Shown here piece after piece: positions 1 through 64,000 of a stretch of DNA of 64,000 bases (position 1 is the first letter of the stretch; each line of letters begins with the position of its first letter). Both the position numbers and the translations under genes were made by a program. The notes beneath the pieces are model-generated. The model was not told the DNA's origin and ran no database searches. It worked only from the letters and a program-made list of their open reading frames with translations. Source of the stretch: Lysinibacillus sp. ZYM-1 (GTDB lineage: Bacteria > Bacillota > Bacilli > Bacillales_A > Planococcaceae); NCBI RefSeq assembly GCF_001308875.1, contig NZ_KQ465125.1, forward strand, positions 1-64,000. The letters run 5' to 3'.

Positions 1-25
1 ATACTATAATGTAAGAAATGAAAGA

Positions 26-69
26 AAAAGCGATTGTGAAAACGTAAATCCGTTCTCACAATCGCTTTT
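26..69 (-). terminator. Rho-independent terminator
   Basis: A 19-bp stem (26-44 with 51-69, one A/C mismatch) closes a 6-nt loop. On the minus strand it is followed by a T-rich run, so it probably ends the small gene at 113-379. It could also serve a convergent gene outside the window. Confidence 0.7.
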
Positions 70-112
70 GTCATCTTGTGGACTTTTTCAGTGTCCTCGT
101 ATTGCACCGGAC

Positions 113-379
113 TCATTTTTTCACATTACCATCCTTAGGTACTTTCGTAGAATTATAGTCCTGTATCTTCTTTTTTTCTTTTCTATTATAATAACTTCTA
201 ACAATTAAATTAAAGACAAAAGTCATGATTATCAAATACAATGGAACTCCCCAATGACCTGTCGTAAATCTATCATAAAACCCCCAAACTAGGACGGAAG
301 TAAATAAAAAGACTACAGTTAGTCTTTCTGATTTTGGATAAATTTTATATTTATATTTTTTTTCATTATTGTTATTCAT
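113..379 (-). CDS. Small membrane protein of unknown function
   Basis: An 88-residue protein with two predicted membrane segments (about residues 20-40 and 43-62) and charged, Lys-rich ends. I do not recognise the family. A GTG lies at 391, but the purine-rich Shine-Dalgarno sequence (AAAGGGG) sits immediately against it. The ATG at 379 has proper spacing, so I place the start there. It is a single-gene unit with a strong hairpin downstream at 26-69. Function is unknown; a role in the membrane is all the sequence supports. Confidence 0.55.
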   Translation of the reverse strand: MNNNNEKKYKYKIYPKSERLTVVFLFTSVLVWGFYDRFTTGHWGVPLYLIIMTFVFNLIVRSYYNRKEKKKIQDYNSTKVPKDGNVKK

Positions 380-649
380 ATTTTTTGCCACCCCTTTAAA
401 TTTCCCATTAGTACTACATTCTCCAATTGGGAAAAAACACCTCTTTTATTTGGCGTTTGCTTATGGTGTTAATCAAAAATGGGAATGTAGCGGATTTAAT
501 GGGTGCAAGCCCATCTACGGAGAATGGATAAGTAGAATTAAATATAGATGGTGGTGCTACTGTTGTTAGTCTGCTATCACTTATATTCAATCACATTTTC
601 ATTGTATAGTAATTCTTCAGTTTCTTATGATGCTGTATTTAATAAAATG

Positions 650-723
650 GGCTCAGAAGGTTTTGAGCCAAGCAAGCATAATAAAAGGAGCGTTATTCCA
701 GTGATTGGATTAACGCTCCTTTT
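650..723. terminator. Tandem hairpins, second one terminator-like
   Basis: A 6-bp hairpin (650-655 with 664-669) is followed by a perfect 13-bp stem (683-695 with 711-723) containing an inner 4-bp stem. The arms are A-rich and T-rich at their outer ends, so the larger hairpin would work as a terminator in either direction. No convincing gene leads into it, so it may be the remnant of a lost gene. Confidence 0.5.
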
Positions 724-752
724 ATATAAGTAAGTAATTAAATCATAAAATC

Positions 753-834
753 AACCACCTTAAAACTTCATTTGAAAAAATCCTTGTATTGAGAGGAATC
801 TTAATTTGATGAATTGTTTGGTTTTAAGGTAGTT
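753..834. repeat. 82-bp segment bounded by 14-bp inverted repeats
   Basis: Positions 753-766 and 821-834 are inverted copies matching at 13 of 14 bases. The hexamer AATCAT occurs outside both ends (741-746, 837-842) but not at equal distance, so a target-site duplication is not shown. It could be a miniature transposable element remnant or a large hairpin. There is no coding signal inside. Confidence 0.3.
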
Positions 835-1070
835 ATAATCATTAATAAATGTAACATTGTTTTCTTTCTAACTTTGAAAATCAAAAGACCGTACTTAATG
901 CCTTAAATTAAGACAAAATAATTCGTTCTTTTTTAATTATGGTTCATTATAATTTTTTTAAATAGATCCTTTATTCGCAGTAGTGCTTTTGTGTTTTCAG
1001 CTATTCATAAGAGCGATTAAGCTTACTGCTTAATTTTCCCCCTTTTGCTCCGAAAGAGAATGCGATACTA

Positions 1071-1200
1071 GTTGATCGGAGTGGAGAGCGGCTACTCCTG
1101 CTCAGAACGCACAAAACGTGAGTCGCAACAAACCGCGCGTTAGCGAGGGTTGCGGCTTACTGTGTGCCCGCGGAGAGCGCTGCACGCAACGTAAATCAAC
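1071..1200. repeat. 130-bp dispersed Bacillaceae-type structured repeat
   Basis: The element starts GTTGATCGGAG and ends AAATCAAC, so its ends are inverted (GTTGAT/ATCAAC). Inside it carries the blocks GGAG-n-CTACTCCTGC and GCCCGCGGAGAGCG, and it is much richer in G+C than its surroundings. From memory, elements with this architecture (GTTGAT...ACTCCTGC...CCCGCGGAAAGC...ATCAAC) occur in many copies between genes of Bacillus, Lysinibacillus and relatives. Only one copy is visible here. It lies in the otherwise empty 735-1236 interval. Confidence 0.55.
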
Positions 1201-1236
1201 AGTATTATTCAGAGGCAAAAAAATATCTTCATACCG

Positions 1237-1266
1237 ATGACCAGGTCATTCATCTACGACTATAAT
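1237..1266 (+). promoter_or_regulatory. Promoter of the MFS gene with palindromic operator
   Basis: TATAAT at 1261-1266 lies 18 bp after ATGACC (1237-1242), a 4/6 match to a -35 box. The -35 is part of a perfect palindrome, ATGACC-A-GGTCAT (1237-1249), a plausible repressor site. This places transcription start near 1273, about 64 bases before the efflux-pump ATG. Confidence 0.5.
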
Positions 1267-1336
1267 CCAATAGCCAAGCAATATTTCTTTATGATAGACT
1301 GTAATAATGTTTCAATAGAAAAAAGGGGGGTATTCG

Positions 1337-2533
1337 ATGACCCAGCAGAAGTCAAACAAGGCGGCTTTGTATATTTTAATGTTTAATATGTTTATCGCAA
1401 TGGGGAGTATCGGAATTATTATTCCTGTTATGCCTAAGTACTTACACATATTTGGTGCAGCAGGACAAGTTCTTGGCATGTTAATTGCAACGTTCGCCTT
1501 TGCACAATTCATATTTTCTCCAATTGCTGGGAATCTTTCGGATCGGTATGGTCGAAAAAATTTGATTGTTTTTGGTCTGATTGTAACTGGTATTGGGCAA
1601 ATTTCGTTTGGGCTATCTACAGATGTATGGATGCTTTTTGTTGCTCGTTTCTTAGGAGGATTAGGTTCTGCCTTTGTAGCACCACCGATTATGGCGTTTG
1701 TAGCAGATATCACTACCTATGAAGAACGAGGAAAAGGGATGGGCATGTTAGGTGCCGCTATGTCTCTTGGTTTTATGATTGGACCAGGTATTGGCGGATT
1801 CCTATCTAAAGTTAGTTTGCATTTCCCATTCTTTATGGCCGGAGGAGCTGCTATTATTGCCTCTCTCCTTTCGTTGTTGTTATTACCTTCTACTAAAACA
1901 ACTGCAGCTCAGAAAGCACAAAAGCAAGACAATCTGGCGAAGCAGATGGCACGTTCAGTCCAGATGCCATATTTTGTAATGCTAATTATAATGCTTGTGT
2001 TCTCGTTCGGAATTGCTAATTTCCAAACGACATTATCATTATTTGTGACAGACAAATTTAATTACACACCTACCGATATTGCTATCATCTTAACTGTAGG
2101 TGGCGCATTTGGTGTTGTTGTGCAAATGTTCATTATCACACCACTCTTTAAGCGCTTTGGGGAAATGAAAGTTGTATTAGTCAATTTATTTATTGCTGCT
2201 ATAGCTATTTTTCTAATATTATTTGTTTCTGGCTTCGCACTTATTTTAGTTGTCGCAACGATTTTCTCAACGGCAACAACTCTTATTCGTCCAGCAGTTA
2301 ACACACTGATTTCAAAGCTTGCTGGCAATGAGCAAGGCTTAGCCGCTGGGCTTACCAATGCTTATATGAGTCTTGGAAATATGATTGGTCCTGCACTCGC
2401 AGGCTTATTATTTGATTGGGACATGAACAGTCCGTATATATTTGGAGCAATTATTTTAATGACATGCTTCTTACTAGCGCTCATTTGGACATTGAAAAAG
2501 GCTCCGCATCTTATGCAACCTGATTCAAATTAG
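1337..2533 (+). CDS. MFS multidrug efflux transporter (Bmr/Blt/NorA-like)
   Basis: A 398-residue, 12-span membrane protein of the DHA1 branch of the major facilitator superfamily, expected to exchange protons for drugs across the cytoplasmic membrane. Motif A (GNLSDRYGRK, residues 65-74) follows span 2. Motif B (RFLGGLGSA, 104-112) is in span 4, and the antiporter motif C, ending GPGIGG, covers about 139-154 in span 5. A central loop of about 20 charged residues near 185-205 separates the halves. Start: AAAGGGGGG lies just before the ATG. The family is the one of Bmr, Blt and NorA; the substrate cannot be told. A palindrome over the -35 box suggests control by a local-type repressor, but no regulator gene is adjacent. 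Confidence 0.85.
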   Translation: MTQQKSNKAALYILMFNMFIAMGSIGIIIPVMPKYLHIFGAAGQVLGMLIATFAFAQFIFSPIAGNLSDRYGRKNLIVFGLIVTGIGQISFGLSTDVWMLFVARFLGGLGSAFVAPPIMAFVADITTYEERGKGMGMLGAAMSLGFMIGPGIGGFLSKVSLHFPFFMAGGAAIIASLLSLLLLPSTKTTAAQKAQKQDNLAKQMARSVQMPYFVMLIIMLVFSFGIANFQTTLSLFVTDKFNYTPTDIAIILTVGGAFGVVVQMFIITPLFKRFGEMKVVLVNLFIAAIAIFLILFVSGFALILVVATIFSTATTLIRPAVNTLISKLAGNEQGLAAGLTNAYMSLGNMIGPALAGLLFDWDMNSPYIFGAIILMTCFLLALIWTLKKAPHLMQPDSN

Positions 2534-2537
2534 TCCG

Positions 2538-2565
2538 TTGACAATTATTTGTAATATGGTACATT
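2538..2565 (+). promoter_or_regulatory. Sigma-A promoter of thiW leader
   Basis: TTGACA (2538-2543) and TACATT (2560-2565) with a 16-bp spacer stand just after the MFS stop codon and upstream of the TPP riboswitch. Confidence 0.55.
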
Positions 2566-2591
2566 TATTATCGAAAAATTAAATCGCTTAA

Positions 2592-2684
2592 CACCACTAG
2601 GGGAGTCTTTACAAGGCTGAGACGTATATGATTATATACGGACCCTTCGAACCTGATCTAGTTCATACTAGCGGAGGGAAGTGG
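2592..2684 (+). promoter_or_regulatory. TPP riboswitch (THI element)
   Basis: It has the conserved thi-box blocks in order: ACTAGGGGAG, CTGAGA, ACCCTT, GAACCTGATCTAGTT and ATACTAGCGGAGGGAAGTGG, with P1 formed by CCACTAGG-type and AGTGG ends. It binds thiamine pyrophosphate. An intrinsic terminator follows at 2713-2749 before the thiW ATG, so TPP should stop transcription. Confidence 0.95.
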
Positions 2685-2712
2685 CGCTTCTTGCTATTTA
2701 CAATGGATATGC

Positions 2713-2749
2713 AAGGCCGCTTCCTGTTGTTTGAAGGAGGCGGCTTTTT
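2713..2749 (+). terminator. Riboswitch expression-platform terminator
   Basis: A 12-bp stem with two G-T wobbles (2713-2724 with 2736-2747) ends in a T run (2745-2749). It lies between the TPP aptamer and the thiW ribosome-binding site, as expected for TPP-dependent termination. Confidence 0.85.
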
Positions 2750-2789
2750 CATTTTTCTAGTGTTTAAAATGGAAAGGAGTGCACAAAAG

Positions 2790-3287
2790 ATGTCTATTCG
2801 CAAATTAACAATTATGTCTTTATTAGTATCGATTGCTGTTGCAGGTTCAACCTTTATATCTATACCAACCGGGATCGCCCGTGCCTATCCTGTGCAGCAC
2901 GCTATTAACGTGATAGGAGCGATTATACTCGGACCCATACCTACAGTGATAGTTGCCCTTGTTACGGCCATCATTCGGATCCTTACAGGGACAGGCTCTC
3001 TATTAGCCATTCCTGGTAGTGTTATTGGCGCATTATGCGCGGGGCTTGCCTATAAATACAGCCGTAAAATGTGGTTAGCAGGCCTTGGTGAAGTAATCGG
3101 CACTGGGCTTCTTGCTTCGCTTGTGGCAGTACCCTATGCAAAGATACTAATAGGGACATCCGTAGCTTCATTATTTTTCATGCCTGCTTTTTTAACATCA
3201 AGCACAATTGGTGCAATCTTAGGTGTTGCAGTTGCTAGCAATTTACGAAAAACGGTGCTAGTAAAGTATTTAAGATCCTCTCTTTAA
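2790..3287 (+). CDS. thiW: ThiW, S component of a thiamine-precursor ECF transporter
   Basis: A 165-residue membrane protein with about five to six hydrophobic spans, matching the ThiW family of energy-coupling-factor substrate-binding (S) components. These are predicted to take up the thiazole moiety of thiamine together with a shared EcfAAT module, which is not in this window. The open frame extends up to 2628, but that part is the riboswitch and terminator. The true start is the ATG at 2790, preceded by AAAGGAG at 2773-2779. The TPP riboswitch directly upstream fixes the pathway. Assignment to thiazole rather than thiamine is from family knowledge. Confidence 0.85.
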   Translation: MSIRKLTIMSLLVSIAVAGSTFISIPTGIARAYPVQHAINVIGAIILGPIPTVIVALVTAIIRILTGTGSLLAIPGSVIGALCAGLAYKYSRKMWLAGLGEVIGTGLLASLVAVPYAKILIGTSVASLFFMPAFLTSSTIGAILGVAVASNLRKTVLVKYLRSSL

Positions 3288-3419
3288 TAATTATTTTGGA
3301 TGTGCTCTTTTCATCTATTTGTTTAGCTTTTTCACTTATCTTTGAGCGGGTTCAAGTCTATTTCAATCACTTTGATCTAAATTTGGAGTTGAGGTCATCC
3401 ACCCCAAAAAGAATACAAA

Positions 3420-3453
3420 AAGCAGTGCAAAATTCGTTTATTTTGCACTGCTT
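3420..3453 (-). terminator. Terminator of the MoxR-VWA-ABC operon
   Basis: A perfect 14-bp stem (3420-3433 with 3440-3453), followed on the minus strand by a T run. It lies 10 bases past the last operon gene. Confidence 0.85.
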
Positions 3454-3462
3454 CCATTCAAA

Positions 3463-6060
3463 TTATGAACGTTTTTTCATACCCTTAAGTAACTGTGCCA
3501 CATTCGTGCCCTCTGCCTGTACAGGGTGATCCTCTACATGTTGGTCTTTTTTCTTCGGCTTCGTTAGGAAGTTCCAACCAAAACGTCTTATTGTAATATC
3601 GATAAAGAATAAGAGCATACCTGCTAGGAGAAGCCATGTCGCAATGTTTTGTCGGTCTGCTCCTTGTTTTGTAAAGTCACGGAACACTTCTTGTGGTTCT
3701 TTTAAAACAGCACCACCCGTTTGTTGGGTTAACTCTTCTATTAATTTATGATTAACAGGAAGAAGTTCATATTCAGTACTATAAGGAACACTAAGTCCGG
3801 CCTGATAAATAGTTTGCTTTTCGTCAGCTATACGGAAGAAGATTAATCCCGGCTCAGCTTGTACTACAGCCCGAACTTGAGAGGCGGATATCGTTTCAAG
3901 CTGTGTGTCTAGCTCTTCACCTGCTTCATTAACCGCAACAATATCTAAAAATGCTGCTTCATTTGTAGGATCTGTAATCATAAAGGATCCGTCTGATTCT
4001 AACCTTACATCATAAGCCACTTCATTATAACTTGGGAGCATTTGTGAAATAAGTGTTTGCCAAAATGTGCCCCAATCCTGCCATCTTGCCCAGTCTCCTG
4101 TCCATTTACCTGTTGAATCAGAAGTAAAGGCGAATGTTTTTCCTAGACCATATTGCCATTGTGCTAACACTGGATCTTCCTTTTCGCTTTCTGCCACAAC
4201 AGTAGCACCCTGTTTTGTAGTTGTTCCAATATAAGCATTCATTTGTGGAACGCCATTGGCAAATAGCGTATTCCATCCCGCTGCATTATAAATAGCTGGA
4301 TAAAATGGGTTATCCTCAATATAGGTACGGGAAATCATAGCCGTTTCACGAGATAAAATAGAAGGAATAGTTTGCTCATCGATAACATCGTAGAAACGGC
4401 CGCTACCCATATCACTAAGAGCTTCCAATAAGTTAGCATCTGCATCTTGACCAATCGCTACTGTCGATAAAGTTATACCGTTTTCTTTTCCTTGTTCAAT
4501 TAGATCTTCATAATTTCCTGGCTGTGATTGTCCATCTGTTAAAAGAATAATATGCTTACGTTGTAGCTTTAAATCTGCTAGGTTTTCATATGCTTTAGCA
4601 AGTGAACCATAGATCTCTGTTCCACCACCTGGTGTGACGGATAAAATGGTATCCACTGCCTCTTCTTTATTGTTAAGCGGACCAGCCTCTATAATTTCCC
4701 AAGGGCGATCATCAAATGCTATAAACCCTAATGTATCTTCATCACGCAGCATTTCAACTGAACGTGCTGCCGCTTCCTTGGCAAGCTCTAGCTTTGATCC
4801 TGACATACTACCAGAGCGATCTAGCACGATAACAAGCCCTAGTGAAGGTAATTGTTCCTTTCCCTTAATCTCCATTTCAACAGGCAATAATGTTTCAATT
4901 GGCGTTTTAAAATAGCCTCCCAAACCAAAGCTATTTTCTCCACCAACCATTGCAAAACCAACACCGAAGTTTTTGACTGCTTGCTCTATCACACTCATTT
5001 TCGCCTCACCGACTAAATGTCCAGGTACATTATCAAAAATAATGGCATTATATTGCAAATAACTGGATAGTTCATTCGGCAAACTCTCAGGTGCTTTTAC
5101 ATCATAGGCTATTGATTGTTGGCCAAGTGCTGCCGCTATAGGTGAAGCTGTTTCATAACCATTCACAATGAGTAAATGTGGTTCACTTTGTACCATTGTG
5201 ACACTTGTTAATTTATTGTTTTCAAATATAGCATCCTGCCCTACTTGGACAACTGCTTCATATTTCACAAGTCCTTCACCAGTCGCTGCATGTTTATAGG
5301 TAAACATATTGGTACCTTCAGCTAGCTCAACTGCTTCGCGGTGGATAAGCTCATCATTTTCATATAATAATAACTCACCTTTACCTGCTGTTGTTGCATG
5401 AACTTCTGTTACCAATTGTTGTTGCTCACCTACATAGGCAACCTGCGGGGACACAAAGCTTTTTAATGAAACATCATTGACAACAGGTTGACTAAAAGGC
5501 ACAACATCCACACTAACGTTGGAACCTTTAAACTTCGTAGCGAATTCTAGAGCATCTCCCTTGGTCTCATTACCATCTGTTAATAGCACAAAACGTGTTG
5601 CCTTTTTCGGATTAACAATACCTGTTGCAAGCTGTAGACTCTGTTCAATATTCGTTTGATCAGTTGCCTTTATTTCTGTAAACTTTGGTACTTCCTTTAA
5701 CGTATTAGTCATAATGGCTTCTGTTTGTAAAGTTGATGAAAACGAATACAGCCCTGCAAGTTGTTGATCTTTTTTTGATTGTAGACTCTCCTGAATAAAC
5801 TGTACCATCTCATCTTCAGTCCCATTCATGGAAGCTGAGCGGTCTACTAGATACACAATTTGCTCTTCTTTTATAGGTAATAAAAGATACGGCCCTGCCA
5901 GTGCAAAAACCAAACAGCCTATTGCTACCACGCGAATAATAAGTACGATAATATGACTATTTTTTAGTCGCTGTCGTTCTCGCCAATAGGTCCATCCGAA
6001 ATAGGCTAGTAATGGAAGTAATAGCAACAATACTAATGGCATATCAATTCGTAAATCCAC
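3463..6060 (-). CDS. Membrane protein with two VWA domains and a GATase-like domain
   Basis: About 865 residues. Two N-terminal membrane spans (about 7-25 and 35-60) are followed by a first von Willebrand A domain with metal-site motif DRSAS (about 73). Next is a glutamine-amidotransferase-like domain (about 295-395, no catalytic triad visible), then a second VWA domain with DRSGS (about 414). A single C-terminal span near 820 leaves a basic cytoplasmic tail. The large middle part should lie outside the membrane. A GTG at 6060 has GGGAGG 12 bases upstream; an ATG at 6042, two bases after the upstream stop, could be used by translational coupling instead. Last gene of the operon. Probably an adhesion or assembly factor served by the MoxR ATPase. 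Confidence 0.8.
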   Translation of the reverse strand: MDLRIDMPLVLLLLLPLLAYFGWTYWRERQRLKNSHIIVLIIRVVAIGCLVFALAGPYLLLPIKEEQIVYLVDRSASMNGTEDEMVQFIQESLQSKKDQQLAGLYSFSSTLQTEAIMTNTLKEVPKFTEIKATDQTNIEQSLQLATGIVNPKKATRFVLLTDGNETKGDALEFATKFKGSNVSVDVVPFSQPVVNDVSLKSFVSPQVAYVGEQQQLVTEVHATTAGKGELLLYENDELIHREAVELAEGTNMFTYKHAATGEGLVKYEAVVQVGQDAIFENNKLTSVTMVQSEPHLLIVNGYETASPIAAALGQQSIAYDVKAPESLPNELSSYLQYNAIIFDNVPGHLVGEAKMSVIEQAVKNFGVGFAMVGGENSFGLGGYFKTPIETLLPVEMEIKGKEQLPSLGLVIVLDRSGSMSGSKLELAKEAAARSVEMLRDEDTLGFIAFDDRPWEIIEAGPLNNKEEAVDTILSVTPGGGTEIYGSLAKAYENLADLKLQRKHIILLTDGQSQPGNYEDLIEQGKENGITLSTVAIGQDADANLLEALSDMGSGRFYDVIDEQTIPSILSRETAMISRTYIEDNPFYPAIYNAAGWNTLFANGVPQMNAYIGTTTKQGATVVAESEKEDPVLAQWQYGLGKTFAFTSDSTGKWTGDWARWQDWGTFWQTLISQMLPSYNEVAYDVRLESDGSFMITDPTNEAAFLDIVAVNEAGEELDTQLETISASQVRAVVQAEPGLIFFRIADEKQTIYQAGLSVPYSTEYELLPVNHKLIEELTQQTGGAVLKEPQEVFRDFTKQGADRQNIATWLLLAGMLLFFIDITIRRFGWNFLTKPKKKDQHVEDHPVQAEGTNVAQLLKGMKKRS

Positions 6061-7789
6061 GACGTCGTTGCACCTCCCACTCTGAAACAAGTAATACTAG
6101 AATAATAAGTATAAGCCAAGGTACAAAGGAAGCCTTCGAAATCTCTGCCTTTCCAATATCGGAAATGTCCCCTAATGTATAGCTTGTTCCTTGCTCAATG
6201 ACACGTTCTTGTGCTTGTAATTGCACTATAAAATGTTTTTCTTCATTATTGGAACGTACCAAATATATGCCTGGCTGTTTTGGTGCCGTTAGCATACCCT
6301 TCGTAACTGATGATAGAAACTCATCTTCTTGTGAATATACACTCCAGTCTCCTTGTGCTAAAGCTACTGTTCGCTGTTCATTTGGTGTGAAAATACCAAG
6401 TGACCCAACTGATTCTGATACCTGCTGCTCGGTACTCCATAAGAATAACGGGAAGGATGGATGTAGTGGCCAATCTGTATCAGCAATATCAGCTAATACA
6501 ACGATATCACCTTTAGGAGAGCGCTGTATAAACGGCTGTTCTCCAACAGAAGCAATGGTTTGATATTTAGCAAATCCAGGATAAAGGGCACTCACATAAA
6601 TATCCTTTAGCTCGCTAAAAGCAAATAAAGCATCACTTTTAGCACTTACTATGCCACTTACTTCCACTTTTTCGACATCATCACGGCCAAATAACACAAG
6701 AGGTTTATCCATCTTTTCCAACAAGGCTGTTTGATTGGTGATCACTGTAGCATCCTGATTGTCAGCTACCTGTAAAGATGGAACGATTTTCACGCCACTG
6801 CTTACGGATTGGAATCCTTTTTGAATTAATTGATGCATGCCTTGATCAACCACAATCTTTGATGTAGCTGTTTGCAGTAAAACCGTTTGTTGATTATCTA
6901 TGGCATAATCATCTTGTGCATCAATGATAGCTGTTATTGATTTTTCTAATGGTAAATCCTTAAATGTTTTCGTTATCGCTTCATTCGGAGGCACAACGAC
7001 ACGCTCAGCTACCAACTCTTCACCCTCAGCATTTTGTAATGCCAGTGTGACCTTTTGCTCGGTATTTGTATCATTATGAAGCTGCACAAGCGCCAGTGTT
7101 GCCTGTCCATCTGTTGTTGCAGCAAATCGAGTAATGGCGATATTTGTTAAGTCCTTAGCAGCCCCTCTTACTAGCCATTTTACGGAGTCTTTGTCCATTG
7201 GTAGTTGTTTTTTATCTAGTGTATCTGTAAAAACATAGATCGAAGTTGGTGTATCTCCAACAAATGCCTGAGCAACATCAAGCGCCTTATTCATTTCTGC
7301 CGTTTCATAAGTTACTTGTAAGTCTTTAATAACTTTTTCGATGTCTTTTCCATTGGTTTCTTGCTGTAAAACGGCTTTTGGTGCAGAGCCAGTCGTAATC
7401 AAGGTGACCGGTCTTCCATTCAATTCATCCATGAGCGTCAACATTTCCTGTTTATGTGTGTCAAAGGTAGATTGGCCTTTGCCTGCCAGCATCGTAGCAG
7501 AAGTATCAACAATAAATATTGTTTGCGCACCAACAATCGTTGATTTTTTTACATAGGGATTCATGAGTGCCAAAACGAGTAGCAGCAATGCTAGCAACTG
7601 TAAATACAGTAAGGCATTCTTTTGTAAATGCTTTAAATAAGGCGATACACGAGTTTCCTGCATAATTTCAGACCAGAAAAGTGTTGAAGAGACAGTCTGA
7701 TCTGTATATTTTTTACGAAAGAAATAATAGAGTAGGACAATGACCGGGATGATGGCCGTCCAGCTAAATATAATTTGACTAAAGCCCAA
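6044..7789 (-). CDS. BatA-like VWA membrane protein
   Basis: 581 residues with the N-terminal BatA arrangement: a span at 8-24, an amphipathic basic segment, a span at 58-76, then a VWA-type domain starting DTSAT (residue 95). This is a relaxed form of the DxSxS metal site (Thr for the second Ser). A C-terminal span near 555-572 is followed by a short RRR-containing tail. The start is TTG at 7789, with GAGGTGAG upstream at normal spacing. It overlaps the next gene's start by 17 bases if that gene uses GTG. BatA-type proteins accompany MoxR and DUF58 proteins in many bacteria; the substrate is unknown. Confidence 0.75.
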   Translation of the reverse strand: MGFSQIIFSWTAIIPVIVLLYYFFRKKYTDQTVSSTLFWSEIMQETRVSPYLKHLQKNALLYLQLLALLLLVLALMNPYVKKSTIVGAQTIFIVDTSATMLAGKGQSTFDTHKQEMLTLMDELNGRPVTLITTGSAPKAVLQQETNGKDIEKVIKDLQVTYETAEMNKALDVAQAFVGDTPTSIYVFTDTLDKKQLPMDKDSVKWLVRGAAKDLTNIAITRFAATTDGQATLALVQLHNDTNTEQKVTLALQNAEGEELVAERVVVPPNEAITKTFKDLPLEKSITAIIDAQDDYAIDNQQTVLLQTATSKIVVDQGMHQLIQKGFQSVSSGVKIVPSLQVADNQDATVITNQTALLEKMDKPLVLFGRDDVEKVEVSGIVSAKSDALFAFSELKDIYVSALYPGFAKYQTIASVGEQPFIQRSPKGDIVVLADIADTDWPLHPSFPLFLWSTEQQVSESVGSLGIFTPNEQRTVALAQGDWSVYSQEDEFLSSVTKGMLTAPKQPGIYLVRSNNEEKHFIVQLQAQERVIEQGTSYTLGDISDIGKAEISKASFVPWLILIILVLLVSEWEVQRRRGFTN

Positions 7790-7800
7790 TACGGCTCACC

Positions 7801-8676
7801 TCACCTAATCCAATGTGCTTTTAATAATTGCTGAAAGGTTGCATGTTGCAAACCATCTTCCACTTTCAATTGTAATTTTCGAATGCCAAAGCGACGACAA
7901 ATGGCATCAAACTCTTCTTCATGTAATAACCGTCTTGCATGATAGGTTTCTAGTACTTTTGAGGACATTGTCACATTGACATCGTTACCCGTTTCACGAT
8001 CAAGAAGGCGAACATCCCCCGAATAATTTGGTGATAGTTCTTCTTGCGTCACAATTTGTAAAACACGAACATCGCCAGCATAGCGTGGTAGCCTTTTTAA
8101 AAGTTGCTCCCATTCCTCAATTGACTCCAGTCCATCTGTAACAATAAATAACACTGTACTATCCTTTGGTAAAGCCTTTAAGGCACCCTGTGCAAAAGGA
8201 TTTAAATAACTCGCTTCCTCTATATCTGTTACTATTTGTAAAAATGCTCGGCGATACATTGCGCCCTTCCGGCGAAACGGTGGCTTCGCTTCATCTTGGA
8301 GAAAAGAAAAAGACAAACGATCGTCTCGACCAAGTACCATGAAACCGAGTGATGCCACTATTTGACGAGCAAATAGCCACTTGGCATCCGTTCCCATTGA
8401 TTTTGTGGTATCGAGTAGTATGTGTACGCGCATTTCTTGTTCATCTAAAAATCTTTTAATAAAGTATTTATCCGTTCGGGCAAAGACGTTCCAATCCACT
8501 TGGCGCACATCATCACCTAAATGATATTCTCGAAAATCTGAAAAATCGAGAGATGCCCCAAAGCGCTGTGAACGATGCGAGCCTTTATGCTGCCCGCGTA
8601 GTTTGGAGGCAGTCGCTATTTGAAAGCGACTGATTTTCGCTAACCAGTCTTCGGGCAATAAGTATTTTGCTGTCAC
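7801..8676 (-). CDS. DUF58 domain protein
   Basis: 291 residues. It holds the DUF58 signature DFSDFREYHLGDDVRQVDW (about 44-62) and then a VWA-like fold with DTTKS at 89-93 as metal-binding motif. There is no membrane span or signal peptide, so it is cytoplasmic. It starts with GTG overlapping the moxR stop codon (GTGA), so the two are translationally coupled. DUF58 proteins are the usual partners of MoxR ATPases; by family knowledge they may link the ATPase to the membrane VWA proteins encoded next. Confidence 0.85.
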   Translation of the reverse strand: MTAKYLLPEDWLAKISRFQIATASKLRGQHKGSHRSQRFGASLDFSDFREYHLGDDVRQVDWNVFARTDKYFIKRFLDEQEMRVHILLDTTKSMGTDAKWLFARQIVASLGFMVLGRDDRLSFSFLQDEAKPPFRRKGAMYRRAFLQIVTDIEEASYLNPFAQGALKALPKDSTVLFIVTDGLESIEEWEQLLKRLPRYAGDVRVLQIVTQEELSPNYSGDVRLLDRETGNDVNVTMSSKVLETYHARRLLHEEEFDAICRRFGIRKLQLKVEDGLQHATFQQLLKAHWIR

Positions 8677-9668
8677 TTGCTAACACCTTGCTGAACTTTT
8701 TCTAAAATAACATCAATTACATCATCTGCTGTCTTTCCTGAAGCCTCCCCTTCATAATTCAACAGCATCCGATGACGTAATACAGGTTTTGCTACAGATT
8801 TAATATCAGCTACTGAAACATGGAACCGACCATTCATCAGCGCTCTAGCTTTTGCTAATTTTATTAAACTTTGCAAACCACGAGGTCCACTGCCATACAT
8901 AGCATATTGCTTGACCTCTTCTAAAGCATCAGATCTTTCAGGATGTGTTGCCACTACTAAATCAGTTGCAAATTCCAGCATTTCATCCGCAACCATTACT
9001 TCTTTCACCATTTGCTGTGCTTCTATTAGAGCCTCTGTATTCATCAGTTTTTGTAAACCAATTTCCTGAGCACCTGTTGTTCGCTTCATAATTTCCATTA
9101 GTTCATTTTTTTCAGGGTAAGGTACAAGAATTTTACAAAGGAATCGGTCCATCTGTGCTTCAGGTAACGGATACGTTCCTTCCATCTCAATAGGATTTTG
9201 CGTCGCTAACACGAAAAATGGTCTAGCCATTTTTTTTGTATCTCCCAAAATCGTTACCGTTTTTTCTCCCATTGCTTCCAACAAAGCACTTTGAGTTTTA
9301 GGTGTAGCGCGATTTATCTCATCTGCTAACACCATCTGACTAAAAATCGGACCAGGCTGAAACGTAAATTGCTGTTTACCATCTGGGGCACGTTCAATCA
9401 TGCTTGTCCCAGTTATATCCGCTGGCATAAGATCTGGTGTAAATTGAATACGTGAAAACGACAGGTCAAGAACTTCAGAAATTGTACGGATTAACATCGT
9501 CTTCCCTAAGCCTGGTAAACCTTCTAATAATGCATGACCATCTGCTAGTACAGCATACAAAGTATAATCAATTGCATCCTCTTGCCCTACAATAAAGCGA
9601 TGGATTTCATCTTTAACTTGTTGTAATTTTGTACTCATTTCTACATACTGTTGCTCTGTAAATGCCAT
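8673..9668 (-). CDS. MoxR-family AAA+ ATPase
   Basis: 331 residues, the normal size for MoxR. Walker A GLPGLGKT is at 50-57, Walker B LADEINR at about 114-120, sensor 1 near TQNPIE, and the C-terminal AAA lid carries RHRMLLNYEGEA. MoxR proteins are cytoplasmic hexameric ATPases thought to act as chaperones in metal insertion or complex assembly with VWA proteins. It has a good Shine-Dalgarno sequence (AGGAGG) and couples to the DUF58 gene by a 4-base overlap. Its position in the middle of the operon suggests it drives assembly of the whole set. Confidence 0.9.
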   Translation of the reverse strand: MAFTEQQYVEMSTKLQQVKDEIHRFIVGQEDAIDYTLYAVLADGHALLEGLPGLGKTMLIRTISEVLDLSFSRIQFTPDLMPADITGTSMIERAPDGKQQFTFQPGPIFSQMVLADEINRATPKTQSALLEAMGEKTVTILGDTKKMARPFFVLATQNPIEMEGTYPLPEAQMDRFLCKILVPYPEKNELMEIMKRTTGAQEIGLQKLMNTEALIEAQQMVKEVMVADEMLEFATDLVVATHPERSDALEEVKQYAMYGSGPRGLQSLIKLAKARALMNGRFHVSVADIKSVAKPVLRHRMLLNYEGEASGKTADDVIDVILEKVQQGVSK

Positions 9669-9679
9669 TTCATTTCCTC

Positions 9680-11110
9680 CTACTGCGACTCAATTGACGT
9701 GAAATAAGATTGCACGACATTTTGTAAATCCTTCGGTAATTGTAAACGCTCTGAGCTTTCTAAGTAGCTGTCTTTATAGGAGCCAATTACTTCTTCATAC
9801 GGTCTAATGGAGCCCTTTGTTATCGGGGCATTCCCTTGTTGCTCAGAGACATGGGAACCATCACCTAAAGCTCCACCATCCACTGACGTCTCGTTTGACC
9901 CACCAATCCGATTCGGTGTCGTCAATAAATTTCGACTACCTGGACCACGGCCAGCTCCTTGTCCTTGACCCTGGCCTTGGCCTTGTCCTTGTCCTTGTCC
10001 TTGACCCTGGCCTTGTCCCTGGCCTTGTCCTTGACCCTGGCCTTGTCCTTGGCCCTGGCCTTGGCCTTGGCCTTGGCTATTACTATTTTGTTGTTGTGAA
10101 CCACTTTGAGCATTATTTTGACCCGACTGGCCTGCCTGCCCTTGTTGATTGCTTAACTGGGAATTACCGGATGACGGTTGACTTCCTTGTTGTTTATTAT
10201 TTTGATTGTTAGTACTTGCATTATTTGCACTAGCAATCGCATTTTGTAAGGAATTACTTGCTGGTTTACCAAGTTTACTCATAGCTGTTTGTGTGGCATT
10301 TGCATTTTGTGTTAGACCTTGCTGCATTTGAGCAAGCTCCTTCAGTTGCTCAACCTCTTCTTTCGATAAGCCTTGTTCGTCAGTAACACCATCTTGACTA
10401 GCCGTTTGTTTATCCTTTAATTGCTGCTCCTTCAGGGCAAGCTCCTTTTGCTTCTTCACCACTTCTCGTAGTGCCTCTTCAGCTGTTTCTGCTTCTTTTA
10501 ACGTATTTTGAAGTTCTTTCAATTGCTCTTTCACTTCTTTTGTCTGTGCTTTTTTCTCCAGCTCAGCAACTTCCTTCTTCATGTCGTCGATGACCGCTTG
10601 CTCTTTTTCAACTTCTATTGCTTCTATTTGAGTAGCCGCTGGAAACACATAAAGAATTGCCAGGACAATAGCTGTGACAAATAGGCCAATAAACGCCTTG
10701 GGTCGAAATAAATTTTTCTTTCGAGCCTTAAAGTCTATAAAAGCTTGTTCAACTTTTTGTATCGCTTTTGATAATAATGCTTGAACAAGAGGGTCTTGAT
10801 CATCTTTAAATGATAAAGCAGTAACCAACTCATTATGTGAAAAATAATGATCCAGTGTATGCAAAGCTTCTTTCTCTTTGACACGTCTCCACCATATGAA
10901 AACCATTGTTGCAACAATAAGGGTAACAAAGACAACCAACGCTATTTGGCGATAATATGGCCAGACAAATAATCTTGAAATAAGAACGAGAGAAGCACTC
11001 GAAAGCAATGCCAAAAACAGACCATATTGTGCAATAGGAATGCTTTTTTCAAGTGTTAAACTCGATTTTGCACGCTGAATATATTTTCGTAATTGCTTAC
11101 GATGCTCCAT
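9680..11110 (-). CDS. Membrane coiled-coil protein with (Gly-Gln)n tract
   Basis: 476 residues. Two adjacent spans (about 29-50 and 54-74), a cytoplasmic segment, and a third span (139-158) precede a long Lys/Glu-rich coiled coil (163-235). After a Gln/Asn/Ser-rich low-complexity region (280-345) comes an unbroken run of about 20 Gln-Gly dipeptides (346-386). The conserved-looking C terminus contains YEEVIGSYKDSYLESSERLQ and resembles the tail of proteins found beside MoxR in other Firmicutes. No enzyme motif is seen. The start ATG has GGAGGA upstream. Likely a scaffold or regulator of the exporter/VWA complex (inference). Confidence 0.7.
   Translation of the reverse strand: MEHRKQLRKYIQRAKSSLTLEKSIPIAQYGLFLALLSSASLVLISRLFVWPYYRQIALVVFVTLIVATMVFIWWRRVKEKEALHTLDHYFSHNELVTALSFKDDQDPLVQALLSKAIQKVEQAFIDFKARKKNLFRPKAFIGLFVTAIVLAILYVFPAATQIEAIEVEKEQAVIDDMKKEVAELEKKAQTKEVKEQLKELQNTLKEAETAEEALREVVKKQKELALKEQQLKDKQTASQDGVTDEQGLSKEEVEQLKELAQMQQGLTQNANATQTAMSKLGKPASNSLQNAIASANNASTNNQNNKQQGSQPSSGNSQLSNQQGQAGQSGQNNAQSGSQQQNSNSQGQGQGQGQGQGQGQGQGQGQGQGQGQGQGQGQGQGQGQGAGRGPGSRNLLTTPNRIGGSNETSVDGGALGDGSHVSEQQGNAPITKGSIRPYEEVIGSYKDSYLESSERLQLPKDLQNVVQSYFTSIESQ
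9955..10075 (-). repeat. Hexanucleotide repeat array encoding (Gly-Gln)n
   Basis: About twenty tandem copies of a degenerate hexamer, read on the plus strand as GGCCTT, GTCCTT, GACCCT and similar. Codons vary at third positions, so the repeat is maintained at protein level yet remains prone to slippage in steps of two residues. Confidence 0.85.
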
Positions 11111-11122
11111 AATAATTCCTCC

Positions 11123-11968
11123 TCATCGGTTACTTTTCATGTTGGCACGTAATTTTTTAATCGCAATCGTTAAACAAAGTACAATAATCAATACATAAGC
11201 AATTAAATAAGTAATCCATACAGGTAGCTCCACTCCTGAAAGCTCAGCTAACGCATTACCCATTTCCGGTGAAATAAGTGTCAGCATTAGGGCACCAGGA
11301 TTAATCGATGCCCAAAAATAAGTCATAAAGGAGGTACTTGTACCAACAGCATTACCCATTTGATGGAAGGCCATTGTTAAAAAGAAGAAAAACGCTGTAA
11401 TACCGCCTAAAAAGATAATAGATCCATATGTGGCAATCATCGCGACAATCGTTCTTTTTGTAATCGTTGAAAACATGACGCCGATACTACCTATTGCTAC
11501 TACAGTAACTAAATAAAATAAAAATATCGAAACAAGCTGGGAAGGTGAAACTCCACCAAATAGGAATACTAAACTATATAATGGTAATCCTGCTACTAGC
11601 ATTAGAACTAGAAACGACACAGAAGATAATAATTTCCCAATCACAATTTGTGTAGAACTTTGTGTCGTTGTTAGCAAAATATTTAGGGTTTGCTTTTCAC
11701 GTTCACTACTAATTGCTCCTGCAGTTAAACTAGGTGTAATGAATAAAACTAATGCCATTTGCAAAATGGTTAATACAGCAAACATCATAAAGCTTGTTTC
11801 TGGTCTAAAGAATCCTTTGCCAGTAAATTCGGTCGTAAGCAATAAAAAGCCTGCAATGAAAATACAAAGTACAGCTAAATAAAACATCAATCCTGAGAAG
11901 CTTTTAAAAGAACGGAAACGTAACTTCAACTCTTTCACAAATACTGGATTATAAAATCTTTCCATCAT
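11123..11968 (-). CDS. ABC-2 type exporter permease
   Basis: 281 residues with six hydrophobic spans and the ABC-2 (NatB/CcmB-like) pattern: an amphipathic N terminus ending in a first span near 23-45, and the cytoplasmic motif ISSEREKQTLNILLTT (about 92-107), typical of this class. Its start overlaps the ATPase stop by four bases (ATGA), so the two form one exporter. The substrate is unknown; the operon context suggests an envelope component. Confidence 0.85.
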   Translation of the reverse strand: MMERFYNPVFVKELKLRFRSFKSFSGLMFYLAVLCIFIAGFLLLTTEFTGKGFFRPETSFMMFAVLTILQMALVLFITPSLTAGAISSEREKQTLNILLTTTQSSTQIVIGKLLSSVSFLVLMLVAGLPLYSLVFLFGGVSPSQLVSIFLFYLVTVVAIGSIGVMFSTITKRTIVAMIATYGSIIFLGGITAFFFFLTMAFHQMGNAVGTSTSFMTYFWASINPGALMLTLISPEMGNALAELSGVELPVWITYLIAYVLIIVLCLTIAIKKLRANMKSNR

Positions 11969-12900
11969 TGACTGTCCGCTCCCTTCGTAATCGCCATAAA
12001 GACATCCTCTAAATCTTTTTCTTCCTCACTCAAAGCATAAATTGGTAAATCGATAAGCACTGCCTTTTTCAGTAACGCCACCTGCTCGGCGTCTGTGCCT
12101 CGATAATTAAATGCTATTTCTAGACGATTATCGATCACATCAATAGACGAGATATGAGGATCTTCTTCTAAAAATGCACGTACTTCATTTATACGATCTG
12201 TTACTTTCATCACAATGCGCTTTTCTCCCTGTAGCTGTGCCTGAATCGCAGCAACATTGCCGTGCGCAATTAATTTACCGTTATCAATAACACCAATTTC
12301 ATCACACATTTCAGCAAGCTCAGGCAAAATATGAGAAGAAATTAGGATTGTTTTTCCCATAGTTTTTAAATTTCGTAAAATATCCCGCATTTCTACACGT
12401 GCGCGTGGATCTAATCCTGACGCAGGTTCATCTAAAATCAACACCTTTGGGTCATGGATAAGTGCACGGGCAAGACATAAGCGTTGCTTCATCCCACGTG
12501 ATAACAAATCTACGTAGTCATAGCGTTTATTTGTTAAGTTTACAAGTTCTAATAGCTGTGGAATCAGTACTTGACGTTCTGCCAGTTGAATACCATAGCT
12601 CGCCCCATAAAAGTCTAAATATTCATCAACTTTTAACTGATCATAGACACCAAAGAAATCAGGCATATAACCAATTTGCTTACGTACTTCCTTCGGTTCT
12701 TTAACAACACTTTTGCCGTTTATTAGCGCATCACCAGAAGTCGGTGACAATAATGTCGCTAAAATAGAGAATGTTGTTGATTTCCCCGCTCCATTAGCGC
12801 CAACAAAACCAAACACAATGCCTTCTTCTAAGGACAAATTCAAATGATCTAGTGCCGTAAAGGAGCCGTATCGTTTCGTTAAGTCACGAATTTCAATCAT
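11965..12900 (-). CDS. ABC transporter ATP-binding protein
   Basis: 311 residues. Walker A GANGAGKST is at 34-42, the signature appears as LSRGMKQRL (about 133-141), and Walker B plus D-loop as LILDEPASGLD. The signature has Arg-Gly for the usual Gly-Gly, a common variant in ABC-2 exporters. A C-terminal domain of about 90 residues follows, as in NatA/BcrA-type subunits. Its ATG overlaps the previous gene's TAA by one base. It pairs with the permease immediately downstream. Confidence 0.9.
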   Translation of the reverse strand: MIEIRDLTKRYGSFTALDHLNLSLEEGIVFGFVGANGAGKSTTFSILATLLSPTSGDALINGKSVVKEPKEVRKQIGYMPDFFGVYDQLKVDEYLDFYGASYGIQLAERQVLIPQLLELVNLTNKRYDYVDLLSRGMKQRLCLARALIHDPKVLILDEPASGLDPRARVEMRDILRNLKTMGKTILISSHILPELAEMCDEIGVIDNGKLIAHGNVAAIQAQLQGEKRIVMKVTDRINEVRAFLEEDPHISSIDVIDNRLEIAFNYRGTDAEQVALLKKAVLIDLPIYALSEEEKDLEDVFMAITKGADSQ

Positions 12901-15296
12901 TATTTTGCCACTCCCTTCAGCTCTATTTCAGGTAACTTCGTTTGTTCACCAGATGGATCTGGACCATATTTAATCTCAATTCGAACCTCACCATCTTGAT
13001 TAATGTAATTCATAATTTTATCCGTAAATACTTGCTTTGTATCCACCAATGGCTCATACATATTCGTTTCATTATTCCATATCGACAGCTGCATACGCTT
13101 AACATCCTTATTGGAAATTGTTAGCTCGTTAAGTGATTCCACAGCGTCCATAAATTGATCAGGCATTGCCATCGTTAATTCATATAAACCATCAGATAGA
13201 TACCAGTTATTCAATTCCTCTTCAATTTTATCGAAATATCCACTAGCAGATAGTGCGTTTAGTGTATACGTAAAATTATTGCGCTTCATAGTAAATGGAC
13301 CTGATAGTTCCACTTTCCCTTTAAACGGTTGAACGAGCATTGTAATTGGTGACATATTAGCACTTGTTTCAAGTTCAGCCCCCACAATAGCTTGGTCTGT
13401 CCATGCTGTAAGTATTGGCTGTCTATCATTTTCTACAAGTGGCAATGCTAATGTTTTCATTCGTTCAATCCGCATTGGATCTACCTCATCCTTCTTCGAT
13501 GGGTAACTATAATTATAACTATTAAATACAGATGGCTTTTGAAGAACGGTAGTTTTCATTTCCTTATCTACCTGTAAAGTTCCATTCGCTTCAATATCAC
13601 CCAGTTTCACTTCTTTCACACCAGAAATTAATGTGACATCTTTTAATGCAAATGGGAAATTATTTTTAACCGTTCCTGTCAGCTTTTCATTTTTCAAAGT
13701 TATATCAACATCCATCTTGCCAATATTTTGAGCTGATGTTTTTCCTCCAAATGATTGAACAGACCAATAATTTAAATCACGTAATGCTAACGTTGAACCG
13801 TTGGCATTTTCTTTAATATAGGAAGATTCATGTAAATTACCTACTGTTCCAGTGAAATTATTATTGTTTCTCATGGCAATAGCAGTTGTGTTTTTATCAG
13901 CATTTACCACAAAATCCCCACTACGATTCGTTAAAATGGATTCAACATAATACCCATTCAAACTACTATCCTCATTGACTTTATAAAATGCAGATTGTTG
14001 AACTTGTGGCTGAACAATCCGATCTTTTGCTCCAACAATGAAGAGACCAATCGAAAGAACAATCGAGAACACCGGAATAATCCACCATGCATGCTCACGC
14101 TTGTCCATTTTTTTCAGAACAAAGTAAAGAACTGGGCCAATGATTAAGATATAAAGAATAATGACAATAAGCATATAGCTCACTGATACTTCAAAGGACG
14201 GGAATAATTCATTAATGTTACGAAGCTCATAAGAAATTTGATCGAGTGGTGATTGTCCCTGCCTCATCATTCCTTGCTGTGAAATACTTTGAACATCAAT
14301 CGTCTTAGCTAAAAGGGCTGCATAACCATCCATTGAAGCGAGTGGTTGATCACCTAGAGAGAAGGCTGTTTGAATGATTTCACCACTGCCAACTTTTTTC
14401 TTTGAAGCTAGTACTGCATTATTATCCGTTAATACTGGTAAACTTCCTTCATGATCAGTAGACGTATGAATCGAAATAGGCTGTGTGAAAATCCCACCAC
14501 CAGACAATTTTGTTAACGTCTCAGCAGAGACAGAAGTCATCTCTTTTGATAATGACATTGGTAAATATTCTTTAAAAATTCCTGCTGTGACATCCACTTG
14601 ATCAGAAGCCCCTAAGAGTAGAGTACCGCCATCTTGTACCCATTTCAGCAATGACTCTTGTTGTTTTTGTGATAAGTCAGCTATTGCTACTTCATCTACA
14701 ACGATGACATTGGCCATCGCAAGTCCTTGTTCATTTTCTGGGAAAGTATAATCCTTTAACTGGTTGATATTAAATACTTCCACATTATTTTGAGGAACAA
14801 ATGTAGATAAACGTAAAAGTGCCGCTAGTCGATCACTTTTATCTGTTAATGTATAGATAAATGTTGAGGCAGGATCTAAAAAATTAGATTGTAGGCGCTT
14901 GGTTCCTTTATAGGCAACCTTTTTTCCCTTTTCAATATTCCCTTCATAAAAGGCAAATAAATCTGCGTCCGAATAACCATAGTCAGCTAATCCATCTAGA
15001 TAGAAAGTAAATGTCTTTTCTTCTCCTGCTGCTATATCGATTGGAACGACAAGTGCGGATGCAGCCTCATAAGAATTGGCAGAATTTATCGCCATATCTC
15101 CAGAAAAATCTGCACCGTTATTTTTCACTGTAACTTGTAATGGCACTACTGATTGGTATTTAGCTTTACCTGAAATACCTGCTGTTGCTTTGACCTCTAA
15201 TGTTGCAGCAGCAGCTTGCGCCTGAGTAGAAGGCAGCATAAGGCTCATCATAAGCAATACTAATAAGGTCAGTGCCGTCATTTTTGTCTTTTTCAA
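12900..15296 (-). CDS. Secreted membrane-anchored protein, first gene of operon
   Basis: 798 residues. A signal peptide (1-29, ending AQAAAA) is followed by a beta-rich extracytoplasmic part with a GATase/ThuA-like stretch around 170-240 (a region with QDGGTLLLGAS). Two spans near 370-395 and 403-422 are separated by a short KKMDKREHA loop, then a second large outside domain follows. The start is TTG at 15296 with AAAGGGG nine bases upstream. I do not know a named family; the layout resembles auxiliary components of ABC exporters such as the GldG type. It is probably the extracellular partner of the exporter encoded next. Confidence 0.7.
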   Translation of the reverse strand: MKKTKMTALTLLVLLMMSLMLPSTQAQAAAATLEVKATAGISGKAKYQSVVPLQVTVKNNGADFSGDMAINSANSYEAASALVVPIDIAAGEEKTFTFYLDGLADYGYSDADLFAFYEGNIEKGKKVAYKGTKRLQSNFLDPASTFIYTLTDKSDRLAALLRLSTFVPQNNVEVFNINQLKDYTFPENEQGLAMANVIVVDEVAIADLSQKQQESLLKWVQDGGTLLLGASDQVDVTAGIFKEYLPMSLSKEMTSVSAETLTKLSGGGIFTQPISIHTSTDHEGSLPVLTDNNAVLASKKKVGSGEIIQTAFSLGDQPLASMDGYAALLAKTIDVQSISQQGMMRQGQSPLDQISYELRNINELFPSFEVSVSYMLIVIILYILIIGPVLYFVLKKMDKREHAWWIIPVFSIVLSIGLFIVGAKDRIVQPQVQQSAFYKVNEDSSLNGYYVESILTNRSGDFVVNADKNTTAIAMRNNNNFTGTVGNLHESSYIKENANGSTLALRDLNYWSVQSFGGKTSAQNIGKMDVDITLKNEKLTGTVKNNFPFALKDVTLISGVKEVKLGDIEANGTLQVDKEMKTTVLQKPSVFNSYNYSYPSKKDEVDPMRIERMKTLALPLVENDRQPILTAWTDQAIVGAELETSANMSPITMLVQPFKGKVELSGPFTMKRNNFTYTLNALSASGYFDKIEEELNNWYLSDGLYELTMAMPDQFMDAVESLNELTISNKDVKRMQLSIWNNETNMYEPLVDTKQVFTDKIMNYINQDGEVRIEIKYGPDPSGEQTKLPEIELKGVAK

Positions 15297-15426
15297 AAGC
15301 TCAACCCCTTTTTATGTAAGTAGATGGTTACATAATTATACGTTTTAAATTGCATTTTGTTCCATTTCTTATGATATCTTCATGAATATTCATAAACTCT
15401 TAAGAAATACGCATCCAAAGCGAAAA

Positions 15427-15456
15427 AGGCAATCCCGTAATAGACTGGAACTGCCT
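15427..15456 (-). terminator. Terminator after ccpC
   Basis: Imperfect stem AGGCA-TCC/GGA-TGCCT (15427-15456) followed on the minus strand by TTTTT, just past the ccpC stop. Confidence 0.6.
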
Positions 15457-15462
15457 AATTTC

Positions 15463-16350
15463 TTATTTTGTATAGTCAAACAAACAACGAGCATGGTCTT
15501 GCACTACTTCTACAAATGCCTCTACCTGTCGCAATTCAAAAGATGATTCATAGCCAATAAGCCATGTATCTCGTGTAAGCCCAAATTCCTTTTCATCATT
15601 TGTTAAAGGTATTTTATGAATTTCATCATGGTCATTTAAAGTAATGGATGGTAGTATAGCATATCCTATACCATTTAAAGCCATTTGTTTACAAATTTCA
15701 ATTTGATCTACTAAAATTTGTTTTCTAGGATTTGAAGCAAAGTGCTGCTGCCACCATTGTTGAATTTCTTGATAGTAGTTGGAATCACTTTTGTATTGAA
15801 TAAATGGACGGTCTGTCTTCAGCACATCTTCAATCGTCTTAACCTCTTTATCCACTAAATAAAGAGTGTCTCTGAAAAGGTGTATCTTTTCCCCTTTCCA
15901 ATCTACTTGACCACGTACAATTCCAATATGTGCCTCGCCTTCATAAAGTGCTTTCACAATTTCCGAACTCCAGCCCGTCATGAGCGAAATTTTCGCCTCG
16001 GGATATTTGGATACAAATTCCTTTAATATTTTAGGTAACCAGTTTTGACCAACAATAGACGCACAGGCAATCTTCAATGTCCCATTTACCTTTGTTGTTA
16101 AGGATTGAATCGTTTCAAAAATTTCTTCTTTTTTGGCTAGCATTTCCTTGGCATAGGCAATAACCTGTTCACCAGCAGGTGTTGCTGTTAAACCTTTTTG
16201 TGAACGTATAAATAATTGTGCACCCCAGTCCTTTTCAATGGTTTGTAAACGCTGAGAAAGGGCTGGTTGGGATAGAAATAGACGTTCAGCTGCTTTCCGC
16301 ATATTGCGTTCCTCAGCCAAAATTTTTAAAATCTCTGCCTCTGTTGCCAT
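15463..16350 (-). CDS. ccpC: CcpC-like LysR regulator of citrate-cycle genes
   Basis: About 295 residues with an N-terminal winged helix (NMRKAAERLFLSQPALSQRL, about 14-33) and a LysR substrate-binding domain. The sequence closely follows B. subtilis CcpC as I remember it (e.g. LKIACASIVGQNWLPKILK, EICKQMALNGIGYAILPS). CcpC represses citB and citZ and senses citrate. The open frame extends 16 codons upstream, but GGAGG is 8-11 bases before TTG 16353/ATG 16350, so I start there. The neighbour cbpB/ykuL is the same as in B. subtilis, which supports the name. Confidence 0.8.
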   Translation of the reverse strand: MATEAEILKILAEERNMRKAAERLFLSQPALSQRLQTIEKDWGAQLFIRSQKGLTATPAGEQVIAYAKEMLAKKEEIFETIQSLTTKVNGTLKIACASIVGQNWLPKILKEFVSKYPEAKISLMTGWSSEIVKALYEGEAHIGIVRGQVDWKGEKIHLFRDTLYLVDKEVKTIEDVLKTDRPFIQYKSDSNYYQEIQQWWQQHFASNPRKQILVDQIEICKQMALNGIGYAILPSITLNDHDEIHKIPLTNDEKEFGLTRDTWLIGYESSFELRQVEAFVEVVQDHARCLFDYTK

Positions 16351-16418
16351 CAATCTGTAAACCTCCAGTACAAGCAAAGAGGGCCTCATGATTTTCATCT
16401 GAGTTCCCTCTTAAACTA

Positions 16419-16859
16419 CTACTCTTTTTGATAAATATATTTTTTCAATTGCTTTAAAATAACACGTCTCGTTAATATCCCTGCAAATGTACCATCTTCG
16501 TCCACTACACATAAAAATGCGTGGTTAATGACTAAATCCAAAGCACGCTGAAATGTATCTGACAACTTTAATACAGCGATCTCTTTTTCCATAATCGAGT
16601 CAACTTTAATATCAGGAAGCTTTTCATACTCAATATGTTCGAGTCCTAGAATCGATTCCGTTATCATTTTCATGCTCAGTAAACCTTGAAGCCGATATTT
16701 CAAATCTAATACAGGTATGGACGAATACCCTGTACGTGTTAGTACAAGGAGTGCATGTTCAGCACTATTTCCACTTTGTACATGCGCAACTTTTTCAGAG
16801 GAAATGATAAAATCACTAATTGGCATTGCTAATAAGTCTTTGCTGTTAGTTGAAATCAT
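16419..16859 (-). CDS. cbpB: CBS-domain c-di-AMP-binding protein CbpB/DarB
   Basis: 146 residues made of two CBS domains (about 12-70 and 80-140). Motifs KVAHVQSGNSAEHALLVLT and TRRVILKQLKKYI align with B. subtilis YkuL (CbpB/DarB), which binds c-di-AMP; the free form stimulates Rel (p)ppGpp synthesis and pyruvate carboxylase. GGAGAAG precedes the ATG. It sits 68 bases upstream of ccpC on the same strand, the B. subtilis order, so co-transcription is likely. Confidence 0.85.
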   Translation of the reverse strand: MISTNSKDLLAMPISDFIISSEKVAHVQSGNSAEHALLVLTRTGYSSIPVLDLKYRLQGLLSMKMITESILGLEHIEYEKLPDIKVDSIMEKEIAVLKLSDTFQRALDLVINHAFLCVVDEDGTFAGILTRRVILKQLKKYIYQKE

Positions 16860-17007
16860 GAACTTCTTCTCCTTTTCTGTCCTCGCTGTGCAGAACAGTC
16901 CTTCCCTTTCATCATATCACAACTTTTCTATGTATGACCATGATCAGGACGGGAAGAGTTTTTCAGGAATAACGAATTATATGAGGCAAATCAACAAAAA
17001 CTAAGTA

Positions 17008-17047
17008 CATCCTCAATAGTTAGGTTTTTCGTAACTGATTGAGGATG
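17008..17047 (-). terminator. Long hairpin terminator
   Basis: CATCCTCAAT pairs with ATTGAGGATG (17008-17017, 17038-17047), extended by AGTTA/TAACT inside. The minus strand continues into a T-rich run. It ends the small gene at 17056-17295. Confidence 0.7.
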
Positions 17048-17055
17048 GTTAATTT

Positions 17056-17295
17056 CTAATAGCCCGCCTTACTCCAATAATAAAAAATCATAATCCCTAA
17101 AAAAAGTAAAAATATCCCATATACCCATACAATTGGATTCAACATTGTTGAATACTCTTCGACTGTTTCTGAAATCGGTGTATCCTTTTCAGACTTCCTT
17201 TCAGAAGTCATTTTTGCAATTTTCAGCGTGGATACAAACGAAATAACAGAAATAATGACAATGGCAATAAGAGCCGGTATTAACCACATACCCAT
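17056..17295 (-). CDS. Small two-span membrane protein
   Basis: 79 residues with spans at about 5-24 and 54-74 joined by a charged loop (TSERKSEKD...). AAAGGAG sits eight bases before the ATG at 17295; a TTG at 17301 is too close to it. No family recognised. It lies between fadH and cbpB on the same strand, 63 bases after fadH, so it may be read from the fadH promoter. Confidence 0.6.
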   Translation of the reverse strand: MGMWLIPALIAIVIISVISFVSTLKIAKMTSERKSEKDTPISETVEEYSTMLNPIVWVYGIFLLFLGIMIFYYWSKAGY

Positions 17296-17358
17296 TAGCA
17301 AAACTCCTTTCTTTGCCCTTAGTATGCGTCAATCCGGCTCTTCGTTATGCAACCATTT

Positions 17359-18126
17359 TTAGAATGGATATTGATTGAGCCACTGGCCACCATCCAGTGT
17401 TACACATTCTCCGTTCATATAACTTGCCTTGTTAGACATCATAAATGTAGCTAAATCTGCTATTTCTTCGGGTGTACCCGTGCGACCTAATGGAACAGAA
17501 TCTAATGTACGTGCAGCAGCTGCTTCTGACTCCCAAAGTTTGTCTGCACCACCAGTTCGTTCAATTGGCCCTGGTGCTATAGCATTTACGCGAATACCAT
17601 ACTGCTTTCCCCATTCTACTGCTAATGTTCTCGTCAGTGATAATACGCCAGCTTTTGCTGCAGCCGAATGGATAACACCAGCACCTGCATTCCAAGCATA
17701 CGTGGCCACCATGTTCAGAATAGAACCTTTTATATTATTTTCAATCCAATACTTACCAACTGTTGAAGAACAGAAGAAAGTACCATTTAACACGATATCC
17801 ACTACTGCCTTCCAACCGTTCGGTGATAAGTCCTCAGCACGTACGATAAAATTACCAGCCGCATTATTAACAAGACCATCAACTTGTCCAAATTTTTCAA
17901 CAGCAAACGCTAGCATTGCCTCAGTATGTTCTGGTACTCGTACATCCATTTGGAAAGTTTCAATTGAGGAACCAGCCTCTGCAATGAATTTTTTTGCCTC
18001 TGCTAAACGTTCCTCATTGCGTCCAGTTATGACAACATTTGCACCTTCAGCTACGAATTGCTTCGCCATATAAAGACCCATCCCACTTGATCCACCTGTA
18101 ATGATAATTGTTTTTCCCTGCAACAT
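17359..18126 (-). CDS. fadH: 2,4-dienoyl-CoA reductase FadH
   Basis: 255-residue short-chain dehydrogenase. NADP(H)-binding motif TGGSSGMG is at 10-17, NNAAGN at 87-92. The active-site region reads ATYAW...HSAAAKAGV: the usual YxxxK tyrosine is Ser and the Tyr lies further upstream, as in mammalian DECR. LDGGQWLNQYPF at the end matches B. subtilis FadH (YkuF). It reduces 2,4-dienoyl-CoA during beta-oxidation of unsaturated fatty acids. AAGGGGGA precedes the ATG. A FadR-like operator lies 22 bases upstream. Confidence 0.9.
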   Translation of the reverse strand: MLQGKTIIITGGSSGMGLYMAKQFVAEGANVVITGRNEERLAEAKKFIAEAGSSIETFQMDVRVPEHTEAMLAFAVEKFGQVDGLVNNAAGNFIVRAEDLSPNGWKAVVDIVLNGTFFCSSTVGKYWIENNIKGSILNMVATYAWNAGAGVIHSAAAKAGVLSLTRTLAVEWGKQYGIRVNAIAPGPIERTGGADKLWESEAAAARTLDSVPLGRTGTPEEIADLATFMMSNKASYMNGECVTLDGGQWLNQYPF

Positions 18127-18147
18127 TCCATTTCCCCCTTTATTAAA

Positions 18148-18165
18148 AATGAATGATGATTCATT
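18148..18165. promoter_or_regulatory. FadR-like operator upstream of fadH
   Basis: The near-palindrome AATGAATGATGATTCATT resembles the B. subtilis FadR box (TGAATGA...TCATTCA, recalled from the literature). It sits just before fadH, a gene of the FadR regulon in B. subtilis. FadR itself is not in the window. Confidence 0.65.
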
Positions 18166-18243
18166 AAAATTTTACTATATTTTCTTGGATATGTCATATT
18201 AATTCTGTCTATAACTCATTTATTTTCTATAACAAATCTTAAA

Positions 18244-18271
18244 AGAGCTATCCAGAATAATGAATAGCTCT
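18244..18271 (-). terminator. Terminator after alcohol dehydrogenase
   Basis: AGAGCTAT/ATAGCTCT stem (18244-18251, 18264-18271) followed by TTTTAAG on the minus strand. Confidence 0.6.
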
Positions 18272-18279
18272 CGAAATAT

Positions 18280-19464
18280 TTAAAATTCATAGCTGTATGC
18301 TATATGATATAGCTCCATTAATTCCTCTTTTGTTGGTATCCTTGGGTTATTACCAGGACTACCACTTGCAATGGCGTCTTCAGCCATTTTAGGGATAGCC
18401 TTAAAATACGCCTCTCCCTCTATTCCCCACTGTTTTAAATTTCCTATATTCATAAGTTTACACAGTGTCTTAATGGAAGTTATGGCTAAATGAGCAAGCT
18501 CTTCTTGTGATAATATTTCATTTCTTTTATTAAAGAACTGTCCTAAAACTGCTAGCCGATCTATACAAGCTTCTTTTGAGAATTCTAAAACCGCTGGTAA
18601 AAGCATCGCATTAGAAATGCCGTGCGGTACATGGAATAGTGCACCGATTGGACGAGACATTCCATGTACTAACGCAACAGAAGCATTTGAGAAAGATAGT
18701 CCTGCTTGCATGGAGCCTAATGACATAGCTTCTCTCGCATCAACATCATCACCTTGTTCATAAACTTTCAATATGTTATGGACGATTAAATCCATGGCAG
18801 ATAATGCAAGTACATTCGAATATGGATGGGCTAAACGCGACAAATAACTTTCAATGGCATGGCTTAAGGCATCAATACCTGTTGCTGCTGTAATTGCAGG
18901 CGGTGAAGTTATTGTTAAAATAGGATCGACTATAGCAACTGAAGGCATAAAGGCAGGCTGCTTAATCATCATTTTGACGTCACTCTTTGTATTGGTAATA
19001 ACAGTTGCATCTGTTGCTTCAGAGCCTGTACCAGCCGTCGTTGGAATGGCGATATGTGGAATTGGGGGTTGCTCTGCAATTTTTGCCATTTTCATGTAAT
19101 CTCCTATGTAGCCGCCGTTTGTAGCCACCACTGCAATTGCCTTTCCTGTATCAATGCAGCTTCCACCACCAACGGAAATGATGACATCACAGCCTTCTTG
19201 CTGTAGAAGATGTAGTCCTCCTCCTACATACGTATCATCTGGCTCAGTAACCACCCCCAGATATGAAACCGCTTCTAGTCCATGTGTTTTTAAGAAGTTT
19301 CTACATTGCTTCACAAAACCTAAGCTGTCCATAATTGGATCACTAATAATAAGTGCCTTGGTGCCAAGCTTTTTAGCATACTCGCCCACCTCTTCAAATG
19401 AATCACGCCCATAAACAATAGTTCCTGGTGAATGAACGGTAAAGATTGTTTTTGTTTGAATCAT
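18280..19464 (-). CDS. Iron-containing alcohol dehydrogenase
   Basis: 394 residues, the standard length of group III alcohol dehydrogenases. NAD-binding SVGGGSCIDTGKA (about 96-108) and TAGTGSEATDA are present. The metal ligands are Asp in GIDALSHAIESYLS and His residues in ALVHGMSRPIGALFHVPHGISNA. The start is ATG 19464, with GGAGG and a short spacer; an upstream in-frame ATG lacks this. It lies 16 bases after the SDR gene, forming a two-gene unit with a terminator. Substrate unknown; the partner suggests oxidation or reduction of a short hydroxy-acid or alcohol. Confidence 0.85.
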   Translation of the reverse strand: MIQTKTIFTVHSPGTIVYGRDSFEEVGEYAKKLGTKALIISDPIMDSLGFVKQCRNFLKTHGLEAVSYLGVVTEPDDTYVGGGLHLLQQEGCDVIISVGGGSCIDTGKAIAVVATNGGYIGDYMKMAKIAEQPPIPHIAIPTTAGTGSEATDATVITNTKSDVKMMIKQPAFMPSVAIVDPILTITSPPAITAATGIDALSHAIESYLSRLAHPYSNVLALSAMDLIVHNILKVYEQGDDVDAREAMSLGSMQAGLSFSNASVALVHGMSRPIGALFHVPHGISNAMLLPAVLEFSKEACIDRLAVLGQFFNKRNEILSQEELAHLAITSIKTLCKLMNIGNLKQWGIEGEAYFKAIPKMAEDAIASGSPGNNPRIPTKEELMELYHIAYSYEF

Positions 19465-19480
19465 TTTGCTCCCTCCTACA

Positions 19481-20242
19481 CTATTGAGCTGTATAACCGC
19501 CATCTAAAAGGATGGCCTGACCAGTTAAACCTTTAGCTAAATCACTTGCCAAATATAAAGCAAGTCCTGTAATTTCTGAGACATCAAGTAACCGTTTTTG
19601 CGGTACAAGTGGATAGAGCACCTCTTCAAGTACTTCTTCCACTTGAACTCCTCTTGTTATCGCTAAATCTTTAAATTGATTACGGACTAATTCCGTATCC
19701 ACATATCCTGGGCAAATAGCATTTACCGTAATTCCATACTCCGCTACCTCAAGTGCGGCAACCTTCGTTAGCCCAATAACGCCATGCTTCGCCGCATTGT
19801 ATCCCACCTTACCAGCAAATCCAATTACACCATTAATGGAGGCCATATTGATAATACGACCATATTGATTTTTCTTCATATGGGGTAATGCATATTTCAT
19901 CGCAATAAATGGGGCAACCACCATTACTTTTTGCATGGTTTCAAAAATTTCAGTCTTGAAATCTTCAATAAGTGAGACATGTTGAAATCCCGCATTATTG
20001 ATTAAAATATCTAACGTTGTAAATTGATTGATTGTAAAATCAATGGCTTTTTGTATAGCTTGTTCTTCTGTCACATCACATGTATAAGCCGTTAAGGAAG
20101 GATTTTGTGCAACGGCCTCTCTTAAAAGCTGTTCGTTTTTATCCGTAATCACTACATTTGCCCCTTGCTCGGCAAATGCCTGTGCCATGGAAAGACCAAT
20201 CCCTCGAGCGGCCCCTGTAATGAAGACTGTTTTTCCTTGCAT
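19481..20242 (-). CDS. Short-chain dehydrogenase, 3-hydroxybutyrate dehydrogenase type
   Basis: 253 residues. NAD-binding TGAARGIG (9-16), NNAG, catalytic Ser in MASING, and YNAAK as the YxxxK motif. The C terminus GQAILLDGGYTAQ and the VPQKRLLDVSEI region match bacterial 3-hydroxybutyrate dehydrogenases, which interconvert 3-hydroxybutyrate and acetoacetate with NAD. Close relatives act on other hydroxy acids, so substrate is tentative. It has its own intergenic region upstream (after the mmsA terminator) and is co-transcribed with the alcohol dehydrogenase. Confidence 0.75.
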   Translation of the reverse strand: MQGKTVFITGAARGIGLSMAQAFAEQGANVVITDKNEQLLREAVAQNPSLTAYTCDVTEEQAIQKAIDFTINQFTTLDILINNAGFQHVSLIEDFKTEIFETMQKVMVVAPFIAMKYALPHMKKNQYGRIINMASINGVIGFAGKVGYNAAKHGVIGLTKVAALEVAEYGITVNAICPGYVDTELVRNQFKDLAITRGVQVEEVLEEVLYPLVPQKRLLDVSEITGLALYLASDLAKGLTGQAILLDGGYTAQ

Positions 20243-20332
20243 ACAACATTCCTCCTACATCCCTATTGAGAATAATATGATCGCCATCATTGTACCTATG
20301 ATTACACCCCATCCCTTTCTGTTATTTTAGAA

Positions 20333-20360
20333 AAAGAGCTGTATATCGCTACAGCTCTTT
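20333..20360 (-). terminator. Terminator of mmsB-mmsA
   Basis: An 11-bp perfect stem (20333-20343 with 20350-20360) followed by TTCT on the minus strand, eight bases after mmsA. Confidence 0.75.
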
Positions 20361-20367
20361 GTTTGTA

Positions 20368-21888
20368 TTAATCGTTATTGCTTGGGAATGCAAATGTCGA
20401 TGCAGTGGATGCATTACCTGCCATCCAACGTTCTGAAATTGTCTTTGTTTTTGTAAAGAATCGCGCCTGATCTGGACCAAACATATGTCCCTCACCAAAA
20501 CGAGAGCCTTTAAAGCCAGCAAAGTTATGGTAGCCAACTGGAATAGGAATTGGCACATTCACTCCTACCATGCCGACATCTATTTCTGTTGTGAATTTAC
20601 GAGCTGCTAATCCATCATTCGTAAAGATAGTGACCCCATTACCTAACTCATGCTTATTAATGAGTTCAATGGCTTCCTCCAGAGAGTCTACACGTACAAC
20701 ATTACGAGCAGGACCAAATACTTCTTGCTCATAAATTTCCATACCAGGCTTTACATGATCTAATAATGTAGGTCCTACATAGAATCCTTTAGACTCTTTG
20801 ACAATGTCCAGCTCACGACCATCACAAATAATTGACGCCCCCTCTGATTCTCCACGATCTATTGCAGCAAGTATTGCTTCTTTTGATTGTTGAGAAATAA
20901 CTGGGCCGAAATCTGAATCAGGATTTGTATATGGCCCTACCTTTAGATTAGTAATCTTTTCCTTTAGGATCGCCACTAGTCGATCTGCAGTATCTTTGCC
21001 TACAGGCATGATTGTAGATATCGCCATACAACGCTGAGATGCTGCTCCATACGCTGCCCCAATAAAGGCATTCGCAACGTGTTCAAGATCTGCATCTGGC
21101 ATCACGATCATATTATTTTTCCCACCACCAAGTGCCGTTACACGTTTTCCATACTTAGAACCTGTTTCATAAATATACTTGGCTACTGGCGTTGATCCTA
21201 CAAATGAAATCGCTTGCACAGTTGGGTTTTCTAAAAGTTCATTGACCGCATCTTTATCACCATTCACGACAGTCCAAATGCCATCTGGTAAGCCAGCTTT
21301 TTTCCACAGCTCACTAACATACAAAGCAGTCATCGGCACACGTTCAGATGCTTTTAAAACAACCGCATTTCCTACCGCGATGGCCATACTTGTTTGAGCT
21401 AGAGGCACCATGATTGGGAAGTTAAATGGTGAAATAGCCGCAACCACCCCCAATGGATATTTTGCAGAATAAGCGTTTATTTGGCCTCCAACATTAACAG
21501 AGTATTCCCCTTTCATGAGATGAGGTGCACCGATGGCTAAGTCAACAGATTCAAGCCCTCGTGTAATTTCTCCTTTCGCATCTTCCAATGTTTTTCCACT
21601 TTCTAAACAAATAATTTGCAATAGCTCCTCCATATTCTCAGTAATAAGATTACGGAACTTTAAGACAATTTCTGCACGTTTAGCCACTGATGTATCACGC
21701 CATGTTGGAAAGGAAGCATGGGCTTGCTCGATAGCCTCTCGTGTCTCTTCTACTGTTGCCAGTGGCACCTTCGCAATGACATCACCTGTTGTTGGATTGT
21801 ATACTGAACCAAAACGGCCACTTTTCCCTTCTACTAACTGTCCACCAATAAAATGCGTTAATGTTTTTACCTCTTGTGCTGTTGTCAT
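20368..21888 (-). CDS. mmsA: CoA-acylating methylmalonate-semialdehyde dehydrogenase
   Basis: 506-residue aldehyde dehydrogenase fold. AISPFNFPIMVPLA marks the N-terminal domain, and the nucleophile Cys lies in GAASQRCMAIST (about 280-291). The usual catalytic Glu region reads ALGGGKNNMIV, lacking the Glu of hydrolytic ALDHs, which is the mark of the CoA-dependent MmsA/IolA class. It converts methylmalonate semialdehyde to propionyl-CoA in valine (or malonate semialdehyde to acetyl-CoA in inositol) breakdown. The adjacent mmsB supports valine. GGAGG spacing selects the second ATG at 21888. Confidence 0.9.
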   Translation of the reverse strand: MTTAQEVKTLTHFIGGQLVEGKSGRFGSVYNPTTGDVIAKVPLATVEETREAIEQAHASFPTWRDTSVAKRAEIVLKFRNLITENMEELLQIICLESGKTLEDAKGEITRGLESVDLAIGAPHLMKGEYSVNVGGQINAYSAKYPLGVVAAISPFNFPIMVPLAQTSMAIAVGNAVVLKASERVPMTALYVSELWKKAGLPDGIWTVVNGDKDAVNELLENPTVQAISFVGSTPVAKYIYETGSKYGKRVTALGGGKNNMIVMPDADLEHVANAFIGAAYGAASQRCMAISTIMPVGKDTADRLVAILKEKITNLKVGPYTNPDSDFGPVISQQSKEAILAAIDRGESEGASIICDGRELDIVKESKGFYVGPTLLDHVKPGMEIYEQEVFGPARNVVRVDSLEEAIELINKHELGNGVTIFTNDGLAARKFTTEIDVGMVGVNVPIPIPVGYHNFAGFKGSRFGEGHMFGPDQARFFTKTKTISERWMAGNASTASTFAFPSNND

Positions 21889-21903
21889 AATCATTTCCTC
21901 CTC

Positions 21904-22797
21904 TTATAGTTGTTCTATTTTACATTTATCCTTTAAGCTTAAATAGGCTGCAGACATATCATTTTCACCATAGCCCTGCTGAGCAATTTCACTATAAAGT
22001 TCCACCAATTTTTCGCCGATTCGAAGAGATACTCCAGCTTCATCTGCCATTTCCTTCGCTAACTTTAAATCTTTCAATAATAGATTCGTCGAAAAGCCAG
22101 GTGCATAGTTGTTATTTTTCATATATTCCAAATAGTTACGTTCATAAATCCGACTTTGACCATAGCTATTACTTAAAACTTCATACAACGTATCTGCATC
22201 AATCCCCATTTTTTCACCAAGTACAATCGTTTCAGCGACAGCCTCAGTATAAAACCCAATCATTAGATTATTTAATAATTTAAGACGAGTACCAACACTT
22301 GAAGATAAACCAAGGTGATAGACATTCTTTCCGACTATTCCGAATATTCCAGTTGCACTTTCATAATCTTCCTTGTCACCACCAACCATTATCGTTAAGG
22401 TAGCGTTTACAGCTCCTATGACCCCACCACTTACTGGTGCTCCTAAATATCGTAATCCCAACACTTTTGCTTCTTTATGTAACGAATCATTCAAGTCGGG
22501 ATTGACAGTACTAAAGTCAATGAGTAAGGCACCTTTCTTAGCATGACGTAAAATACCTTGCTCTGACAGATACACCATTTCTACAATTTGAGGGGTTGGC
22601 AAGCTAGTCATCACCACATCACATTGCATGGCAATATCCTTTGCAGTCTCAAGACCCATACCGCCAGCTGCTGTAAATTGCTCCATAGCTTTCGCATTTG
22701 TATCAAAGCCATACACCTCATAGTTTGCCTTTAATAAATTAATAGACATTGGTAATCCCATATTTCCTAAGCCGATAAAACCTAACTTCTCCTTCAT
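21904..22797 (-). CDS. mmsB: 3-hydroxyisobutyrate dehydrogenase-like enzyme
   Basis: 297 residues. N-terminal Rossmann motif GFIGLGNMG (6-14), conserved substrate-binding APVSGG (about 120), and catalytic Lys in GTRLKLLNNL (about 173). It oxidises 3-hydroxyisobutyrate to methylmalonate semialdehyde, the substrate of the MmsA encoded 16 bases downstream. The first gene of the operon, it is divergent from a TetR regulator across a 237-bp region with palindromes. Confidence 0.8.
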   Translation of the reverse strand: MKEKLGFIGLGNMGLPMSINLLKANYEVYGFDTNAKAMEQFTAAGGMGLETAKDIAMQCDVVMTSLPTPQIVEMVYLSEQGILRHAKKGALLIDFSTVNPDLNDSLHKEAKVLGLRYLGAPVSGGVIGAVNATLTIMVGGDKEDYESATGIFGIVGKNVYHLGLSSSVGTRLKLLNNLMIGFYTEAVAETIVLGEKMGIDADTLYEVLSNSYGQSRIYERNYLEYMKNNNYAPGFSTNLLLKDLKLAKEMADEAGVSLRIGEKLVELYSEIAQQGYGENDMSAAYLSLKDKCKIEQL

Positions 22798-22904
22798 TTA
22801 GAACTCCCCCAATCCTTGAAAAATTCAGCAATAATGCTGGATGATACACTAGCCAACTCCAATTTTTTGTCGTAACATTATAAACGAGCTATTTTAACGA
22901 CTCC

Positions 22905-22924
22905 GGTCATTGACCTCGGTCAAT
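22905..22924. promoter_or_regulatory. Overlapping palindromes, candidate TetR operator
   Basis: ATTGACCTCGGTCAAT (22909-22924) is a perfect inverted repeat with a 2-base centre. GGTCATTGACC (22905-22915) is a second one overlapping it. Both lie between mmsB and the divergent TetR gene, the usual place for a TetR operator. Confidence 0.5.
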
Positions 22925-23034
22925 TAAATCATAATCAAAAGAAATCCATCTCGTCAATTAAAAATTTTATATTTTCAGAATTTTTATATTAATAAATATT
23001 TTACAATACTTAATATTGGAGGTAATTCGCTACA

Positions 23035-23646
23035 ATGGATTCACTAACGAGCAGACAAAAAAAGGCATTAGAAACGCGTGATAAATTATTAAAAACATCA
23101 TTAGATTTATTTAACAAATTTGGATTTGAACACGTCAGTGTTGAACAAATTACAAAAACTTGTCATGTTTCAAAGGGTACATTTTATACACATTTCCCTT
23201 CTAAATATGATGTTATTTTAGAGAAATTTAAGGAACTAGATAGTTTTTACAGCACTGTTGAAAAAAATATTGGCCATACATTACCAGCAAGTGAAAAAAT
23301 TTTATTAGTGTATCAGGAACAAATGAGGTATTTAACAAATGTTGTGGGTAAGGACCTGTTGCGCACTGTGTATACTGCTGCAATGACAGACCATGTTAAA
23401 CAGGATCACTATTTAATCAATCGGGAACGCAAGATCTTTCAAATTATGAATACTTATATCGAGGAAGGCCTACTACAAGGTGAATTTAGACATGATTTAT
23501 CAGCTACTAAAATTCAAGCAATCATACAACGTTGTATGCGTGCCAACGTTTATGATTGGTTAATCCACAGTGAAGATTTTGATCTCGTTGCTGAAATGAA
23601 CCAATTTACAGCGATTGTGTTGAATGGCATCAAAAGCGTCAAATAA
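23035..23646 (+). CDS. TetR-family transcriptional regulator
   Basis: 203 residues. The N-terminal TetR helix-turn-helix is clear (VSVEQITKTCHVSKGTFYTHFPSKYDV, split over about 38-62, with the family signature GTFYTHF). The C-terminal ligand domain is not one I can assign. It is divergent from mmsB-mmsA, so it is likely the repressor of that operon, responding to an acyl-CoA or branched-chain intermediate (inference). GGAGGT lies upstream of the ATG. Confidence 0.85.
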   Translation: MDSLTSRQKKALETRDKLLKTSLDLFNKFGFEHVSVEQITKTCHVSKGTFYTHFPSKYDVILEKFKELDSFYSTVEKNIGHTLPASEKILLVYQEQMRYLTNVVGKDLLRTVYTAAMTDHVKQDHYLINRERKIFQIMNTYIEEGLLQGEFRHDLSATKIQAIIQRCMRANVYDWLIHSEDFDLVAEMNQFTAIVLNGIKSVK

Positions 23647-23650
23647 AAAA

Positions 23651-23683
23651 GTAGCACTTCATCTCTTTAGTGATGAGTGCTAC
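23651..23683. terminator. Bidirectional terminator
   Basis: A GTAGCACT/AGTGCTAC stem (continuing with a CATC/GATG pair across a bulge) lies between the convergent tetR and EAL genes, with an A run on one side giving U residues for the minus strand. Confidence 0.7.
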
Positions 23684-23690
23684 ATGTAAA

Positions 23691-25697
23691 CTAGCTGACA
23701 AAATATTTTTGAACAATTGTTTCAACTGGTAATGGTTTATTATATAAATAACCTTGTCCTTTTTGACAATGATGGCGCTTGAGAAAATCGACTTGTATGA
23801 GCTCCTCAATTCCTTCCGCAATTACCTCTAACCCTAAATTATGAGACATCGAAATAATAGCTTTAATGATAGCCTCATTTTTGTCATCTTTAGCGATATC
23901 ACGAATAAACGATTGATCGATTTTTATGATATCTATTGGGTAACGCTTCAGATAACTTAATGATGAATAGCCTGTTCCAAAGTCATCTACCGACACATAT
24001 ACCCCTAATTGCTTCAGTTCTGTAAGAATCGAAAATGTTTCATGAACATTTGTCATAGAGCTTTCTGTTATTTCTACTTCCAGTAGTTCAGGTGGCACTT
24101 CGTATTTCTTCAAAGCCGCCTTTATTTTTCGGGCAAAGTTTTCTTTCCTAAACTGTTTTGGTGATATATTGACAGCTATGCGTACAGGACGATAACCTTT
24201 CGATTGCCATTCTTTTTGATGTCGACAAACCTCGTCAATAATCCAATCACCAATTTCAATAATTAACCCTGAAGCCTCCGCAATAGGAATAAATTGTGCA
24301 GGTGACACAAAGCCAAATTTGCGGTTATTCCATCGCAATAAAGCTTCAAAACTGTTGATACTATTATTTGTTAAATCCATCTGTGGTTGGAGATGGAGAC
24401 TGAGCTCATTAAATTCAATAGCACGGCGTAGATGAGCCTCCATTAAAGCTTCATTTGGGAAAATTGCTGTCATATCTTCACGATAATAACGATAATGAGA
24501 TCGTCCATGTTCTTTAACAGAAAATAATGCTTTATCGGCTTTCCTTACAAGTGTCTCTAAATCCTTCCCATCTGCTGGACTAAGGGAGATACCCACTGAA
24601 ACGCTAATAAAATATTCTTGTTCATCTATCATAAATGGCTGTTTTAAAATATCCAAGATGGCATTAGCAGTAAGTTCAATTTTTTGAATAGTTGCATCTT
24701 TTAGCACAAAAATAAACTCATCACTGTTATAGCGATAAAGCGAACATTTTGAATAGCATAGCTCATTAAGTCTTTGGCTAAACATACGCATGAGCTCATC
24801 TCCCTTACTTTCACCTAGGGATTCATTAAACTTTTTAAAACGATCAATATCCACTAAAATAAGGGCTGCTTGCTTGTGCTCCTGCTTTTTGTCATTTAGA
24901 TGATGTAGCCAATGCTCCTTAAATGCCTTGCGATTCCAAATACCTGTCAATTCATCCATCAAGGCTAGGTAATAAAATGCCTCATGATCATTCATAAATG
25001 AATTTGCATCTTTAACAAATAGATGGACACCTATCACCACACCATTATAATAGGTTGGGTGAGTTCGTAAGTAAAAAGGCTCTTTACTTAGCAATTGGTC
25101 CTTAAATAAGCACTTCGGCATACCAAAAGCTGAACCTTCAATTGTTTTGGCAAACAATAATTTAAACTCGTTAATATATTTACTTTCCAATAATGAAAAA
25201 ATATCTCGTCCTATTAGGCTGTGCTTCTCTTTAGATAGTGCTGAGGTAACAGCAACATTTTGATGAATAATCCGACCTTGTAAATCTACCGTTAGCACAG
25301 GATCCACATGCTGTTCCACATATTGTAAATATGGTTTTTCTTCTATTTTTATTTCTCTCAAAATAACGGCAACCATTGAGTTAGAAAAATGTTGTACATG
25401 AATCGCAAATGCTCGTTCATGAAGACCGGTACCTAATTTCAGGACATGCTGTGTATGGACTTCTTCGTTTAGAAAATTCGACAACTGCAGCCAGCATTGT
25501 TTGGTAAAAAAACGTTCAGCGTTCGTAGCTGCCTTATCTTGCAGCTCCATAAATGATAGTAGTTTATCATTAAAATCAACGACCTCGAATGCCTTCTTAT
25601 CAACTTTTCTCAAACAGATGACTGCATCAAATGGATTCATTTGAATGAGTTGTTGATAATCTGCAAATGGCGCTACACTCTCTCTATATTTTTTCAT
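23691..25697 (-). CDS. PAS-GGDEF-EAL c-di-GMP protein with degenerate GGDEF
   Basis: 668 residues, no clear membrane span. PAS-like sensing regions occupy about 15-235. The GGDEF domain (about 245-400) has NSDEF in place of GGDEF, so the cyclase site has probably lost catalysis. The EAL domain (about 415-668) keeps its metal and catalytic residues: FEALLRW, VNISP, EVEITES, DDFGTGYSS, KIDQSF and IAEGIE. It should therefore be a c-di-GMP phosphodiesterase, possibly GTP-regulated through the GGDEF domain. The start is ATG 25697 after GAGGG. It sits 29 bases downstream of ppk in the same direction, so c-di-GMP turnover is linked to polyphosphate genes. Confidence 0.85.
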   Translation of the reverse strand: MKKYRESVAPFADYQQLIQMNPFDAVICLRKVDKKAFEVVDFNDKLLSFMELQDKAATNAERFFTKQCWLQLSNFLNEEVHTQHVLKLGTGLHERAFAIHVQHFSNSMVAVILREIKIEEKPYLQYVEQHVDPVLTVDLQGRIIHQNVAVTSALSKEKHSLIGRDIFSLLESKYINEFKLLFAKTIEGSAFGMPKCLFKDQLLSKEPFYLRTHPTYYNGVVIGVHLFVKDANSFMNDHEAFYYLALMDELTGIWNRKAFKEHWLHHLNDKKQEHKQAALILVDIDRFKKFNESLGESKGDELMRMFSQRLNELCYSKCSLYRYNSDEFIFVLKDATIQKIELTANAILDILKQPFMIDEQEYFISVSVGISLSPADGKDLETLVRKADKALFSVKEHGRSHYRYYREDMTAIFPNEALMEAHLRRAIEFNELSLHLQPQMDLTNNSINSFEALLRWNNRKFGFVSPAQFIPIAEASGLIIEIGDWIIDEVCRHQKEWQSKGYRPVRIAVNISPKQFRKENFARKIKAALKKYEVPPELLEVEITESSMTNVHETFSILTELKQLGVYVSVDDFGTGYSSLSYLKRYPIDIIKIDQSFIRDIAKDDKNEAIIKAIISMSHNLGLEVIAEGIEELIQVDFLKRHHCQKGQGYLYNKPLPVETIVQKYFVS

Positions 25698-25726
25698 TCT
25701 ATCCCTCACTAAGTAGCGTGTTTGCT

Positions 25727-27883
25727 TTATTCTTCGTCCAGCGTAGGCTTTAATGCATCCTGTAAGAAAATCTCCTGACTATTCAACGGATCTTCACTAC
25801 GATCAAAATCTTTATAATGATACTTACCATTGGAATCTTGAATACGTGCCTTAGCAGTATCCATTAATTGTGTGTTCATTATGTCAATAATACGAGTTTT
25901 TGCTTCACTTGCATATACAGGGAATAAAATTTCCACACGTTTAATCATATTACGTGTCATCATATCAGCTGAAGATAAATATACTTTATTTTCCCCATGA
26001 TGATGGAACCAATAGATTCGAGAGTGTTCAAGGAACCGACCTACTATACTTGTCACGGTAATATTATCACTAATGCCAGGAATACCAGGTCTAATACAAC
26101 AAATACCACGTATAATGAGCTCTACCTTTACACCAGCAATTGAAGCCTCATATAGCTTCATCATGAGATCTTTATCTGTCAATGAATTCATTTTGGCACG
26201 GATAAAACCATTACCGTATTTTTTATGACAAGCAATTTCTTCATCCATTAAACGAATAAATTCGTCTCGAATATCAAAAGGTGCCACGACCAAATGATTA
26301 AATGTGGGCTTTTCGGTATAACCACTTAAATAGTTAAAGAAGTTTGTCGCATCAATACCAAACTCCTTATCTGTCGTTATTATGCCCATATCTGTATAAA
26401 TTTTTGCAGTGGCATCGTTATAATTTCCTGTCCCCAGATGAACAAAACGTTCGATTTTACCATTTCGACGACTAACGACTAATGTGATTTTGGAGTGTGT
26501 TTTTAAATTATTCATCCCATAAATAACAAGGCATCCTGCTTGTTCTAGCTGTTTTGCCCAATGCACATTATTTTCTTCATCAAATCTGGCCTTTAGTTCA
26601 ACTAAGACCGTTACTTGTTTACCATTTTCCGCGGCTAGCTTCAGTGCTTGAATTATCGGTGAATTGCCACTTACTCGATATAATGTTTGTTTAATTGCTA
26701 ATACATTCGGATTGACTGCTGCCTCTGAGATAAAATCAACGATTGGTGCGAATGATTCATATGGATGATGGAAAAAGATATCTTGTTGAAGTGCTTTTTC
26801 AAAAATATTTTCATCGGATTGTAAGTCTAAAGGTGGTTGTGGAATAAAGCTTTCATACTCAAGATGTTCACGACCAACAGCTATGCCTTTGACAAAAGAG
26901 AACATAAAAGTTAAATCTAAAGGACCATCAATATGAAAAACATCATTTTCTTCAATTTCAAATTCATCTAATAAGTATAGAAGCACTTCCTCGTTCATTT
27001 CTCCAACCCGAACTTCAAGACGGCTTCCGACTCCCCATTTTCTTTTTTTCAGCTCTTTTTCAATTTCAACGAGAAGATCCCTTGCCCCCTCTTCGTGAAT
27101 CGTTAAATCTGCATTTCTTGTTAAACGGAAAGCTTGCGCTGATTTTACACTATAGCCATAAAATAGCTTCTCAATATTCGCTACAATGACATCCTCCAAC
27201 AAGACAACTACTGTTTTACCTTCTTCAGATGGCACTTTGATATAGCGATCTAAAACAGATGGGACTTGAACGATCGCGACCTTTTCACGACTTTCAAGGT
27301 CTGACTCATCCTGTTCTAAAAGGACTAGTAAATTCAATGTTTTCCCAAGCAATGTAGGGAAGGGACGATACGCATCTACTGCTACAGGTGTTAGAACTGG
27401 GAAAATAGTTTCTGCAAACATTTCATTGATAAAAGCTTTTTGTGTGCTATTTAAATCTTTCATGTCTGCAATATGTACATTATGCTGTGGTAGTAAATCA
27501 TAGATTAAATGGCGATATACTTCAGTTTGTCGACGCACTAATGCTTGCGTACGTTCTGCAATTTTGGCTAATTGTTCTTTTGGTGTTAACCCAGATTTAT
27601 TTTCAGGTTTATGGAAACCCGCACGAATTTGATCTTGTAGTCCAGCAACACGCACCATAAAAAACTCATCAAGATTCGAGCTGAATATAGCTAAAAATTT
27701 TAACCGCTCTAGCAGAGGATTATTGACATCCTCCGCTTCCTCTAACACGCGCTCATTAAAAGCAAGCCAGCTTAACTCTCGATTATTATAGTACTGAGGC
27801 TTCGCAATTTCCTCTAATAATCGACTATGATTTTCTAAAAATTCTTCCTCATTTAGCTCATTATTCGTTACTTCCGTTGTCAT
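25727..27883 (-). CDS. ppk: Polyphosphate kinase Ppk1
   Basis: About 718 residues, the usual Ppk1 size. The N domain (YYNNRELSWLAFNERVLEEA), head domain and two PLD-like C domains are all present. The catalytic phospho-His is in KTHSKITLV; the second His motif lies near FVHLGTGNYND. It polymerises ATP gamma-phosphate into polyphosphate. The frame opens at 27904, but AAGGGTGG precedes the ATG at 27883. The gene overlaps ppx by 23 bases, a tight ppx-ppk operon. Confidence 0.92.
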   Translation of the reverse strand: MTTEVTNNELNEEEFLENHSRLLEEIAKPQYYNNRELSWLAFNERVLEEAEDVNNPLLERLKFLAIFSSNLDEFFMVRVAGLQDQIRAGFHKPENKSGLTPKEQLAKIAERTQALVRRQTEVYRHLIYDLLPQHNVHIADMKDLNSTQKAFINEMFAETIFPVLTPVAVDAYRPFPTLLGKTLNLLVLLEQDESDLESREKVAIVQVPSVLDRYIKVPSEEGKTVVVLLEDVIVANIEKLFYGYSVKSAQAFRLTRNADLTIHEEGARDLLVEIEKELKKRKWGVGSRLEVRVGEMNEEVLLYLLDEFEIEENDVFHIDGPLDLTFMFSFVKGIAVGREHLEYESFIPQPPLDLQSDENIFEKALQQDIFFHHPYESFAPIVDFISEAAVNPNVLAIKQTLYRVSGNSPIIQALKLAAENGKQVTVLVELKARFDEENNVHWAKQLEQAGCLVIYGMNNLKTHSKITLVVSRRNGKIERFVHLGTGNYNDATAKIYTDMGIITTDKEFGIDATNFFNYLSGYTEKPTFNHLVVAPFDIRDEFIRLMDEEIACHKKYGNGFIRAKMNSLTDKDLMMKLYEASIAGVKVELIIRGICCIRPGIPGISDNITVTSIVGRFLEHSRIYWFHHHGENKVYLSSADMMTRNMIKRVEILFPVYASEAKTRIIDIMNTQLMDTAKARIQDSNGKYHYKDFDRSEDPLNSQEIFLQDALKPTLDEE

Positions 27884-29426
27884 CCGTATTCCACCCTTCT
27901 TCAATAAAATTGATTGTCATTGGAATTTTTAATGCTCGCTCTAAATGTTTTTTATGTCGGTTGGCTTGATACTTTTCAGCTGCTGCATTATTTTTCACGT
28001 AAATATTGAGCTGTACATAATCTTCTTCTGGATGCATCTCAATTGCATGTACAACATTTCGCTTAGAAACGTTTAAAGCATAGACAAATTTCAACAAGGC
28101 TCCAAAATCTCGTATTTTTCGATAATCCTCACGACTCATCCATGAGTTAAATGGAGCAGCAAATCGTTCAAAATAATCTTTGTTTTTATAGGAGGCTAGA
28201 AGGGCTAGTTTGACTCTTTCTGGGTGATTTAAACCGTCAATAGATTGATTCGCAATCAAATAAAAGGTATGTTGGCTTGCTGAGCTTAATTCGATATATT
28301 CACCGATGTTAAAAACCTTTGCAGCTTTCGATAATAACTGCAAATCTTCTGCATTATATTGTAAATAGCCTAGATGACAACATTCACGATACAATTGGTC
28401 AGCTAAATGCATCAAATAATCAACTTCTTTTTCAGTTCGACCATACTGACGAGCTAGCCTTCTGGCATTCCCTTCAAATACGTTATATTTATCAAAAGCA
28501 TTCCCATCTGTCTGTAAGATCCGTTTAATGATTAATCCCTCACGTAATCCCTTCTTAGTGAGCTGGAATGACTTGCTTCCGACAACGTCCATCAACACTC
28601 TAAATACCTCTAATGCAGGCAATATAATATCAGCACGATCAGATGAAAGGCCATCCAGTTGCTTCAATTCTTGGAAGCTTAATTGGCCTAAAAACAAGCT
28701 TAAATCATCTAAATTTTCTTTTGTCATTTCGTAACCATGGACACTGGCAATAGGGTAGTCATGCTTTTGTTGATGAATTTGTGCGATATTTCGTGCACTA
28801 CCGCCAATTGCAATGATTGGTAAACCAACATTCTGAATCCAAGATAGTGTTTGAAATTGCTCTTTAATAAAGGCGATGAGTTCCTTTTTTTCACTGCTAT
28901 TAATGATGTCCCCCTTCACAAAACGTTGCTTTAGAGAAACTGTCCCGAATGGAAAACTGTGTGATTGCTGAATTTCTTTATTTTCAAACAGCGTAATTTC
29001 GGTACTACCACCACCAATATCAATGGTCACTGCCGATTTTGTGCCACTGGAATAAGCAACAGCTACATAGCCAAAGTAAGCTTCCTCTTCTTCTGATAAA
29101 AGTTCAATTTGGATACCCGTTTGTTCTTTCATCTCTGAAATTATTTGGTCTCGATTTGTTGCTTGACGGATGGCGGCTGTTGCAGCTGCTTTTACATCTG
29201 TCACTTCAAAATCTTCTAACATTGCTTTAAATGTTAATAAAGTCTCCACTAACACTTGAATACCTTCTTGAGACATCTCTCCAGAGGGTAGTATATATGT
29301 ACGCAAACGTGCTACCGTTTTAATATTTCCAAGTTCATGAAGCCCTTCTTCATTGTTGTATTGATATAACACTAAGCGAATGGTATTGGAGCCGATATCA
29401 ATAATAGCTGTTTTTAGTTCATTCAA
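27861..29426 (-). CDS. ppx: Exopolyphosphatase, Ppx/GppA family
   Basis: About 521 residues. The actin-like fold is marked by IDIGSNTIRL near the N terminus and IDIGGGSTEI around 140, followed by an HD-like C-terminal part. It removes terminal phosphate from polyphosphate and may also act on pppGpp. The frame extends to 29453, but GAAGGATG sits seven bases before a TTG at 29426, giving the canonical short leader before IDIGSNT. First gene of the ppx-ppk-EAL cluster. Confidence 0.88.
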   Translation of the reverse strand: MNELKTAIIDIGSNTIRLVLYQYNNEEGLHELGNIKTVARLRTYILPSGEMSQEGIQVLVETLLTFKAMLEDFEVTDVKAAATAAIRQATNRDQIISEMKEQTGIQIELLSEEEEAYFGYVAVAYSSGTKSAVTIDIGGGSTEITLFENKEIQQSHSFPFGTVSLKQRFVKGDIINSSEKKELIAFIKEQFQTLSWIQNVGLPIIAIGGSARNIAQIHQQKHDYPIASVHGYEMTKENLDDLSLFLGQLSFQELKQLDGLSSDRADIILPALEVFRVLMDVVGSKSFQLTKKGLREGLIIKRILQTDGNAFDKYNVFEGNARRLARQYGRTEKEVDYLMHLADQLYRECCHLGYLQYNAEDLQLLSKAAKVFNIGEYIELSSASQHTFYLIANQSIDGLNHPERVKLALLASYKNKDYFERFAAPFNSWMSREDYRKIRDFGALLKFVYALNVSKRNVVHAIEMHPEEDYVQLNIYVKNNAAAEKYQANRHKKHLERALKIPMTINFIEEGWNTDDNGSNE

Positions 29427-29486
29427 ATAATCACATCCTTCATACATCTTCAATTTATTTTGTTCACATTATGTAGACCTATACAA

Positions 29487-29517
29487 AAAGTCGGATCCTT
29501 TAAAGGCATCCGACTTT
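29487..29517 (-). terminator. Terminator of cheV
   Basis: AAAGTCGGAT/ATCCGACTTT stem (29487-29496, 29508-29517) with an inner CCTTT/AAAGG pairing and a T run on the minus strand. Confidence 0.8.
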
Positions 29518-29586
29518 ACTTTCATTTATTTATACTTTCAGGATACCCATTATTAAAATTGTGAAGTATCATATAAGCCACAATCA

Positions 29587-30489
29587 TTACAGAATCAATT
29601 GGTCAACGCGTAGGATGAGCTCTGCAATTTCTGGCTTACTAATTTGATCCTCTGCTCCTACCTGATCACCTTTATGACGAAGATCATCAGTAATTAGACT
29701 TGAGAAAATAATAACCGGAAGCTTTTGAAGATCTGGATGCTCTTTGATTTTTCTTGTCAAATGATGACCATCCATTTGTGGCATTTCAATATCAGTTACG
29801 ACTAATTGGATATGCTCTGCAATATCACTACCACTCTTCGCAATTCCTTCTAAGTATTCATAAGCATCACGGCCATTTTCAAAGAATTCAACATTGTCAT
29901 AGCCAGCTTCACTCATCGTATCGAATAATAACTTACGTAATAATGGCGAATCCTCTGCAATTAAAATACGTTTTCCAGAACGTTCACGTTTGCCTAGCTT
30001 TTTAACAGATTCCACACTTATGCCCGATTCAGGATTAATATCCACCATAATTCTTTCGAAATCGAGTAGTAGAATCATTTGTTCATTTTGTTTAATAACG
30101 CCAATTACTTGTGATGTTCCACCTTGATACATATCTGAAGGTTTTTCAATTTGATTCCAAGATATACGATGAATTTGTGTCACGTTATCCACATGGAACA
30201 CTACACGTTGCTTATTAAATTCAGCAACAATATATTTTTGTTGTGGATTACGCTCAGTGCCTTGAATTCCTAATACTCGTAACATATCCACAACTGGTAA
30301 TACTTCACCTCGTAATTGAATGATTCCTTCTACATGCGGGTGCGCGTGTGGAATAAATGTTACTGGGATCGGTTGAATGATTTCTTTTACTTTAATAACA
30401 TTGATACCAAATTTATTGTTAGCCACTTCAAATTCAACAATCTCTAGCTCATTTGTGCCACTTTCTAATAATATTCCTTTATGTTCCAA
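29587..30489 (-). CDS. cheV: Chemotaxis coupling protein CheV
   Basis: 300 residues: an N-terminal CheW-like coupling domain (about 15-155) and a C-terminal response-regulator receiver (about 172-300) with phospho-acceptor Asp in VVTDIEMPQMDGH and Lys in SKPEI. CheV couples chemoreceptors to CheA and helps adaptation. The start is TTG 30489 with AAAGGAG ten bases before. It stands alone here, away from a che/fla operon, as in B. subtilis. Confidence 0.93.
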   Translation of the reverse strand: MEHKGILLESGTNELEIVEFEVANNKFGINVIKVKEIIQPIPVTFIPHAHPHVEGIIQLRGEVLPVVDMLRVLGIQGTERNPQQKYIVAEFNKQRVVFHVDNVTQIHRISWNQIEKPSDMYQGGTSQVIGVIKQNEQMILLLDFERIMVDINPESGISVESVKKLGKRERSGKRILIAEDSPLLRKLLFDTMSEAGYDNVEFFENGRDAYEYLEGIAKSGSDIAEHIQLVVTDIEMPQMDGHHLTRKIKEHPDLQKLPVIIFSSLITDDLRHKGDQVGAEDQISKPEIAELILRVDQLIL

Positions 30490-30554
30490 TGCAATCCCGC
30501 TCCTTTCTCTACTTCTATTTATAATTCAATTGTATCATAGGCAATACATTTCTC

Positions 30555-31877
30555 CTACTTGCTATTTCCATTTTTATCATTAACTTTTAGATGTACCAAT
30601 AGGCCGATAACTGTCATCACAATTAACGTTGATAATGCGACACGGCTAGCAAGAGTACCATAATCCTTCATCCACAAAGTAACTGTCCCATATACGGCTG
30701 GTCCGATAATGGATGATACTTTCCCTGAAAAAGCAAACAACCCAAAAAACTGTCCACGTTTCTCGTCTGGTGACAATTCAATAATATAGGTCCTAGATGT
30801 TACCCACATAGAACCAAGTGATATACCAAATAGACTACCAGCAAGCCAAAACATCCATTGTGCTGTTGCAAAAACAGCAAACACCAAAGCGACAATCATA
30901 ATCAGTGCTACCATCGTAATGGCACGTTTAGCACCTATTGATTTTGTAATATAACCAAATGCCAAAGAGCCAATAATCGTTGAGACAGTTGAGACCAAAT
31001 AAAGAATGATAAATTGACCAGAACTAAAACCAACAATGGCAGTGGCATATACAGCCATCATAGCAATCGTAGTAGCGATGGCATCATTCAAAAAGAAATA
31101 AGCTATCATAAAAGTAAAGATCGCCTTATATTGCTTCATATCCTTGAATGTTTGAATAATTTCTTTATAGCCATCAAAAAATTTCATGGACTTCCGCTGT
31201 GATTTTGGGATTGGTGTATCTTTATTAATCAAAAATAACGGCAGTGAGAATAATAAATACAATATTGCCGTTGGTATAAATGCACGATGAAAATCACTGC
31301 TGCCTACATACAAATAAACGAGTAATCCAAAAAGTGTACCCAGATACCCAATTGCAACACCATAGCCAGAAATCAGTGGCATTTCTTCTTTCGTTCCTAA
31401 ATCCCCCATCATTGAATCATAGAATACTAGACTGGAATTAAAGAAAAACTTTGCAATCACAAAACTTGCCACCACTAAAAACAGACTAAGTGGTACGCCT
31501 GAGTAATGAGTTGTTGTCTGTAGATTAGCAAATATCCCCATCATAAAAGTAAACAAAATGGAAATGGAAGCAAACCAGACAATAAATCTCTTTTTATAGC
31601 CAGTGTTATCAATCCATACCCCGAAAAGTGGAGAGAATATTACAAGCAATAAGCTGGCAATAGCATTAGCGTACGAAATAAAGGTACTCGCTACTTGTTG
31701 CATGACTTCATTTGTCCCTAACACCTCATCCATATAAAACGGGAAAAAAATCGTATTAATATTTGAAGAAAAAATCGTATTGGCAAAATCATAGAAAGCC
31801 CATGAAAGTATCGGTAATGATAAGTATATCGCTAACTGACTTCGATGCTGGACATCTATTGCTGGACTCTTTTTCAT
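30555..31877 (-). CDS. MFS transporter, UMF1/Atg22-like family
   Basis: 440 residues, about 12 spans. The N terminus LSWAFYDFANTIFSS and PLFGVWIDNTGYKKR mark the UMF1 (Atg22-like, B. subtilis YxiO) branch of the major facilitator superfamily. Eukaryotic members export amino acids from the vacuole; bacterial substrates are unknown. GGAGGG precedes the ATG. Single-gene unit. Confidence 0.8.
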   Translation of the reverse strand: MKKSPAIDVQHRSQLAIYLSLPILSWAFYDFANTIFSSNINTIFFPFYMDEVLGTNEVMQQVASTFISYANAIASLLLVIFSPLFGVWIDNTGYKKRFIVWFASISILFTFMMGIFANLQTTTHYSGVPLSLFLVVASFVIAKFFFNSSLVFYDSMMGDLGTKEEMPLISGYGVAIGYLGTLFGLLVYLYVGSSDFHRAFIPTAILYLLFSLPLFLINKDTPIPKSQRKSMKFFDGYKEIIQTFKDMKQYKAIFTFMIAYFFLNDAIATTIAMMAVYATAIVGFSSGQFIILYLVSTVSTIIGSLAFGYITKSIGAKRAITMVALIMIVALVFAVFATAQWMFWLAGSLFGISLGSMWVTSRTYIIELSPDEKRGQFFGLFAFSGKVSSIIGPAVYGTVTLWMKDYGTLASRVALSTLIVMTVIGLLVHLKVNDKNGNSK

Positions 31878-32049
31878 AAAACCCTCCCTTACATTCTCTA
31901 TAATAATCCATTAATTTCTCTTCGTAATAAAAAATACCTTTTTTTAAAGAAAATTAATATTATTTACAATATAACAGTAAATTCATTGAAACATAACTGC
32001 TAAAAGATCCATTAATATGAACCTTTGTCAAGCCTTCTCTAGGAAAAAC

Positions 32050-32088
32050 AAAAAAGATATCCAAGCCCCTCACTTGGATATCTTTTTT
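32050..32088 (-). terminator. Terminator of the HxlR gene
   Basis: A perfect 16-bp stem (32050-32065 with 32073-32088) with A/T-run ends on both strands, adjacent to the HxlR stop codon. Confidence 0.85.
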
Positions 32089-32089
32089 A

Positions 32090-32425
32090 TTAATCTTTGG
32101 TTATCGTTACCCAGTCAGAAGACCATTGTTCAATTGCCTTTAGCACTGGTGCAAGTGCATATCCCTTTTCCGTAAGCTCATACTCAATGACGACTGGTGT
32201 AGTAGGAATGACAGTGCGTAGCAAAATTTCCTCGGTCTCTAGCTCCTTTAATCGCTCGGTTAATACGCGGCTGCTTATATTTAACTGTTTTTTAATAGTT
32301 GAATACCGCTGAGGACCATCTAATAACTGATAAATAAGCAAAGTATTCCAACGATGATTTAAAATTTTTAGTGCCTTTTCAAATCGAGGACAAATTTTTT
32401 TTTGATCCACGGTACATGCCTCCAT
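32090..32425 (-). CDS. HxlR-type (DUF24) redox/electrophile repressor
   Basis: 111 residues, a complete winged helix of the HxlR (DUF24) class: LNHRWNTLLIYQLLDGPQRYSTI then ISSRVLTERLKELE. Two N-terminal cysteines (Cys4 and Cys12) occupy the place of the sensing Cys of YodB, CatR and HypR, which respond to quinones, diamide or hypochlorite. It is divergent from a DoxX gene over a 139-bp control region with direct repeats, the same arrangement as catR/catD-like systems. Likely represses doxX and itself (inference). Confidence 0.85.
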   Translation of the reverse strand: MEACTVDQKKICPRFEKALKILNHRWNTLLIYQLLDGPQRYSTIKKQLNISSRVLTERLKELETEEILLRTVIPTTPVVIEYELTEKGYALAPVLKAIEQWSSDWVTITKD

Positions 32426-32477
32426 TGTTAGTAGTTCATATACAACAGTATATCACTTTTTTATTCACTCAGTTCTT

Positions 32478-32530
32478 AAAATACATTTAGTTACTTGACA
32501 AAAGTCGTTTTTAAAAATACACTAGGTTAC
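32478..32530 (+). promoter_or_regulatory. doxX promoter with two direct-repeat operators
   Basis: TTGACA (32495-32500), 17-bp spacer, TACACT (32518-32523). A 17-base direct repeat, AAAATACA-n4-GTTAC, lies at 32478-32494 just upstream of the -35 and at 32514-32530 over the -10 (14 of 17 identical). Binding there would block transcription. Confidence 0.6.
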
Positions 32531-32564
32531 GAATTGTAAGTTAAAGAAAAGGAGCTACTTTATA

Positions 32565-32957
32565 ATGCAAAACATTGGTTCAACTATTTTACGTGTCGTT
32601 CTCGGCATTATTTTTGCTGTGCATGGTTTTCAAAAGTTTCAAGGAGGAATCAGCTACACTGCAGACTTTTTTGATAGTTTAGGTATACCAGGATTTATGG
32701 CGTATATCGTTGCGATTATTGAATTAGTTGGAGGAATTGCCCTTATTTTAGGCTTAGCAACAAGAATTTTCGGCGCATTACTAACAATTACTATGATTGT
32801 TGCCATTTTCACAGCTAAGCTTAGCATTGGCTTTATTGGAGCTGATGGACTAGCTGGTTACGAATTAGATTTAGCTTTGGGTGCAATTGCCCTATACTTC
32901 ACTCTAGCTGGTGCTTCTAGCTTTTCATTAGACGCCCAACTTTTTGGGAAAGAGTAA
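32565..32957 (+). CDS. DoxX-family membrane protein (CatD/MhqP-like)
   Basis: 130 residues, four spans, with the DoxX pattern RVVLGIIFAVHGFQKF at the N terminus and IELVGGIALILGL in span 2. In B. subtilis, CatD and MhqP of this family are induced by catechol and quinones and accompany ring-cleavage dioxygenases. Here no dioxygenase is adjacent. AAAGGAG stands upstream of the ATG and a terminator follows at once. The divergent HxlR repressor is its probable regulator. Confidence 0.85.
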   Translation: MQNIGSTILRVVLGIIFAVHGFQKFQGGISYTADFFDSLGIPGFMAYIVAIIELVGGIALILGLATRIFGALLTITMIVAIFTAKLSIGFIGADGLAGYELDLALGAIALYFTLAGASSFSLDAQLFGKE

Positions 32958-32959
32958 AA

Positions 32960-32999
32960 AAAACCTGAAGTCTCTCCAAATTGAGATACTTCAGGTTTT
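32960..32999 (+). terminator. Terminator of doxX
   Basis: A 12-bp AAAACCTGAAGT/ACTTCAGGTTTT stem extended by CTC/GAG across a bulge, usable in both directions (the convergent gene ends at 33022). Confidence 0.85.
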
Positions 33000-33021
33000 C
33001 TTTTATCCATATTAATGTTGA

Positions 33022-33888
33022 TTATTTATAATGCTGAAGAAGAGCCTGTGTACCATTTTCGCCATAGCCCTCTTCGACCAATTTTCCATACATTTCATAG
33101 ACTAACGCTAATCCTGGTAAAGTGATTCCCATTTTCTTGGATTCATCCAAAGCTATTTTCATATCCTTTACAAAATGTTTGATATAAAAACCTGGGGCAA
33201 AGTCTTCTTTAATCATTCGTGGTGCTAAGTTACTTAGAGACCATGAACCTGCTGCACCTGATGCAATTGACTGCAACACAGTTGGTAAATCCAGTCCTGC
33301 CTTGAGACCATAAGCAAGTGATTCGCATACCCCAATCATACCTGAAGCTATGGCAATTTGATTACACATCTTCGTATGCTGCCCAGCACCTGCTTCACCC
33401 TGATAAACAATATTTCCCCCAAAATGCTTCATCAGCGGTAAAACTTTATCATAAGCTGCTAAATTGCCACCAATCATAATGGACAATGTCCCATTTTGCG
33501 CACCGATATCACCACCCGATACAGGTGCATCTAAAGCCTCCACACCAATAGATTGAGCATGCTCATAAATTTTTTTGGCTAAAGAAGGCTCAGAAGTCGT
33601 CATATCAATGATAAGGTTGCCAGGTTCAGCTGTTTTGAAAAGACCACTATCTCCAAAATAAACTTCCTCAACATCTGAAGGGTAACCAACCATTGTAAAT
33701 GCAATTTCTTGATTTCTAAATGCTTCTGCTGGTGAACTGGCCCATGCTGCCCCTAATGCTACTAGTGACTCTGCTTTCTCTTTTGTTCGAGTATACACTG
33801 TCACCTCATGGCCATTTTTCAATAAATGTTTTATAATACTAGCCCCCATCACGCCAGTTCCAATAAATGCAATACGTTCTTTTTTCAT
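33022..33888 (-). CDS. Beta-hydroxyacid dehydrogenase, HIBADH/GarR family
   Basis: 288 residues. Rossmann motif FIGTGVMG near residue 8, DAPVSGG near 117, and catalytic Lys in GQHTKMCNQ near 168. It is a paralogue of the mmsB product at 21904 but only distantly similar. Substrate could be 3-hydroxyisobutyrate, tartronate semialdehyde or a succinic-semialdehyde type. The start is ATG 33888, with AAAGGAG nine bases upstream. Single-gene unit. Confidence 0.8.
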   Translation of the reverse strand: MKKERIAFIGTGVMGASIIKHLLKNGHEVTVYTRTKEKAESLVALGAAWASSPAEAFRNQEIAFTMVGYPSDVEEVYFGDSGLFKTAEPGNLIIDMTTSEPSLAKKIYEHAQSIGVEALDAPVSGGDIGAQNGTLSIMIGGNLAAYDKVLPLMKHFGGNIVYQGEAGAGQHTKMCNQIAIASGMIGVCESLAYGLKAGLDLPTVLQSIASGAAGSWSLSNLAPRMIKEDFAPGFYIKHFVKDMKIALDESKKMGITLPGLALVYEMYGKLVEEGYGENGTQALLQHYK

Positions 33889-34042
33889 ATGTACATACTC
33901 CTTTGTCATAAAAGTTAGAATCGTTTCACTAAGTGACTTTATCCTTTCAGTTTAGGCGAATAAATAAAATAATTCAAATTCTTCCTACAACTTGTACTAA
34001 AAAATATATGGCTTGCATATATACCGAATAAGCAAAAAAAAG

Positions 34043-34071
34043 AGAGCAAGTGATTGGGGGATCACTGCTCT
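34043..34071 (-). terminator. Terminator of the Spo0E-like gene
   Basis: AGAGC-AGTGAT/ATCACT-GCTCT stem with one bulged A; the minus strand runs into eight T residues. Confidence 0.75.
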
Positions 34072-34183
34072 AAAGGGGGAAATGAGAATGTTGCTGTGTT
34101 CATAGTTAGTTTTTCCCCAATGAAATGCATTTTAAACATATATTTTTAAAATGTTTATTACTCTGAATACTGGAACAATCTTT

Positions 34184-34363
34184 TTATTCGTCTCGGTCTT
34201 TTTCTTCATCAAAAAATGCGGTCTGTCTATAATAAGTATTCATTAACTGATCTAATCTGCGACTCAGTTGAATGGTTTTAGCATTTTGTAACCCGTTCTC
34301 TACACCTGAGCGAATCATCATCTCACGAGTTTGTTCCATTTGTTTCAAGAGTAGATTGACCAT
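34184..34363 (-). CDS. Spo0E-like aspartyl-phosphate phosphatase
   Basis: A 59-residue protein. It carries the Spo0E-family signature LSRRLDQLMNTY (about 33-44; consensus SxxLDxLI), preceded by a first helix (LLLKQMEQTREMM). Family members dephosphorylate Spo0A-P or other response regulators and delay sporulation. GGAGGG lies nine bases upstream of the ATG, and a terminator follows at 34043-34071. Only short ORFs are found this way, so it is easily missed. The target regulator cannot be told from sequence. Confidence 0.8.
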   Translation of the reverse strand: MVNLLLKQMEQTREMMIRSGVENGLQNAKTIQLSRRLDQLMNTYYRQTAFFDEEKDRDE

Positions 34364-34455
34364 TCATACAACCCTCCACACACAAATAATCATACCATTA
34401 TTATACATTTATATTTCATTTCTTACAGCATTAACTTACGACAATGTTCGACAAA

Positions 34456-34644
34456 TTAACTTCTTGGGATTTCGTTGTAAGTATAGATAATCCGTCCATT
34501 TTGCTTGGCCTCACCCCTAAAGTGTTTAAATAAAGGATGCATTACAAGTATTTCGCGAAATTCGTAAAATTCTTCCTTTTGAATTTCGATACTTCCTATT
34601 TCCCCGTTTTGTAATTGTTTAAGCATATTTTCGTATTTTTCCAT
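34456..34644 (-). CDS. Small conserved-looking cytoplasmic protein
   Basis: 62 residues, no membrane span or signal. It is Glu/Lys-rich with a C-terminal RIIYTYNEIPRS. AAAGGAAT is properly spaced before the ATG, and codon use matches neighbours, so I treat it as a gene. I do not recognise the family. Its neighbours are the Spo0E-like gene and a divergent DUF2187 gene. Confidence 0.6.
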   Translation of the reverse strand: MEKYENMLKQLQNGEIGSIEIQKEEFYEFREILVMHPLFKHFRGEAKQNGRIIYTYNEIPRS

Positions 34645-34766
34645 TTGTTTTATTCCTTTCTTTTAAATCTTTTGTGTAAAATTATGAATTATTTAAAAAA
34701 AGCTTTACGTTTACCAATTTTTCATGCAAACTGTATATTATTAGTCGATGAAGGAGCTGACTGTCT

Positions 34767-34955
34767 GTGAAAATAGCTGAAGTTGGAAATATTATCGAAT
34801 TTAAAAATGGTCTCCAAGGTATTGTCGAAAAGGTAAATGAAAATTCGGTAATCGTTAATTTATCATATATGGAGAATTTTGAATCCCTTGAAATTGAAGA
34901 GAAAACGGTCGTCAATCATAAACGTTACAAAATTTTATATACTAATGAAGCTTAA
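34767..34955 (+). CDS. DUF2187 family protein, YkvS-like
   Basis: 62 residues forming a small beta fold (IAEVGNIIEFKNGLQGIVEKV; ...VVNHKRYKIL). It closely resembles B. subtilis YkvS as I recall it. The start is GTG 34767 with AAGGAG ten bases before. A terminator follows. Function unknown; in B. subtilis ykvS lies in the general region of mhqR and kinD, whose counterparts are at 36.6-38.6 kb here. Confidence 0.8.
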   Translation: MKIAEVGNIIEFKNGLQGIVEKVNENSVIVNLSYMENFESLEIEEKTVVNHKRYKILYTNEA

Positions 34956-34965
34956 TAGTCTGAAT

Positions 34966-35008
34966 AGTCCCTATTTATCTTTATAGATGATATGGGGCTT
35001 TTTTTTTG
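34966..35008 (+). terminator. Terminator after the DUF2187 gene
   Basis: AGTCCC pairs with GGGGCT (one G-T wobble), followed by ten T residues. It lies inside the upstream extension of the next frame, supporting the later start of that gene. Confidence 0.65.
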
Positions 35009-35034
35009 ATAAAATTAAAGCATGGAGGTCGAAT

Positions 35035-35652
35035 ATGCTAACAAATTCGAAACAAACAATACTATTACTCCTTTCTCTATTATTCGTTTATGGCATGCTT
35101 GCTTTTACCTTTGCTAACCAAGCAGTATTTTGGTACATGTATGCATTTACTTTACTAGTATGTATTGCCATTGCCATATTAGCTGGTTCGATTGAAGATC
35201 AATTACCTACATGGCAATTTTTACTCTTTGGTATTGGGTACGGTACCATCACATATGGTGTTATTCGCATCGGTTACTGGCTTGCTCCATATATTAATAA
35301 TAACTTAGTACAATCTGTTCATAAATTTTTAACAAACTATGGACCGCAAAATATTTGGCACTATGCTTTACTTGTTTTTATTGTTGCCATTGGTGAAGAA
35401 TTATTTTGGCGTGGTTACATTCAGCAACAATTAAAACGCTTTATGCGCCCAACTTTAGCTGTCCTCGTTACTGCAGTTTTATGTGCAATTTCCATTGCCC
35501 TAAGTGGTTTTATCTTAGGTGTGGTTGCTGCACTTGTGACAAGTATTATTTGGGGCTTCTTGTATGAATGGCGGAAAAGTATGCCACTTGTTATTGTAGC
35601 TCATGTTGTTTTTGTACTATTATTATTTTTAGTGTTGCCTTTAACATCATAA
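35035..35652 (+). CDS. CPBP-family intramembrane metalloprotease-like protein
   Basis: 205 residues, six to seven spans. The Abi/CPBP motif EExxxR is present as GEELFWRGY (Glu121, Glu122, Arg126) and a later His (VAHVV, about 190) fits motif 3. Members process prenylated or other membrane proteins, or give bacteriocin self-immunity. GGAGG six bases before the ATG at 35035 fixes the start. The next gene encodes a lipoprotein 61 bases downstream. Confidence 0.8.
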   Translation: MLTNSKQTILLLLSLLFVYGMLAFTFANQAVFWYMYAFTLLVCIAIAILAGSIEDQLPTWQFLLFGIGYGTITYGVIRIGYWLAPYINNNLVQSVHKFLTNYGPQNIWHYALLVFIVAIGEELFWRGYIQQQLKRFMRPTLAVLVTAVLCAISIALSGFILGVVAALVTSIIWGFLYEWRKSMPLVIVAHVVFVLLLFLVLPLTS

Positions 35653-35713
35653 CATTATTATTTGGAAACATTTTAGCTTTACTAACGTTTAATTTAGAAA
35701 AGGAGGGTTTTTT

Positions 35714-36403
35714 ATGCAAAAAAAATTATTTTCTATTCTTGCATTATTATTAACAGCTGTATTAGTTGTGGGTTGTAATACCTCTGAAAAAACAGGGGAT
35801 TCAGATGCTCAACAAAATGAGCCGTCAAATACTGCTGCCGATCAAAAACCATCTGGCGATGAAACAGCAGGTGAGACACAAGAGGAAGATGATACACCTG
35901 CATCAAATGAAACAAATACAGAGGATGCTTCCAAACAGCCACAAAAAGATGTGACTTATAAACAAAATGGTGTAGATAAAACTGAAAAGGCAACTGAATC
36001 TAAAAGTGTTGACCAAAGCTATAAGCTACAACAGCTTCCAGGATTCACTTTGACACAAGAAGAGCCAGGAAAAGATATGTTAGTATCTAATGATGATGAT
36101 GAAGTGTTTATGCGTATCGAAACAATTGAGGCATCACAATCAAGCTTTACTGAAGTAAAAACAACTATGCAAGATTATATGAATGCTGTAGGTGAAACAG
36201 TAGCTTTAACTACTGATGAATTAGCTGTATTCAAAGATGTTCAAAATATTGAAGGTTATGTTGTAGACTTTGATACAGAGAAAGTACTTGGGGTTGTTTT
36301 TGAAAAAGATGGTATCATTACAAAATTAACAATTCACGATAATGATAAGCAAGATTTAACAGATGCAATGCTGAACATGGCAGCAACTATTTCTAAAAAA
36401 TAA
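35714..36403 (+). CDS. Lipoprotein with Ser/Asp/Glu-rich linker
   Basis: 229 residues. A lipoprotein signal peptide ends in the lipobox VVGC (Cys21). A low-complexity acidic, Thr/Gln-rich linker (22-95) should hold the globular C-terminal domain (about 100-229) away from the membrane. I do not recognise the C-terminal domain. AAAGGAGGG lies upstream, a terminator lies 18 bases downstream. Possibly co-transcribed with the CPBP gene. Function unknown. Confidence 0.75.
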   Translation: MQKKLFSILALLLTAVLVVGCNTSEKTGDSDAQQNEPSNTAADQKPSGDETAGETQEEDDTPASNETNTEDASKQPQKDVTYKQNGVDKTEKATESKSVDQSYKLQQLPGFTLTQEEPGKDMLVSNDDDEVFMRIETIEASQSSFTEVKTTMQDYMNAVGETVALTTDELAVFKDVQNIEGYVVDFDTEKVLGVVFEKDGIITKLTIHDNDKQDLTDAMLNMAATISKK

Positions 36404-36421
36404 TAATTCGTAATCCATGAA

Positions 36422-36451
36422 GGACTATAGACAATGCCCTGTCTATAGTCC
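36422..36451 (+). terminator. Terminator after the lipoprotein gene
   Basis: A perfect 12-bp stem GGACTATAGACA/TGTCTATAGTCC followed by a T-rich tail. Confidence 0.85.
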
Positions 36452-36524
36452 TTCTATTTTGTCAATTACTGAGCTATAAGATGTTGGATCTTTGCCACAT
36501 ACGTCTTTCTTTTTTTACATGATA

Positions 36525-36560
36525 AAAAAAGTTGTCTCAAATTAATGAGACAACTTTTTT
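36525..36560 (-). terminator. Terminator of mhqR
   Basis: A perfect 15-bp stem (36525-36539 with 36546-36560) with A/T ends, overlapping the mhqR stop codon. Confidence 0.85.
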
Positions 36561-37005
36561 AATAAGATAAATCCTTAATAGAAAGTCCTATTTTCTTTAA
36601 TAACGTAATAGCTTGCTCTTTTTCTTCTGAAGAAAGTACGCTCATTATTTCATGCAAATGCTGCTCGTGTTTTGGGAATAGTTCCGCCATAAATGCTTCA
36701 CCTTCATCAGTAATTTCAGCATAAGTCACACGACGATCTGAAGGACAAGATACACGTAATAAATAGCCTCTTTTTTCAAGCTTATCAATGACATACGTAA
36801 TAGACCCACTGGCAAGTAAAATTTTATTGCCGATTTGCTGTAAAGGTTGTCTTCCTTTATGATAAAGAAGCTCTAGAACAGCAAATTCAGTTGGGTTTAA
36901 ACCATTATCCTGAATTAATTGATGTGTTGTCTCATTGATAGCTTTAAGTGCACGTGACAATACAATATATAATTTTAAAGATTGTTTTAGGTCTTCTGAC
37001 GTCAT
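36559..37005 (-). CDS. mhqR: MhqR-like MarR repressor
   Basis: 148 residues, MarR fold. NPTEFAVLELLYHKG, QQIGNKILLASGSITYVIDKLEKRG and SDRRVTYAEIT follow B. subtilis MhqR (YkvE) as I remember it. MhqR represses azoreductase and dioxygenase genes and releases them on exposure to quinones; its box is an inverted repeat of the TATCTCGA type. A perfect copy of that box is found at 61796-61813 before yceI. Promoter TTGACA-18-TATAAT lies upstream. Adjacent to a sporulation-type kinase, as mhqR is to kinD in B. subtilis. Confidence 0.8.
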   Translation of the reverse strand: MTSEDLKQSLKLYIVLSRALKAINETTHQLIQDNGLNPTEFAVLELLYHKGRQPLQQIGNKILLASGSITYVIDKLEKRGYLLRVSCPSDRRVTYAEITDEGEAFMAELFPKHEQHLHEIMSVLSSEEKEQAITLLKKIGLSIKDLSY

Positions 37006-37040
37006 ATTCTTTTCCTCTCACTTCGCTCTTTATACTTGAC

Positions 37041-37070
37041 ATTATAGCGATATTAGAAAAGCATTGTCAA
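37041..37070 (-). promoter_or_regulatory. mhqR promoter
   Basis: On the minus strand TTGACA (37070-37065), 18-bp spacer and TATAAT (37046-37041): both hexamers are perfect. The -35 and the bases following the -10 form an inverted pair TTGACA...TGTCAA, a possible operator. Confidence 0.75.
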
Positions 37071-37126
37071 AAGCATTATTTGATTTAGAAGGTTATATTG
37101 TTGTTATGCAACCATTTTTACTCTCT

Positions 37127-38611
37127 TTATGTTACTAAATAGGCAGAATCTTTTGTGGATACTTCCATTTCCATTGTATCCACTTGATTAAATGTATAGA
37201 TCGGGAACTGCAGATGGAAGCATGTCCCCTTCTGTAATTCACTATTAACACCTATTACTCCATCATGCTCTTCTATAACTTTTTTCACGAAAGCAAGGCC
37301 CAGTCCTGTCCCTGTTGATTTTGTCGTGTAAAAAGGCTGGAATAGGTTTTGAAGGGTTGTGCTATCCATGCCAACACCTTCGTCTTTGATCGTAAGTTCA
37401 ACAATCGCGCAGTCATTTGTTGTCATTTCTACAGTAATCGTACCGCCATTATTCATGGATTCCATCGCATTTTTGATGAGATTCATTAACACTTGCTTTA
37501 ATCGATTTTCATTTCCGCCAATATATACTTGATTTGAAGTTGAAATGTACTGAATCATAATATTTTTCATGAGAGCATCTGGTAGCATGAACTCAATGAC
37601 TTGTTTCACGATATGATCTAGTTCTAATAACTCCACTTTCATAGTTGACGGCTTGGACAATACTAAAAGCTCTGATAAAATTTGTTCCATTCTTTGAAGC
37701 TCACTATCAATGACAGAGAGATACATGCGTGATTCATCATCGGCATTTATCTTTAATAAATCAGTAAATCCTTTTAATGAAGTTAATGGGTTGCGAATTT
37801 CATGAGCAATACTCGCTGCCATTTGTCCAACAACATTTAAAGCTTGTTGATGCTCAACTTTATGCTGAAGTTGCTTCTTTTCTGTTTCATCGTTAATAAC
37901 AGTGACAATAATATTATTGTATTCATCAAAGATACTGGAAATTTCATAATAGCAAGTTCTACTTACTTGTGTTTCATCGACAACGTGAATACTTGCATGT
38001 TTTTCACCCATTAACTTAGAAAGGTATGATGTGATCTGCCCTTTTTTCAATGTAAATAAATCAAATATATGTTGATGGGCTTTATGGAGCAGCTGTGAAC
38101 TTTCTACTTTTAGAAACATCTCTGCATACTTATTAAGCCCAAGAATAATACCACTAGCATCACTTACAATAACAGCATATGGTAAGTAATCGTATGCATT
38201 AAAAGATTGGGATCTCTCATGCTCTTGACTAATGTATAATTTATGGGCGACATCATCATTTAGAGTTGAAATTTGCGCAACAATTTCCTCTGTATTTGGG
38301 TCATAGAAACATTTAAAAGATAACATTTCGTATTCATTTCCAGCTGTGCGAATATTGAAAATTTCTTCCGATCGTAAATCATTTTGTAATTGTTTGACGA
38401 ACTTAGTCCATTTAAAATTAGAAGGCTCGTCCATTGCCAAATAGCCAATATACGTTAAATTAAGATTAAAAAGTTTGATAGCAGCCTCATTGACGTTCAA
38501 AATTTTCCCTGCTTTATTGAGTATAAGTGTTGGTGACGAAGTACTTTTCATAAGATTTCCAAAACATTGATTAATATCATTTTGCTTCAACTTTCTCACC
38601 GAACCTTTCAA
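37127..38611 (-). CDS. PAS-domain sensor histidine kinase, sporulation kinase type
   Basis: 494 residues without membrane spans. Two PAS-type domains (about 15-110 and 135-240), a HisKA domain with phospho-His in HEIRNPLTSLKGF (about 266), and an HATPase domain with NLIKNAMESM, DEGVGM and TGLGLAFV. This cytoplasmic PAS-PAS-kinase plan matches the KinA/KinE class that feeds the Spo0 phosphorelay. There is no paired response regulator, as expected for an orphan Kin protein. The TTG at 38611 is the frame start, but Shine-Dalgarno evidence is weak; GTG 38599 is an alternative. Confidence 0.8.
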   Translation of the reverse strand: MKGSVRKLKQNDINQCFGNLMKSTSSPTLILNKAGKILNVNEAAIKLFNLNLTYIGYLAMDEPSNFKWTKFVKQLQNDLRSEEIFNIRTAGNEYEMLSFKCFYDPNTEEIVAQISTLNDDVAHKLYISQEHERSQSFNAYDYLPYAVIVSDASGIILGLNKYAEMFLKVESSQLLHKAHQHIFDLFTLKKGQITSYLSKLMGEKHASIHVVDETQVSRTCYYEISSIFDEYNNIIVTVINDETEKKQLQHKVEHQQALNVVGQMAASIAHEIRNPLTSLKGFTDLLKINADDESRMYLSVIDSELQRMEQILSELLVLSKPSTMKVELLELDHIVKQVIEFMLPDALMKNIMIQYISTSNQVYIGGNENRLKQVLMNLIKNAMESMNNGGTITVEMTTNDCAIVELTIKDEGVGMDSTTLQNLFQPFYTTKSTGTGLGLAFVKKVIEEHDGVIGVNSELQKGTCFHLQFPIYTFNQVDTMEMEVSTKDSAYLVT

Positions 38612-38810
38612 AAGAGTAAAAAACCTCTAAATCGAATTTTGAGCCTTTACTATACTTTATGACAGCACGATTCTATTATTACAAAATTTAGTAAATTTAA
38701 GTATTTTAAATTATTTCACGAACCGTTCACAAAATAAATAGGTAAAAAGAATTATATTGTATGTCAGATACTTGACTGATACAATTAGATGTTGAAAGGA
38801 AGATTATTGC

Positions 38811-40550
38811 ATGAATACTATTTTAACTACTTTAAATGCAAAGTATATACACACAAATCTAGCATTACGCTATTTAAAAGGTGCCGCTTCACCTGAATTT
38901 AATCCAATTATAGCAGAGTATACAATTAAAGATCCTGCTTTTAATATTGTATCAGATTTATTCCAAAAAAAACCTGATATCGTTGGATTTAGTTGTTATA
39001 TCTGGAATATCGAAGAAACGATTCACGTTATTAAAATGCTAAAAACGGTCTGTCCAAATGTTAAAATTTTGCTCGGAGGACCTGAGGTATCTTATGATTC
39101 TCACCATTGGTTACGCCGTATCCCTGAAGTAGATTTCATTGTGATGGGCGAAGGAGAAACGTCATTTAAACAATTGTTACGCTATTTACACGGTGAAATA
39201 TTACTGGAGGATGTTCCTGGAATTTGCTATTTGGAGGATGGAAAAGTTAAGATTCACGCTCAACCACCTAAAATTGATTTGCGTGAATTAGCGAGTCCGT
39301 TTCGTTTCGAAGAGGATCTTCCCCATCTTGGGAAACGGATTCAGTACATTGAAACAAGTAGAGGCTGTCCATTTAGCTGCCAATTCTGTTTATCTTCTAT
39401 AGAAGTAGGTGTTCGATACTTTAACCGTGAAAAAATAAAAGAAGATATTCGATTCCTAATGGATAATGGCGCTAGAACAATAAAATTTGTGGACCGCACT
39501 TTTAATATAAGTCGTAGCTATGCCATGGAGATGTTCCAGTTTTTAATTGATGAACATAAACCTGGTGTTGTATTCCAGTTTGAAATTACCGCCGATATTA
39601 TGCGTCCTGAGGTTATTCAATTTTTAAATGACAATGCACCAAGTGGTTTGTTCCGCTTCGAAATCGGTGTTCAGTCGACAAATGATTTAACAAATACACT
39701 TGTTCAACGTCGTCAAAACTTTGAAAAGCTAAAACGAACAGTGACCATGGTTAAAGAAGGCGGAAAAATCGATCAACATTTAGATTTAATAGCAGGGTTA
39801 CCAGAGGAGGATTACGCAAGCTTTCGTCAAACATTTAATGATGTTTTTGCCATGCGACCAGAAGAACTTCAGCTTGGGTTTTTAAAACTTTTACGTGGTA
39901 CAGGACTTCGAGTAGAAGCAGAGAAGTTTGGTTATACCTACGTAGATCTAGCCCCTTATGAAATCTTTTCAAATAATGTCCTCACATTTGATGATATTGT
40001 TCGCATCAAACATGCAGAGGATGTTCTAGAGAAATATTGGAATGATCATCGTATGGATCGTACAATCGAATACTTAGTTACCCAAGTCTTTGATACACCA
40101 TTTGACTTTTTCCAAAGCTTTGGTACGTATTGGGAAACTAAGGGATGGTCTCGTATTGGTCATCAGTTAGAAGATTTATTCCGACGTTTATTAATGTTTT
40201 TAGAAACTGTGGACGGCGCTAATTTAAACATAATTAAGGGCTTAATGCAGTTGGATTATCTGATGGCTCAGCAATTCCAACCACGTAAATTATGGTGGAA
40301 GGAACGTCCAACAGTAGAAAAACAAAAAGTAATATACCAGGCCCTACGTGAAAATCCAGCTATTGCAGGTGAGGAATTTGCAGGCTTTAATCTATCTGAG
40401 AAAGAGCTGTTTAAGCATACATTGGTTATCCCTCATGCTCTTAATTACCAAGATTTCCTTGATGGCAAAATTGTACAAAAAGATGGCTATCTTTTAACCT
40501 ATTTCCGTCACGGTCAAGCACCTTACTTTGCAACAATCCACTCTCTTTAA
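38811..40550 (+). CDS. B12-binding-domain radical SAM protein
   Basis: 579 residues. The N-terminal cobalamin-binding-like domain (1-140, with GGPEVSYD and GEGET) lacks a clear DxHxxG base-off motif. The radical SAM core follows, with cluster cysteines Cys186, Cys190 and Cys193 in RGCPFSCQFC, and the end carries a DUF4080-type domain. Such proteins in Bacillus are uncharacterised; RNA or cofactor methylation or rearrangement are possible. GAAAGGAAG lies upstream of the ATG. Single-gene unit with its own terminator. Confidence 0.85.
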   Translation: MNTILTTLNAKYIHTNLALRYLKGAASPEFNPIIAEYTIKDPAFNIVSDLFQKKPDIVGFSCYIWNIEETIHVIKMLKTVCPNVKILLGGPEVSYDSHHWLRRIPEVDFIVMGEGETSFKQLLRYLHGEILLEDVPGICYLEDGKVKIHAQPPKIDLRELASPFRFEEDLPHLGKRIQYIETSRGCPFSCQFCLSSIEVGVRYFNREKIKEDIRFLMDNGARTIKFVDRTFNISRSYAMEMFQFLIDEHKPGVVFQFEITADIMRPEVIQFLNDNAPSGLFRFEIGVQSTNDLTNTLVQRRQNFEKLKRTVTMVKEGGKIDQHLDLIAGLPEEDYASFRQTFNDVFAMRPEELQLGFLKLLRGTGLRVEAEKFGYTYVDLAPYEIFSNNVLTFDDIVRIKHAEDVLEKYWNDHRMDRTIEYLVTQVFDTPFDFFQSFGTYWETKGWSRIGHQLEDLFRRLLMFLETVDGANLNIIKGLMQLDYLMAQQFQPRKLWWKERPTVEKQKVIYQALRENPAIAGEEFAGFNLSEKELFKHTLVIPHALNYQDFLDGKIVQKDGYLLTYFRHGQAPYFATIHSL

Positions 40551-40558
40551 TAAGAAAC

Positions 40559-40595
40559 GCTAGCCCTGTATTAACTATCAGGACTAGCTTTTTTT
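40559..40595 (+). terminator. Terminator of the radical SAM gene
   Basis: GCTAG-CCTG/CAGG-CTAGC stem (one mismatch) followed by seven T residues. Confidence 0.85.
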
Positions 40596-40846
40596 ATTGT
40601 CTTAAACAATTCTTAAATTTCCCTATGAAAAGAACTTCGGAGCTGTTTATGCCATTTTTGCCATACTTGTTCTATTAGTCAAGTATTCATAGCTATCCAT
40701 AAATAGTTTAGGGCAAAATTCTTAAAGAAAGGTTATCTATACTTTGTAAATTATACCCATTAAATATTTTCACACTCGGGAAATATTATTTTAAATTTTT
40801 TGAAAATTTTATGTCAGTTTATTCATTTAGCGGTTTTAGTAAGAAC

Positions 40847-40892
40847 TATACGATGAAATGATGCTCTCTTATCAGCTATCAGACATCGTATA
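40847..40892 (-). terminator. Inverted repeat after the Ktr gene
   Basis: TATACGATG/CATCGTATA (9 bp, extended by GAA/TTC across a mismatch) lies 12 bases past the stop. The minus-strand tail is only moderately T-rich, so it may be a terminator or mRNA-stabilising hairpin. The rest of 40596-40846 shows no coding or RNA signal that I can support. Confidence 0.45.
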
Positions 40893-40903
40893 CTTCTTAT
40901 AAA

Positions 40904-42259
40904 TTAGCCAATAATCACTCGTTCCTTTGGATAATGGAAGGTCGATTTCTTACCTCGTCCCCCACCACCTAATGTATACAAGAAGGATATTAAGCCAACT
41001 CGACCAATGAACATTAAAATTATAATGATGATTTTACCAATCACCGATAAATCTGAAGTAATTCCTAATGACATACCACAGGTACCGAACGCTGAGGTGA
41101 TTTCAAAAATAATTTGAATAAGCGATGCATGTGGCTCTGTAATAAGCAAAATAATCGTAGCAATTAAAACCATGAAAAATGCTAATAAGATTACAACAAA
41201 CGAGCGGAAAACATCAATTAAATGGATTTCTCGTCCAAACACTTGAATATCTTCTCTCCCTCTTGCAAAAGTAATTAAAAATAAAATGGCGATGGCAAAA
41301 GTAGTTGTTCGAATTCCTCCTCCAACTGAACTTGGAGAAGATCCAATGAACATGAGAAAACTCATGAAAATATCTGTCGCTTCACTAAATGTTGTTACAT
41401 CGTAAGTTGTAAGCCCAGCGGATCTTGTTGATACAGAATGGAACATCGCTGAAAAAAGCGCCTCATGCCAGGACATTTCCTTGAAAGAATGGAATGATTC
41501 AAGAAGTAAAATGACGAGGGCACCACCAACAAATAATATCGCATAAGTAGATGTAGTGATTTTGGTAAACAAACTAAATCGAAAATTTGCATGACGATTG
41601 AGTAAGAAGGTCTTTAATTCAATTAATACGGGGAAACCGATTGCCCCTAACACGATAAGTACCATTGTCACTAATTGTACAAAATAATCATCATGGAATG
41701 GCAATAAGCTCATTCCTGTAATATCAAACCCACCATTGGTTGTAGCAGAAATTGAAGCAAATACTCCGTGTATGAATGCTTCTTCTAACGTATCAAAATA
41801 ATTGGTAAAGTGTAGCGTTAAGATAATCGTACCTGCTATCTCAATGCCAATTAAGATTTTTAAGATTTCTCGTATTAATTTAACAACGCCAGACAAATTG
41901 TACTGGTTATGATCAATCATAATTAACTGACGCTCGCGCATCCCTATTTTTTTCCCGACTAATAGCCACACAAAAGTACCAAGTGACATAATACCAATCG
42001 CGCCTAACTGTAAAATAACAAGAATCATGACAAGTCCAAATGTCGTATACGTTTCCGAAATATTAATGGTCGTTAAACCAGTTACACTTACTGCACTCAC
42101 TGCCGTAAATAGACTATCTAAAAAGGAAACCCTTACTCCTTCTTGATGAACGCCTGGAAGCCGTAATAACAGGAAGGAAATCGCTATTGCTATAAAATAA
42201 TAAGAAACAAGTACCTGAAATGGTGTGACAAGTCTATTTGATGATTTTTTCCAAGGCAC
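40904..42259 (-). CDS. Ktr potassium uptake channel subunit (KtrB/KtrD)
   Basis: 451 residues with four membrane-pore-membrane repeats. The selectivity-filter loops are visible as SVTGLTT, ATTNGGFD, STRSAGLTT and GTCGMSLG, one Gly per loop as in TrkH/KtrB. It forms the membrane pore of a Na+-dependent K+ uptake system gated by a cytoplasmic KtrA or KtrC ring, which is not encoded here; that is like B. subtilis ktrD. The start is GTG 42259 with GGAGGGG eight bases upstream. Confidence 0.9.
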   Translation of the reverse strand: MPWKKSSNRLVTPFQVLVSYYFIAIAISFLLLRLPGVHQEGVRVSFLDSLFTAVSAVSVTGLTTINISETYTTFGLVMILVILQLGAIGIMSLGTFVWLLVGKKIGMRERQLIMIDHNQYNLSGVVKLIREILKILIGIEIAGTIILTLHFTNYFDTLEEAFIHGVFASISATTNGGFDITGMSLLPFHDDYFVQLVTMVLIVLGAIGFPVLIELKTFLLNRHANFRFSLFTKITTSTYAILFVGGALVILLLESFHSFKEMSWHEALFSAMFHSVSTRSAGLTTYDVTTFSEATDIFMSFLMFIGSSPSSVGGGIRTTTFAIAILFLITFARGREDIQVFGREIHLIDVFRSFVVILLAFFMVLIATIILLITEPHASLIQIIFEITSAFGTCGMSLGITSDLSVIGKIIIIILMFIGRVGLISFLYTLGGGGRGKKSTFHYPKERVIIG

Positions 42260-42463
42260 TTTAACAACCCCTCCTACATATGATGCCCAACTAGATAGAT
42301 AATAGTATAGAAAAAATACATGAAAAAAGAAAGAGGAATAGTTACATCTATACTACTCGACTTATCGACACAAGAATAAATATAAATTAATGTATTAGTA
42401 ATATTGAACAAAAATTTTCCCCAATACGACTGGTTTACTACTTATTATTTTGGAGGAGAAATA

Positions 42464-42842
42464 ATGAACAGGTTGTTAAAAGGTTGGAGCATATTTATTT
42501 TTTCAATCGGAGGAATAGTGCTATTACTAATAGTCGGGATTGTTTTATTATTTCATAATTTCAGGGTATCTTTACAGCCGGATGAAAATGAAGAAGCAAA
42601 GGTAAAGTCACAAGCTGAACAATACTTACTTGCGAACTACCCTACTATGAAATACGAAATCTCTGGTGTCGAGTACATAGTGGGTCAGTAACATGATCGA
42701 TTTGACTATGCCGCATTGATATTAAATATAGAAAGAAGAAATGTTCGAATTTTGGAATGATTATCTTCGCTATGAACTGAATATCGAACACGCCCAAGTA
42801 ACGATTATGTATGAAAATGAACAATGGATTAAAGAATTTTAA
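42464..42842 (+). pseudogene. Decayed small membrane-anchored protein gene
   Basis: An ATG with GGAGGAG upstream begins a protein with one N-terminal span (about 10-30) followed by a YLLANYPTMKYEISGVEY-type domain. The frame hits TAA at 42689 where the homologous reading continues at once (HDRFDYAALILNIERRN). It then needs a one-base shift near 42743 to go on as FEFWNDYLRYELNIEHAQ to a TAA at 42840-42842. So there is one nonsense mutation and one frameshift. The intact form, about 125 residues, resembles small YfjL/DUF3139-like membrane proteins (tentative). Transcription still runs into the 42869 terminator. Confidence 0.75.
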
Positions 42843-42868
42843 TTTAACCCTATTGATATAACTTATAA

Positions 42869-42901
42869 AAAAATAGCTTAGAGTCCATCTAAGCTATTTT
42901 T
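42869..42901. terminator. Bidirectional terminator
   Basis: A perfect 14-bp stem AAAAATAGCTTAGA/TCTAAGCTATTTTT between the pseudogene and the convergent terC gene. Confidence 0.85.
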
Positions 42902-42916
42902 CAAAATACGTATAAT

Positions 42917-43675
42917 TTATTTTTTATTCCGAACGCCTACTAGATAACCTAAAAATGCAATGGCTAGTAAGACAATCCAGAATGTTAACTCCCATGCAGT
43001 GGAATGTGGAAACTCTTCTGGTAGTATACCTACTTTTTCGTGGGCTAATGTTAAAACAACCAGTTTCACACCTACCCAGCCAACAATTAAAAATGCAGCT
43101 GTTTCAAGTGAAGGGTAATCATTTAATACTTTGACAAACCATTGTGCTGCAAAACGCATCATAATGACCCCAATAAATCCACCAAGAAGCATGACGATAA
43201 ATTGTCCACCATTAATGCCACCAACATCAAAATTCCCCAAATGAGGCAACGTGACAGCGATAGCAACTGCTGCCAGCATTGAATCAATAGCAAATGCAAT
43301 ATCCGCTGCTTCAACTTTGAGCACGGTTAACCAGAATCCAGAACCTTTTTTCCTAGCTTTTTCAGTCGATTCTTCTTCCTCATCATCTTTATGTTTACGT
43401 AAATCATAAATATTTTTCGCTGACATGAATAGCAGATAAGCTGCGCCTACCGCCTGGATTTGCCAATAGTTTACCAAAATTGTAATGACAAAAAGAGCAG
43501 CGAAACGGAAAATTAGGGCGCCAAATAGTCCATAAAATAGTGCCTTTTTTTGTTGCTCTTGTGGTAAATGCTTGACCATTACAGCCATTACTACTGCGTT
43601 GTCAGCTGCAAGTAATCCTTCTAATACAACTAGGACAATCAATACCCAGCCATATTGTAATAATATTGCTTCCAT
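42917..43675 (-). CDS. TerC-family manganese exporter (YceF/MeeF-like)
   Basis: 252 residues, seven spans. The TerC hallmarks are EGLLAADNAVVMA in span 1 and EAADIAFAIDSMLAAVA mid-protein; the acidic residues bind the metal. It closely follows B. subtilis YceF (MeeF), which exports Mn2+ and helps metallate secreted enzymes. A yybP-ykoY Mn2+ riboswitch lies directly upstream, strong support for manganese as substrate. GAGGAGG lies before the ATG. Single-gene unit. Confidence 0.9.
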   Translation of the reverse strand: MEAILLQYGWVLIVLVVLEGLLAADNAVVMAVMVKHLPQEQQKKALFYGLFGALIFRFAALFVITILVNYWQIQAVGAAYLLFMSAKNIYDLRKHKDDEEEESTEKARKKGSGFWLTVLKVEAADIAFAIDSMLAAVAIAVTLPHLGNFDVGGINGGQFIVMLLGGFIGVIMMRFAAQWFVKVLNDYPSLETAAFLIVGWVGVKLVVLTLAHEKVGILPEEFPHSTAWELTFWIVLLAIAFLGYLVGVRNKK

Positions 43676-43740
43676 TTATGCTAGTGCCTCCTCTAAGCTC
43701 TAAATACCCAAAATAATTATTTCTACTAAAGTACAAAAGA

Positions 43741-43770
43741 AAAAAAACCCTGCCTTAATTAGGCAAAGGT
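43741..43770 (-). terminator. Riboswitch-linked terminator
   Basis: On the minus strand ACCTTTGCCT-AATTA-AGGCAGGGT forms a stem followed by at least seven T residues. Its 5' arm is shared with P1 of the Mn riboswitch. Confidence 0.8.
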
Positions 43771-43925
43771 CTCGCTAAGTAAATTAGTACCGTATGGGTA
43801 CATCTACACGTCATCAGTAATCATTTTACGCATAGAGCCATTCACTATCACATTCTGGCAAAAACCATATCTTGACGAATATGAAACCAGGTAAATTTAT
43901 AAAACCTGTTAGCTACTCCCCTTTG
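43766..43925 (-). promoter_or_regulatory. yybP-ykoY manganese riboswitch
   Basis: The minus strand reads AAAGGGGAGTAGC near 43923, then a P2 hairpin, CGTCA, and further hairpins. It closes with the conserved TTAGCGAGACCTTTG near 43775-43763; GGGGAGTAGC and GCGAGACCTT are the P1/junction signature of the class. It senses Mn2+. The 3' strand of P1 overlaps the following terminator, so Mn2+ should favour read-through into terC. Confidence 0.88.
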
Positions 43926-44007
43926 ACAAACTGTCGAAGGTATCTTCTTTCAAACATTATAGCACTATCATTTACAACTGACAAAAATATCTATGTTGTT
44001 TTTTACT

Positions 44008-45093
44008 TTACTTAATTTGTATGTGATAGCTCTTATCTTCTTTATGTGCTAAATAAAAATCAATCATTCTCGGCATCGTCCGAATAAAATCAGGACATGT
44101 AATTCCACCCTTTTGTAAAATATGATGAGCCTCCGTCGTGTCAAATGTGGCATTCCATGTTAAGTAATCTAATGTTTCCTGCTCCACCCCTAGTTTTCTC
44201 CGAATAAACGGAACCTGCAAGGATAGTTTCGCCCATGCAAATGGGAAACGTCCCTTCGGGTAAGCATTCGTCACTAACTTCACCATAGTACGATACACTT
44301 CCTGCACGGGGTGAGGATTCGGATCTGTTAAATGGAGAGTCTTGCCTTCAGCCTCCTGTTCTGTTGCCAGAAAAGTTGAAGCATTTAATATATAATCTAC
44401 TGGTACTACATTGATCGTAGAAGTAGATTGTCCAATATACGGAATAATAGGTAAACATTTTAAACGTTCTACTACATTTAAAAAGAAATAAGGCCCATCA
44501 AACTTAATAGTTTCACCTGTTTCCGAATGTCCCCGCACAATGCCAGGTCTAATAATTGTCAGTGGAATTTCCGATTTTAAATCCTCCACTCGGAGCTCAG
44601 CCTCGTATTTTGTTTCTTCATAGTTATTTTTAAATGCCGATGGTCGAATTAGTTCATTTTCACGCAATATCCCCTCACGTTTACCTGCCACGTAGGCCGT
44701 ACTAAAATACATATAGCGTTTTAAATTGGGTAAAGTGCGTACAAAGTCATTAACCATCGTTGTCCCATGTACATTCACCTTCCACGCGATATCACGTGGT
44801 ACGGCTAAATCGTAAATGGCTGCTAAATGCCATAATACTTCTATTTGCGGTACAATTTCTTCGATCATTTGATTATCTATACCGAGATTCGGTAATGTAA
44901 TATCGCCTTCTACAATACGAATCGTACAATTAGGAAACTCGTCTAATATTTTGCTTTTCTCTTTATGAGCCTTAATGGTTTCGCCAGCCAACACGATTGC
45001 TATGACCTGTTGCGTCTGTTTTTTTTGGAACAACGTTCGAATTAATTGACTCGAAATGAAACCAGGAAAACCAGTAAAAAAATGAACTTTCAT
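44008..45093 (-). CDS. Extended SDR, thioester-reductase/male-sterility-like
   Basis: 361 residues. The N-terminal NAD(P) site is an atypical FTGFPGFISS in place of GxxGxxG, and catalytic YEETK (about 157-161) is intact. The overall pattern (IVEGDITLPNLGI, LWHLAAIYDL, GIVRGHSETGE) fits the fatty acyl/thioester reductase (NAD_binding_4) branch. It may reduce a thioester or act on a lipid or isoprenoid. It starts 20 bases after the RND pump gene and is likely co-transcribed with it; a functional link to export is not shown. Confidence 0.75.
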   Translation of the reverse strand: MKVHFFTGFPGFISSQLIRTLFQKKQTQQVIAIVLAGETIKAHKEKSKILDEFPNCTIRIVEGDITLPNLGIDNQMIEEIVPQIEVLWHLAAIYDLAVPRDIAWKVNVHGTTMVNDFVRTLPNLKRYMYFSTAYVAGKREGILRENELIRPSAFKNNYEETKYEAELRVEDLKSEIPLTIIRPGIVRGHSETGETIKFDGPYFFLNVVERLKCLPIIPYIGQSTSTINVVPVDYILNASTFLATEQEAEGKTLHLTDPNPHPVQEVYRTMVKLVTNAYPKGRFPFAWAKLSLQVPFIRRKLGVEQETLDYLTWNATFDTTEAHHILQKGGITCPDFIRTMPRMIDFYLAHKEDKSYHIQIK

Positions 45094-45113
45094 CTCCCAT
45101 TCCCCCCTTGATT

Positions 45114-48100
45114 CTAGCGCATCTTCCTTGTTTCTTTATCCACTAAACTATAGACAATCGGTACAATATAAAGTGTTAGTAATGTGGAGGTCACAAGTCC
45201 TCCAATAACTGCAACCCCCATTGGTTGATTCATCTCTGTTCCTTCACCAATACCAAGTGCAAGTGGCAACAGACCTAAAATAGTTGTTAGCGCAGTCATT
45301 AAAATGGGACGAAGACGATCCTGAGTAGCAAGTAAAATGGCCTCATAAGCTGGCATACCATTCGCTTTTTGTTGATTAATATAATCAACCAAAACAATAC
45401 CATTATTAACAACAATCCCAACAAGAACTAAGATTCCTATTACAGATGTCACACCGATTAAAGTATGTGTGGCAAACATGGCAATCGCTACTCCAATAAT
45501 CATTAATGGAACTGTAAACATAATGACAAACGGATATTTAAATGATTCAAATTGAGCAGCCATCACAATATAAACTAGTACAATTGCTAGGACTACCGCT
45601 AGTAGCATATCATCGATTGCACTATCATAAAGTTCTCGATCGCCACTAAACACAATTTGTGTAGTAGGTGATAAATGAACCCTTTCTATTGCTTTATCTA
45701 CCTTAGCGGAAATTCCCCCCAAAGATTCCTTCGATTCATAATCAACGAAAAATGCCACTGCTGCTGCCTGATCAGATCGACGAATGGAGACCGGACCCTC
45801 CTGTATGGAAACAGTTGCAACATCCTCTAATTTCACAAACAATCCCGCTGGTGAACGAAGTTGCATAGCTTTTAGTGAATCCACACTATTATTAAAAGTC
45901 TGCCCAAAGCCTGTGTAGACAGGTAACACAGCACCGTCCTCTGCGATCAATTGGGAGGTTAACTGCCCTTTTGTCATTTGATTTACAGTTTGTGCAATTT
46001 GTGCCGGTACAAATCCATAATCTTTGGCTTTCTCTCGGTTGACCTCAATTTGAATTTCTTGAACGGTATTATCTAAATCCGTGGAAACATTTGTTACTTC
46101 CTGGATAGCTTGTAATTCTTGCTGTACTTTATGGACAGCCTGTTGGAGCCTTTGTTCTTCAGAATCTGTTAATCGGAATGTTAACGTATGTGGTGATGAG
46201 CCAGTGGCTGTCGATACGTTAAATGTAAGTTCAGCTTTCTCATCTAGCTCTTCTTGTAATTCTTGCTCTAGCTCCTCGACAAATTCAAAAATTGAACGTT
46301 CTCTTTCTGCTAAAGGCACTAGCTTCACATACATTTCAGCTTGGTTGGGGCTAGTTTGTCCACGTGATTGAGATTGTTGTGAACCACCAATTAAACTAAC
46401 ATAAACATCTACATCTTTTTCCCGCTTTAAACGTTCCTCAATCTTCCTAACAACCTTTTCTGTTTCAGATACAGCGACACCCTGTTCAAGATTGACGTTT
46501 ATCGTTGTAAAACCTTCATCAGTGGGTGGTAAAAACTCAGTACCGATTCTAGTTAGTCCAAATAATGACAGGCTGAAGCACACTATCGTGAAAATAAGTA
46601 TTAGCAAACGATGTTGTAGAACCCATACAATAGAAGATTTGTATCGCTTATAAAATAGAGACTTACTGCGCTGTTCATAAAAGTTGATACTTTTCATTTT
46701 TAAAAGGCGACTCGCTAACATCGGTACTACTGTGAGAGCAACTACTAAAGAAGCAATTAAACTAAACGAAATAGTGAGCGCAAATTCTGTAAAAATTTGA
46801 CCAATCAATCCTTCAATGAACATAACAGGGATAAATACCGCTATTGTTGTTAGCGTTGAAGCAGTGATAGCAAGAGCAACTTCCTTTGTTCCCTCCGTCG
46901 CTGCTGCGATAGGGTCCTTTTCTAACCCTAAATGTCTTTCAATATTCTCAATAACAACGATGGCATTATCCACCAACATGCCAATACCCAATGCTAAAGC
47001 ACCTAATGTCATAATGTTGAGGGAAAAATCGGCAAAAAACATCAATACAAATGTCACAATAACGGAGTATGGAATGGCGATACCAATGATGATAGGGCTC
47101 TTCACGCTTCGTAAGAAAACAAAGAGGACGAACATCGCAAATAATCCTCCTAAAATTAAGGAAGAGCCGATGTTACTAATCGCTATATCTACATAGTTGC
47201 CTTGGTCCACTAATATATCCGCAGTAATTCCCTTATATTGTTTCTTCTCTAGCAATTCGTGTAATGTTTGTTGAAATTCTTTCGAAACATCTGCTGTATT
47301 CGCACCTGATTCCTGTATTACGGACATAAGAACTGCTGAATGCTCATTGGCACGTGTTGTCGTAATGGATTGTTGCTCTGCCCTTTTGACAGTTGCAAGA
47401 TTGCCGACTGTTAACGTTTCACCCGTTAAAGGATTCACTGAAACGATTAAATCGGCAATACTTTCAGGTGAAGTTAATGTACTAATAATACGTGTTGTTA
47501 ACATTTTTCCATCATCAGTTAAAACAGGATCACCAGGAAGTGATACATTGTTCGCTTGAACGATTTGAATAATGTCTGTCTGTGTTAAGCCTTTTTCGAC
47601 TAGCTTTGCTTCATCTAATGTTATTTGTATTTCTTCTATAAGCTTGCCGGAAACATTTACACTTGCGACACCCTCTGTCCTACGCAGTTCTTTTTCCAAA
47701 TCCTCTGCTAATAAGCGCACATCTACATCATCATTTTCTGCACGCAATGAAAGCTGAATAATGGGAAATTGGGAGGGATCAAATTTTAAAAAACTTGGTT
47801 TGCTAGCATCATTAGGGAGTGGTGTCATATCAATCCGCTGTAAAATATCAAGTTGGACATCTTCCAAATTTGTGGACCAATTGAACTCAAGCACGATTAA
47901 ATTGGTTCCTTCTTGTGAGGTTGACTGTAGTTTCTTGATACCAGGTAAAGTGGCTAATGTGACCTCTAAAGGCTTGGTTATCTTCTCATTCACCTCCGTT
48001 GGGTTTGCCCCAGGGTAAGAGGTGACAACTACACCTATTGGAGGGTTTAACTCCGGAATTAAAGTAATAGGTATTTTTAATAACGATACACCGCCTAATA

Positions 48101-48167
48101 GAATGACAAAAAGCATTGTCACAATAGTAAAGACAGGTCTTTTAATTGAAAAATTACTGATGTTCAT
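45114..48167 (-). CDS. RND efflux pump, SwrC/AcrB family
   Basis: 1017 residues with the RND plan: one N-terminal span, a large porter domain, spans 2-6, a second porter domain, then spans 7-12. Proton-relay residues sit in GALALGIGMLVDNAIVVIENI (span 4 Asp pair region). B. subtilis SwrC (YerP) is the nearest characterised relative; it exports surfactin and other amphiphiles. No membrane-fusion or outer-membrane gene is adjacent, as normal for a Gram-positive. AAAGGAG precedes the ATG. Confidence 0.9.
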   Translation of the reverse strand: MNISNFSIKRPVFTIVTMLFVILLGGVSLLKIPITLIPELNPPIGVVVTSYPGANPTEVNEKITKPLEVTLATLPGIKKLQSTSQEGTNLIVLEFNWSTNLEDVQLDILQRIDMTPLPNDASKPSFLKFDPSQFPIIQLSLRAENDDVDVRLLAEDLEKELRRTEGVASVNVSGKLIEEIQITLDEAKLVEKGLTQTDIIQIVQANNVSLPGDPVLTDDGKMLTTRIISTLTSPESIADLIVSVNPLTGETLTVGNLATVKRAEQQSITTTRANEHSAVLMSVIQESGANTADVSKEFQQTLHELLEKKQYKGITADILVDQGNYVDIAISNIGSSLILGGLFAMFVLFVFLRSVKSPIIIGIAIPYSVIVTFVLMFFADFSLNIMTLGALALGIGMLVDNAIVVIENIERHLGLEKDPIAAATEGTKEVALAITASTLTTIAVFIPVMFIEGLIGQIFTEFALTISFSLIASLVVALTVVPMLASRLLKMKSINFYEQRSKSLFYKRYKSSIVWVLQHRLLILIFTIVCFSLSLFGLTRIGTEFLPPTDEGFTTINVNLEQGVAVSETEKVVRKIEERLKREKDVDVYVSLIGGSQQSQSRGQTSPNQAEMYVKLVPLAERERSIFEFVEELEQELQEELDEKAELTFNVSTATGSSPHTLTFRLTDSEEQRLQQAVHKVQQELQAIQEVTNVSTDLDNTVQEIQIEVNREKAKDYGFVPAQIAQTVNQMTKGQLTSQLIAEDGAVLPVYTGFGQTFNNSVDSLKAMQLRSPAGLFVKLEDVATVSIQEGPVSIRRSDQAAAVAFFVDYESKESLGGISAKVDKAIERVHLSPTTQIVFSGDRELYDSAIDDMLLAVVLAIVLVYIVMAAQFESFKYPFVIMFTVPLMIIGVAIAMFATHTLIGVTSVIGILVLVGIVVNNGIVLVDYINQQKANGMPAYEAILLATQDRLRPILMTALTTILGLLPLALGIGEGTEMNQPMGVAVIGGLVTSTLLTLYIVPIVYSLVDKETRKMR

Positions 48168-48321
48168 ATAACAAACTCCTTTTTCTATCTCTTCCTTCCT
48201 AGGATAGCCGAAAAGGAGATTATTTTATAAATTAGCTAATTTCCCTCCAACTAGCGATTGCAGACTTCTATTTCCTATTACTGTATATATTCTACAACCA
48301 GCGTCAATTTTCCTTGCAAAA

Positions 48322-48354
48322 AAACACGAATCGCAAAATTGTCGATTCGTGTTT
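48322..48354 (-). terminator. Terminator of prfC
   Basis: A perfect 12-bp AAACACGAATCG/CGATTCGTGTTT stem; the minus strand continues TTTTTTGC. Confidence 0.85.
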
Positions 48355-48359
48355 GGCTA

Positions 48360-49937
48360 TTATAGAAGGCTATAAAGTTTGATGTTTTCATTTTTATCGG
48401 CAAACCAACGCATGGCAAACTCATTTTCGAATAAGAAAACAAGATTGTCAAAACGGTCTTTCACCAGCATTGAACGACCAGAAGACATAGACTCTTTAAC
48501 ATCCTCTTCATTCTCAATCCAACGGGCAATTTTTGAACCAATTGGCTCCATTCTTACTTCAACATTGTATTCATTTTTCATACGATGCTCGAATACTTCA
48601 AATTGCAATTGACCAACTGCTCCAAGAATAACTTCCTCTGTATGCAGCGTTTTATAATACTGAATGGCACCTTCTTGTACTAATTGTAAAATCCCTTTAT
48701 GGAATTGCTTCGATTTCATAACGTTTTTAGCTGTCACACGGACAAATAACTCTGGTGTAAACTGTGGTAACTTTTCAAATTGAAATGTTTTCTTACCACC
48801 CACAACTGTGTCCCCAATTTGATAAGTTCCTGTGTCATATAAACCGATAATATCTCCAGCAACAGCTTCATCTACAGTCTCACGATCATCGGCAAGGAAT
48901 TGTGTAGATTGGGTTACCTTAAAGGATTTCCCTGTACGAGACAATGTCATATTCATACCACGCTCAAATTTACCAGAGACAATACGTACAAAGGCAATAC
49001 GGTCACGGTGCGCAGGATTCATATTTGCTTGAATTTTGAATATGAATCCTGAAAATTCATCTTGTTCAAGTGGATCAATAAATTGTTCGTCTTCAGTAAT
49101 TCTAGGCTGTGGTATTGGTGCAAATTGTAAGTAAGTTTCTAGGAATGTTTGCACCCCAAAGTTTGTTAAAGCTGAACCAAAGAATACTGGCGTTAATTCG
49201 CCACGACGAATTTTCTCTTCCGAATATTCATTACCAGCTTCATTCAATAGTAATATGTCGTCCATTGCTTGAGAATAATAAGAAGTGACTTTCATCGGAT
49301 GTTCTACTGCAAGCTCGCCATTCTCATCTATTGACAGGAAGCGCTCAGTCTCATCCGTACGGAACTGTTCGATACGTTTATTATAACGATCGTAAATACC
49401 AAGAAATTCTTTTCCCATACCAATCGGCCAGTTCATAGGATATGCTTGGATCCCCAGTACTTCCTCAAGCTCTTCAATTAGCTCAAGAGGCTCTTTCCCT
49501 TGACGGTCCAATTTATTAATAAAAGTAAAAATCGGAATACCGCGCATTTTACAAACTTTAAATAGCTTTAATGTTTGTGCCTCGATCCCTTTGGCAGCAT
49601 CCACTACCATGACAGCACTATCTACAGCCATTAATGTACGATACGTATCTTCTGAGAAGTCTTGGTGACCAGGGGTATCCAAGATGTTCACACGCGAGCC
49701 ATTATAATCAAATTGCATCACGGAAGAAGTAACAGAAATACCACGTTGCTTTTCGATTTCCATCCAGTCAGATGTTGCAAACTTACCTGTTTTTTTCCCT
49801 TTTACTGTTCCTGCGTCACGAATGGCGCCACCAAATAGTAAAAGCTTTTCTGTAATCGTCGTTTTCCCAGCATCAGGGTGACTGATAATGGCAAAAGTAC
49901 GACGCGATTGTATATCTTTTTCTAAATTTGAATTCAT
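48360..49937 (-). CDS. prfC: Peptide chain release factor 3
   Basis: 525 residues, the standard RF3 size. GTPase motifs are G1 SHPDAGKTT (19-27), G2/switch region [11 protein letters not shown]3 DTPGHQDF and G4 NKLDR. It recycles RF1/RF2 from the ribosome after termination. GGAGAA lies before the ATG. It stands alone with a terminator behind it. RF3 is absent from B. subtilis 168 but present in relatives, so its presence is informative about lineage (from memory). Confidence 0.93.
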
Positions 49938-50024
49938 CTCGTCATTCTCCTTTTTTCATACTTAATAATAATAAAAGAAGACTTGCCTTTCGTACAACCT
50001 TTTTACATGAAATCGCCAAAAAGA

Positions 50025-50053
50025 AAACCCTTTAGTACTATCTAAAAGGGTTT
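50025..50053 (-). terminator. Terminator of murE
   Basis: AAACCCTTTAG/CTAAAAGGGTTT stem with one bulged A, then TTTTT on the minus strand. Confidence 0.8.
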
Positions 50054-50072
50054 CCTAAGATCTTATCTTCAA

Positions 50073-51539
50073 TCAAACAAATTTCAAATGGCCAGCTTCT
50101 ATTGCTATTTCTGCATCACTATGTGGAAATTTAGTATTTTCAATAATTTGATAATCCTCATGGCCTTTACCAGCAAAAATAATCATATCGCCTGGTTCAG
50201 CAACCTCTATGGCATGACGTACTGCCTCTGCACGATCTCCGATGCAGGCATAATTGTCATGTAGCATCCCTTTGGCCAAATCACCTGTAATACTATTATA
50301 GTCCTCATAGCGTGGGTCATCTGTTGTCAAAATGACATACTCTGCTGCCGACGCCTTCTCAGCCATTGCAGGACGCTTTGATTTATCGCGATTACCACCT
50401 GTCCCAACTAAGAAAATAAGTTTGCCCTTTTTATATGGTTGTGCTGCTTCAATCGCTTTCTCAATAGCATCTGGTGTATGTGCATAATCAACAAAGATTT
50501 GTACAGGTAGGTCTGAACATACTTTCTCCATACGACCTTTAACTGGTGGAAGTTGCTCGACTTGCTCGATAATGGCCTCCATAGAATAGCCACGACCGTA
50601 AAATGCCACCATTGCTGCTAATACATTATAAATATTAAATTCACCAAGTAAATTCATTTTCACACGATAAATTCCTTCAGCCATTTCCACATCAAAAGAT
50701 GTCATATAATCGTGATATTCACAGTTAATTGCACGGAAATCTGCTGTTTCATTTTTTAAACCATATGTCCACACTGGAAATGGTGTCATTGCTGCATATC
50801 GTTCTGACCAAGCATCATCAGCATTCAGCACGACGAATTTATTCTTTTCCAAATCCTGTCCAAGCTGGGAGAATAATAAACCTTTAGCGTGGCCATATTC
50901 CTCCATCGTACCATGGAAATCAAGATGATCATGCGTTAGATTTGTAAAAATAGCTACATCATAGTCAACACCTGCTAGACGTCCAAGTGCTAGCCCATGT
51001 GATGAAACCTCCATCGTCATTAAACGACAGCCTTCCATTTTTGCTCTAAAAATCATTTGTTGCGTCGATAACGCATCACTCGTTGTATTGGCAGATTCAT
51101 ATAAAATTCCATTTAAATTAAAGCCAATTGTGCCAGTTAAGGCAGATTTTTCACCCATACCATGCATGATATTTTGAATAATACCTGTTACAGATGTTTT
51201 ACCATTCGTTCCCGTTACCCCGATCATCGTAATATCTTTGGAAGGATAATCAAAAAACTTTGCGGCTAGTAAGCCAACTGCACGATCTGTGTCTTTCACA
51301 ATTACTTGTGCAATTGTCTCACCTAGCGGTAATTCACGCTCCGTTACAACAATTTTAGCCCCGCCATCCACAGCCCTTTGAGCATAGTCATGCCCATCCA
51401 CTGTATATCCTTTAATACACACAAACATACTATTTGGTTGTACACTTCTTGAATCTACTACGATATCAGTTACTTGGTCTGGCAGCATGCCAATTATTTT
51501 TTTCAAAGGTAATGCACTTAACAATTCCTCTGCATACAT
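50073..51539 (-). CDS. murE: MurE, UDP-MurNAc-tripeptide synthetase, orphan copy
   Basis: 488 residues. N-terminal UMAG-binding domain, central ATP site TGTNGKTS (109-116), carbamate Lys in YGHAKGLLF (about 219), and a C-terminal domain binding the third amino acid. The specificity motif is DDPR (407-410) where DAP-adding enzymes have DNPR; KGHEDYQ, whose Glu contacts DAP in E. coli, is present. Lysine-adding MurE usually lacks the Arg. The motif is thus mixed, and the substrate (L-lysine or meso-DAP) is uncertain. It lies outside the division and cell wall cluster. GGAGG eight bases before ATG 51539 sets the start. Confidence 0.9.
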   Translation of the reverse strand: MYAEELLSALPLKKIIGMLPDQVTDIVVDSRSVQPNSMFVCIKGYTVDGHDYAQRAVDGGAKIVVTERELPLGETIAQVIVKDTDRAVGLLAAKFFDYPSKDITMIGVTGTNGKTSVTGIIQNIMHGMGEKSALTGTIGFNLNGILYESANTTSDALSTQQMIFRAKMEGCRLMTMEVSSHGLALGRLAGVDYDVAIFTNLTHDHLDFHGTMEEYGHAKGLLFSQLGQDLEKNKFVVLNADDAWSERYAAMTPFPVWTYGLKNETADFRAINCEYHDYMTSFDVEMAEGIYRVKMNLLGEFNIYNVLAAMVAFYGRGYSMEAIIEQVEQLPPVKGRMEKVCSDLPVQIFVDYAHTPDAIEKAIEAAQPYKKGKLIFLVGTGGNRDKSKRPAMAEKASAAEYVILTTDDPRYEDYNSITGDLAKGMLHDNYACIGDRAEAVRHAIEVAEPGDMIIFAGKGHEDYQIIENTKFPHSDAEIAIEAGHLKFV

Positions 51540-51739
51540 TTCATAGTCCTCCAATCAATCTCTACACTCATGTCATCATTTTTTACTATTCGACAAAAAA
51601 CGACAATATGAATCCCCCCACGTTCTATTGAACTTATTTTACTACTTATTTCGCGATAAATAAAATGTCTCCGCGCTGTTTTTTCAACGAAAACGCTTTC
51701 ATTTGAACAAAAAAATATGTTTTCCTCGAATTTTTCAAC

Positions 51740-51850
51740 TATAATCACGAATCGGCATTTTTCGACATGCCTAGGATGGGATTTTTGGGGACATTCTTCT
51801 ATACAAAGGAGGGTTTTTTGAATGGGGATATCTTAAGATACCCCCTTTTT
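51740..51850 (+). ncRNA. Candidate small RNA or leader-peptide transcript
   Basis: On the plus strand a perfect TATAAT (51740-51745, but no good -35) is followed by a GGCAT/ATGCC hairpin (51753-51770). Next comes a strong Shine-Dalgarno sequence AAAGGAGGG (51805-51813) before an ATG with only four codons, and a GGGGATATCT/AGATACCCC hairpin ending in TTTTT (51824-51850). That resembles a short transcript with an intrinsic terminator, antisense to the end of the aldehyde dehydrogenase transcript. The hairpin could alternatively just end that gene, although the T run is on the plus strand only. Confidence 0.3.
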
Positions 51851-51851
51851 A

Positions 51852-53240
51852 CTATTTCATAATAGAACGTACAATTTTCACCTTTTGTTTATAGGGTGGG
51901 AAAAGTACATTTGTCTCAAGCTTGGAAGATTTTTTTAAAATAGATTTAGCGTGTGTAAAGTTTTCAAAGCTCGCTTTGCCATGATATGCTTTCACCCCTG
52001 AAGGTCCAACACCCCCAAAAGGTAAATGTAAGTTACCAACATGTGTAATAGTATCATTAATACATCCTCCACCGAATGGCAGTTCCTCTAAAAAATATTG
52101 AATTGCTTTGTCATGCTCCGAGAAGAAATATGCCGCTAAAGGTTTCGGCAGTTGGCGAATTTGATGAATAGCAAGTGGTAAATCGTTATACATCATGACA
52201 GGTAATATGGGACCAAAGAGCTCTTCCTGCATCGAAGGGCTTGTCCACTTAACATACTCAATGATCGTTGGCTCAATATATAAATCATCACGATCTATTC
52301 GCCCACCAAATGTAATAGCATCGCGTTCTTCCTTGATAATTTGCTGTAAACGATCAAACTGTCTAAGATTCACAATGCGACCGTAATCAGGGCTTTTCAG
52401 TGGATTCTTCCCATAAAAAGTACGTATCGTTTCTTTTAATATTTTCATAAAACGGTCATAAACATCTTTGTGGACAAGTAAATAATCTGGTGCCACACAT
52501 GTTTGTCCAGTATTTGTGAATTTTCCCCATACAATTCGCTTCGCTGCTACTTCAAGGTTCGCTGTTTGATCCACAATAGCTGGACTTTTTCCTCCAAGTT
52601 CTAAAGCAATGGGCGTTAATCGTTCTGCAGCTGCCTTAGCCACCACTTTGCCAACTGCTACACTTCCTGTAAAAAATATATAGTCAAAAGAAGCATGGAT
52701 CAGGGCAGTGACCTCTTCTTTTTCACCTTCTACTACACGTACATAGGAAGGATGAAATGTTTCTTCAATTACCTTTTTTACGATGGCTGCAGTGTGTACA
52801 GATGTTTCTGAAGGTTTGACGATGGCTGTATTTCCACCAACTATCGCTCCTACAAGTGGTTCCATAACAAGTTGGAATGGATAATTAAACGGACCAATAA
52901 TTAAGGTGACACCATATGGCTCACGAACAATAAAGCTTTTACCCATCTGATATTGAACGGGTGTTTTGACAGCTTCTGGTTGCGTCCATTCTTCCACATG
53001 CTTCACCATATATGAAATACTATCTAAGACAATGCCAATCTCAGTTGCATATGCTTCAAATTCACTTTTACGAAGGTCTAAGTATAGTGCATTCAATATT
53101 TCTTTCTCATATTTTAAAATGGATTTCTTTAACTTTTTTAATTGCTCTTTTCGAAACTTCACACTTTTTGTGGCACGAGAGAAATAAAATTGACGTTGCT
53201 CTGTAATCATATTTTCCACATCTTGAGACGTAAAATTCAT
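51852..53240 (-). CDS. NAD(P)-dependent aldehyde dehydrogenase (class 3-like)
   Basis: 462 residues, short form of the ALDH family without the extended N terminus, like B. subtilis YwdH. Catalytic Glu is in LELGGKSP (about 209) and catalytic Cys in NTGQTCVAPDY (about 245). The C-terminal half ends in a basic, hydrophobic tail (LFPPYKQKVKIV) that may touch the membrane, as in fatty aldehyde dehydrogenases. Likely oxidises medium/long-chain or aromatic aldehydes. ATG 53240 follows AAGGGG with ten bases between. Confidence 0.88.
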   Translation of the reverse strand: MNFTSQDVENMITEQRQFYFSRATKSVKFRKEQLKKLKKSILKYEKEILNALYLDLRKSEFEAYATEIGIVLDSISYMVKHVEEWTQPEAVKTPVQYQMGKSFIVREPYGVTLIIGPFNYPFQLVMEPLVGAIVGGNTAIVKPSETSVHTAAIVKKVIEETFHPSYVRVVEGEKEEVTALIHASFDYIFFTGSVAVGKVVAKAAAERLTPIALELGGKSPAIVDQTANLEVAAKRIVWGKFTNTGQTCVAPDYLLVHKDVYDRFMKILKETIRTFYGKNPLKSPDYGRIVNLRQFDRLQQIIKEERDAITFGGRIDRDDLYIEPTIIEYVKWTSPSMQEELFGPILPVMMYNDLPLAIHQIRQLPKPLAAYFFSEHDKAIQYFLEELPFGGGCINDTITHVGNLHLPFGGVGPSGVKAYHGKASFENFTHAKSILKKSSKLETNVLFPPYKQKVKIVRSIMK

Positions 53241-53381
53241 CAATAAAGCACCCCTTTTTAAAAAATGACATACATAGTTTTTTCATTTCGAAACAAACTA
53301 TCATTGTCTATACGATACAACATCAAGAGGAAAAAATCCTCTTTCTTCATCAGGGGGCGATGAAATTTGAGCAAATGAAAT

Positions 53382-53406
53382 GTTTTAGTTTTTTCATCTC
53401 GGGAAA
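53382..53406 (+). promoter_or_regulatory. Possible sigma-B-type promoter
   Basis: GTTTTA (53382-53387), 13-base spacer, GGGAAA (53401-53406), compared with the sigma-B consensus GTTTAA-n12..15-GGGTAT. It stands 40 bases before the 50-residue ORF. Match is partial. Confidence 0.35.
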
Positions 53407-53445
53407 TATACAACTACATATTAAACGAAACGGGGGCGTAGATGT

Positions 53446-53598
53446 ATGACAACAACAACGACATGGTGGGAGTCTATTTTTTCAGGACCTTTATCGCATG
53501 GAATTTGTGAAGAAAAATTATTGCTTTTGCAAGATGAGGCTTTCTTATATCTTTCTCCAACACCGGTAGAGAATGAAGAAGATCTTGAAGTAAATTAA
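53446..53598 (+). CDS. Orphan 50-residue acidic small protein
   Basis: An ORF of 50 codons with a GGGGG Shine-Dalgarno-like stretch nine bases before the ATG and a perfect terminator beginning six bases after the stop. It starts MTTTTTWWESIFSG, has a single Cys (21), and ends with an acidic tail (VENEEDLEVN). There is no signal peptide or membrane span. No family known to me. Its isolated, neatly bounded transcription unit is the main argument that it is a real gene. Function unknown. Confidence 0.6.
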   Translation: MTTTTTWWESIFSGPLSHGICEEKLLLLQDEAFLYLSPTPVENEEDLEVN

Positions 53599-53603
53599 AG
53601 AAT

Positions 53604-53636
53604 GCGCATTATAGGATGTCCCTATAATGCGCTTTT
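53604..53636 (+). terminator. Terminator of the 50-residue ORF
   Basis: GCGCATTATAGG/CCTATAATGCGC, 12 perfect base pairs with a 5-base loop, then TTTT. Confidence 0.85.
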
Positions 53637-53643
53637 ATCATGT

Positions 53644-54177
53644 TTAATTAACGATTAATACCTGTCGTAACTGCTTTAACTCAGCTTCTAATCTGTTGAT
53701 AGCTTCTTCTTCTATGGCAAAACCTCCTTCATCAAGACGAATAATTTGTTTATCCACAATATAAACAGAATGTGTCATTGATGTGGCCCCTAAAACAGCT
53801 AAAACGGGCTTTAAAGCATACTCTAATGCTAATAAATGACCAATAGAACCGCCAACTGCGATCGGTAATATTACCTTTCCGAGTAGTGCTTTTTGGGGTA
53901 GTAGATCTAAGTAAGTCTTCAAGATCCCCGTAAAAGATGCTTTATATATCGGGGTTAGAATAACGATTATTTGTGCTTCTTCAACCCTTTTATTTTCTAC
54001 CTGAATAGTTTCACTTGCGAAATTGGCTGTTATTAAATCTATAGCTGGTAGGTCATGAACATAATTAGAATGGACTTCTATTCCTTGTGCATTTAAATGA
54101 TTTTCAACCTTTTCATGGATTGCCATAACCCTAGAACTTTTTGAGTTACTCCCATTAATGATTACTGCTTTTGTCAT
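53644..54177 (-). CDS. NADPH-dependent FMN reductase (SsuE/MsuE-like)
   Basis: 177-residue flavodoxin-like reductase. INGSNSKSSRV near the N terminus is the FMN-phosphate loop and TPIYKASFTGILKTYLDLLP the family signature. SsuE-type enzymes supply FMNH2 to alkanesulfonate monooxygenase (SsuD) under sulfur limitation. No ssuD is present here, so the partner is unknown. AGGAG eight bases before ATG 54177 fixes the start, three codons after a GTG. A structured leader with its own promoter precedes it. Confidence 0.82.
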   Translation of the reverse strand: MTKAVIINGSNSKSSRVMAIHEKVENHLNAQGIEVHSNYVHDLPAIDLITANFASETIQVENKRVEEAQIIVILTPIYKASFTGILKTYLDLLPQKALLGKVILPIAVGGSIGHLLALEYALKPVLAVLGATSMTHSVYIVDKQIIRLDEGGFAIEEEAINRLEAELKQLRQVLIVN

Positions 54178-54215
54178 TGTTCCCACTCCTTTTATCTCTT
54201 CTTTACTTTAAGCCA

Positions 54216-54346
54216 TTAAAAAAGGCCCCTATTTTACAATCAAACGAAAATCGTCTTGTAAAATAGAAGCCTCTAGATGCCTAGTCAACTTTTCAATACC
54301 AAGTATTCTTATAAAATTAATCTAACATATATTTTTTTAATGTCAA
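54216..54346 (-). promoter_or_regulatory. Promoter plus attenuator-like leader of FMN reductase
   Basis: On the minus strand TTGACA (54346-54341) and TAGATT (54324-54319, 16-bp spacer) follow lpd directly. About 50 bases later a 17-bp stem AGGC-TT-CTATTTTACAA/TTGTAAAATAG-GG-GCCT (54272-54256 with 54239-54223) ends in TTTTTT, before the gene. A second AGGC just upstream of the stem could pair alternatively. It may be lpd's terminator or an attenuator; no known riboswitch fits. Confidence 0.5.
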
Positions 54347-54357
54347 TAGCTTTTTAA

Positions 54358-55695
54358 TTATCGGTGAATAGCTTTTCCAAAAACAGCTTTAGCAGCGTCT
54401 CCAATATGTTCAGACACAGTCGGATGAGGGAAGGTCATTTGGGCTAATGAATGGGCTGTACCGCCTGCATTTTTTGTCGCCAATATAGCATTCAGCATTT
54501 CTGTTGCACCATCTCCCACAACACAAGCACCTAAAATTTGACCGCTACCCTCTTTGGTAATCAGCTTCACAAAGCCATCTGTATTCCCTTCCATTAAAGC
54601 CTTTGGATTTGTCTGTAGGGGCATTTTTGTCATCGTGTAAGGTTCTTTAACCTGTTCTTCTAGTAAACCAAATGTAGCAATTTCAGGATGTGTATAAACA
54701 CAACGTGGGATAGATGTTTGGTCAATTGTTGTCAGTTGATTGCCCACAATATAATCTACAACATAGATTCCTTCCGTGCTCGCAGAATGCGCTAATTGAT
54801 AACCTCCCACTAAATCACCAATTGCATAAATATGGGGCTTACTCGTCTGTAAATGCTCATTGACAGCAATTAAACGCCCTTCAAATGCCAACTCTAAATG
54901 CTGAGCAATTTCTGTGTTAGGACGACGACCTGTGGCAAATAAAAGATTTTCATATGTATATATACCTTTAGATGTATGAATGGTATTGCCTTCAAATTTT
55001 TCAAATTGGAAATCTGTCACAAGCTCAATACCAAGTTCCTTCATCTTTTTTCGAATAAGTGGTCTTGCTTCTGCCTCTTCCGTTTGTAAAATATCCTCAC
55101 TATGATTAAGCATTGTAACTTTCGTTCCTAATGGCGCTAAGCTAAAGGCCATTTCCACTGCAATCACACCACCACCAATAATCGTTAATTGTGCTGGTAG
55201 CTCTTCAAGATTAAAGAATGTATCTGTTGTAAAATAGGTAGAGGTTTCTAACCCTTCAAATGGTGGAACAAATGGTTTACTACCTGTTGCTAAAATAATA
55301 TCTGTTGCAGTCAAAGTTTTCTTCCCAACTGTAATCGTTAAATCTTTAGATAATGTCGCCTCACCGCGATATAAAGTTATATGGTTGTTGATAATAAATT
55401 GTTCAATATTTGTTAGGAGCTCTTGAATAATTGTATCTTTTCGTTGCATCAATCGAGGAAAATTTATTTCCATATTGGCCACTTCAATACCCCAGCTGTT
55501 TCCCCGCTTTATTGCCTGTACTAGTTTACTATGCTCTAATAAAATCTTAGATGGAATGCAGCCGACATTATAGCAGGCCCCTCCCAATTTATCTCGTTCA
55601 ATTAATGCGACCTTTTTGCCATACTTCGCCGCATGAATGGCAGCCACATAGCCACCTGGTCCAGCCCCAATGATAGCTATATCAAATTTTTCCAT
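54358..55695 (-). CDS. lpd: Dihydrolipoyl dehydrogenase
   Basis: 445 residues of the pyridine nucleotide-disulfide oxidoreductase family. FAD-binding GAGPGGYVAA (10-19), redox pair Cys41/Cys46 in GGACYNVGC, NAD-binding IIGGGVIAVE, and the dimer-interface catalytic His in TFPHPTVSEH. It reoxidises lipoyl groups of 2-oxoacid dehydrogenase E2 or glycine cleavage H protein. It lies outside any dehydrogenase operon, so it may serve a particular complex. The frame opens 22 codons earlier, but GAGGTG six bases before ATG 55695 sets the start. Confidence 0.9.
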   Translation of the reverse strand: MEKFDIAIIGAGPGGYVAAIHAAKYGKKVALIERDKLGGACYNVGCIPSKILLEHSKLVQAIKRGNSWGIEVANMEINFPRLMQRKDTIIQELLTNIEQFIINNHITLYRGEATLSKDLTITVGKKTLTATDIILATGSKPFVPPFEGLETSTYFTTDTFFNLEELPAQLTIIGGGVIAVEMAFSLAPLGTKVTMLNHSEDILQTEEAEARPLIRKKMKELGIELVTDFQFEKFEGNTIHTSKGIYTYENLLFATGRRPNTEIAQHLELAFEGRLIAVNEHLQTSKPHIYAIGDLVGGYQLAHSASTEGIYVVDYIVGNQLTTIDQTSIPRCVYTHPEIATFGLLEEQVKEPYTMTKMPLQTNPKALMEGNTDGFVKLITKEGSGQILGACVVGDGATEMLNAILATKNAGGTAHSLAQMTFPHPTVSEHIGDAAKAVFGKAIHR

Positions 55696-55916
55696 ATTTT
55701 TCACCTCATGTATCACCATATCATTTGGAAAAATTGAATGCAATATCATCAATGACACCATGGTGAAGCTGCATCCACTTCTAGCCAGATACCTTGTGGC
55801 GACATGATGTTAGTCATCAAAAGCAAAACAGCCATTCAGGAGGGAGCCTTCTGTACCTGACGCTTTCGATACAAAAAACATTTGTTAACTCAAGCGAAGT
55901 TGCAGAAATAGTAAAA

Positions 55917-55937
55917 GCCTTTCATTCAATGAAAGGC
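55917..55937 (-). terminator. Terminator of katE
   Basis: GCCTTTCAT/ATGAAAGGC with a 3-base loop; the minus strand continues TTTTAC. Confidence 0.75.
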
Positions 55938-55970
55938 CACTTTATCTTACACTGTATTTGCTTTTTTACT

Positions 55971-58037
55971 TTAATAAATATTTCGTTGCCAAAATCTTTG
56001 TTGTGCGATGGCATCTACAAATTTTTTAGCGAAATCTTTATTACCAGTTGCTAAAACAATTCCTGGCCCTACATTCGCATTCGACATATTAAAAAACGTT
56101 GTGCCAGTAACAGCAAACCCAATCGGTTTATAATGACGGTATGCCTCATTAATGTAATTTGCAATATGTGTATTAAATTTTGCTTGATTACTTGCCTTTA
56201 CACCAACAACATATAACGAGTCAAATAATACAGCATCGGTTGTAATAAACGTGTCACTAGCCGTTAATTGAACACCATTATTCCCTGTCACAACTCCTAG
56301 TCGATCAGAGATAATGCTGTAGCGTACACCTTGTCTTGTTAAATACTTCAATACTTCCCCTACCTCAGTGGCATCAAAGCTATCACCAATTAAAACACCT
56401 ACTTTAAGCGTATAAGGCAATTTAATGGTATTGGCTTGACTAAGTGCAGGTGAAGAGGCAGTAACTTTGGACTGTTCGCCAATAGGGCGGTTAACGCCAA
56501 CATTGTCGGCTACAGTTGAAGCCATTGCTTTATCTACATGGACAAACATATCCACAACTTGCTGTCGCACCGATTTACTTTTGACTTTTCCAACCTCAAA
56601 GCTAAAAGCGTCAATAATATGTTGTTTTTCTGGCGGGGACATACTGTTCCAAAAGAGCCTTGCTTGTGAAAAATGATCGTCAAAAGATTTACTGCGTGCT
56701 CTTGTGATCCTCCCTTCAACCTTCTCCTCATAATGAACATATCCCCCCTCCCTTGCAGTGGAAGTCGCAGGAGTATTATTAGCCAATGAATTTTTATGAT
56801 AGCTCACTCTACCTAGATTAATTGTTTGTCTACTAAAACCATTACGTTGATTATTATGAACAGGGCAAATAGGACGATTAATAGGGATTTCCGCAAAATT
56901 GGGGCCCCCTAAACGAATTAACTGTGTATCTAAATAAGAGAAGAGTCTACCTTGTAACAGTGGATCATTGGTAAAGTCAATGCCTGGTACAACATTTCCT
57001 GGATGGAAGGCAACTTGCTCAGTTTCAGTAAATACATTATCCACATTACGATTTAAGATCATCTTGCCAATTTTCTTTACTGGTACTAGTTCTTCTGGCC
57101 AAAGCTTTGTTGCATCTAAAATATCAAATTCAAATTTAAATTCATCCTCCGGTTCAAGTATTTGCACACCTAACTCAAACTCTGGATAATCTCCAATTTC
57201 AATGGCTTCCCACAAATCCCGTCGTTGAAAATCTGAGTCCTTCCCAGCAATTATCTGAGCCTCATCCCAAACTAGTGAATGTACACCAAGTATAGGCTTC
57301 CAATGAAACTTCACAAATCTCGATCTTCCCCTGTCATTAACAAAGCGGAATGTATGCACGCCGAAACCTTCCATCATACGGAAACTTCTAGGTATTGTTC
57401 GATCAGACATATGCCACATAATCATATGAGCAATCTCCTGATTGTTCGCAACAAAATCCCAAAACGTATCGTGAGCAGAGGCAGCTTGCGGCATATCATT
57501 ATGTGGCTCAGGCTTTACTGCATGGATTAAATCTGGGAACTTAATGGCATCCTGAATAAAAAAGACTGGAATATTATTGCCCACTAAATCATAATTTCCT
57601 TCATCCGTGTAAAATTTCGTTGCAAACCCGCGAACATCACGAGCCGTGTCCATGGAGCCTAAGCTACCTACCACTGTCGAGAATCTGACAAACACAGGCG
57701 TTTTCTTCTTCGGGTCCTGCAGAAATTTCGCCTTCGTATACTCTTTCATTGACTCATACAATTCGAATTCACCATGCGCTGCAAAACCTCTTGCATGTAC
57801 GACACGTTCTGGAATTCGTTCATGATCAAAATGTGTAATTTTTTCTCGAAGGTGAAAATCCTCCATAATTGTCGGACCGCGGACTCCTGCTTTTAGCGAA
57901 TCCTCATCGTTCGACACTCTTAAACCCTGATTCGTTGTCATTTTCGTACCTTCATTTTCAACACGAAACGACTCTAGTTGCTGATCCTTTGCATTGTCCT
58001 CTATATTTTTGCGTTGATTCGGCTTTGACTTATCCAC
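55971..58037 (-). CDS. katE: Large-subunit (clade 2) heme catalase
   Basis: 688 residues, the long HPII-type catalase. Catalytic His in VVHARGFAAHG (about 81), Asn in LVGNNIPVFF (about 154), heme-ligand Tyr in GRLFSYLDTQ (about 370). A C-terminal flavodoxin-like domain (about 540-688) has no cofactor motif. It disproportionates hydrogen peroxide. AAAGGGG lies five bases before GTG 58037; the upstream ATG has no ribosome site. Promoter TTGTCA-17-TCTAAT is found at 58119-58091. Large catalases in Bacillus are often stationary-phase or spore related. Confidence 0.93.
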   Translation of the reverse strand: MDKSKPNQRKNIEDNAKDQQLESFRVENEGTKMTTNQGLRVSNDEDSLKAGVRGPTIMEDFHLREKITHFDHERIPERVVHARGFAAHGEFELYESMKEYTKAKFLQDPKKKTPVFVRFSTVVGSLGSMDTARDVRGFATKFYTDEGNYDLVGNNIPVFFIQDAIKFPDLIHAVKPEPHNDMPQAASAHDTFWDFVANNQEIAHMIMWHMSDRTIPRSFRMMEGFGVHTFRFVNDRGRSRFVKFHWKPILGVHSLVWDEAQIIAGKDSDFQRRDLWEAIEIGDYPEFELGVQILEPEDEFKFEFDILDATKLWPEELVPVKKIGKMILNRNVDNVFTETEQVAFHPGNVVPGIDFTNDPLLQGRLFSYLDTQLIRLGGPNFAEIPINRPICPVHNNQRNGFSRQTINLGRVSYHKNSLANNTPATSTAREGGYVHYEEKVEGRITRARSKSFDDHFSQARLFWNSMSPPEKQHIIDAFSFEVGKVKSKSVRQQVVDMFVHVDKAMASTVADNVGVNRPIGEQSKVTASSPALSQANTIKLPYTLKVGVLIGDSFDATEVGEVLKYLTRQGVRYSIISDRLGVVTGNNGVQLTASDTFITTDAVLFDSLYVVGVKASNQAKFNTHIANYINEAYRHYKPIGFAVTGTTFFNMSNANVGPGIVLATGNKDFAKKFVDAIAQQRFWQRNIY

Positions 58038-58090
58038 GCAATCCCCTTTCATACTATTACTGATTTCGCTCAATAGACACTATATGTTTG

Positions 58091-58119
58091 ATTAGAGTAA
58101 ACATGCATTTATTTGACAA
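58091..58119 (-). promoter_or_regulatory. katE promoter
   Basis: Minus strand TTGTCA (58119-58114), 17-bp spacer, TCTAAT (58096-58091): five of six matches in each hexamer. No clear PerR box is seen. Confidence 0.65.
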
Positions 58120-58144
58120 TCTATCTTGATGAAAAGAAAAAATA

Positions 58145-58168
58145 GGTCCCTATTTAAAATAGAGAACC
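58145..58168 (-). terminator. Terminator of rloA-rloB
   Basis: GGT-C-TATTT/AAATA-G-ACC imperfect stem followed by TATTTTTTC on the minus strand, nine bases past rloB. Confidence 0.65.
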
Positions 58169-58176
58169 AACAATTC

Positions 58177-58752
58177 TTAAAATATGTATCGTATCATTTC
58201 ATGTATGTTACAGTAAGGGTTGTCACGGCTCTCCGTATTACGAAGAGCCATCATATCTGTACAATTTTTAATAGCTACCTCATGTCGTAATGCAATGGGG
58301 GCAATAATGGTCTCATCAGCCTTATGACGGAAATAACGACTCACGCCAAGGTGTTGTTCCATTTTGTCATTTAAAACCGCACGCGGATATTTTTCTGAAC
58401 TATCCACTTCTTCAAAATGCAGAAGTAACCATAATTCGAAAGCTTCATTTGTATAGGCAATATGGATACCTTGTTCCTCACAAAATTGATTTACTTCCTC
58501 CAATTGCTTTTCTGTTAAATCATCCTTATCAAAAACAATCCAAACCTCATCAAAATATTGATAACTGGAATCCCGATAAGCATGTTGGGCAAGCTTGATG
58601 GCGGAACGTTTTACGTTTTTTATTTTAACGCTTACCATTTTAGAGCGTTTCAAAATACGCATCTGCTCAAAATAAATACGTTCCGTTTCACCTTCACAGT
58701 AAATTAAAATGGTTTTCCGCAGTGTTCGGTTCCCTTGTTGACGTACTCTCAC
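58177..58752 (-). CDS. RloB-like TOPRIM-type putative nuclease
   Basis: 191 residues with the RloB family pattern: CEGETE at 19-24 (acidic first site), FDKDD at 74-78 (TOPRIM-like DxD), and NEAFELWLLLHFE at 102-114. It is expected to be a metal-dependent nuclease. The GTG start overlaps the stop of the ATPase gene (GTGA), so the two are coupled. RloA/RloB-like ATPase-TOPRIM pairs are associated with abortive infection and restriction loci; PARIS and AbiL are comparable. The conserved acidic residues are all present, so it looks intact. Confidence 0.85.
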   Translation of the reverse strand: MRVRQQGNRTLRKTILIYCEGETERIYFEQMRILKRSKMVSVKIKNVKRSAIKLAQHAYRDSSYQYFDEVWIVFDKDDLTEKQLEEVNQFCEEQGIHIAYTNEAFELWLLLHFEEVDSSEKYPRAVLNDKMEQHLGVSRYFRHKADETIIAPIALRHEVAIKNCTDMMALRNTESRDNPYCNIHEMIRYIF

Positions 58753-60029
58753 TGCTCAGATACCTCCGCTTCTTCTAAATATTGTCCAGATAAATATTCA
58801 TTAATGACAGGCGTTGCGCCAAATTCACCTTTTAAATAACGTTTAGCATAAGAAAGGTCACCACGTTTTTTCTGTAAGTCTGCAAAATCAAATAAAGAAT
58901 AGAGCTCAGATTCATTTTTAAAGGTTTTATTGACAAACCAAATTTGATCGGAACGCAATGGCTGATCCAATAATTCTATTTCATGACTCGTCACGACAAA
59001 TTGATTACTTGTATTGCGCTTACTGTTCATGATTGCCATCAAAAATTCGCAAATTGACACATGAAAAGCTGTATCGAATTCATCAATAAAAATAGTTTTT
59101 CCTTTATTGTGGGCATCTACCATCACACAGGCTAAATGTAACATGCGTACAGTACCTTTAGAATCCATCGTCCAATTTATCGTCTCTGTTCCCAATGGTG
59201 CGCCCGTTTCATCGAATGATATATAATGTAGATCAATATCAACCTCTTGAATAACTTCAGGTGTGTCAAACTCGTAGCCAATGGTATTTTTTTCTCTGCG
59301 TTCAACACGTCTAGCCGTGACATCCTGAATCGAAAAGTCTGCAATTTTAAGAAGCTTGATGACCTCCTTTTTAAAAGGCTCTTCTTCAAGTTTACGAATA
59401 AGAGGATGACTTGATAACCGATTCGCTTCATCTAGAAACAGCATTTTATGTAAAAACCAATCGAATACCCTTAAAGCATCTGAGTCATTAAAAACATGTA
59501 AGACAGACAAAAAGGCTGTATTGTTTCGTGTGTATTTTGTTAATTCCCGTGCTGTCGAATAAGCTGTTTCATACGAATAATCAGCACCATCCCATTGTCT
59601 GACAAAAAGCTCTTCTTTCAAATTATTGGTTGTCTTTTGAAGACGCTCATACAGAATTAAAGAAGCATTATACTGTATTTCATAATCATACAAAATTCCA
59701 TCCAAAAATAGCGAAATCATAAACTCTGTTGGTTTGCCCTGTTGACTTCCTAACTTAAACGGCTGATATGGCAAACGTAATTGTTTAACGTTGTTTATAT
59801 TTTCAAAGTTAAAAAGCAAGGAACGTAAAACTTTAATTGCGGTAAAAAGGTTGGATTTTCCACTTCCATTGGGTCCAAAAATAAATGCACTTTTCACTAA
59901 TCGAAGTGAATCATCTAACCGCATCGTATGGGTATCCTTCCACTTCCGCAGACGACTTCCTGCTACCATTGAAAATAACGTATCTTCTTTATAACTTAAA
60001 CAATTTTTCACTCTAAAATCTACAAGCAT
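58749..60029 (-). CDS. RloA-like AAA/ABC ATPase
   Basis: About 426 residues. FxVKNCLSYKE at the start is the usual SMC/OLD-like strand, Walker A GPNGSGKS is at 52-59, Walker B FIDEFDTAF near 325, and the switch His in VVTSHE near 358. It is an ABC-type ATPase of the AAA15/RloA group, lacking a TOPRIM domain of its own, which the partner RloB supplies. GGAGG precedes ATG 60029. The pair lies between katE and a sugar epimerase with no mobile-element genes visible. Probably an anti-phage module (inference). Confidence 0.8.
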   Translation of the reverse strand: MLVDFRVKNCLSYKEDTLFSMVAGSRLRKWKDTHTMRLDDSLRLVKSAFIFGPNGSGKSNLFTAIKVLRSLLFNFENINNVKQLRLPYQPFKLGSQQGKPTEFMISLFLDGILYDYEIQYNASLILYERLQKTTNNLKEELFVRQWDGADYSYETAYSTARELTKYTRNNTAFLSVLHVFNDSDALRVFDWFLHKMLFLDEANRLSSHPLIRKLEEEPFKKEVIKLLKIADFSIQDVTARRVERREKNTIGYEFDTPEVIQEVDIDLHYISFDETGAPLGTETINWTMDSKGTVRMLHLACVMVDAHNKGKTIFIDEFDTAFHVSICEFLMAIMNSKRNTSNQFVVTSHEIELLDQPLRSDQIWFVNKTFKNESELYSLFDFADLQKKRGDLSYAKRYLKGEFGATPVINEYLSGQYLEEAEVSEQ

Positions 60030-60089
60030 ATGTAAGCCTCCGTCCACATCCTCTTTAATGAATTATTATACTATAGAGATAGAAAAAGA

Positions 60090-60110
60090 CATATTACACA
60101 ATGTAATATG
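60090..60110 (-). terminator. Terminator of the epimerase gene
   Basis: A perfect CATATTACA/TGTAATATG hairpin with a 3-base loop; the minus strand continues TCTTTTTC. Confidence 0.75.
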
Positions 60111-60128
60111 CCAAATCCCCTTATTTTG

Positions 60129-61055
60129 TTAGATTTCTGCTAATTTATCAACTTGTAACGCGTTCAGGGTACGTTCAATTCCCTCTGCAAACGAAATTTT
60201 GGGTCTCCAGCCAATCGCATTGGCTAATTTGTCATTATTTAAAAATGAATGTTCAATATCTCCTTCTCGTGCGGGCGCATATTGAATTTCAAGTGGATGA
60301 TTTAAATGTTGAAGCAACAAGATAACTTGATGAATGGACCATGCTTCATTTGTGGAAACATTATAGGTACCTTGCAATCGTGCATTGACACCAGCATAGA
60401 TGGCATCTGCAATATCATCAACGTAAATAAAGTCACGTGTCTGCTCACCATCACCATAAATTGTAAAGGGTTTGCCTTCAACACTACTTTTTAACATACT
60501 TGGGATTACAGCGGCCTCACCTTGCATTTGCTGTCTTGGACCGAATACATTGGCAAATCGGTAAATAAGAATAGGTAATCGATAATCTTTTTGCCATTTC
60601 TCACAATAGGTTTCTCCAATGCTCTTGTTTAATCCATACATAGATATCGGTTCACAGACATCTGTTTCTTCTAGTGGCGGATAGTGACTATCTCCATATA
60701 CAGCAGCTGAGGAGGCAAATACAAAATGCTTTACCTTATATTTGGATGATAAAAAAAGCATTTGACTTAGCCCAACAATATTCGTCAAAATATCCTTCAC
60801 TGGCTCCTGCAAGGATTGTTGAACACTTGTTTGCGCTGCACAATGGATTACCACATCAAAATGTGTTTCTTTAAAAAGATGCTCACAAACCTCATCCTCC
60901 ACATTTAGAAGATAAGATTTATGCTCAAAGTCAACATTCCGCAAATGACCCGTACATAAATTATCAATAATATAAACGGATGCACCTTCTTCAAAAAAAC
61001 GCCTACCTACTGCACTACCAATAAAACCATAGCCACCAGTCACTAATACATTCAT
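60129..61055 (-). CDS. NAD-dependent epimerase/dehydratase (GalE-like)
   Basis: 308 residues, extended SDR. NAD site TGGYGFIGS (6-14), catalytic Ser-Ser-Ala-Ala-Val-Tyr region around 125, and YGLNK as YxxxK at about 147-151. The pattern fits UDP-glucose/UDP-GlcNAc 4-epimerases. The substrate-binding loop shows FANVFGPRQ and ends with a GDGEQTRDFIYVDD motif. It provides sugar nucleotides for cell wall polymers or polysaccharide. It is a single-gene unit; no polysaccharide cluster is near. Confidence 0.8.
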   Translation of the reverse strand: MNVLVTGGYGFIGSAVGRRFFEEGASVYIIDNLCTGHLRNVDFEHKSYLLNVEDEVCEHLFKETHFDVVIHCAAQTSVQQSLQEPVKDILTNIVGLSQMLFLSSKYKVKHFVFASSAAVYGDSHYPPLEETDVCEPISMYGLNKSIGETYCEKWQKDYRLPILIYRFANVFGPRQQMQGEAAVIPSMLKSSVEGKPFTIYGDGEQTRDFIYVDDIADAIYAGVNARLQGTYNVSTNEAWSIHQVILLLQHLNHPLEIQYAPAREGDIEHSFLNNDKLANAIGWRPKISFAEGIERTLNALQVDKLAEI

Positions 61056-61198
61056 CCTATCGCCCCCAAAAACAATATGATGATTTATATGCAGTATTTA
61101 CTAAAAATATGCAAGAAACATATTTGATGGAATATTTTTACAAAATATTATTACTAGAATATATCATGTACAAATACATATTTTAGTACATATAAAAA

Positions 61199-61226
61199 GC
61201 ATGCTTGAATAATACTTCAAGCATGC
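61199..61226 (-). terminator. Terminator of yceI
   Basis: An 11-bp perfect GCATGCTTGAA/TTCAAGCATGC stem with T residues following on the minus strand. Confidence 0.85.
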
Positions 61227-61240
61227 AAGACTATCTCTTC

Positions 61241-61768
61241 TTAAGCTGGGTTGATTTCTAATTCAACAGATACTTTAATATCTTTACCAACAAGAACTCC
61301 ACCAGTTTCTAATGCTGCATTCCAAGTTAAACCAAAATCTTCACGATTGATAGTTGTTTCAGCTTCAAAACCATATACTTCTTGGCCCCATGGATTTGTA
61401 CCTTTGCCGTTAAATTCTGTATCAAATGTTACTGATTTTGTTACACCTTTAATTGTTAAGTCACCAGTTACTGTATATTCATCGCTAGATTTTTTTGCAA
61501 TGTTTGTTGATTTAAACGTAATTGTTGGATATTGTTCAGCATCAAAGAAGTCTGCCGCTTTTAAATGATTATCGCGATCTTCACTACGTGTATTAATGCT
61601 AGCTGGATCAATTGTAAAGCTGATGTTAGCAGTTGTTAAATCTGCAAGATCTTCCGCCTCAATATCCGCTGAGTAGTTATCAAATACACCTTTAACTTTT
61701 GATACCATCATGTGTTTTACTTGAAAGTTAACTGCTGAGTGTCCTAAATCAATGTTCCATTTTGCCAT
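61241..61768 (-). CDS. yceI: YceI-like lipocalin-fold protein
   Basis: 175 residues without signal peptide, so cytoplasmic, unlike E. coli YceI. The family pattern is clear: WNIDLGHSAVNFQVKHMM at the start, RDNHLKAADFFDAEQYPTI in the middle and GDLTIKGVTKSVTFD. Family structures form a barrel that binds an isoprenoid chain or quinone. ATG 61768 follows GGAGG with nine bases between. Its control region holds an MhqR-type box and a long dyad over the promoter, which suggests induction by quinones or other electrophiles. Confidence 0.88.
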   Translation of the reverse strand: MAKWNIDLGHSAVNFQVKHMMVSKVKGVFDNYSADIEAEDLADLTTANISFTIDPASINTRSEDRDNHLKAADFFDAEQYPTITFKSTNIAKKSSDEYTVTGDLTIKGVTKSVTFDTEFNGKGTNPWGQEVYGFEAETTINREDFGLTWNAALETGGVLVGKDIKVSVELEINPA

Positions 61769-61795
61769 TTTAAAATTCCTCCAATTAGTTGATTT

Positions 61796-61813
61796 TATCT
61801 CGATTTCGAGATA
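61796..61813. promoter_or_regulatory. Perfect MhqR-type operator
   Basis: TATCTCGA-TT-TCGAGATA is a perfect inverted repeat, 28 bases before the yceI ATG. It agrees with the MhqR box of B. subtilis (tATCTcgaAtTCgAGATa) as I remember it. The MhqR-like protein is encoded at 36559-37005. Confidence 0.7.
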
Positions 61814-61921
61814 TATTTTAAAATATGAAGCAACTACATTAATTATGTTACCCAAGATTAAGTAGGATAAACATTTGTAGTTACTTAATTTTTTGCACTA
61901 CTTTAGTTATAAAAAGTATTC

Positions 61922-61974
61922 AATTACTTTCTGTAACTTACTATACAATGATAATTAAGTTACGTCAAGTAATT
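61922..61974 (-). promoter_or_regulatory. yceI promoter within a 53-bp symmetric dyad
   Basis: Minus strand TTGACG (61968-61963), 17-bp spacer and TATAGT (61945-61940). The same stretch is symmetric: AATTACTT-n4-TAACTTA-n15-TAAGTTA-n4-AAGTAATT, all 15 arm pairs perfect, with equal spacing. This looks like two dimer sites of a repressor. Confidence 0.65.
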
Positions 61975-61999
61975 AAAATAGATTTTTTAAAAATAAAAA

Positions 62000-62024
62000 G
62001 GATGCCCGAGTTTTCAGTACATCC
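62000..62024 (-). terminator. Terminator of srtB
   Basis: GGATG/CATCC stem with a large loop, followed on the minus strand by TTTTTATTTTT. Confidence 0.55.
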
Positions 62025-62038
62025 CTGTCTTCTTCCCC

Positions 62039-62812
62039 TCAACGTCTTACTAATTTACCCTGCACAACAAAACGATGATCGTCACTCATGACTGAATCCT
62101 TACAAGTCGATAATGTCAGGATTTTATCGTCAGGACTAACCGCAACGTCCATTTGAATGGAGGAGCGTTTCTGAATTTCATCAATAAATTGTTGGTAAGC
62201 TTCAATGCTTGTAAAGTCTGTTTCAATATAGTAGAAATCAATAGTTGTCTCGTATGCAGCAAATACCTCGATATCATACCCTTCATATAAAGTATCTAAA
62301 TATATAATTGGATGGTCATCTGCGAAGTCTTGCTTTAAATAATTTTTTAAACTACCAAACATCGTATTGTTCTTCATAGCATGACCATATAAAATTGTGT
62401 TTTGATTCATATTAAGAATATTATTTCGATAATCCATAAAAACACTGCCTGCACGACTTTCCTGATCTCTAAAATTATGGTTTAAATAAAAATCATTATT
62501 GTCCGCTTGCAGTATAGGGTTATTTAACTTTGTTCCATCCACTGAGATCCACCCAATCATTTGACGATTGACTGCTAATAAATCATGAAATTGAGGTCTA
62601 ATCGTTGAAGTTGAAGGTGTTTGAGTTTCTTCCATTTGATCTACTGATTGCGCTTCAATAGTGGCTAATGTAGCTTGATAAATGTCTTGCACTTCCTTCA
62701 ACGATTTTGATGTCTCATAATACGTATATAGATACCTTGCTAGGGAAAATGCAGAAAATAAAAATACTACTAAATATAGTAATGTTACTAACTTTGATGC
62801 CTTCTTTTTCAT
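62039..62812 (-). CDS. srtB: Class B sortase
   Basis: 257 residues. One N-terminal membrane anchor (about 8-27), then the sortase barrel with catalytic His144 (YGHAMKN), Cys237 (LSTCKD) and Arg247 (DHRFVV). The class B type is supported by its size, long N-terminal helices and context. SrtB anchors heme-uptake proteins carrying NPQTN-like signals. It lies 12 bases after a ferric/heme ABC ATPase, the usual isd arrangement; the substrate surface protein is beyond the window edge. Confidence 0.88.
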   Translation of the reverse strand: MKKKASKLVTLLYLVVFLFSAFSLARYLYTYYETSKSLKEVQDIYQATLATIEAQSVDQMEETQTPSTSTIRPQFHDLLAVNRQMIGWISVDGTKLNNPILQADNNDFYLNHNFRDQESRAGSVFMDYRNNILNMNQNTILYGHAMKNNTMFGSLKNYLKQDFADDHPIIYLDTLYEGYDIEVFAAYETTIDFYYIETDFTSIEAYQQFIDEIQKRSSIQMDVAVSPDDKILTLSTCKDSVMSDDHRFVVQGKLVRR

Positions 62813-62824
62813 CCTACCACCATC

Positions 62825-63604
62825 TTATATCCCCATTGGCATCATATAATAGCCAAGTTGTTTATCTTCATTAAATATCGCGTCAACCCCATATACCTCT
62901 TTAATCACATCTTTCGTAATCACATCTCGTGGCGCACCTTCTGCGAAGATTTGACCTTCCTTCATTAAAATAATATGGTCACTATAGCGAATGGCTTGAT
63001 TAATATCATGGAGCACCATGATAATTGTTAAACTATGCTGCTTGTTTAATGTTTTGACAAGTTCTAATAATTCTAGTTGATAATAAATATCCAAATATGT
63101 TGTGGGCTCATCCAAGCAGAGTATTTCAGTTTGCTGTGCCAAAGCCATAGCAATCCACACACGTTGCCGCTCCCCACCTGATAACGCCACTAAATCAGTT
63201 GTGCTCTTTTGTTGTAAATTTGTACATGCCAGAGCCCATTCAATTGCTTTAGCATCTTCACCATGATTTTTTTTCAGCATAGTCTGATGAGGAAGACGAC
63301 CAAAGCCAACTAGTTTTTCAATCGTTAAATCTTTCGGTATATCATTTTGTTGATACACGATGGCCAGTTTTTTAGCAAATTCCTTAGGTTTATAATGCAG
63401 TAAATCTTTATTTTCTAACAGTACATTTCCTGATTTGGGTGAATGAAGGCGAGAGATGACACTTAATAAAGTTGACTTCCCACAACCATTCGGACCAATG
63501 ATTGTTGTAATTTTGCCTTTCGCAATCGTTGTTGATACACCATTTAAATGGTTACGTGTATTATCATGCGATACAATGATGTCTTGTATATCCATGTTTG
63601 TCAC
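62825..63604 (-). CDS. Heme/iron ABC transporter ATP-binding protein (FecE-like)
   Basis: 259 residues. Walker A GPNGCGKST (about 37-45), signature LSGGERQRV, Walker B EILCLDEPTTYLD, and switch His in MVLHDINQA. It belongs to the FecE/FhuC/IsdL type that powers uptake of ferric siderophores or heme. Its first codons overlap the permease stop (ATGA type, 4 bases). The gene order permease-ATPase-srtB matches isd loci. Confidence 0.88.
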   Translation of the reverse strand: MTNMDIQDIIVSHDNTRNHLNGVSTTIAKGKITTIIGPNGCGKSTLLSVISRLHSPKSGNVLLENKDLLHYKPKEFAKKLAIVYQQNDIPKDLTIEKLVGFGRLPHQTMLKKNHGEDAKAIEWALACTNLQQKSTTDLVALSGGERQRVWIAMALAQQTEILCLDEPTTYLDIYYQLELLELVKTLNKQHSLTIIMVLHDINQAIRYSDHIILMKEGQIFAEGAPRDVITKDVIKEVYGVDAIFNEDKQLGYYMMPMGI

Positions 63605-64000
63605 TCTTTTCGTAATAGGAATATTAAGAAGGGCCCACCGATAATTGCCATAATTGTGGACGCTGGAACTTCAAGGGGCGCAACGATTGTACGACCAATT
63701 GTATCTGCCATTAAAATTAATAATGCTCCTGCCAATGCTGTAAATGGAACAAGCACAAGATGATCATGACCAACCAATCGACGAGCAATATGAGGTACTA
63801 ATAGTCCCACAAACGAAATAACTCCTGCAACAACAACTGAAACAGCTGCTAGTAAAACAGCAACTGCTGCAATGAGTAACCGTGCTCGCGCAACTTGAAA
63901 TCCTAAACTTTTTACAGTTTTGTCTTGTAATACGAGTAAATTACACCAGCTATACAAAGCAAATGCACCTACTAATCCAATCGAACCATATGTCACAATG
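63601..64000 (-). CDS. Heme/iron ABC transporter permease, 3' part only
   Basis: The last 133 or so residues of a FecCD/BtuC-family permease; the N-terminal part continues past the window end. Visible marks are GVISFVGLLVPHIARRLVGHDH, the coupling-helix region, and the final GGPFLIFLLRKE. It works with the ATPase encoded next. It has no start codon inside the window: the frame is open up to the edge. Confidence 0.88.
   Translation of the reverse strand, partial: IVTYGSIGLVGAFALYSWCNLLVLQDKTVKSLGFQVARARLLIAAVAVLLAAVSVVVAGVISFVGLLVPHIARRLVGHDHLVLVPFTALAGALLILMADTIGRTIVAPLEVPASTIMAIIGGPFLIFLLRKE

Follow-up and report, generated by a model that had tools for sequence, protein, structure and literature searches.

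Putative MhqR-type and HxlR-type operators upstream of yceI in Lysinibacillus sp. ZYM-1 and related Bacillales

Results

The yceI locus

The window, which is the whole 64,000-nucleotide stretch of Lysinibacillus sp. ZYM-1 DNA that was analysed, carries yceI and, upstream of it, an MhqR-type box, a leader dyad, a promoter (P1) and two candidate HxlR operators (Table 1). The start codon of yceI was set by alignment with a second yceI in the genome (yceI2, at C2:44949; 50% identical to the yceI of the window) and by a ribosome-binding site, GGAGG, at 61778-61782. The deduced protein matches PF04264 with 181.9 bits against a gathering cut-off of 23.7, and its best solved relative is 1WUB (TT1927b). 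Its score against the NCBIfam equivalog PRK03757 is 137, which is under the cut-off of 232. YceI begins with MAKWNIDLGH and is presumably cytoplasmic, because a hydrophobic leader is absent by eye. The closest named relatives of the gene (loci L016-L031) are from Lysinibacillus and share 82-96% protein identity with it.

In Lysinibacillus sphaericus 2362 (loci L017 and L035; also G016), two copies of yceI with the same score are placed towards the two ends of the chromosome record, which perhaps reflects terminal redundancy of the assembly. Elsewhere in the window, at 58177-60047 on the minus strand, a gene for an RloB-like protein (PF13707) adjoins one for an AAA ATPase (PF13304); the pair resembles the RloA/RloB type and is a possible defence module.

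Table 1. Features of the window discussed in the text, and genes at close matches to the box elsewhere in the genome
Feature	Position	Strand	Remarks
yceI	61241..61768	minus	175 aa; YceI/lipocalin-like polyisoprenoid-binding family; ATG at 61768-61766
Predicted MhqR-type operator (box; box site L002, yceI)	61796..61813	none	27 nt upstream of the yceI ATG, 13 nt upstream of GGAGG
Leader dyad	61828..61886	minus	arms 61877-61886 and 61828-61837, AAGTAACTAC and GTAGTTGCTT; RNA hairpin or DNA element
Candidate sigma-B-type promoter P2	61848..61872	minus	GTTTAT-13-GGGTAA, in the leader
Candidate HxlR (YodB/CatR-type) operator 2	61924..61936		TTACTTTCTGTAA (TTACAGAAAGTAA on the minus strand); where transcription is expected to start
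Promoter P1	61940..61968	minus	TTGACG 61968-61963, 17 nt, TATAGT 61945-61940; kept in the leader alignment
Candidate HxlR (YodB/CatR-type) operator 1	61960..61972		TTACTTGACGTAA on the minus strand; over the -35
Second YodB/CatR-type HxlR gene	32090..32425	minus	Cys12 aligns with Cys7; also Cys4; divergent from the DoxX gene
MhqR-clade MarR paralogue, second-choice regulator	36559..37005	minus	PDB match, genus survey, residue alignment
Box site L001			esterase gene (PF02230), mhqD-like
Box sites L003 and L008 (two boxes)			mhqR, then a glyoxalase/dioxygenase-superfamily gene, then a nitroreductase gene
Box site L004			flavodoxin-fold reductase gene, azoreductase-like
Box site L005			FMN reductase gene, then a dioxygenase-like gene
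Box site L006			MarR gene, then a dioxygenase-like gene
Box site L009			glyoxalase/dioxygenase-superfamily gene

The MhqR-type box in the genome

The box, TATCTCGATTTCGAGATA, had been described beforehand as a perfect inverted repeat of MhqR type. The type and the perfect 8-bp arms hold; the arms flank a TT centre, giving TATCTCGA-n2-TCGAGATA (8-n2-8) and not a full 9-9 palindrome. On the minus strand, 17 of its 18 positions are identical to the printed S. aureus MhqR operator, TATCTCGAA-aTCGAaATA, which extends from -6 to +12 of the mhqRED start (PMC6798810). It is the sole match with fewer than three mismatches in the window, where two matches with up to three mismatches were found against 0.15 expected from shuffles.

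Across the 4.86-Mb genome the box has three exact, three one-mismatch and three two-mismatch matches. With up to three mismatches allowed, the total is 25 against 19 for a reversed-pattern control, so that weight rests on the close matches only. These lie at genes of the kind listed in Table 1, except for L007, the ninth close match, which falls within a recombinase-like reading frame and is probably due to chance. The exact and one-mismatch matches are those at yceI, at the esterase gene, between mhqR and its glyoxalase/dioxygenase-superfamily neighbour, at the flavodoxin-fold and FMN reductase genes and at the MarR gene. The mhqA, mhqD and azoR labels for genes at box sites are our own reading and not the outcome of a family test; the Pfam names come from domain matches. 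At L001, L005 and L009 the box comes, by eye, directly after a -10 hexamer whose -35 is 17-18 nt away.

The yceI box is placed differently. P1 is the best promoter-like site in 61700-62100, with the most matches (10/12), in a stretch where three promoter-like sites were found against 2.1 expected by chance. As P1 lies inside the dyad described below, transcription would start near 61933 and the box would occupy about +121 to +138, unlike the S. aureus mhqRED operator, which covers the start site, and the boxes that follow a -10 at L001, L005 and L009. Directly before the box, the nearest fit to a sigma-A promoter is TAAAAT with TTAAAA at 18 nt (9/12), and no better -35 was seen there.

Conservation of the box upstream of yceI

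A search of relatives for the box had been proposed together with the preliminary description, and it bore the box out. From a sample of 80 yceI loci from named genomes, the 44 from Bacillales were used and the 36 from other groups were dropped. The box occurs with up to two mismatches within 450 bp before yceI in 28 of the 44. Two control sets gave no match at this threshold: 476 segments of equal size from other parts of these loci, and 171 stretches of 300 bp upstream of other reading frames with 150 codons or more. In both, the best match had three mismatches. In the remaining 16 Bacillales loci the box is absent at this threshold. Twenty-two of the 28 positive loci belong to Lysinibacillus, Metasolibacillus or Bacillus ndiopicus and are not independent, because they are close kin with largely alignable leaders (21 are in the alignment; the one left outside, L035, is the second copy of L017). 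The other six, from Lysinibacillus odysseyi, Planomicrobium (two), Sporosarcina (two) and Domibacillus, carry the box at different distances from yceI. By eye, the box of one Sporosarcina locus (L042) and that of Domibacillus (L051) overlap the yceI -35 element. Sporosarcina aquimarina (L055) has yceI and an MhqR-clade gene in divergent orientation, with a box at either end. The product of this MhqR-clade gene is 56% identical to the MhqR encoded at C21:37311 in the present genome and 48% identical to S. aureus MhqR. When yceI loci were fetched for the genus, 29 of 30 (32 genus genomes without G005 and G017) had the box by pattern, and the exception, G025, has one core base changed. No box was seen by eye at S. 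epidermidis yceI.

Rhodococcus, other actinobacteria and Listeria have more distant MarR genes close to yceI. The one beside yceI in Listeria falls outside the MhqR clade (22% identity); in L216, a Listeria record filed as a plasmid, such a MarR gene and yceI are divergent. In two Rhodococcus loci (L087 and L088), TACCTCGATTTCGAGTGA lies about 70 nt before yceI and forms a CTCGA-n2-TCGAG dyad that is box-like at three mismatches, with a distant MarR gene near both; a convergent or ancient link between MarR and yceI is possible there.

It is highly improbable that the box works chiefly as an RNA hairpin before the ribosome-binding site, acting on mRNA stability or translation, with the likeness to MhqR sites incidental or secondary. 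The box does fall within the leader that a P1 transcript would have, all 22 leaders that were folded form a stem of 5-9 bp there, and a terminator-like stem was called at it on the plus strand. What is kept, however, is the sequence itself and not pairing alone, as the pairs barely vary over 34 leaders, and the same sequence stands directly after the -10 elements of other quinone genes and over the yceI -35 in other genera. The reading of 61796-61813 as an MhqR-type operator is supported by these comparisons.

Candidate MhqR proteins

Two MhqR-clade MarR proteins are encoded in the genome, one at C21:37311 and one at 36559 in the window. The best PDB match of both is S. aureus MhqR (9QDR; 116.8 bits for the C21 protein and 110.2 for the 36559 protein, with the next match at about 50). 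Aligned to S. aureus MhqR, the C21 protein keeps the quinone-pocket residues F11, F39, E43 and H111 as well as S64-S66, and is changed at S68, Q73, K89 and Y92. In S. aureus MhqR, S65 and S66 are essential for DNA binding (PMC12893000). One box stands at the promoter of the C21 gene itself and a second ahead of the gene that follows.

The preliminary description had named the 36559 protein as the repressor of yceI, which is probably wrong. This protein has tyrosine in place of the quinone-pocket Phe11 and glycine at the position of the essential Ser65, and a search of the window with up to three mismatches gave no box at its own gene. By these comparisons, the C21:37311 protein is most likely the better candidate for the yceI box. 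Binding of the box by the 36559 paralogue in its stead is unlikely, although the two proteins are 55% identical (74% across the DNA-reading part, residues 54-92) and a gene of the 36559 type was found in all 32 genus genomes, own included, against 31 of 32 for the C21 type. The exception, G031 (L182/L049 type), keeps the yceI box and has the 36559-type paralogue, with no C21-type MhqR found. There are 17 MarR-like and seven HxlR places in the genome, so another family member could bind.

The dyad over promoter P1

The 53-bp dyad at 61922-61974, AATTACTT-n4-TAACTTA-n15-TAAGTTA-n4-AAGTAATT, is present as first described and spans both hexamers of P1 (TTGACG-17-TATAGT). Its exact inner arms, GTAACTTA-n15-TAAGTTAC, occur nowhere else in the genome, and the sole copy with one mismatch is situated between yceI2 and an HxlR gene. 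A relaxed pattern with three mismatches gave 32 sites in the genome against 86 in the control, and is uninformative past sites with zero or one mismatch.

We consider that the dyad is better read as two operators than as one, these being TTAC-n5-GTAA units 36 bp apart (operators 1 and 2). In the leader alignment, ACTTGACGTAA over the -35 and TTAC-n5-GTAA just past the -10 are best kept, and the inner arms drift. The perfect inner arms of the window might suggest one operator, bound by a large or looping dimeric repressor, but this is very unlikely: the inner arm differs among relatives (GTAATTAG, GTAAGTAA and others), whereas the TTAC-n5-GTAA units and their 36-bp spacing are mostly kept. Single exact units are also found upstream of HxlR in L208, L211 and L212, and the DoxX and catE-like genes described below have them too.

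With up to one mismatch over both units, the 36-bp operator pair was found in 24 of the 44 Bacillales loci (15 exact, nine with one mismatch; 18 of the 24 from Lysinibacillus) and in none of the 476 control segments or 171 gene upstreams, where the best match had three mismatches. At the same threshold the pair is absent from the other 20 loci; in L030 the first operator is degraded. A genome-wide search for ATTACTTNNNGTAACTTA with two mismatches gave 17 forward and 17 reverse matches against 15 and 21 in the control. As there is no excess, only the sites at yceI, HxlR, DoxX and the catE-like gene are argued for, and these by position.

An HxlR regulator linked to yceI

The HxlR gene at C2:44291-44593, which is divergent from yceI2, encodes a protein of 101 aa that matches PF01638 with 110.3 bits and has YodB (5HS7, 100.7 bits) as its best PDB match. 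It is under every NCBIfam cut-off, the best being RrpB with 72 bits against 175. Cys7 is its only cysteine, so that reaction by alkylation or by a Cys7-Cys7' link may apply; the C-terminal cysteines of the YodB type (Cys101 and Cys108) are absent. YodB and CatR sense quinones via Cys6 and Cys7 (PMC6798810).

All 32 genus genomes, the present one among them, have an orthologue of this gene, and in each of the 18 with yceI2 the two genes are divergent and within 1.2 kb. Among 21 genus genomes examined (own plus 20), the 36-bp pair lies upstream of the HxlR gene with up to one mismatch in 17, and at least one exact operator unit in 20, three of which have a single unit; in G017 the region before the HxlR gene lacks an operator. 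A scan of the 80 yceI loci for HxlR relatives found eight with an HxlR gene beside yceI, two from Chloroflexi and six from Bacillales (Gracilibacillus, two; Saliterribacillus, one; Allobacillus, three). In all six Bacillales loci yceI is divergent from HxlR and has the operator pair with up to one mismatch. Operator pair and gene linkage together indicate a YodB/CatR-type HxlR protein as the second repressor input at yceI. The second dimeric repressor that had been proposed from the dyad is thereby given a candidate, at two operators in place of the one envisaged.

The second YodB/CatR-type HxlR gene, at 32090 in the window, is divergent from a DoxX gene (32565-32957, PF07681) whose promoter contains TTACTTGACAAAA and TTACGAATTGTAA at a spacing of 36 bp. 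The stretch 32090-32957 looks like a CatR-catD-like unit, and its HxlR protein could act across on yceI. At L146 (C11:119124), near 1501-1521, the start site of a catE-like gene of the glyoxalase/dioxygenase superfamily carries TTACATAAAGTAA, preceded at 36 bp by a TACTTGAC unit. By eye, the catE-like and DoxX promoters are laid out like that of yceI with a weaker first unit, and the catE-like gene is likely to belong to the same regulon.

The leader between P1 and the box

The block from AAGTAACTAC to GTAGTTRCTTCATATTTTA is nearly invariant among the genus leaders seen. Its dyad folds as a hairpin in most leaders; the arms are almost invariant in the genus and the alifold covariance term is 0.28, so the hairpin has no support by compensatory change. 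Diverged leaders of the Metasolibacillus type have a different fold and align poorly. An Rfam search of 61700-62060 gave no match at gathering score and two at chance level (best E 2.1).

The conserved block could be a sigma-B promoter (P2), which would make yceI a general-stress gene as well; we regard this as a real possibility that falls somewhat short of being probable. Sigma-B-like hexamers, GTTTA-N-n13/14-GGG, stand at a near-constant place with up to two mismatches in 26 of 34 distinct leaders against 44 of 1128 control segments, the site has one mismatch in the diverged Metasolibacillus-type leaders (L032-L034), and sigB is present in the genome. On the other side, the idea arose from the same sequences on which it was scored. 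With the sigma-B consensus used for the scoring no promoter was found before rsbV, so this consensus is not calibrated here. Eight of the 34 leaders have three or four mismatches; the site is lost in L021, L049 and L180, and the hexamers also lie within the dyad.

Discussion

It is very probable that yceI is a quinone or electrophile stress gene with two separate repressor inputs, one of HxlR type and one of MhqR type. Sites, conservation, regulon context, regulator-gene linkage and residues were computed, and from them we infer binding, induction, a roadblock and the role of YceI. The HxlR protein encoded on C2, with its Cys7, would bind the two TTAC-n5-GTAA operators that straddle P1 and block RNA polymerase; promoter occlusion is proposed because of the operator positions. 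MhqR, most likely the C21:37311 protein, would bind TATCTCGA-n2-TCGAGATA between P1 and the ribosome-binding site and act as a roadblock to transcripts from P1 and from the possible P2. A roadblock is the simplest action for MhqR because the box is too far downstream of P1 for occlusion, and the likeliest because no fitting sigma-A -35 was seen directly before the box; an unusual near promoter at the box is a possible alternative. Quinones would release MhqR by binding in its pocket and HxlR by reacting at Cys7, and the YceI thus made would bind or buffer quinones.

Several relatives of YceI hold isoprenoids or ubiquinone-8 (PMC9113575), and Ralstonia yceI is induced by, and protective against, the phenolic compound methyl gallate (PMC8472277), in keeping with a function in quinone or phenol handling. 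More tentatively, and with rather less than even confidence, it is hypothesized that YceI of Bacillales is a cytoplasmic quinone handler, a carrier or buffer for menaquinone or foreign quinones, kept under a two-key lock in which the MhqR roadblock and the thiol-sensing HxlR protein must both release, with a sigma-B promoter lying between the two sites as a third input. Within this wider proposal the link between YceI and quinone sensing would have been made more than once, since different genera kept one or the other regulator beside yceI.

Control of yceI by both known classes of quinone sensor, across several genera, would give it a definite role in quinone stress, and the conserved predicted sites suggest that the widespread YceI proteins help against toxic quinones. 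The analysis also identifies a likely regulator for the operator pair and suggests how a single promoter region can combine an MhqR input with one of YodB/CatR type.

Comparison with known systems

To our knowledge, the role of YceI in Gram-positive bacteria is unclear. In the open-access literature we found no paper that links either MhqR or HxlR with YceI, none on the CosR pairing mentioned below, and, by titles and the beginnings of abstracts, nothing on MarR control of YceI or on quinone repressors or catechol together with YceI. B. subtilis, a model for MhqR, has no YceI match (control set of 14 genomes), which may explain this gap. The pairing of a MarR repressor with a YceI-type gene is alike in Corynebacterium glutamicum, where the MarR regulator CosR, which acts in oxidative stress, has a divergent polyisoprenoid-binding-type gene; CosR is not known as a member of the MhqR clade.

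The YceI lipocalins TT1927b, E. coli YceI and BcnA are of the same family by sequence. BcnA is described as secreted or periplasmic (PMC9113575), whereas the present YceI, from a Gram-positive bacterium, appears to be cytoplasmic.

With the YodB/CatR/QsrR regulators (HxlR, MarR/DUF24) the system shares an N-terminal Cys7, as in CatR (PMC6798810), and paired promoter operators; in B. subtilis, a YodB box is described alongside two CatR boxes at the promoter of catDE (PMC6212828). It differs in that the target is yceI and the regulator has one cysteine; the likeness to the YodB and CatR operators is judged by layout.

For the MhqR regulon of B. subtilis and S. aureus, the available text of two reports names azoR2, mhqNOP, mhqED, mhqA and mhqRED as operator-bearing units (PMC6798810, PMC12893000). 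The present case differs in that yceI is not among the units named there, and in that its box lies in the leader and not at the start site. It agrees in the operator itself, in the pocket and DNA-contacting residues kept in the repressor, and in a similar company of genes: mhqR and genes for dioxygenase-superfamily proteins, an esterase, flavin reductases and a nitroreductase.
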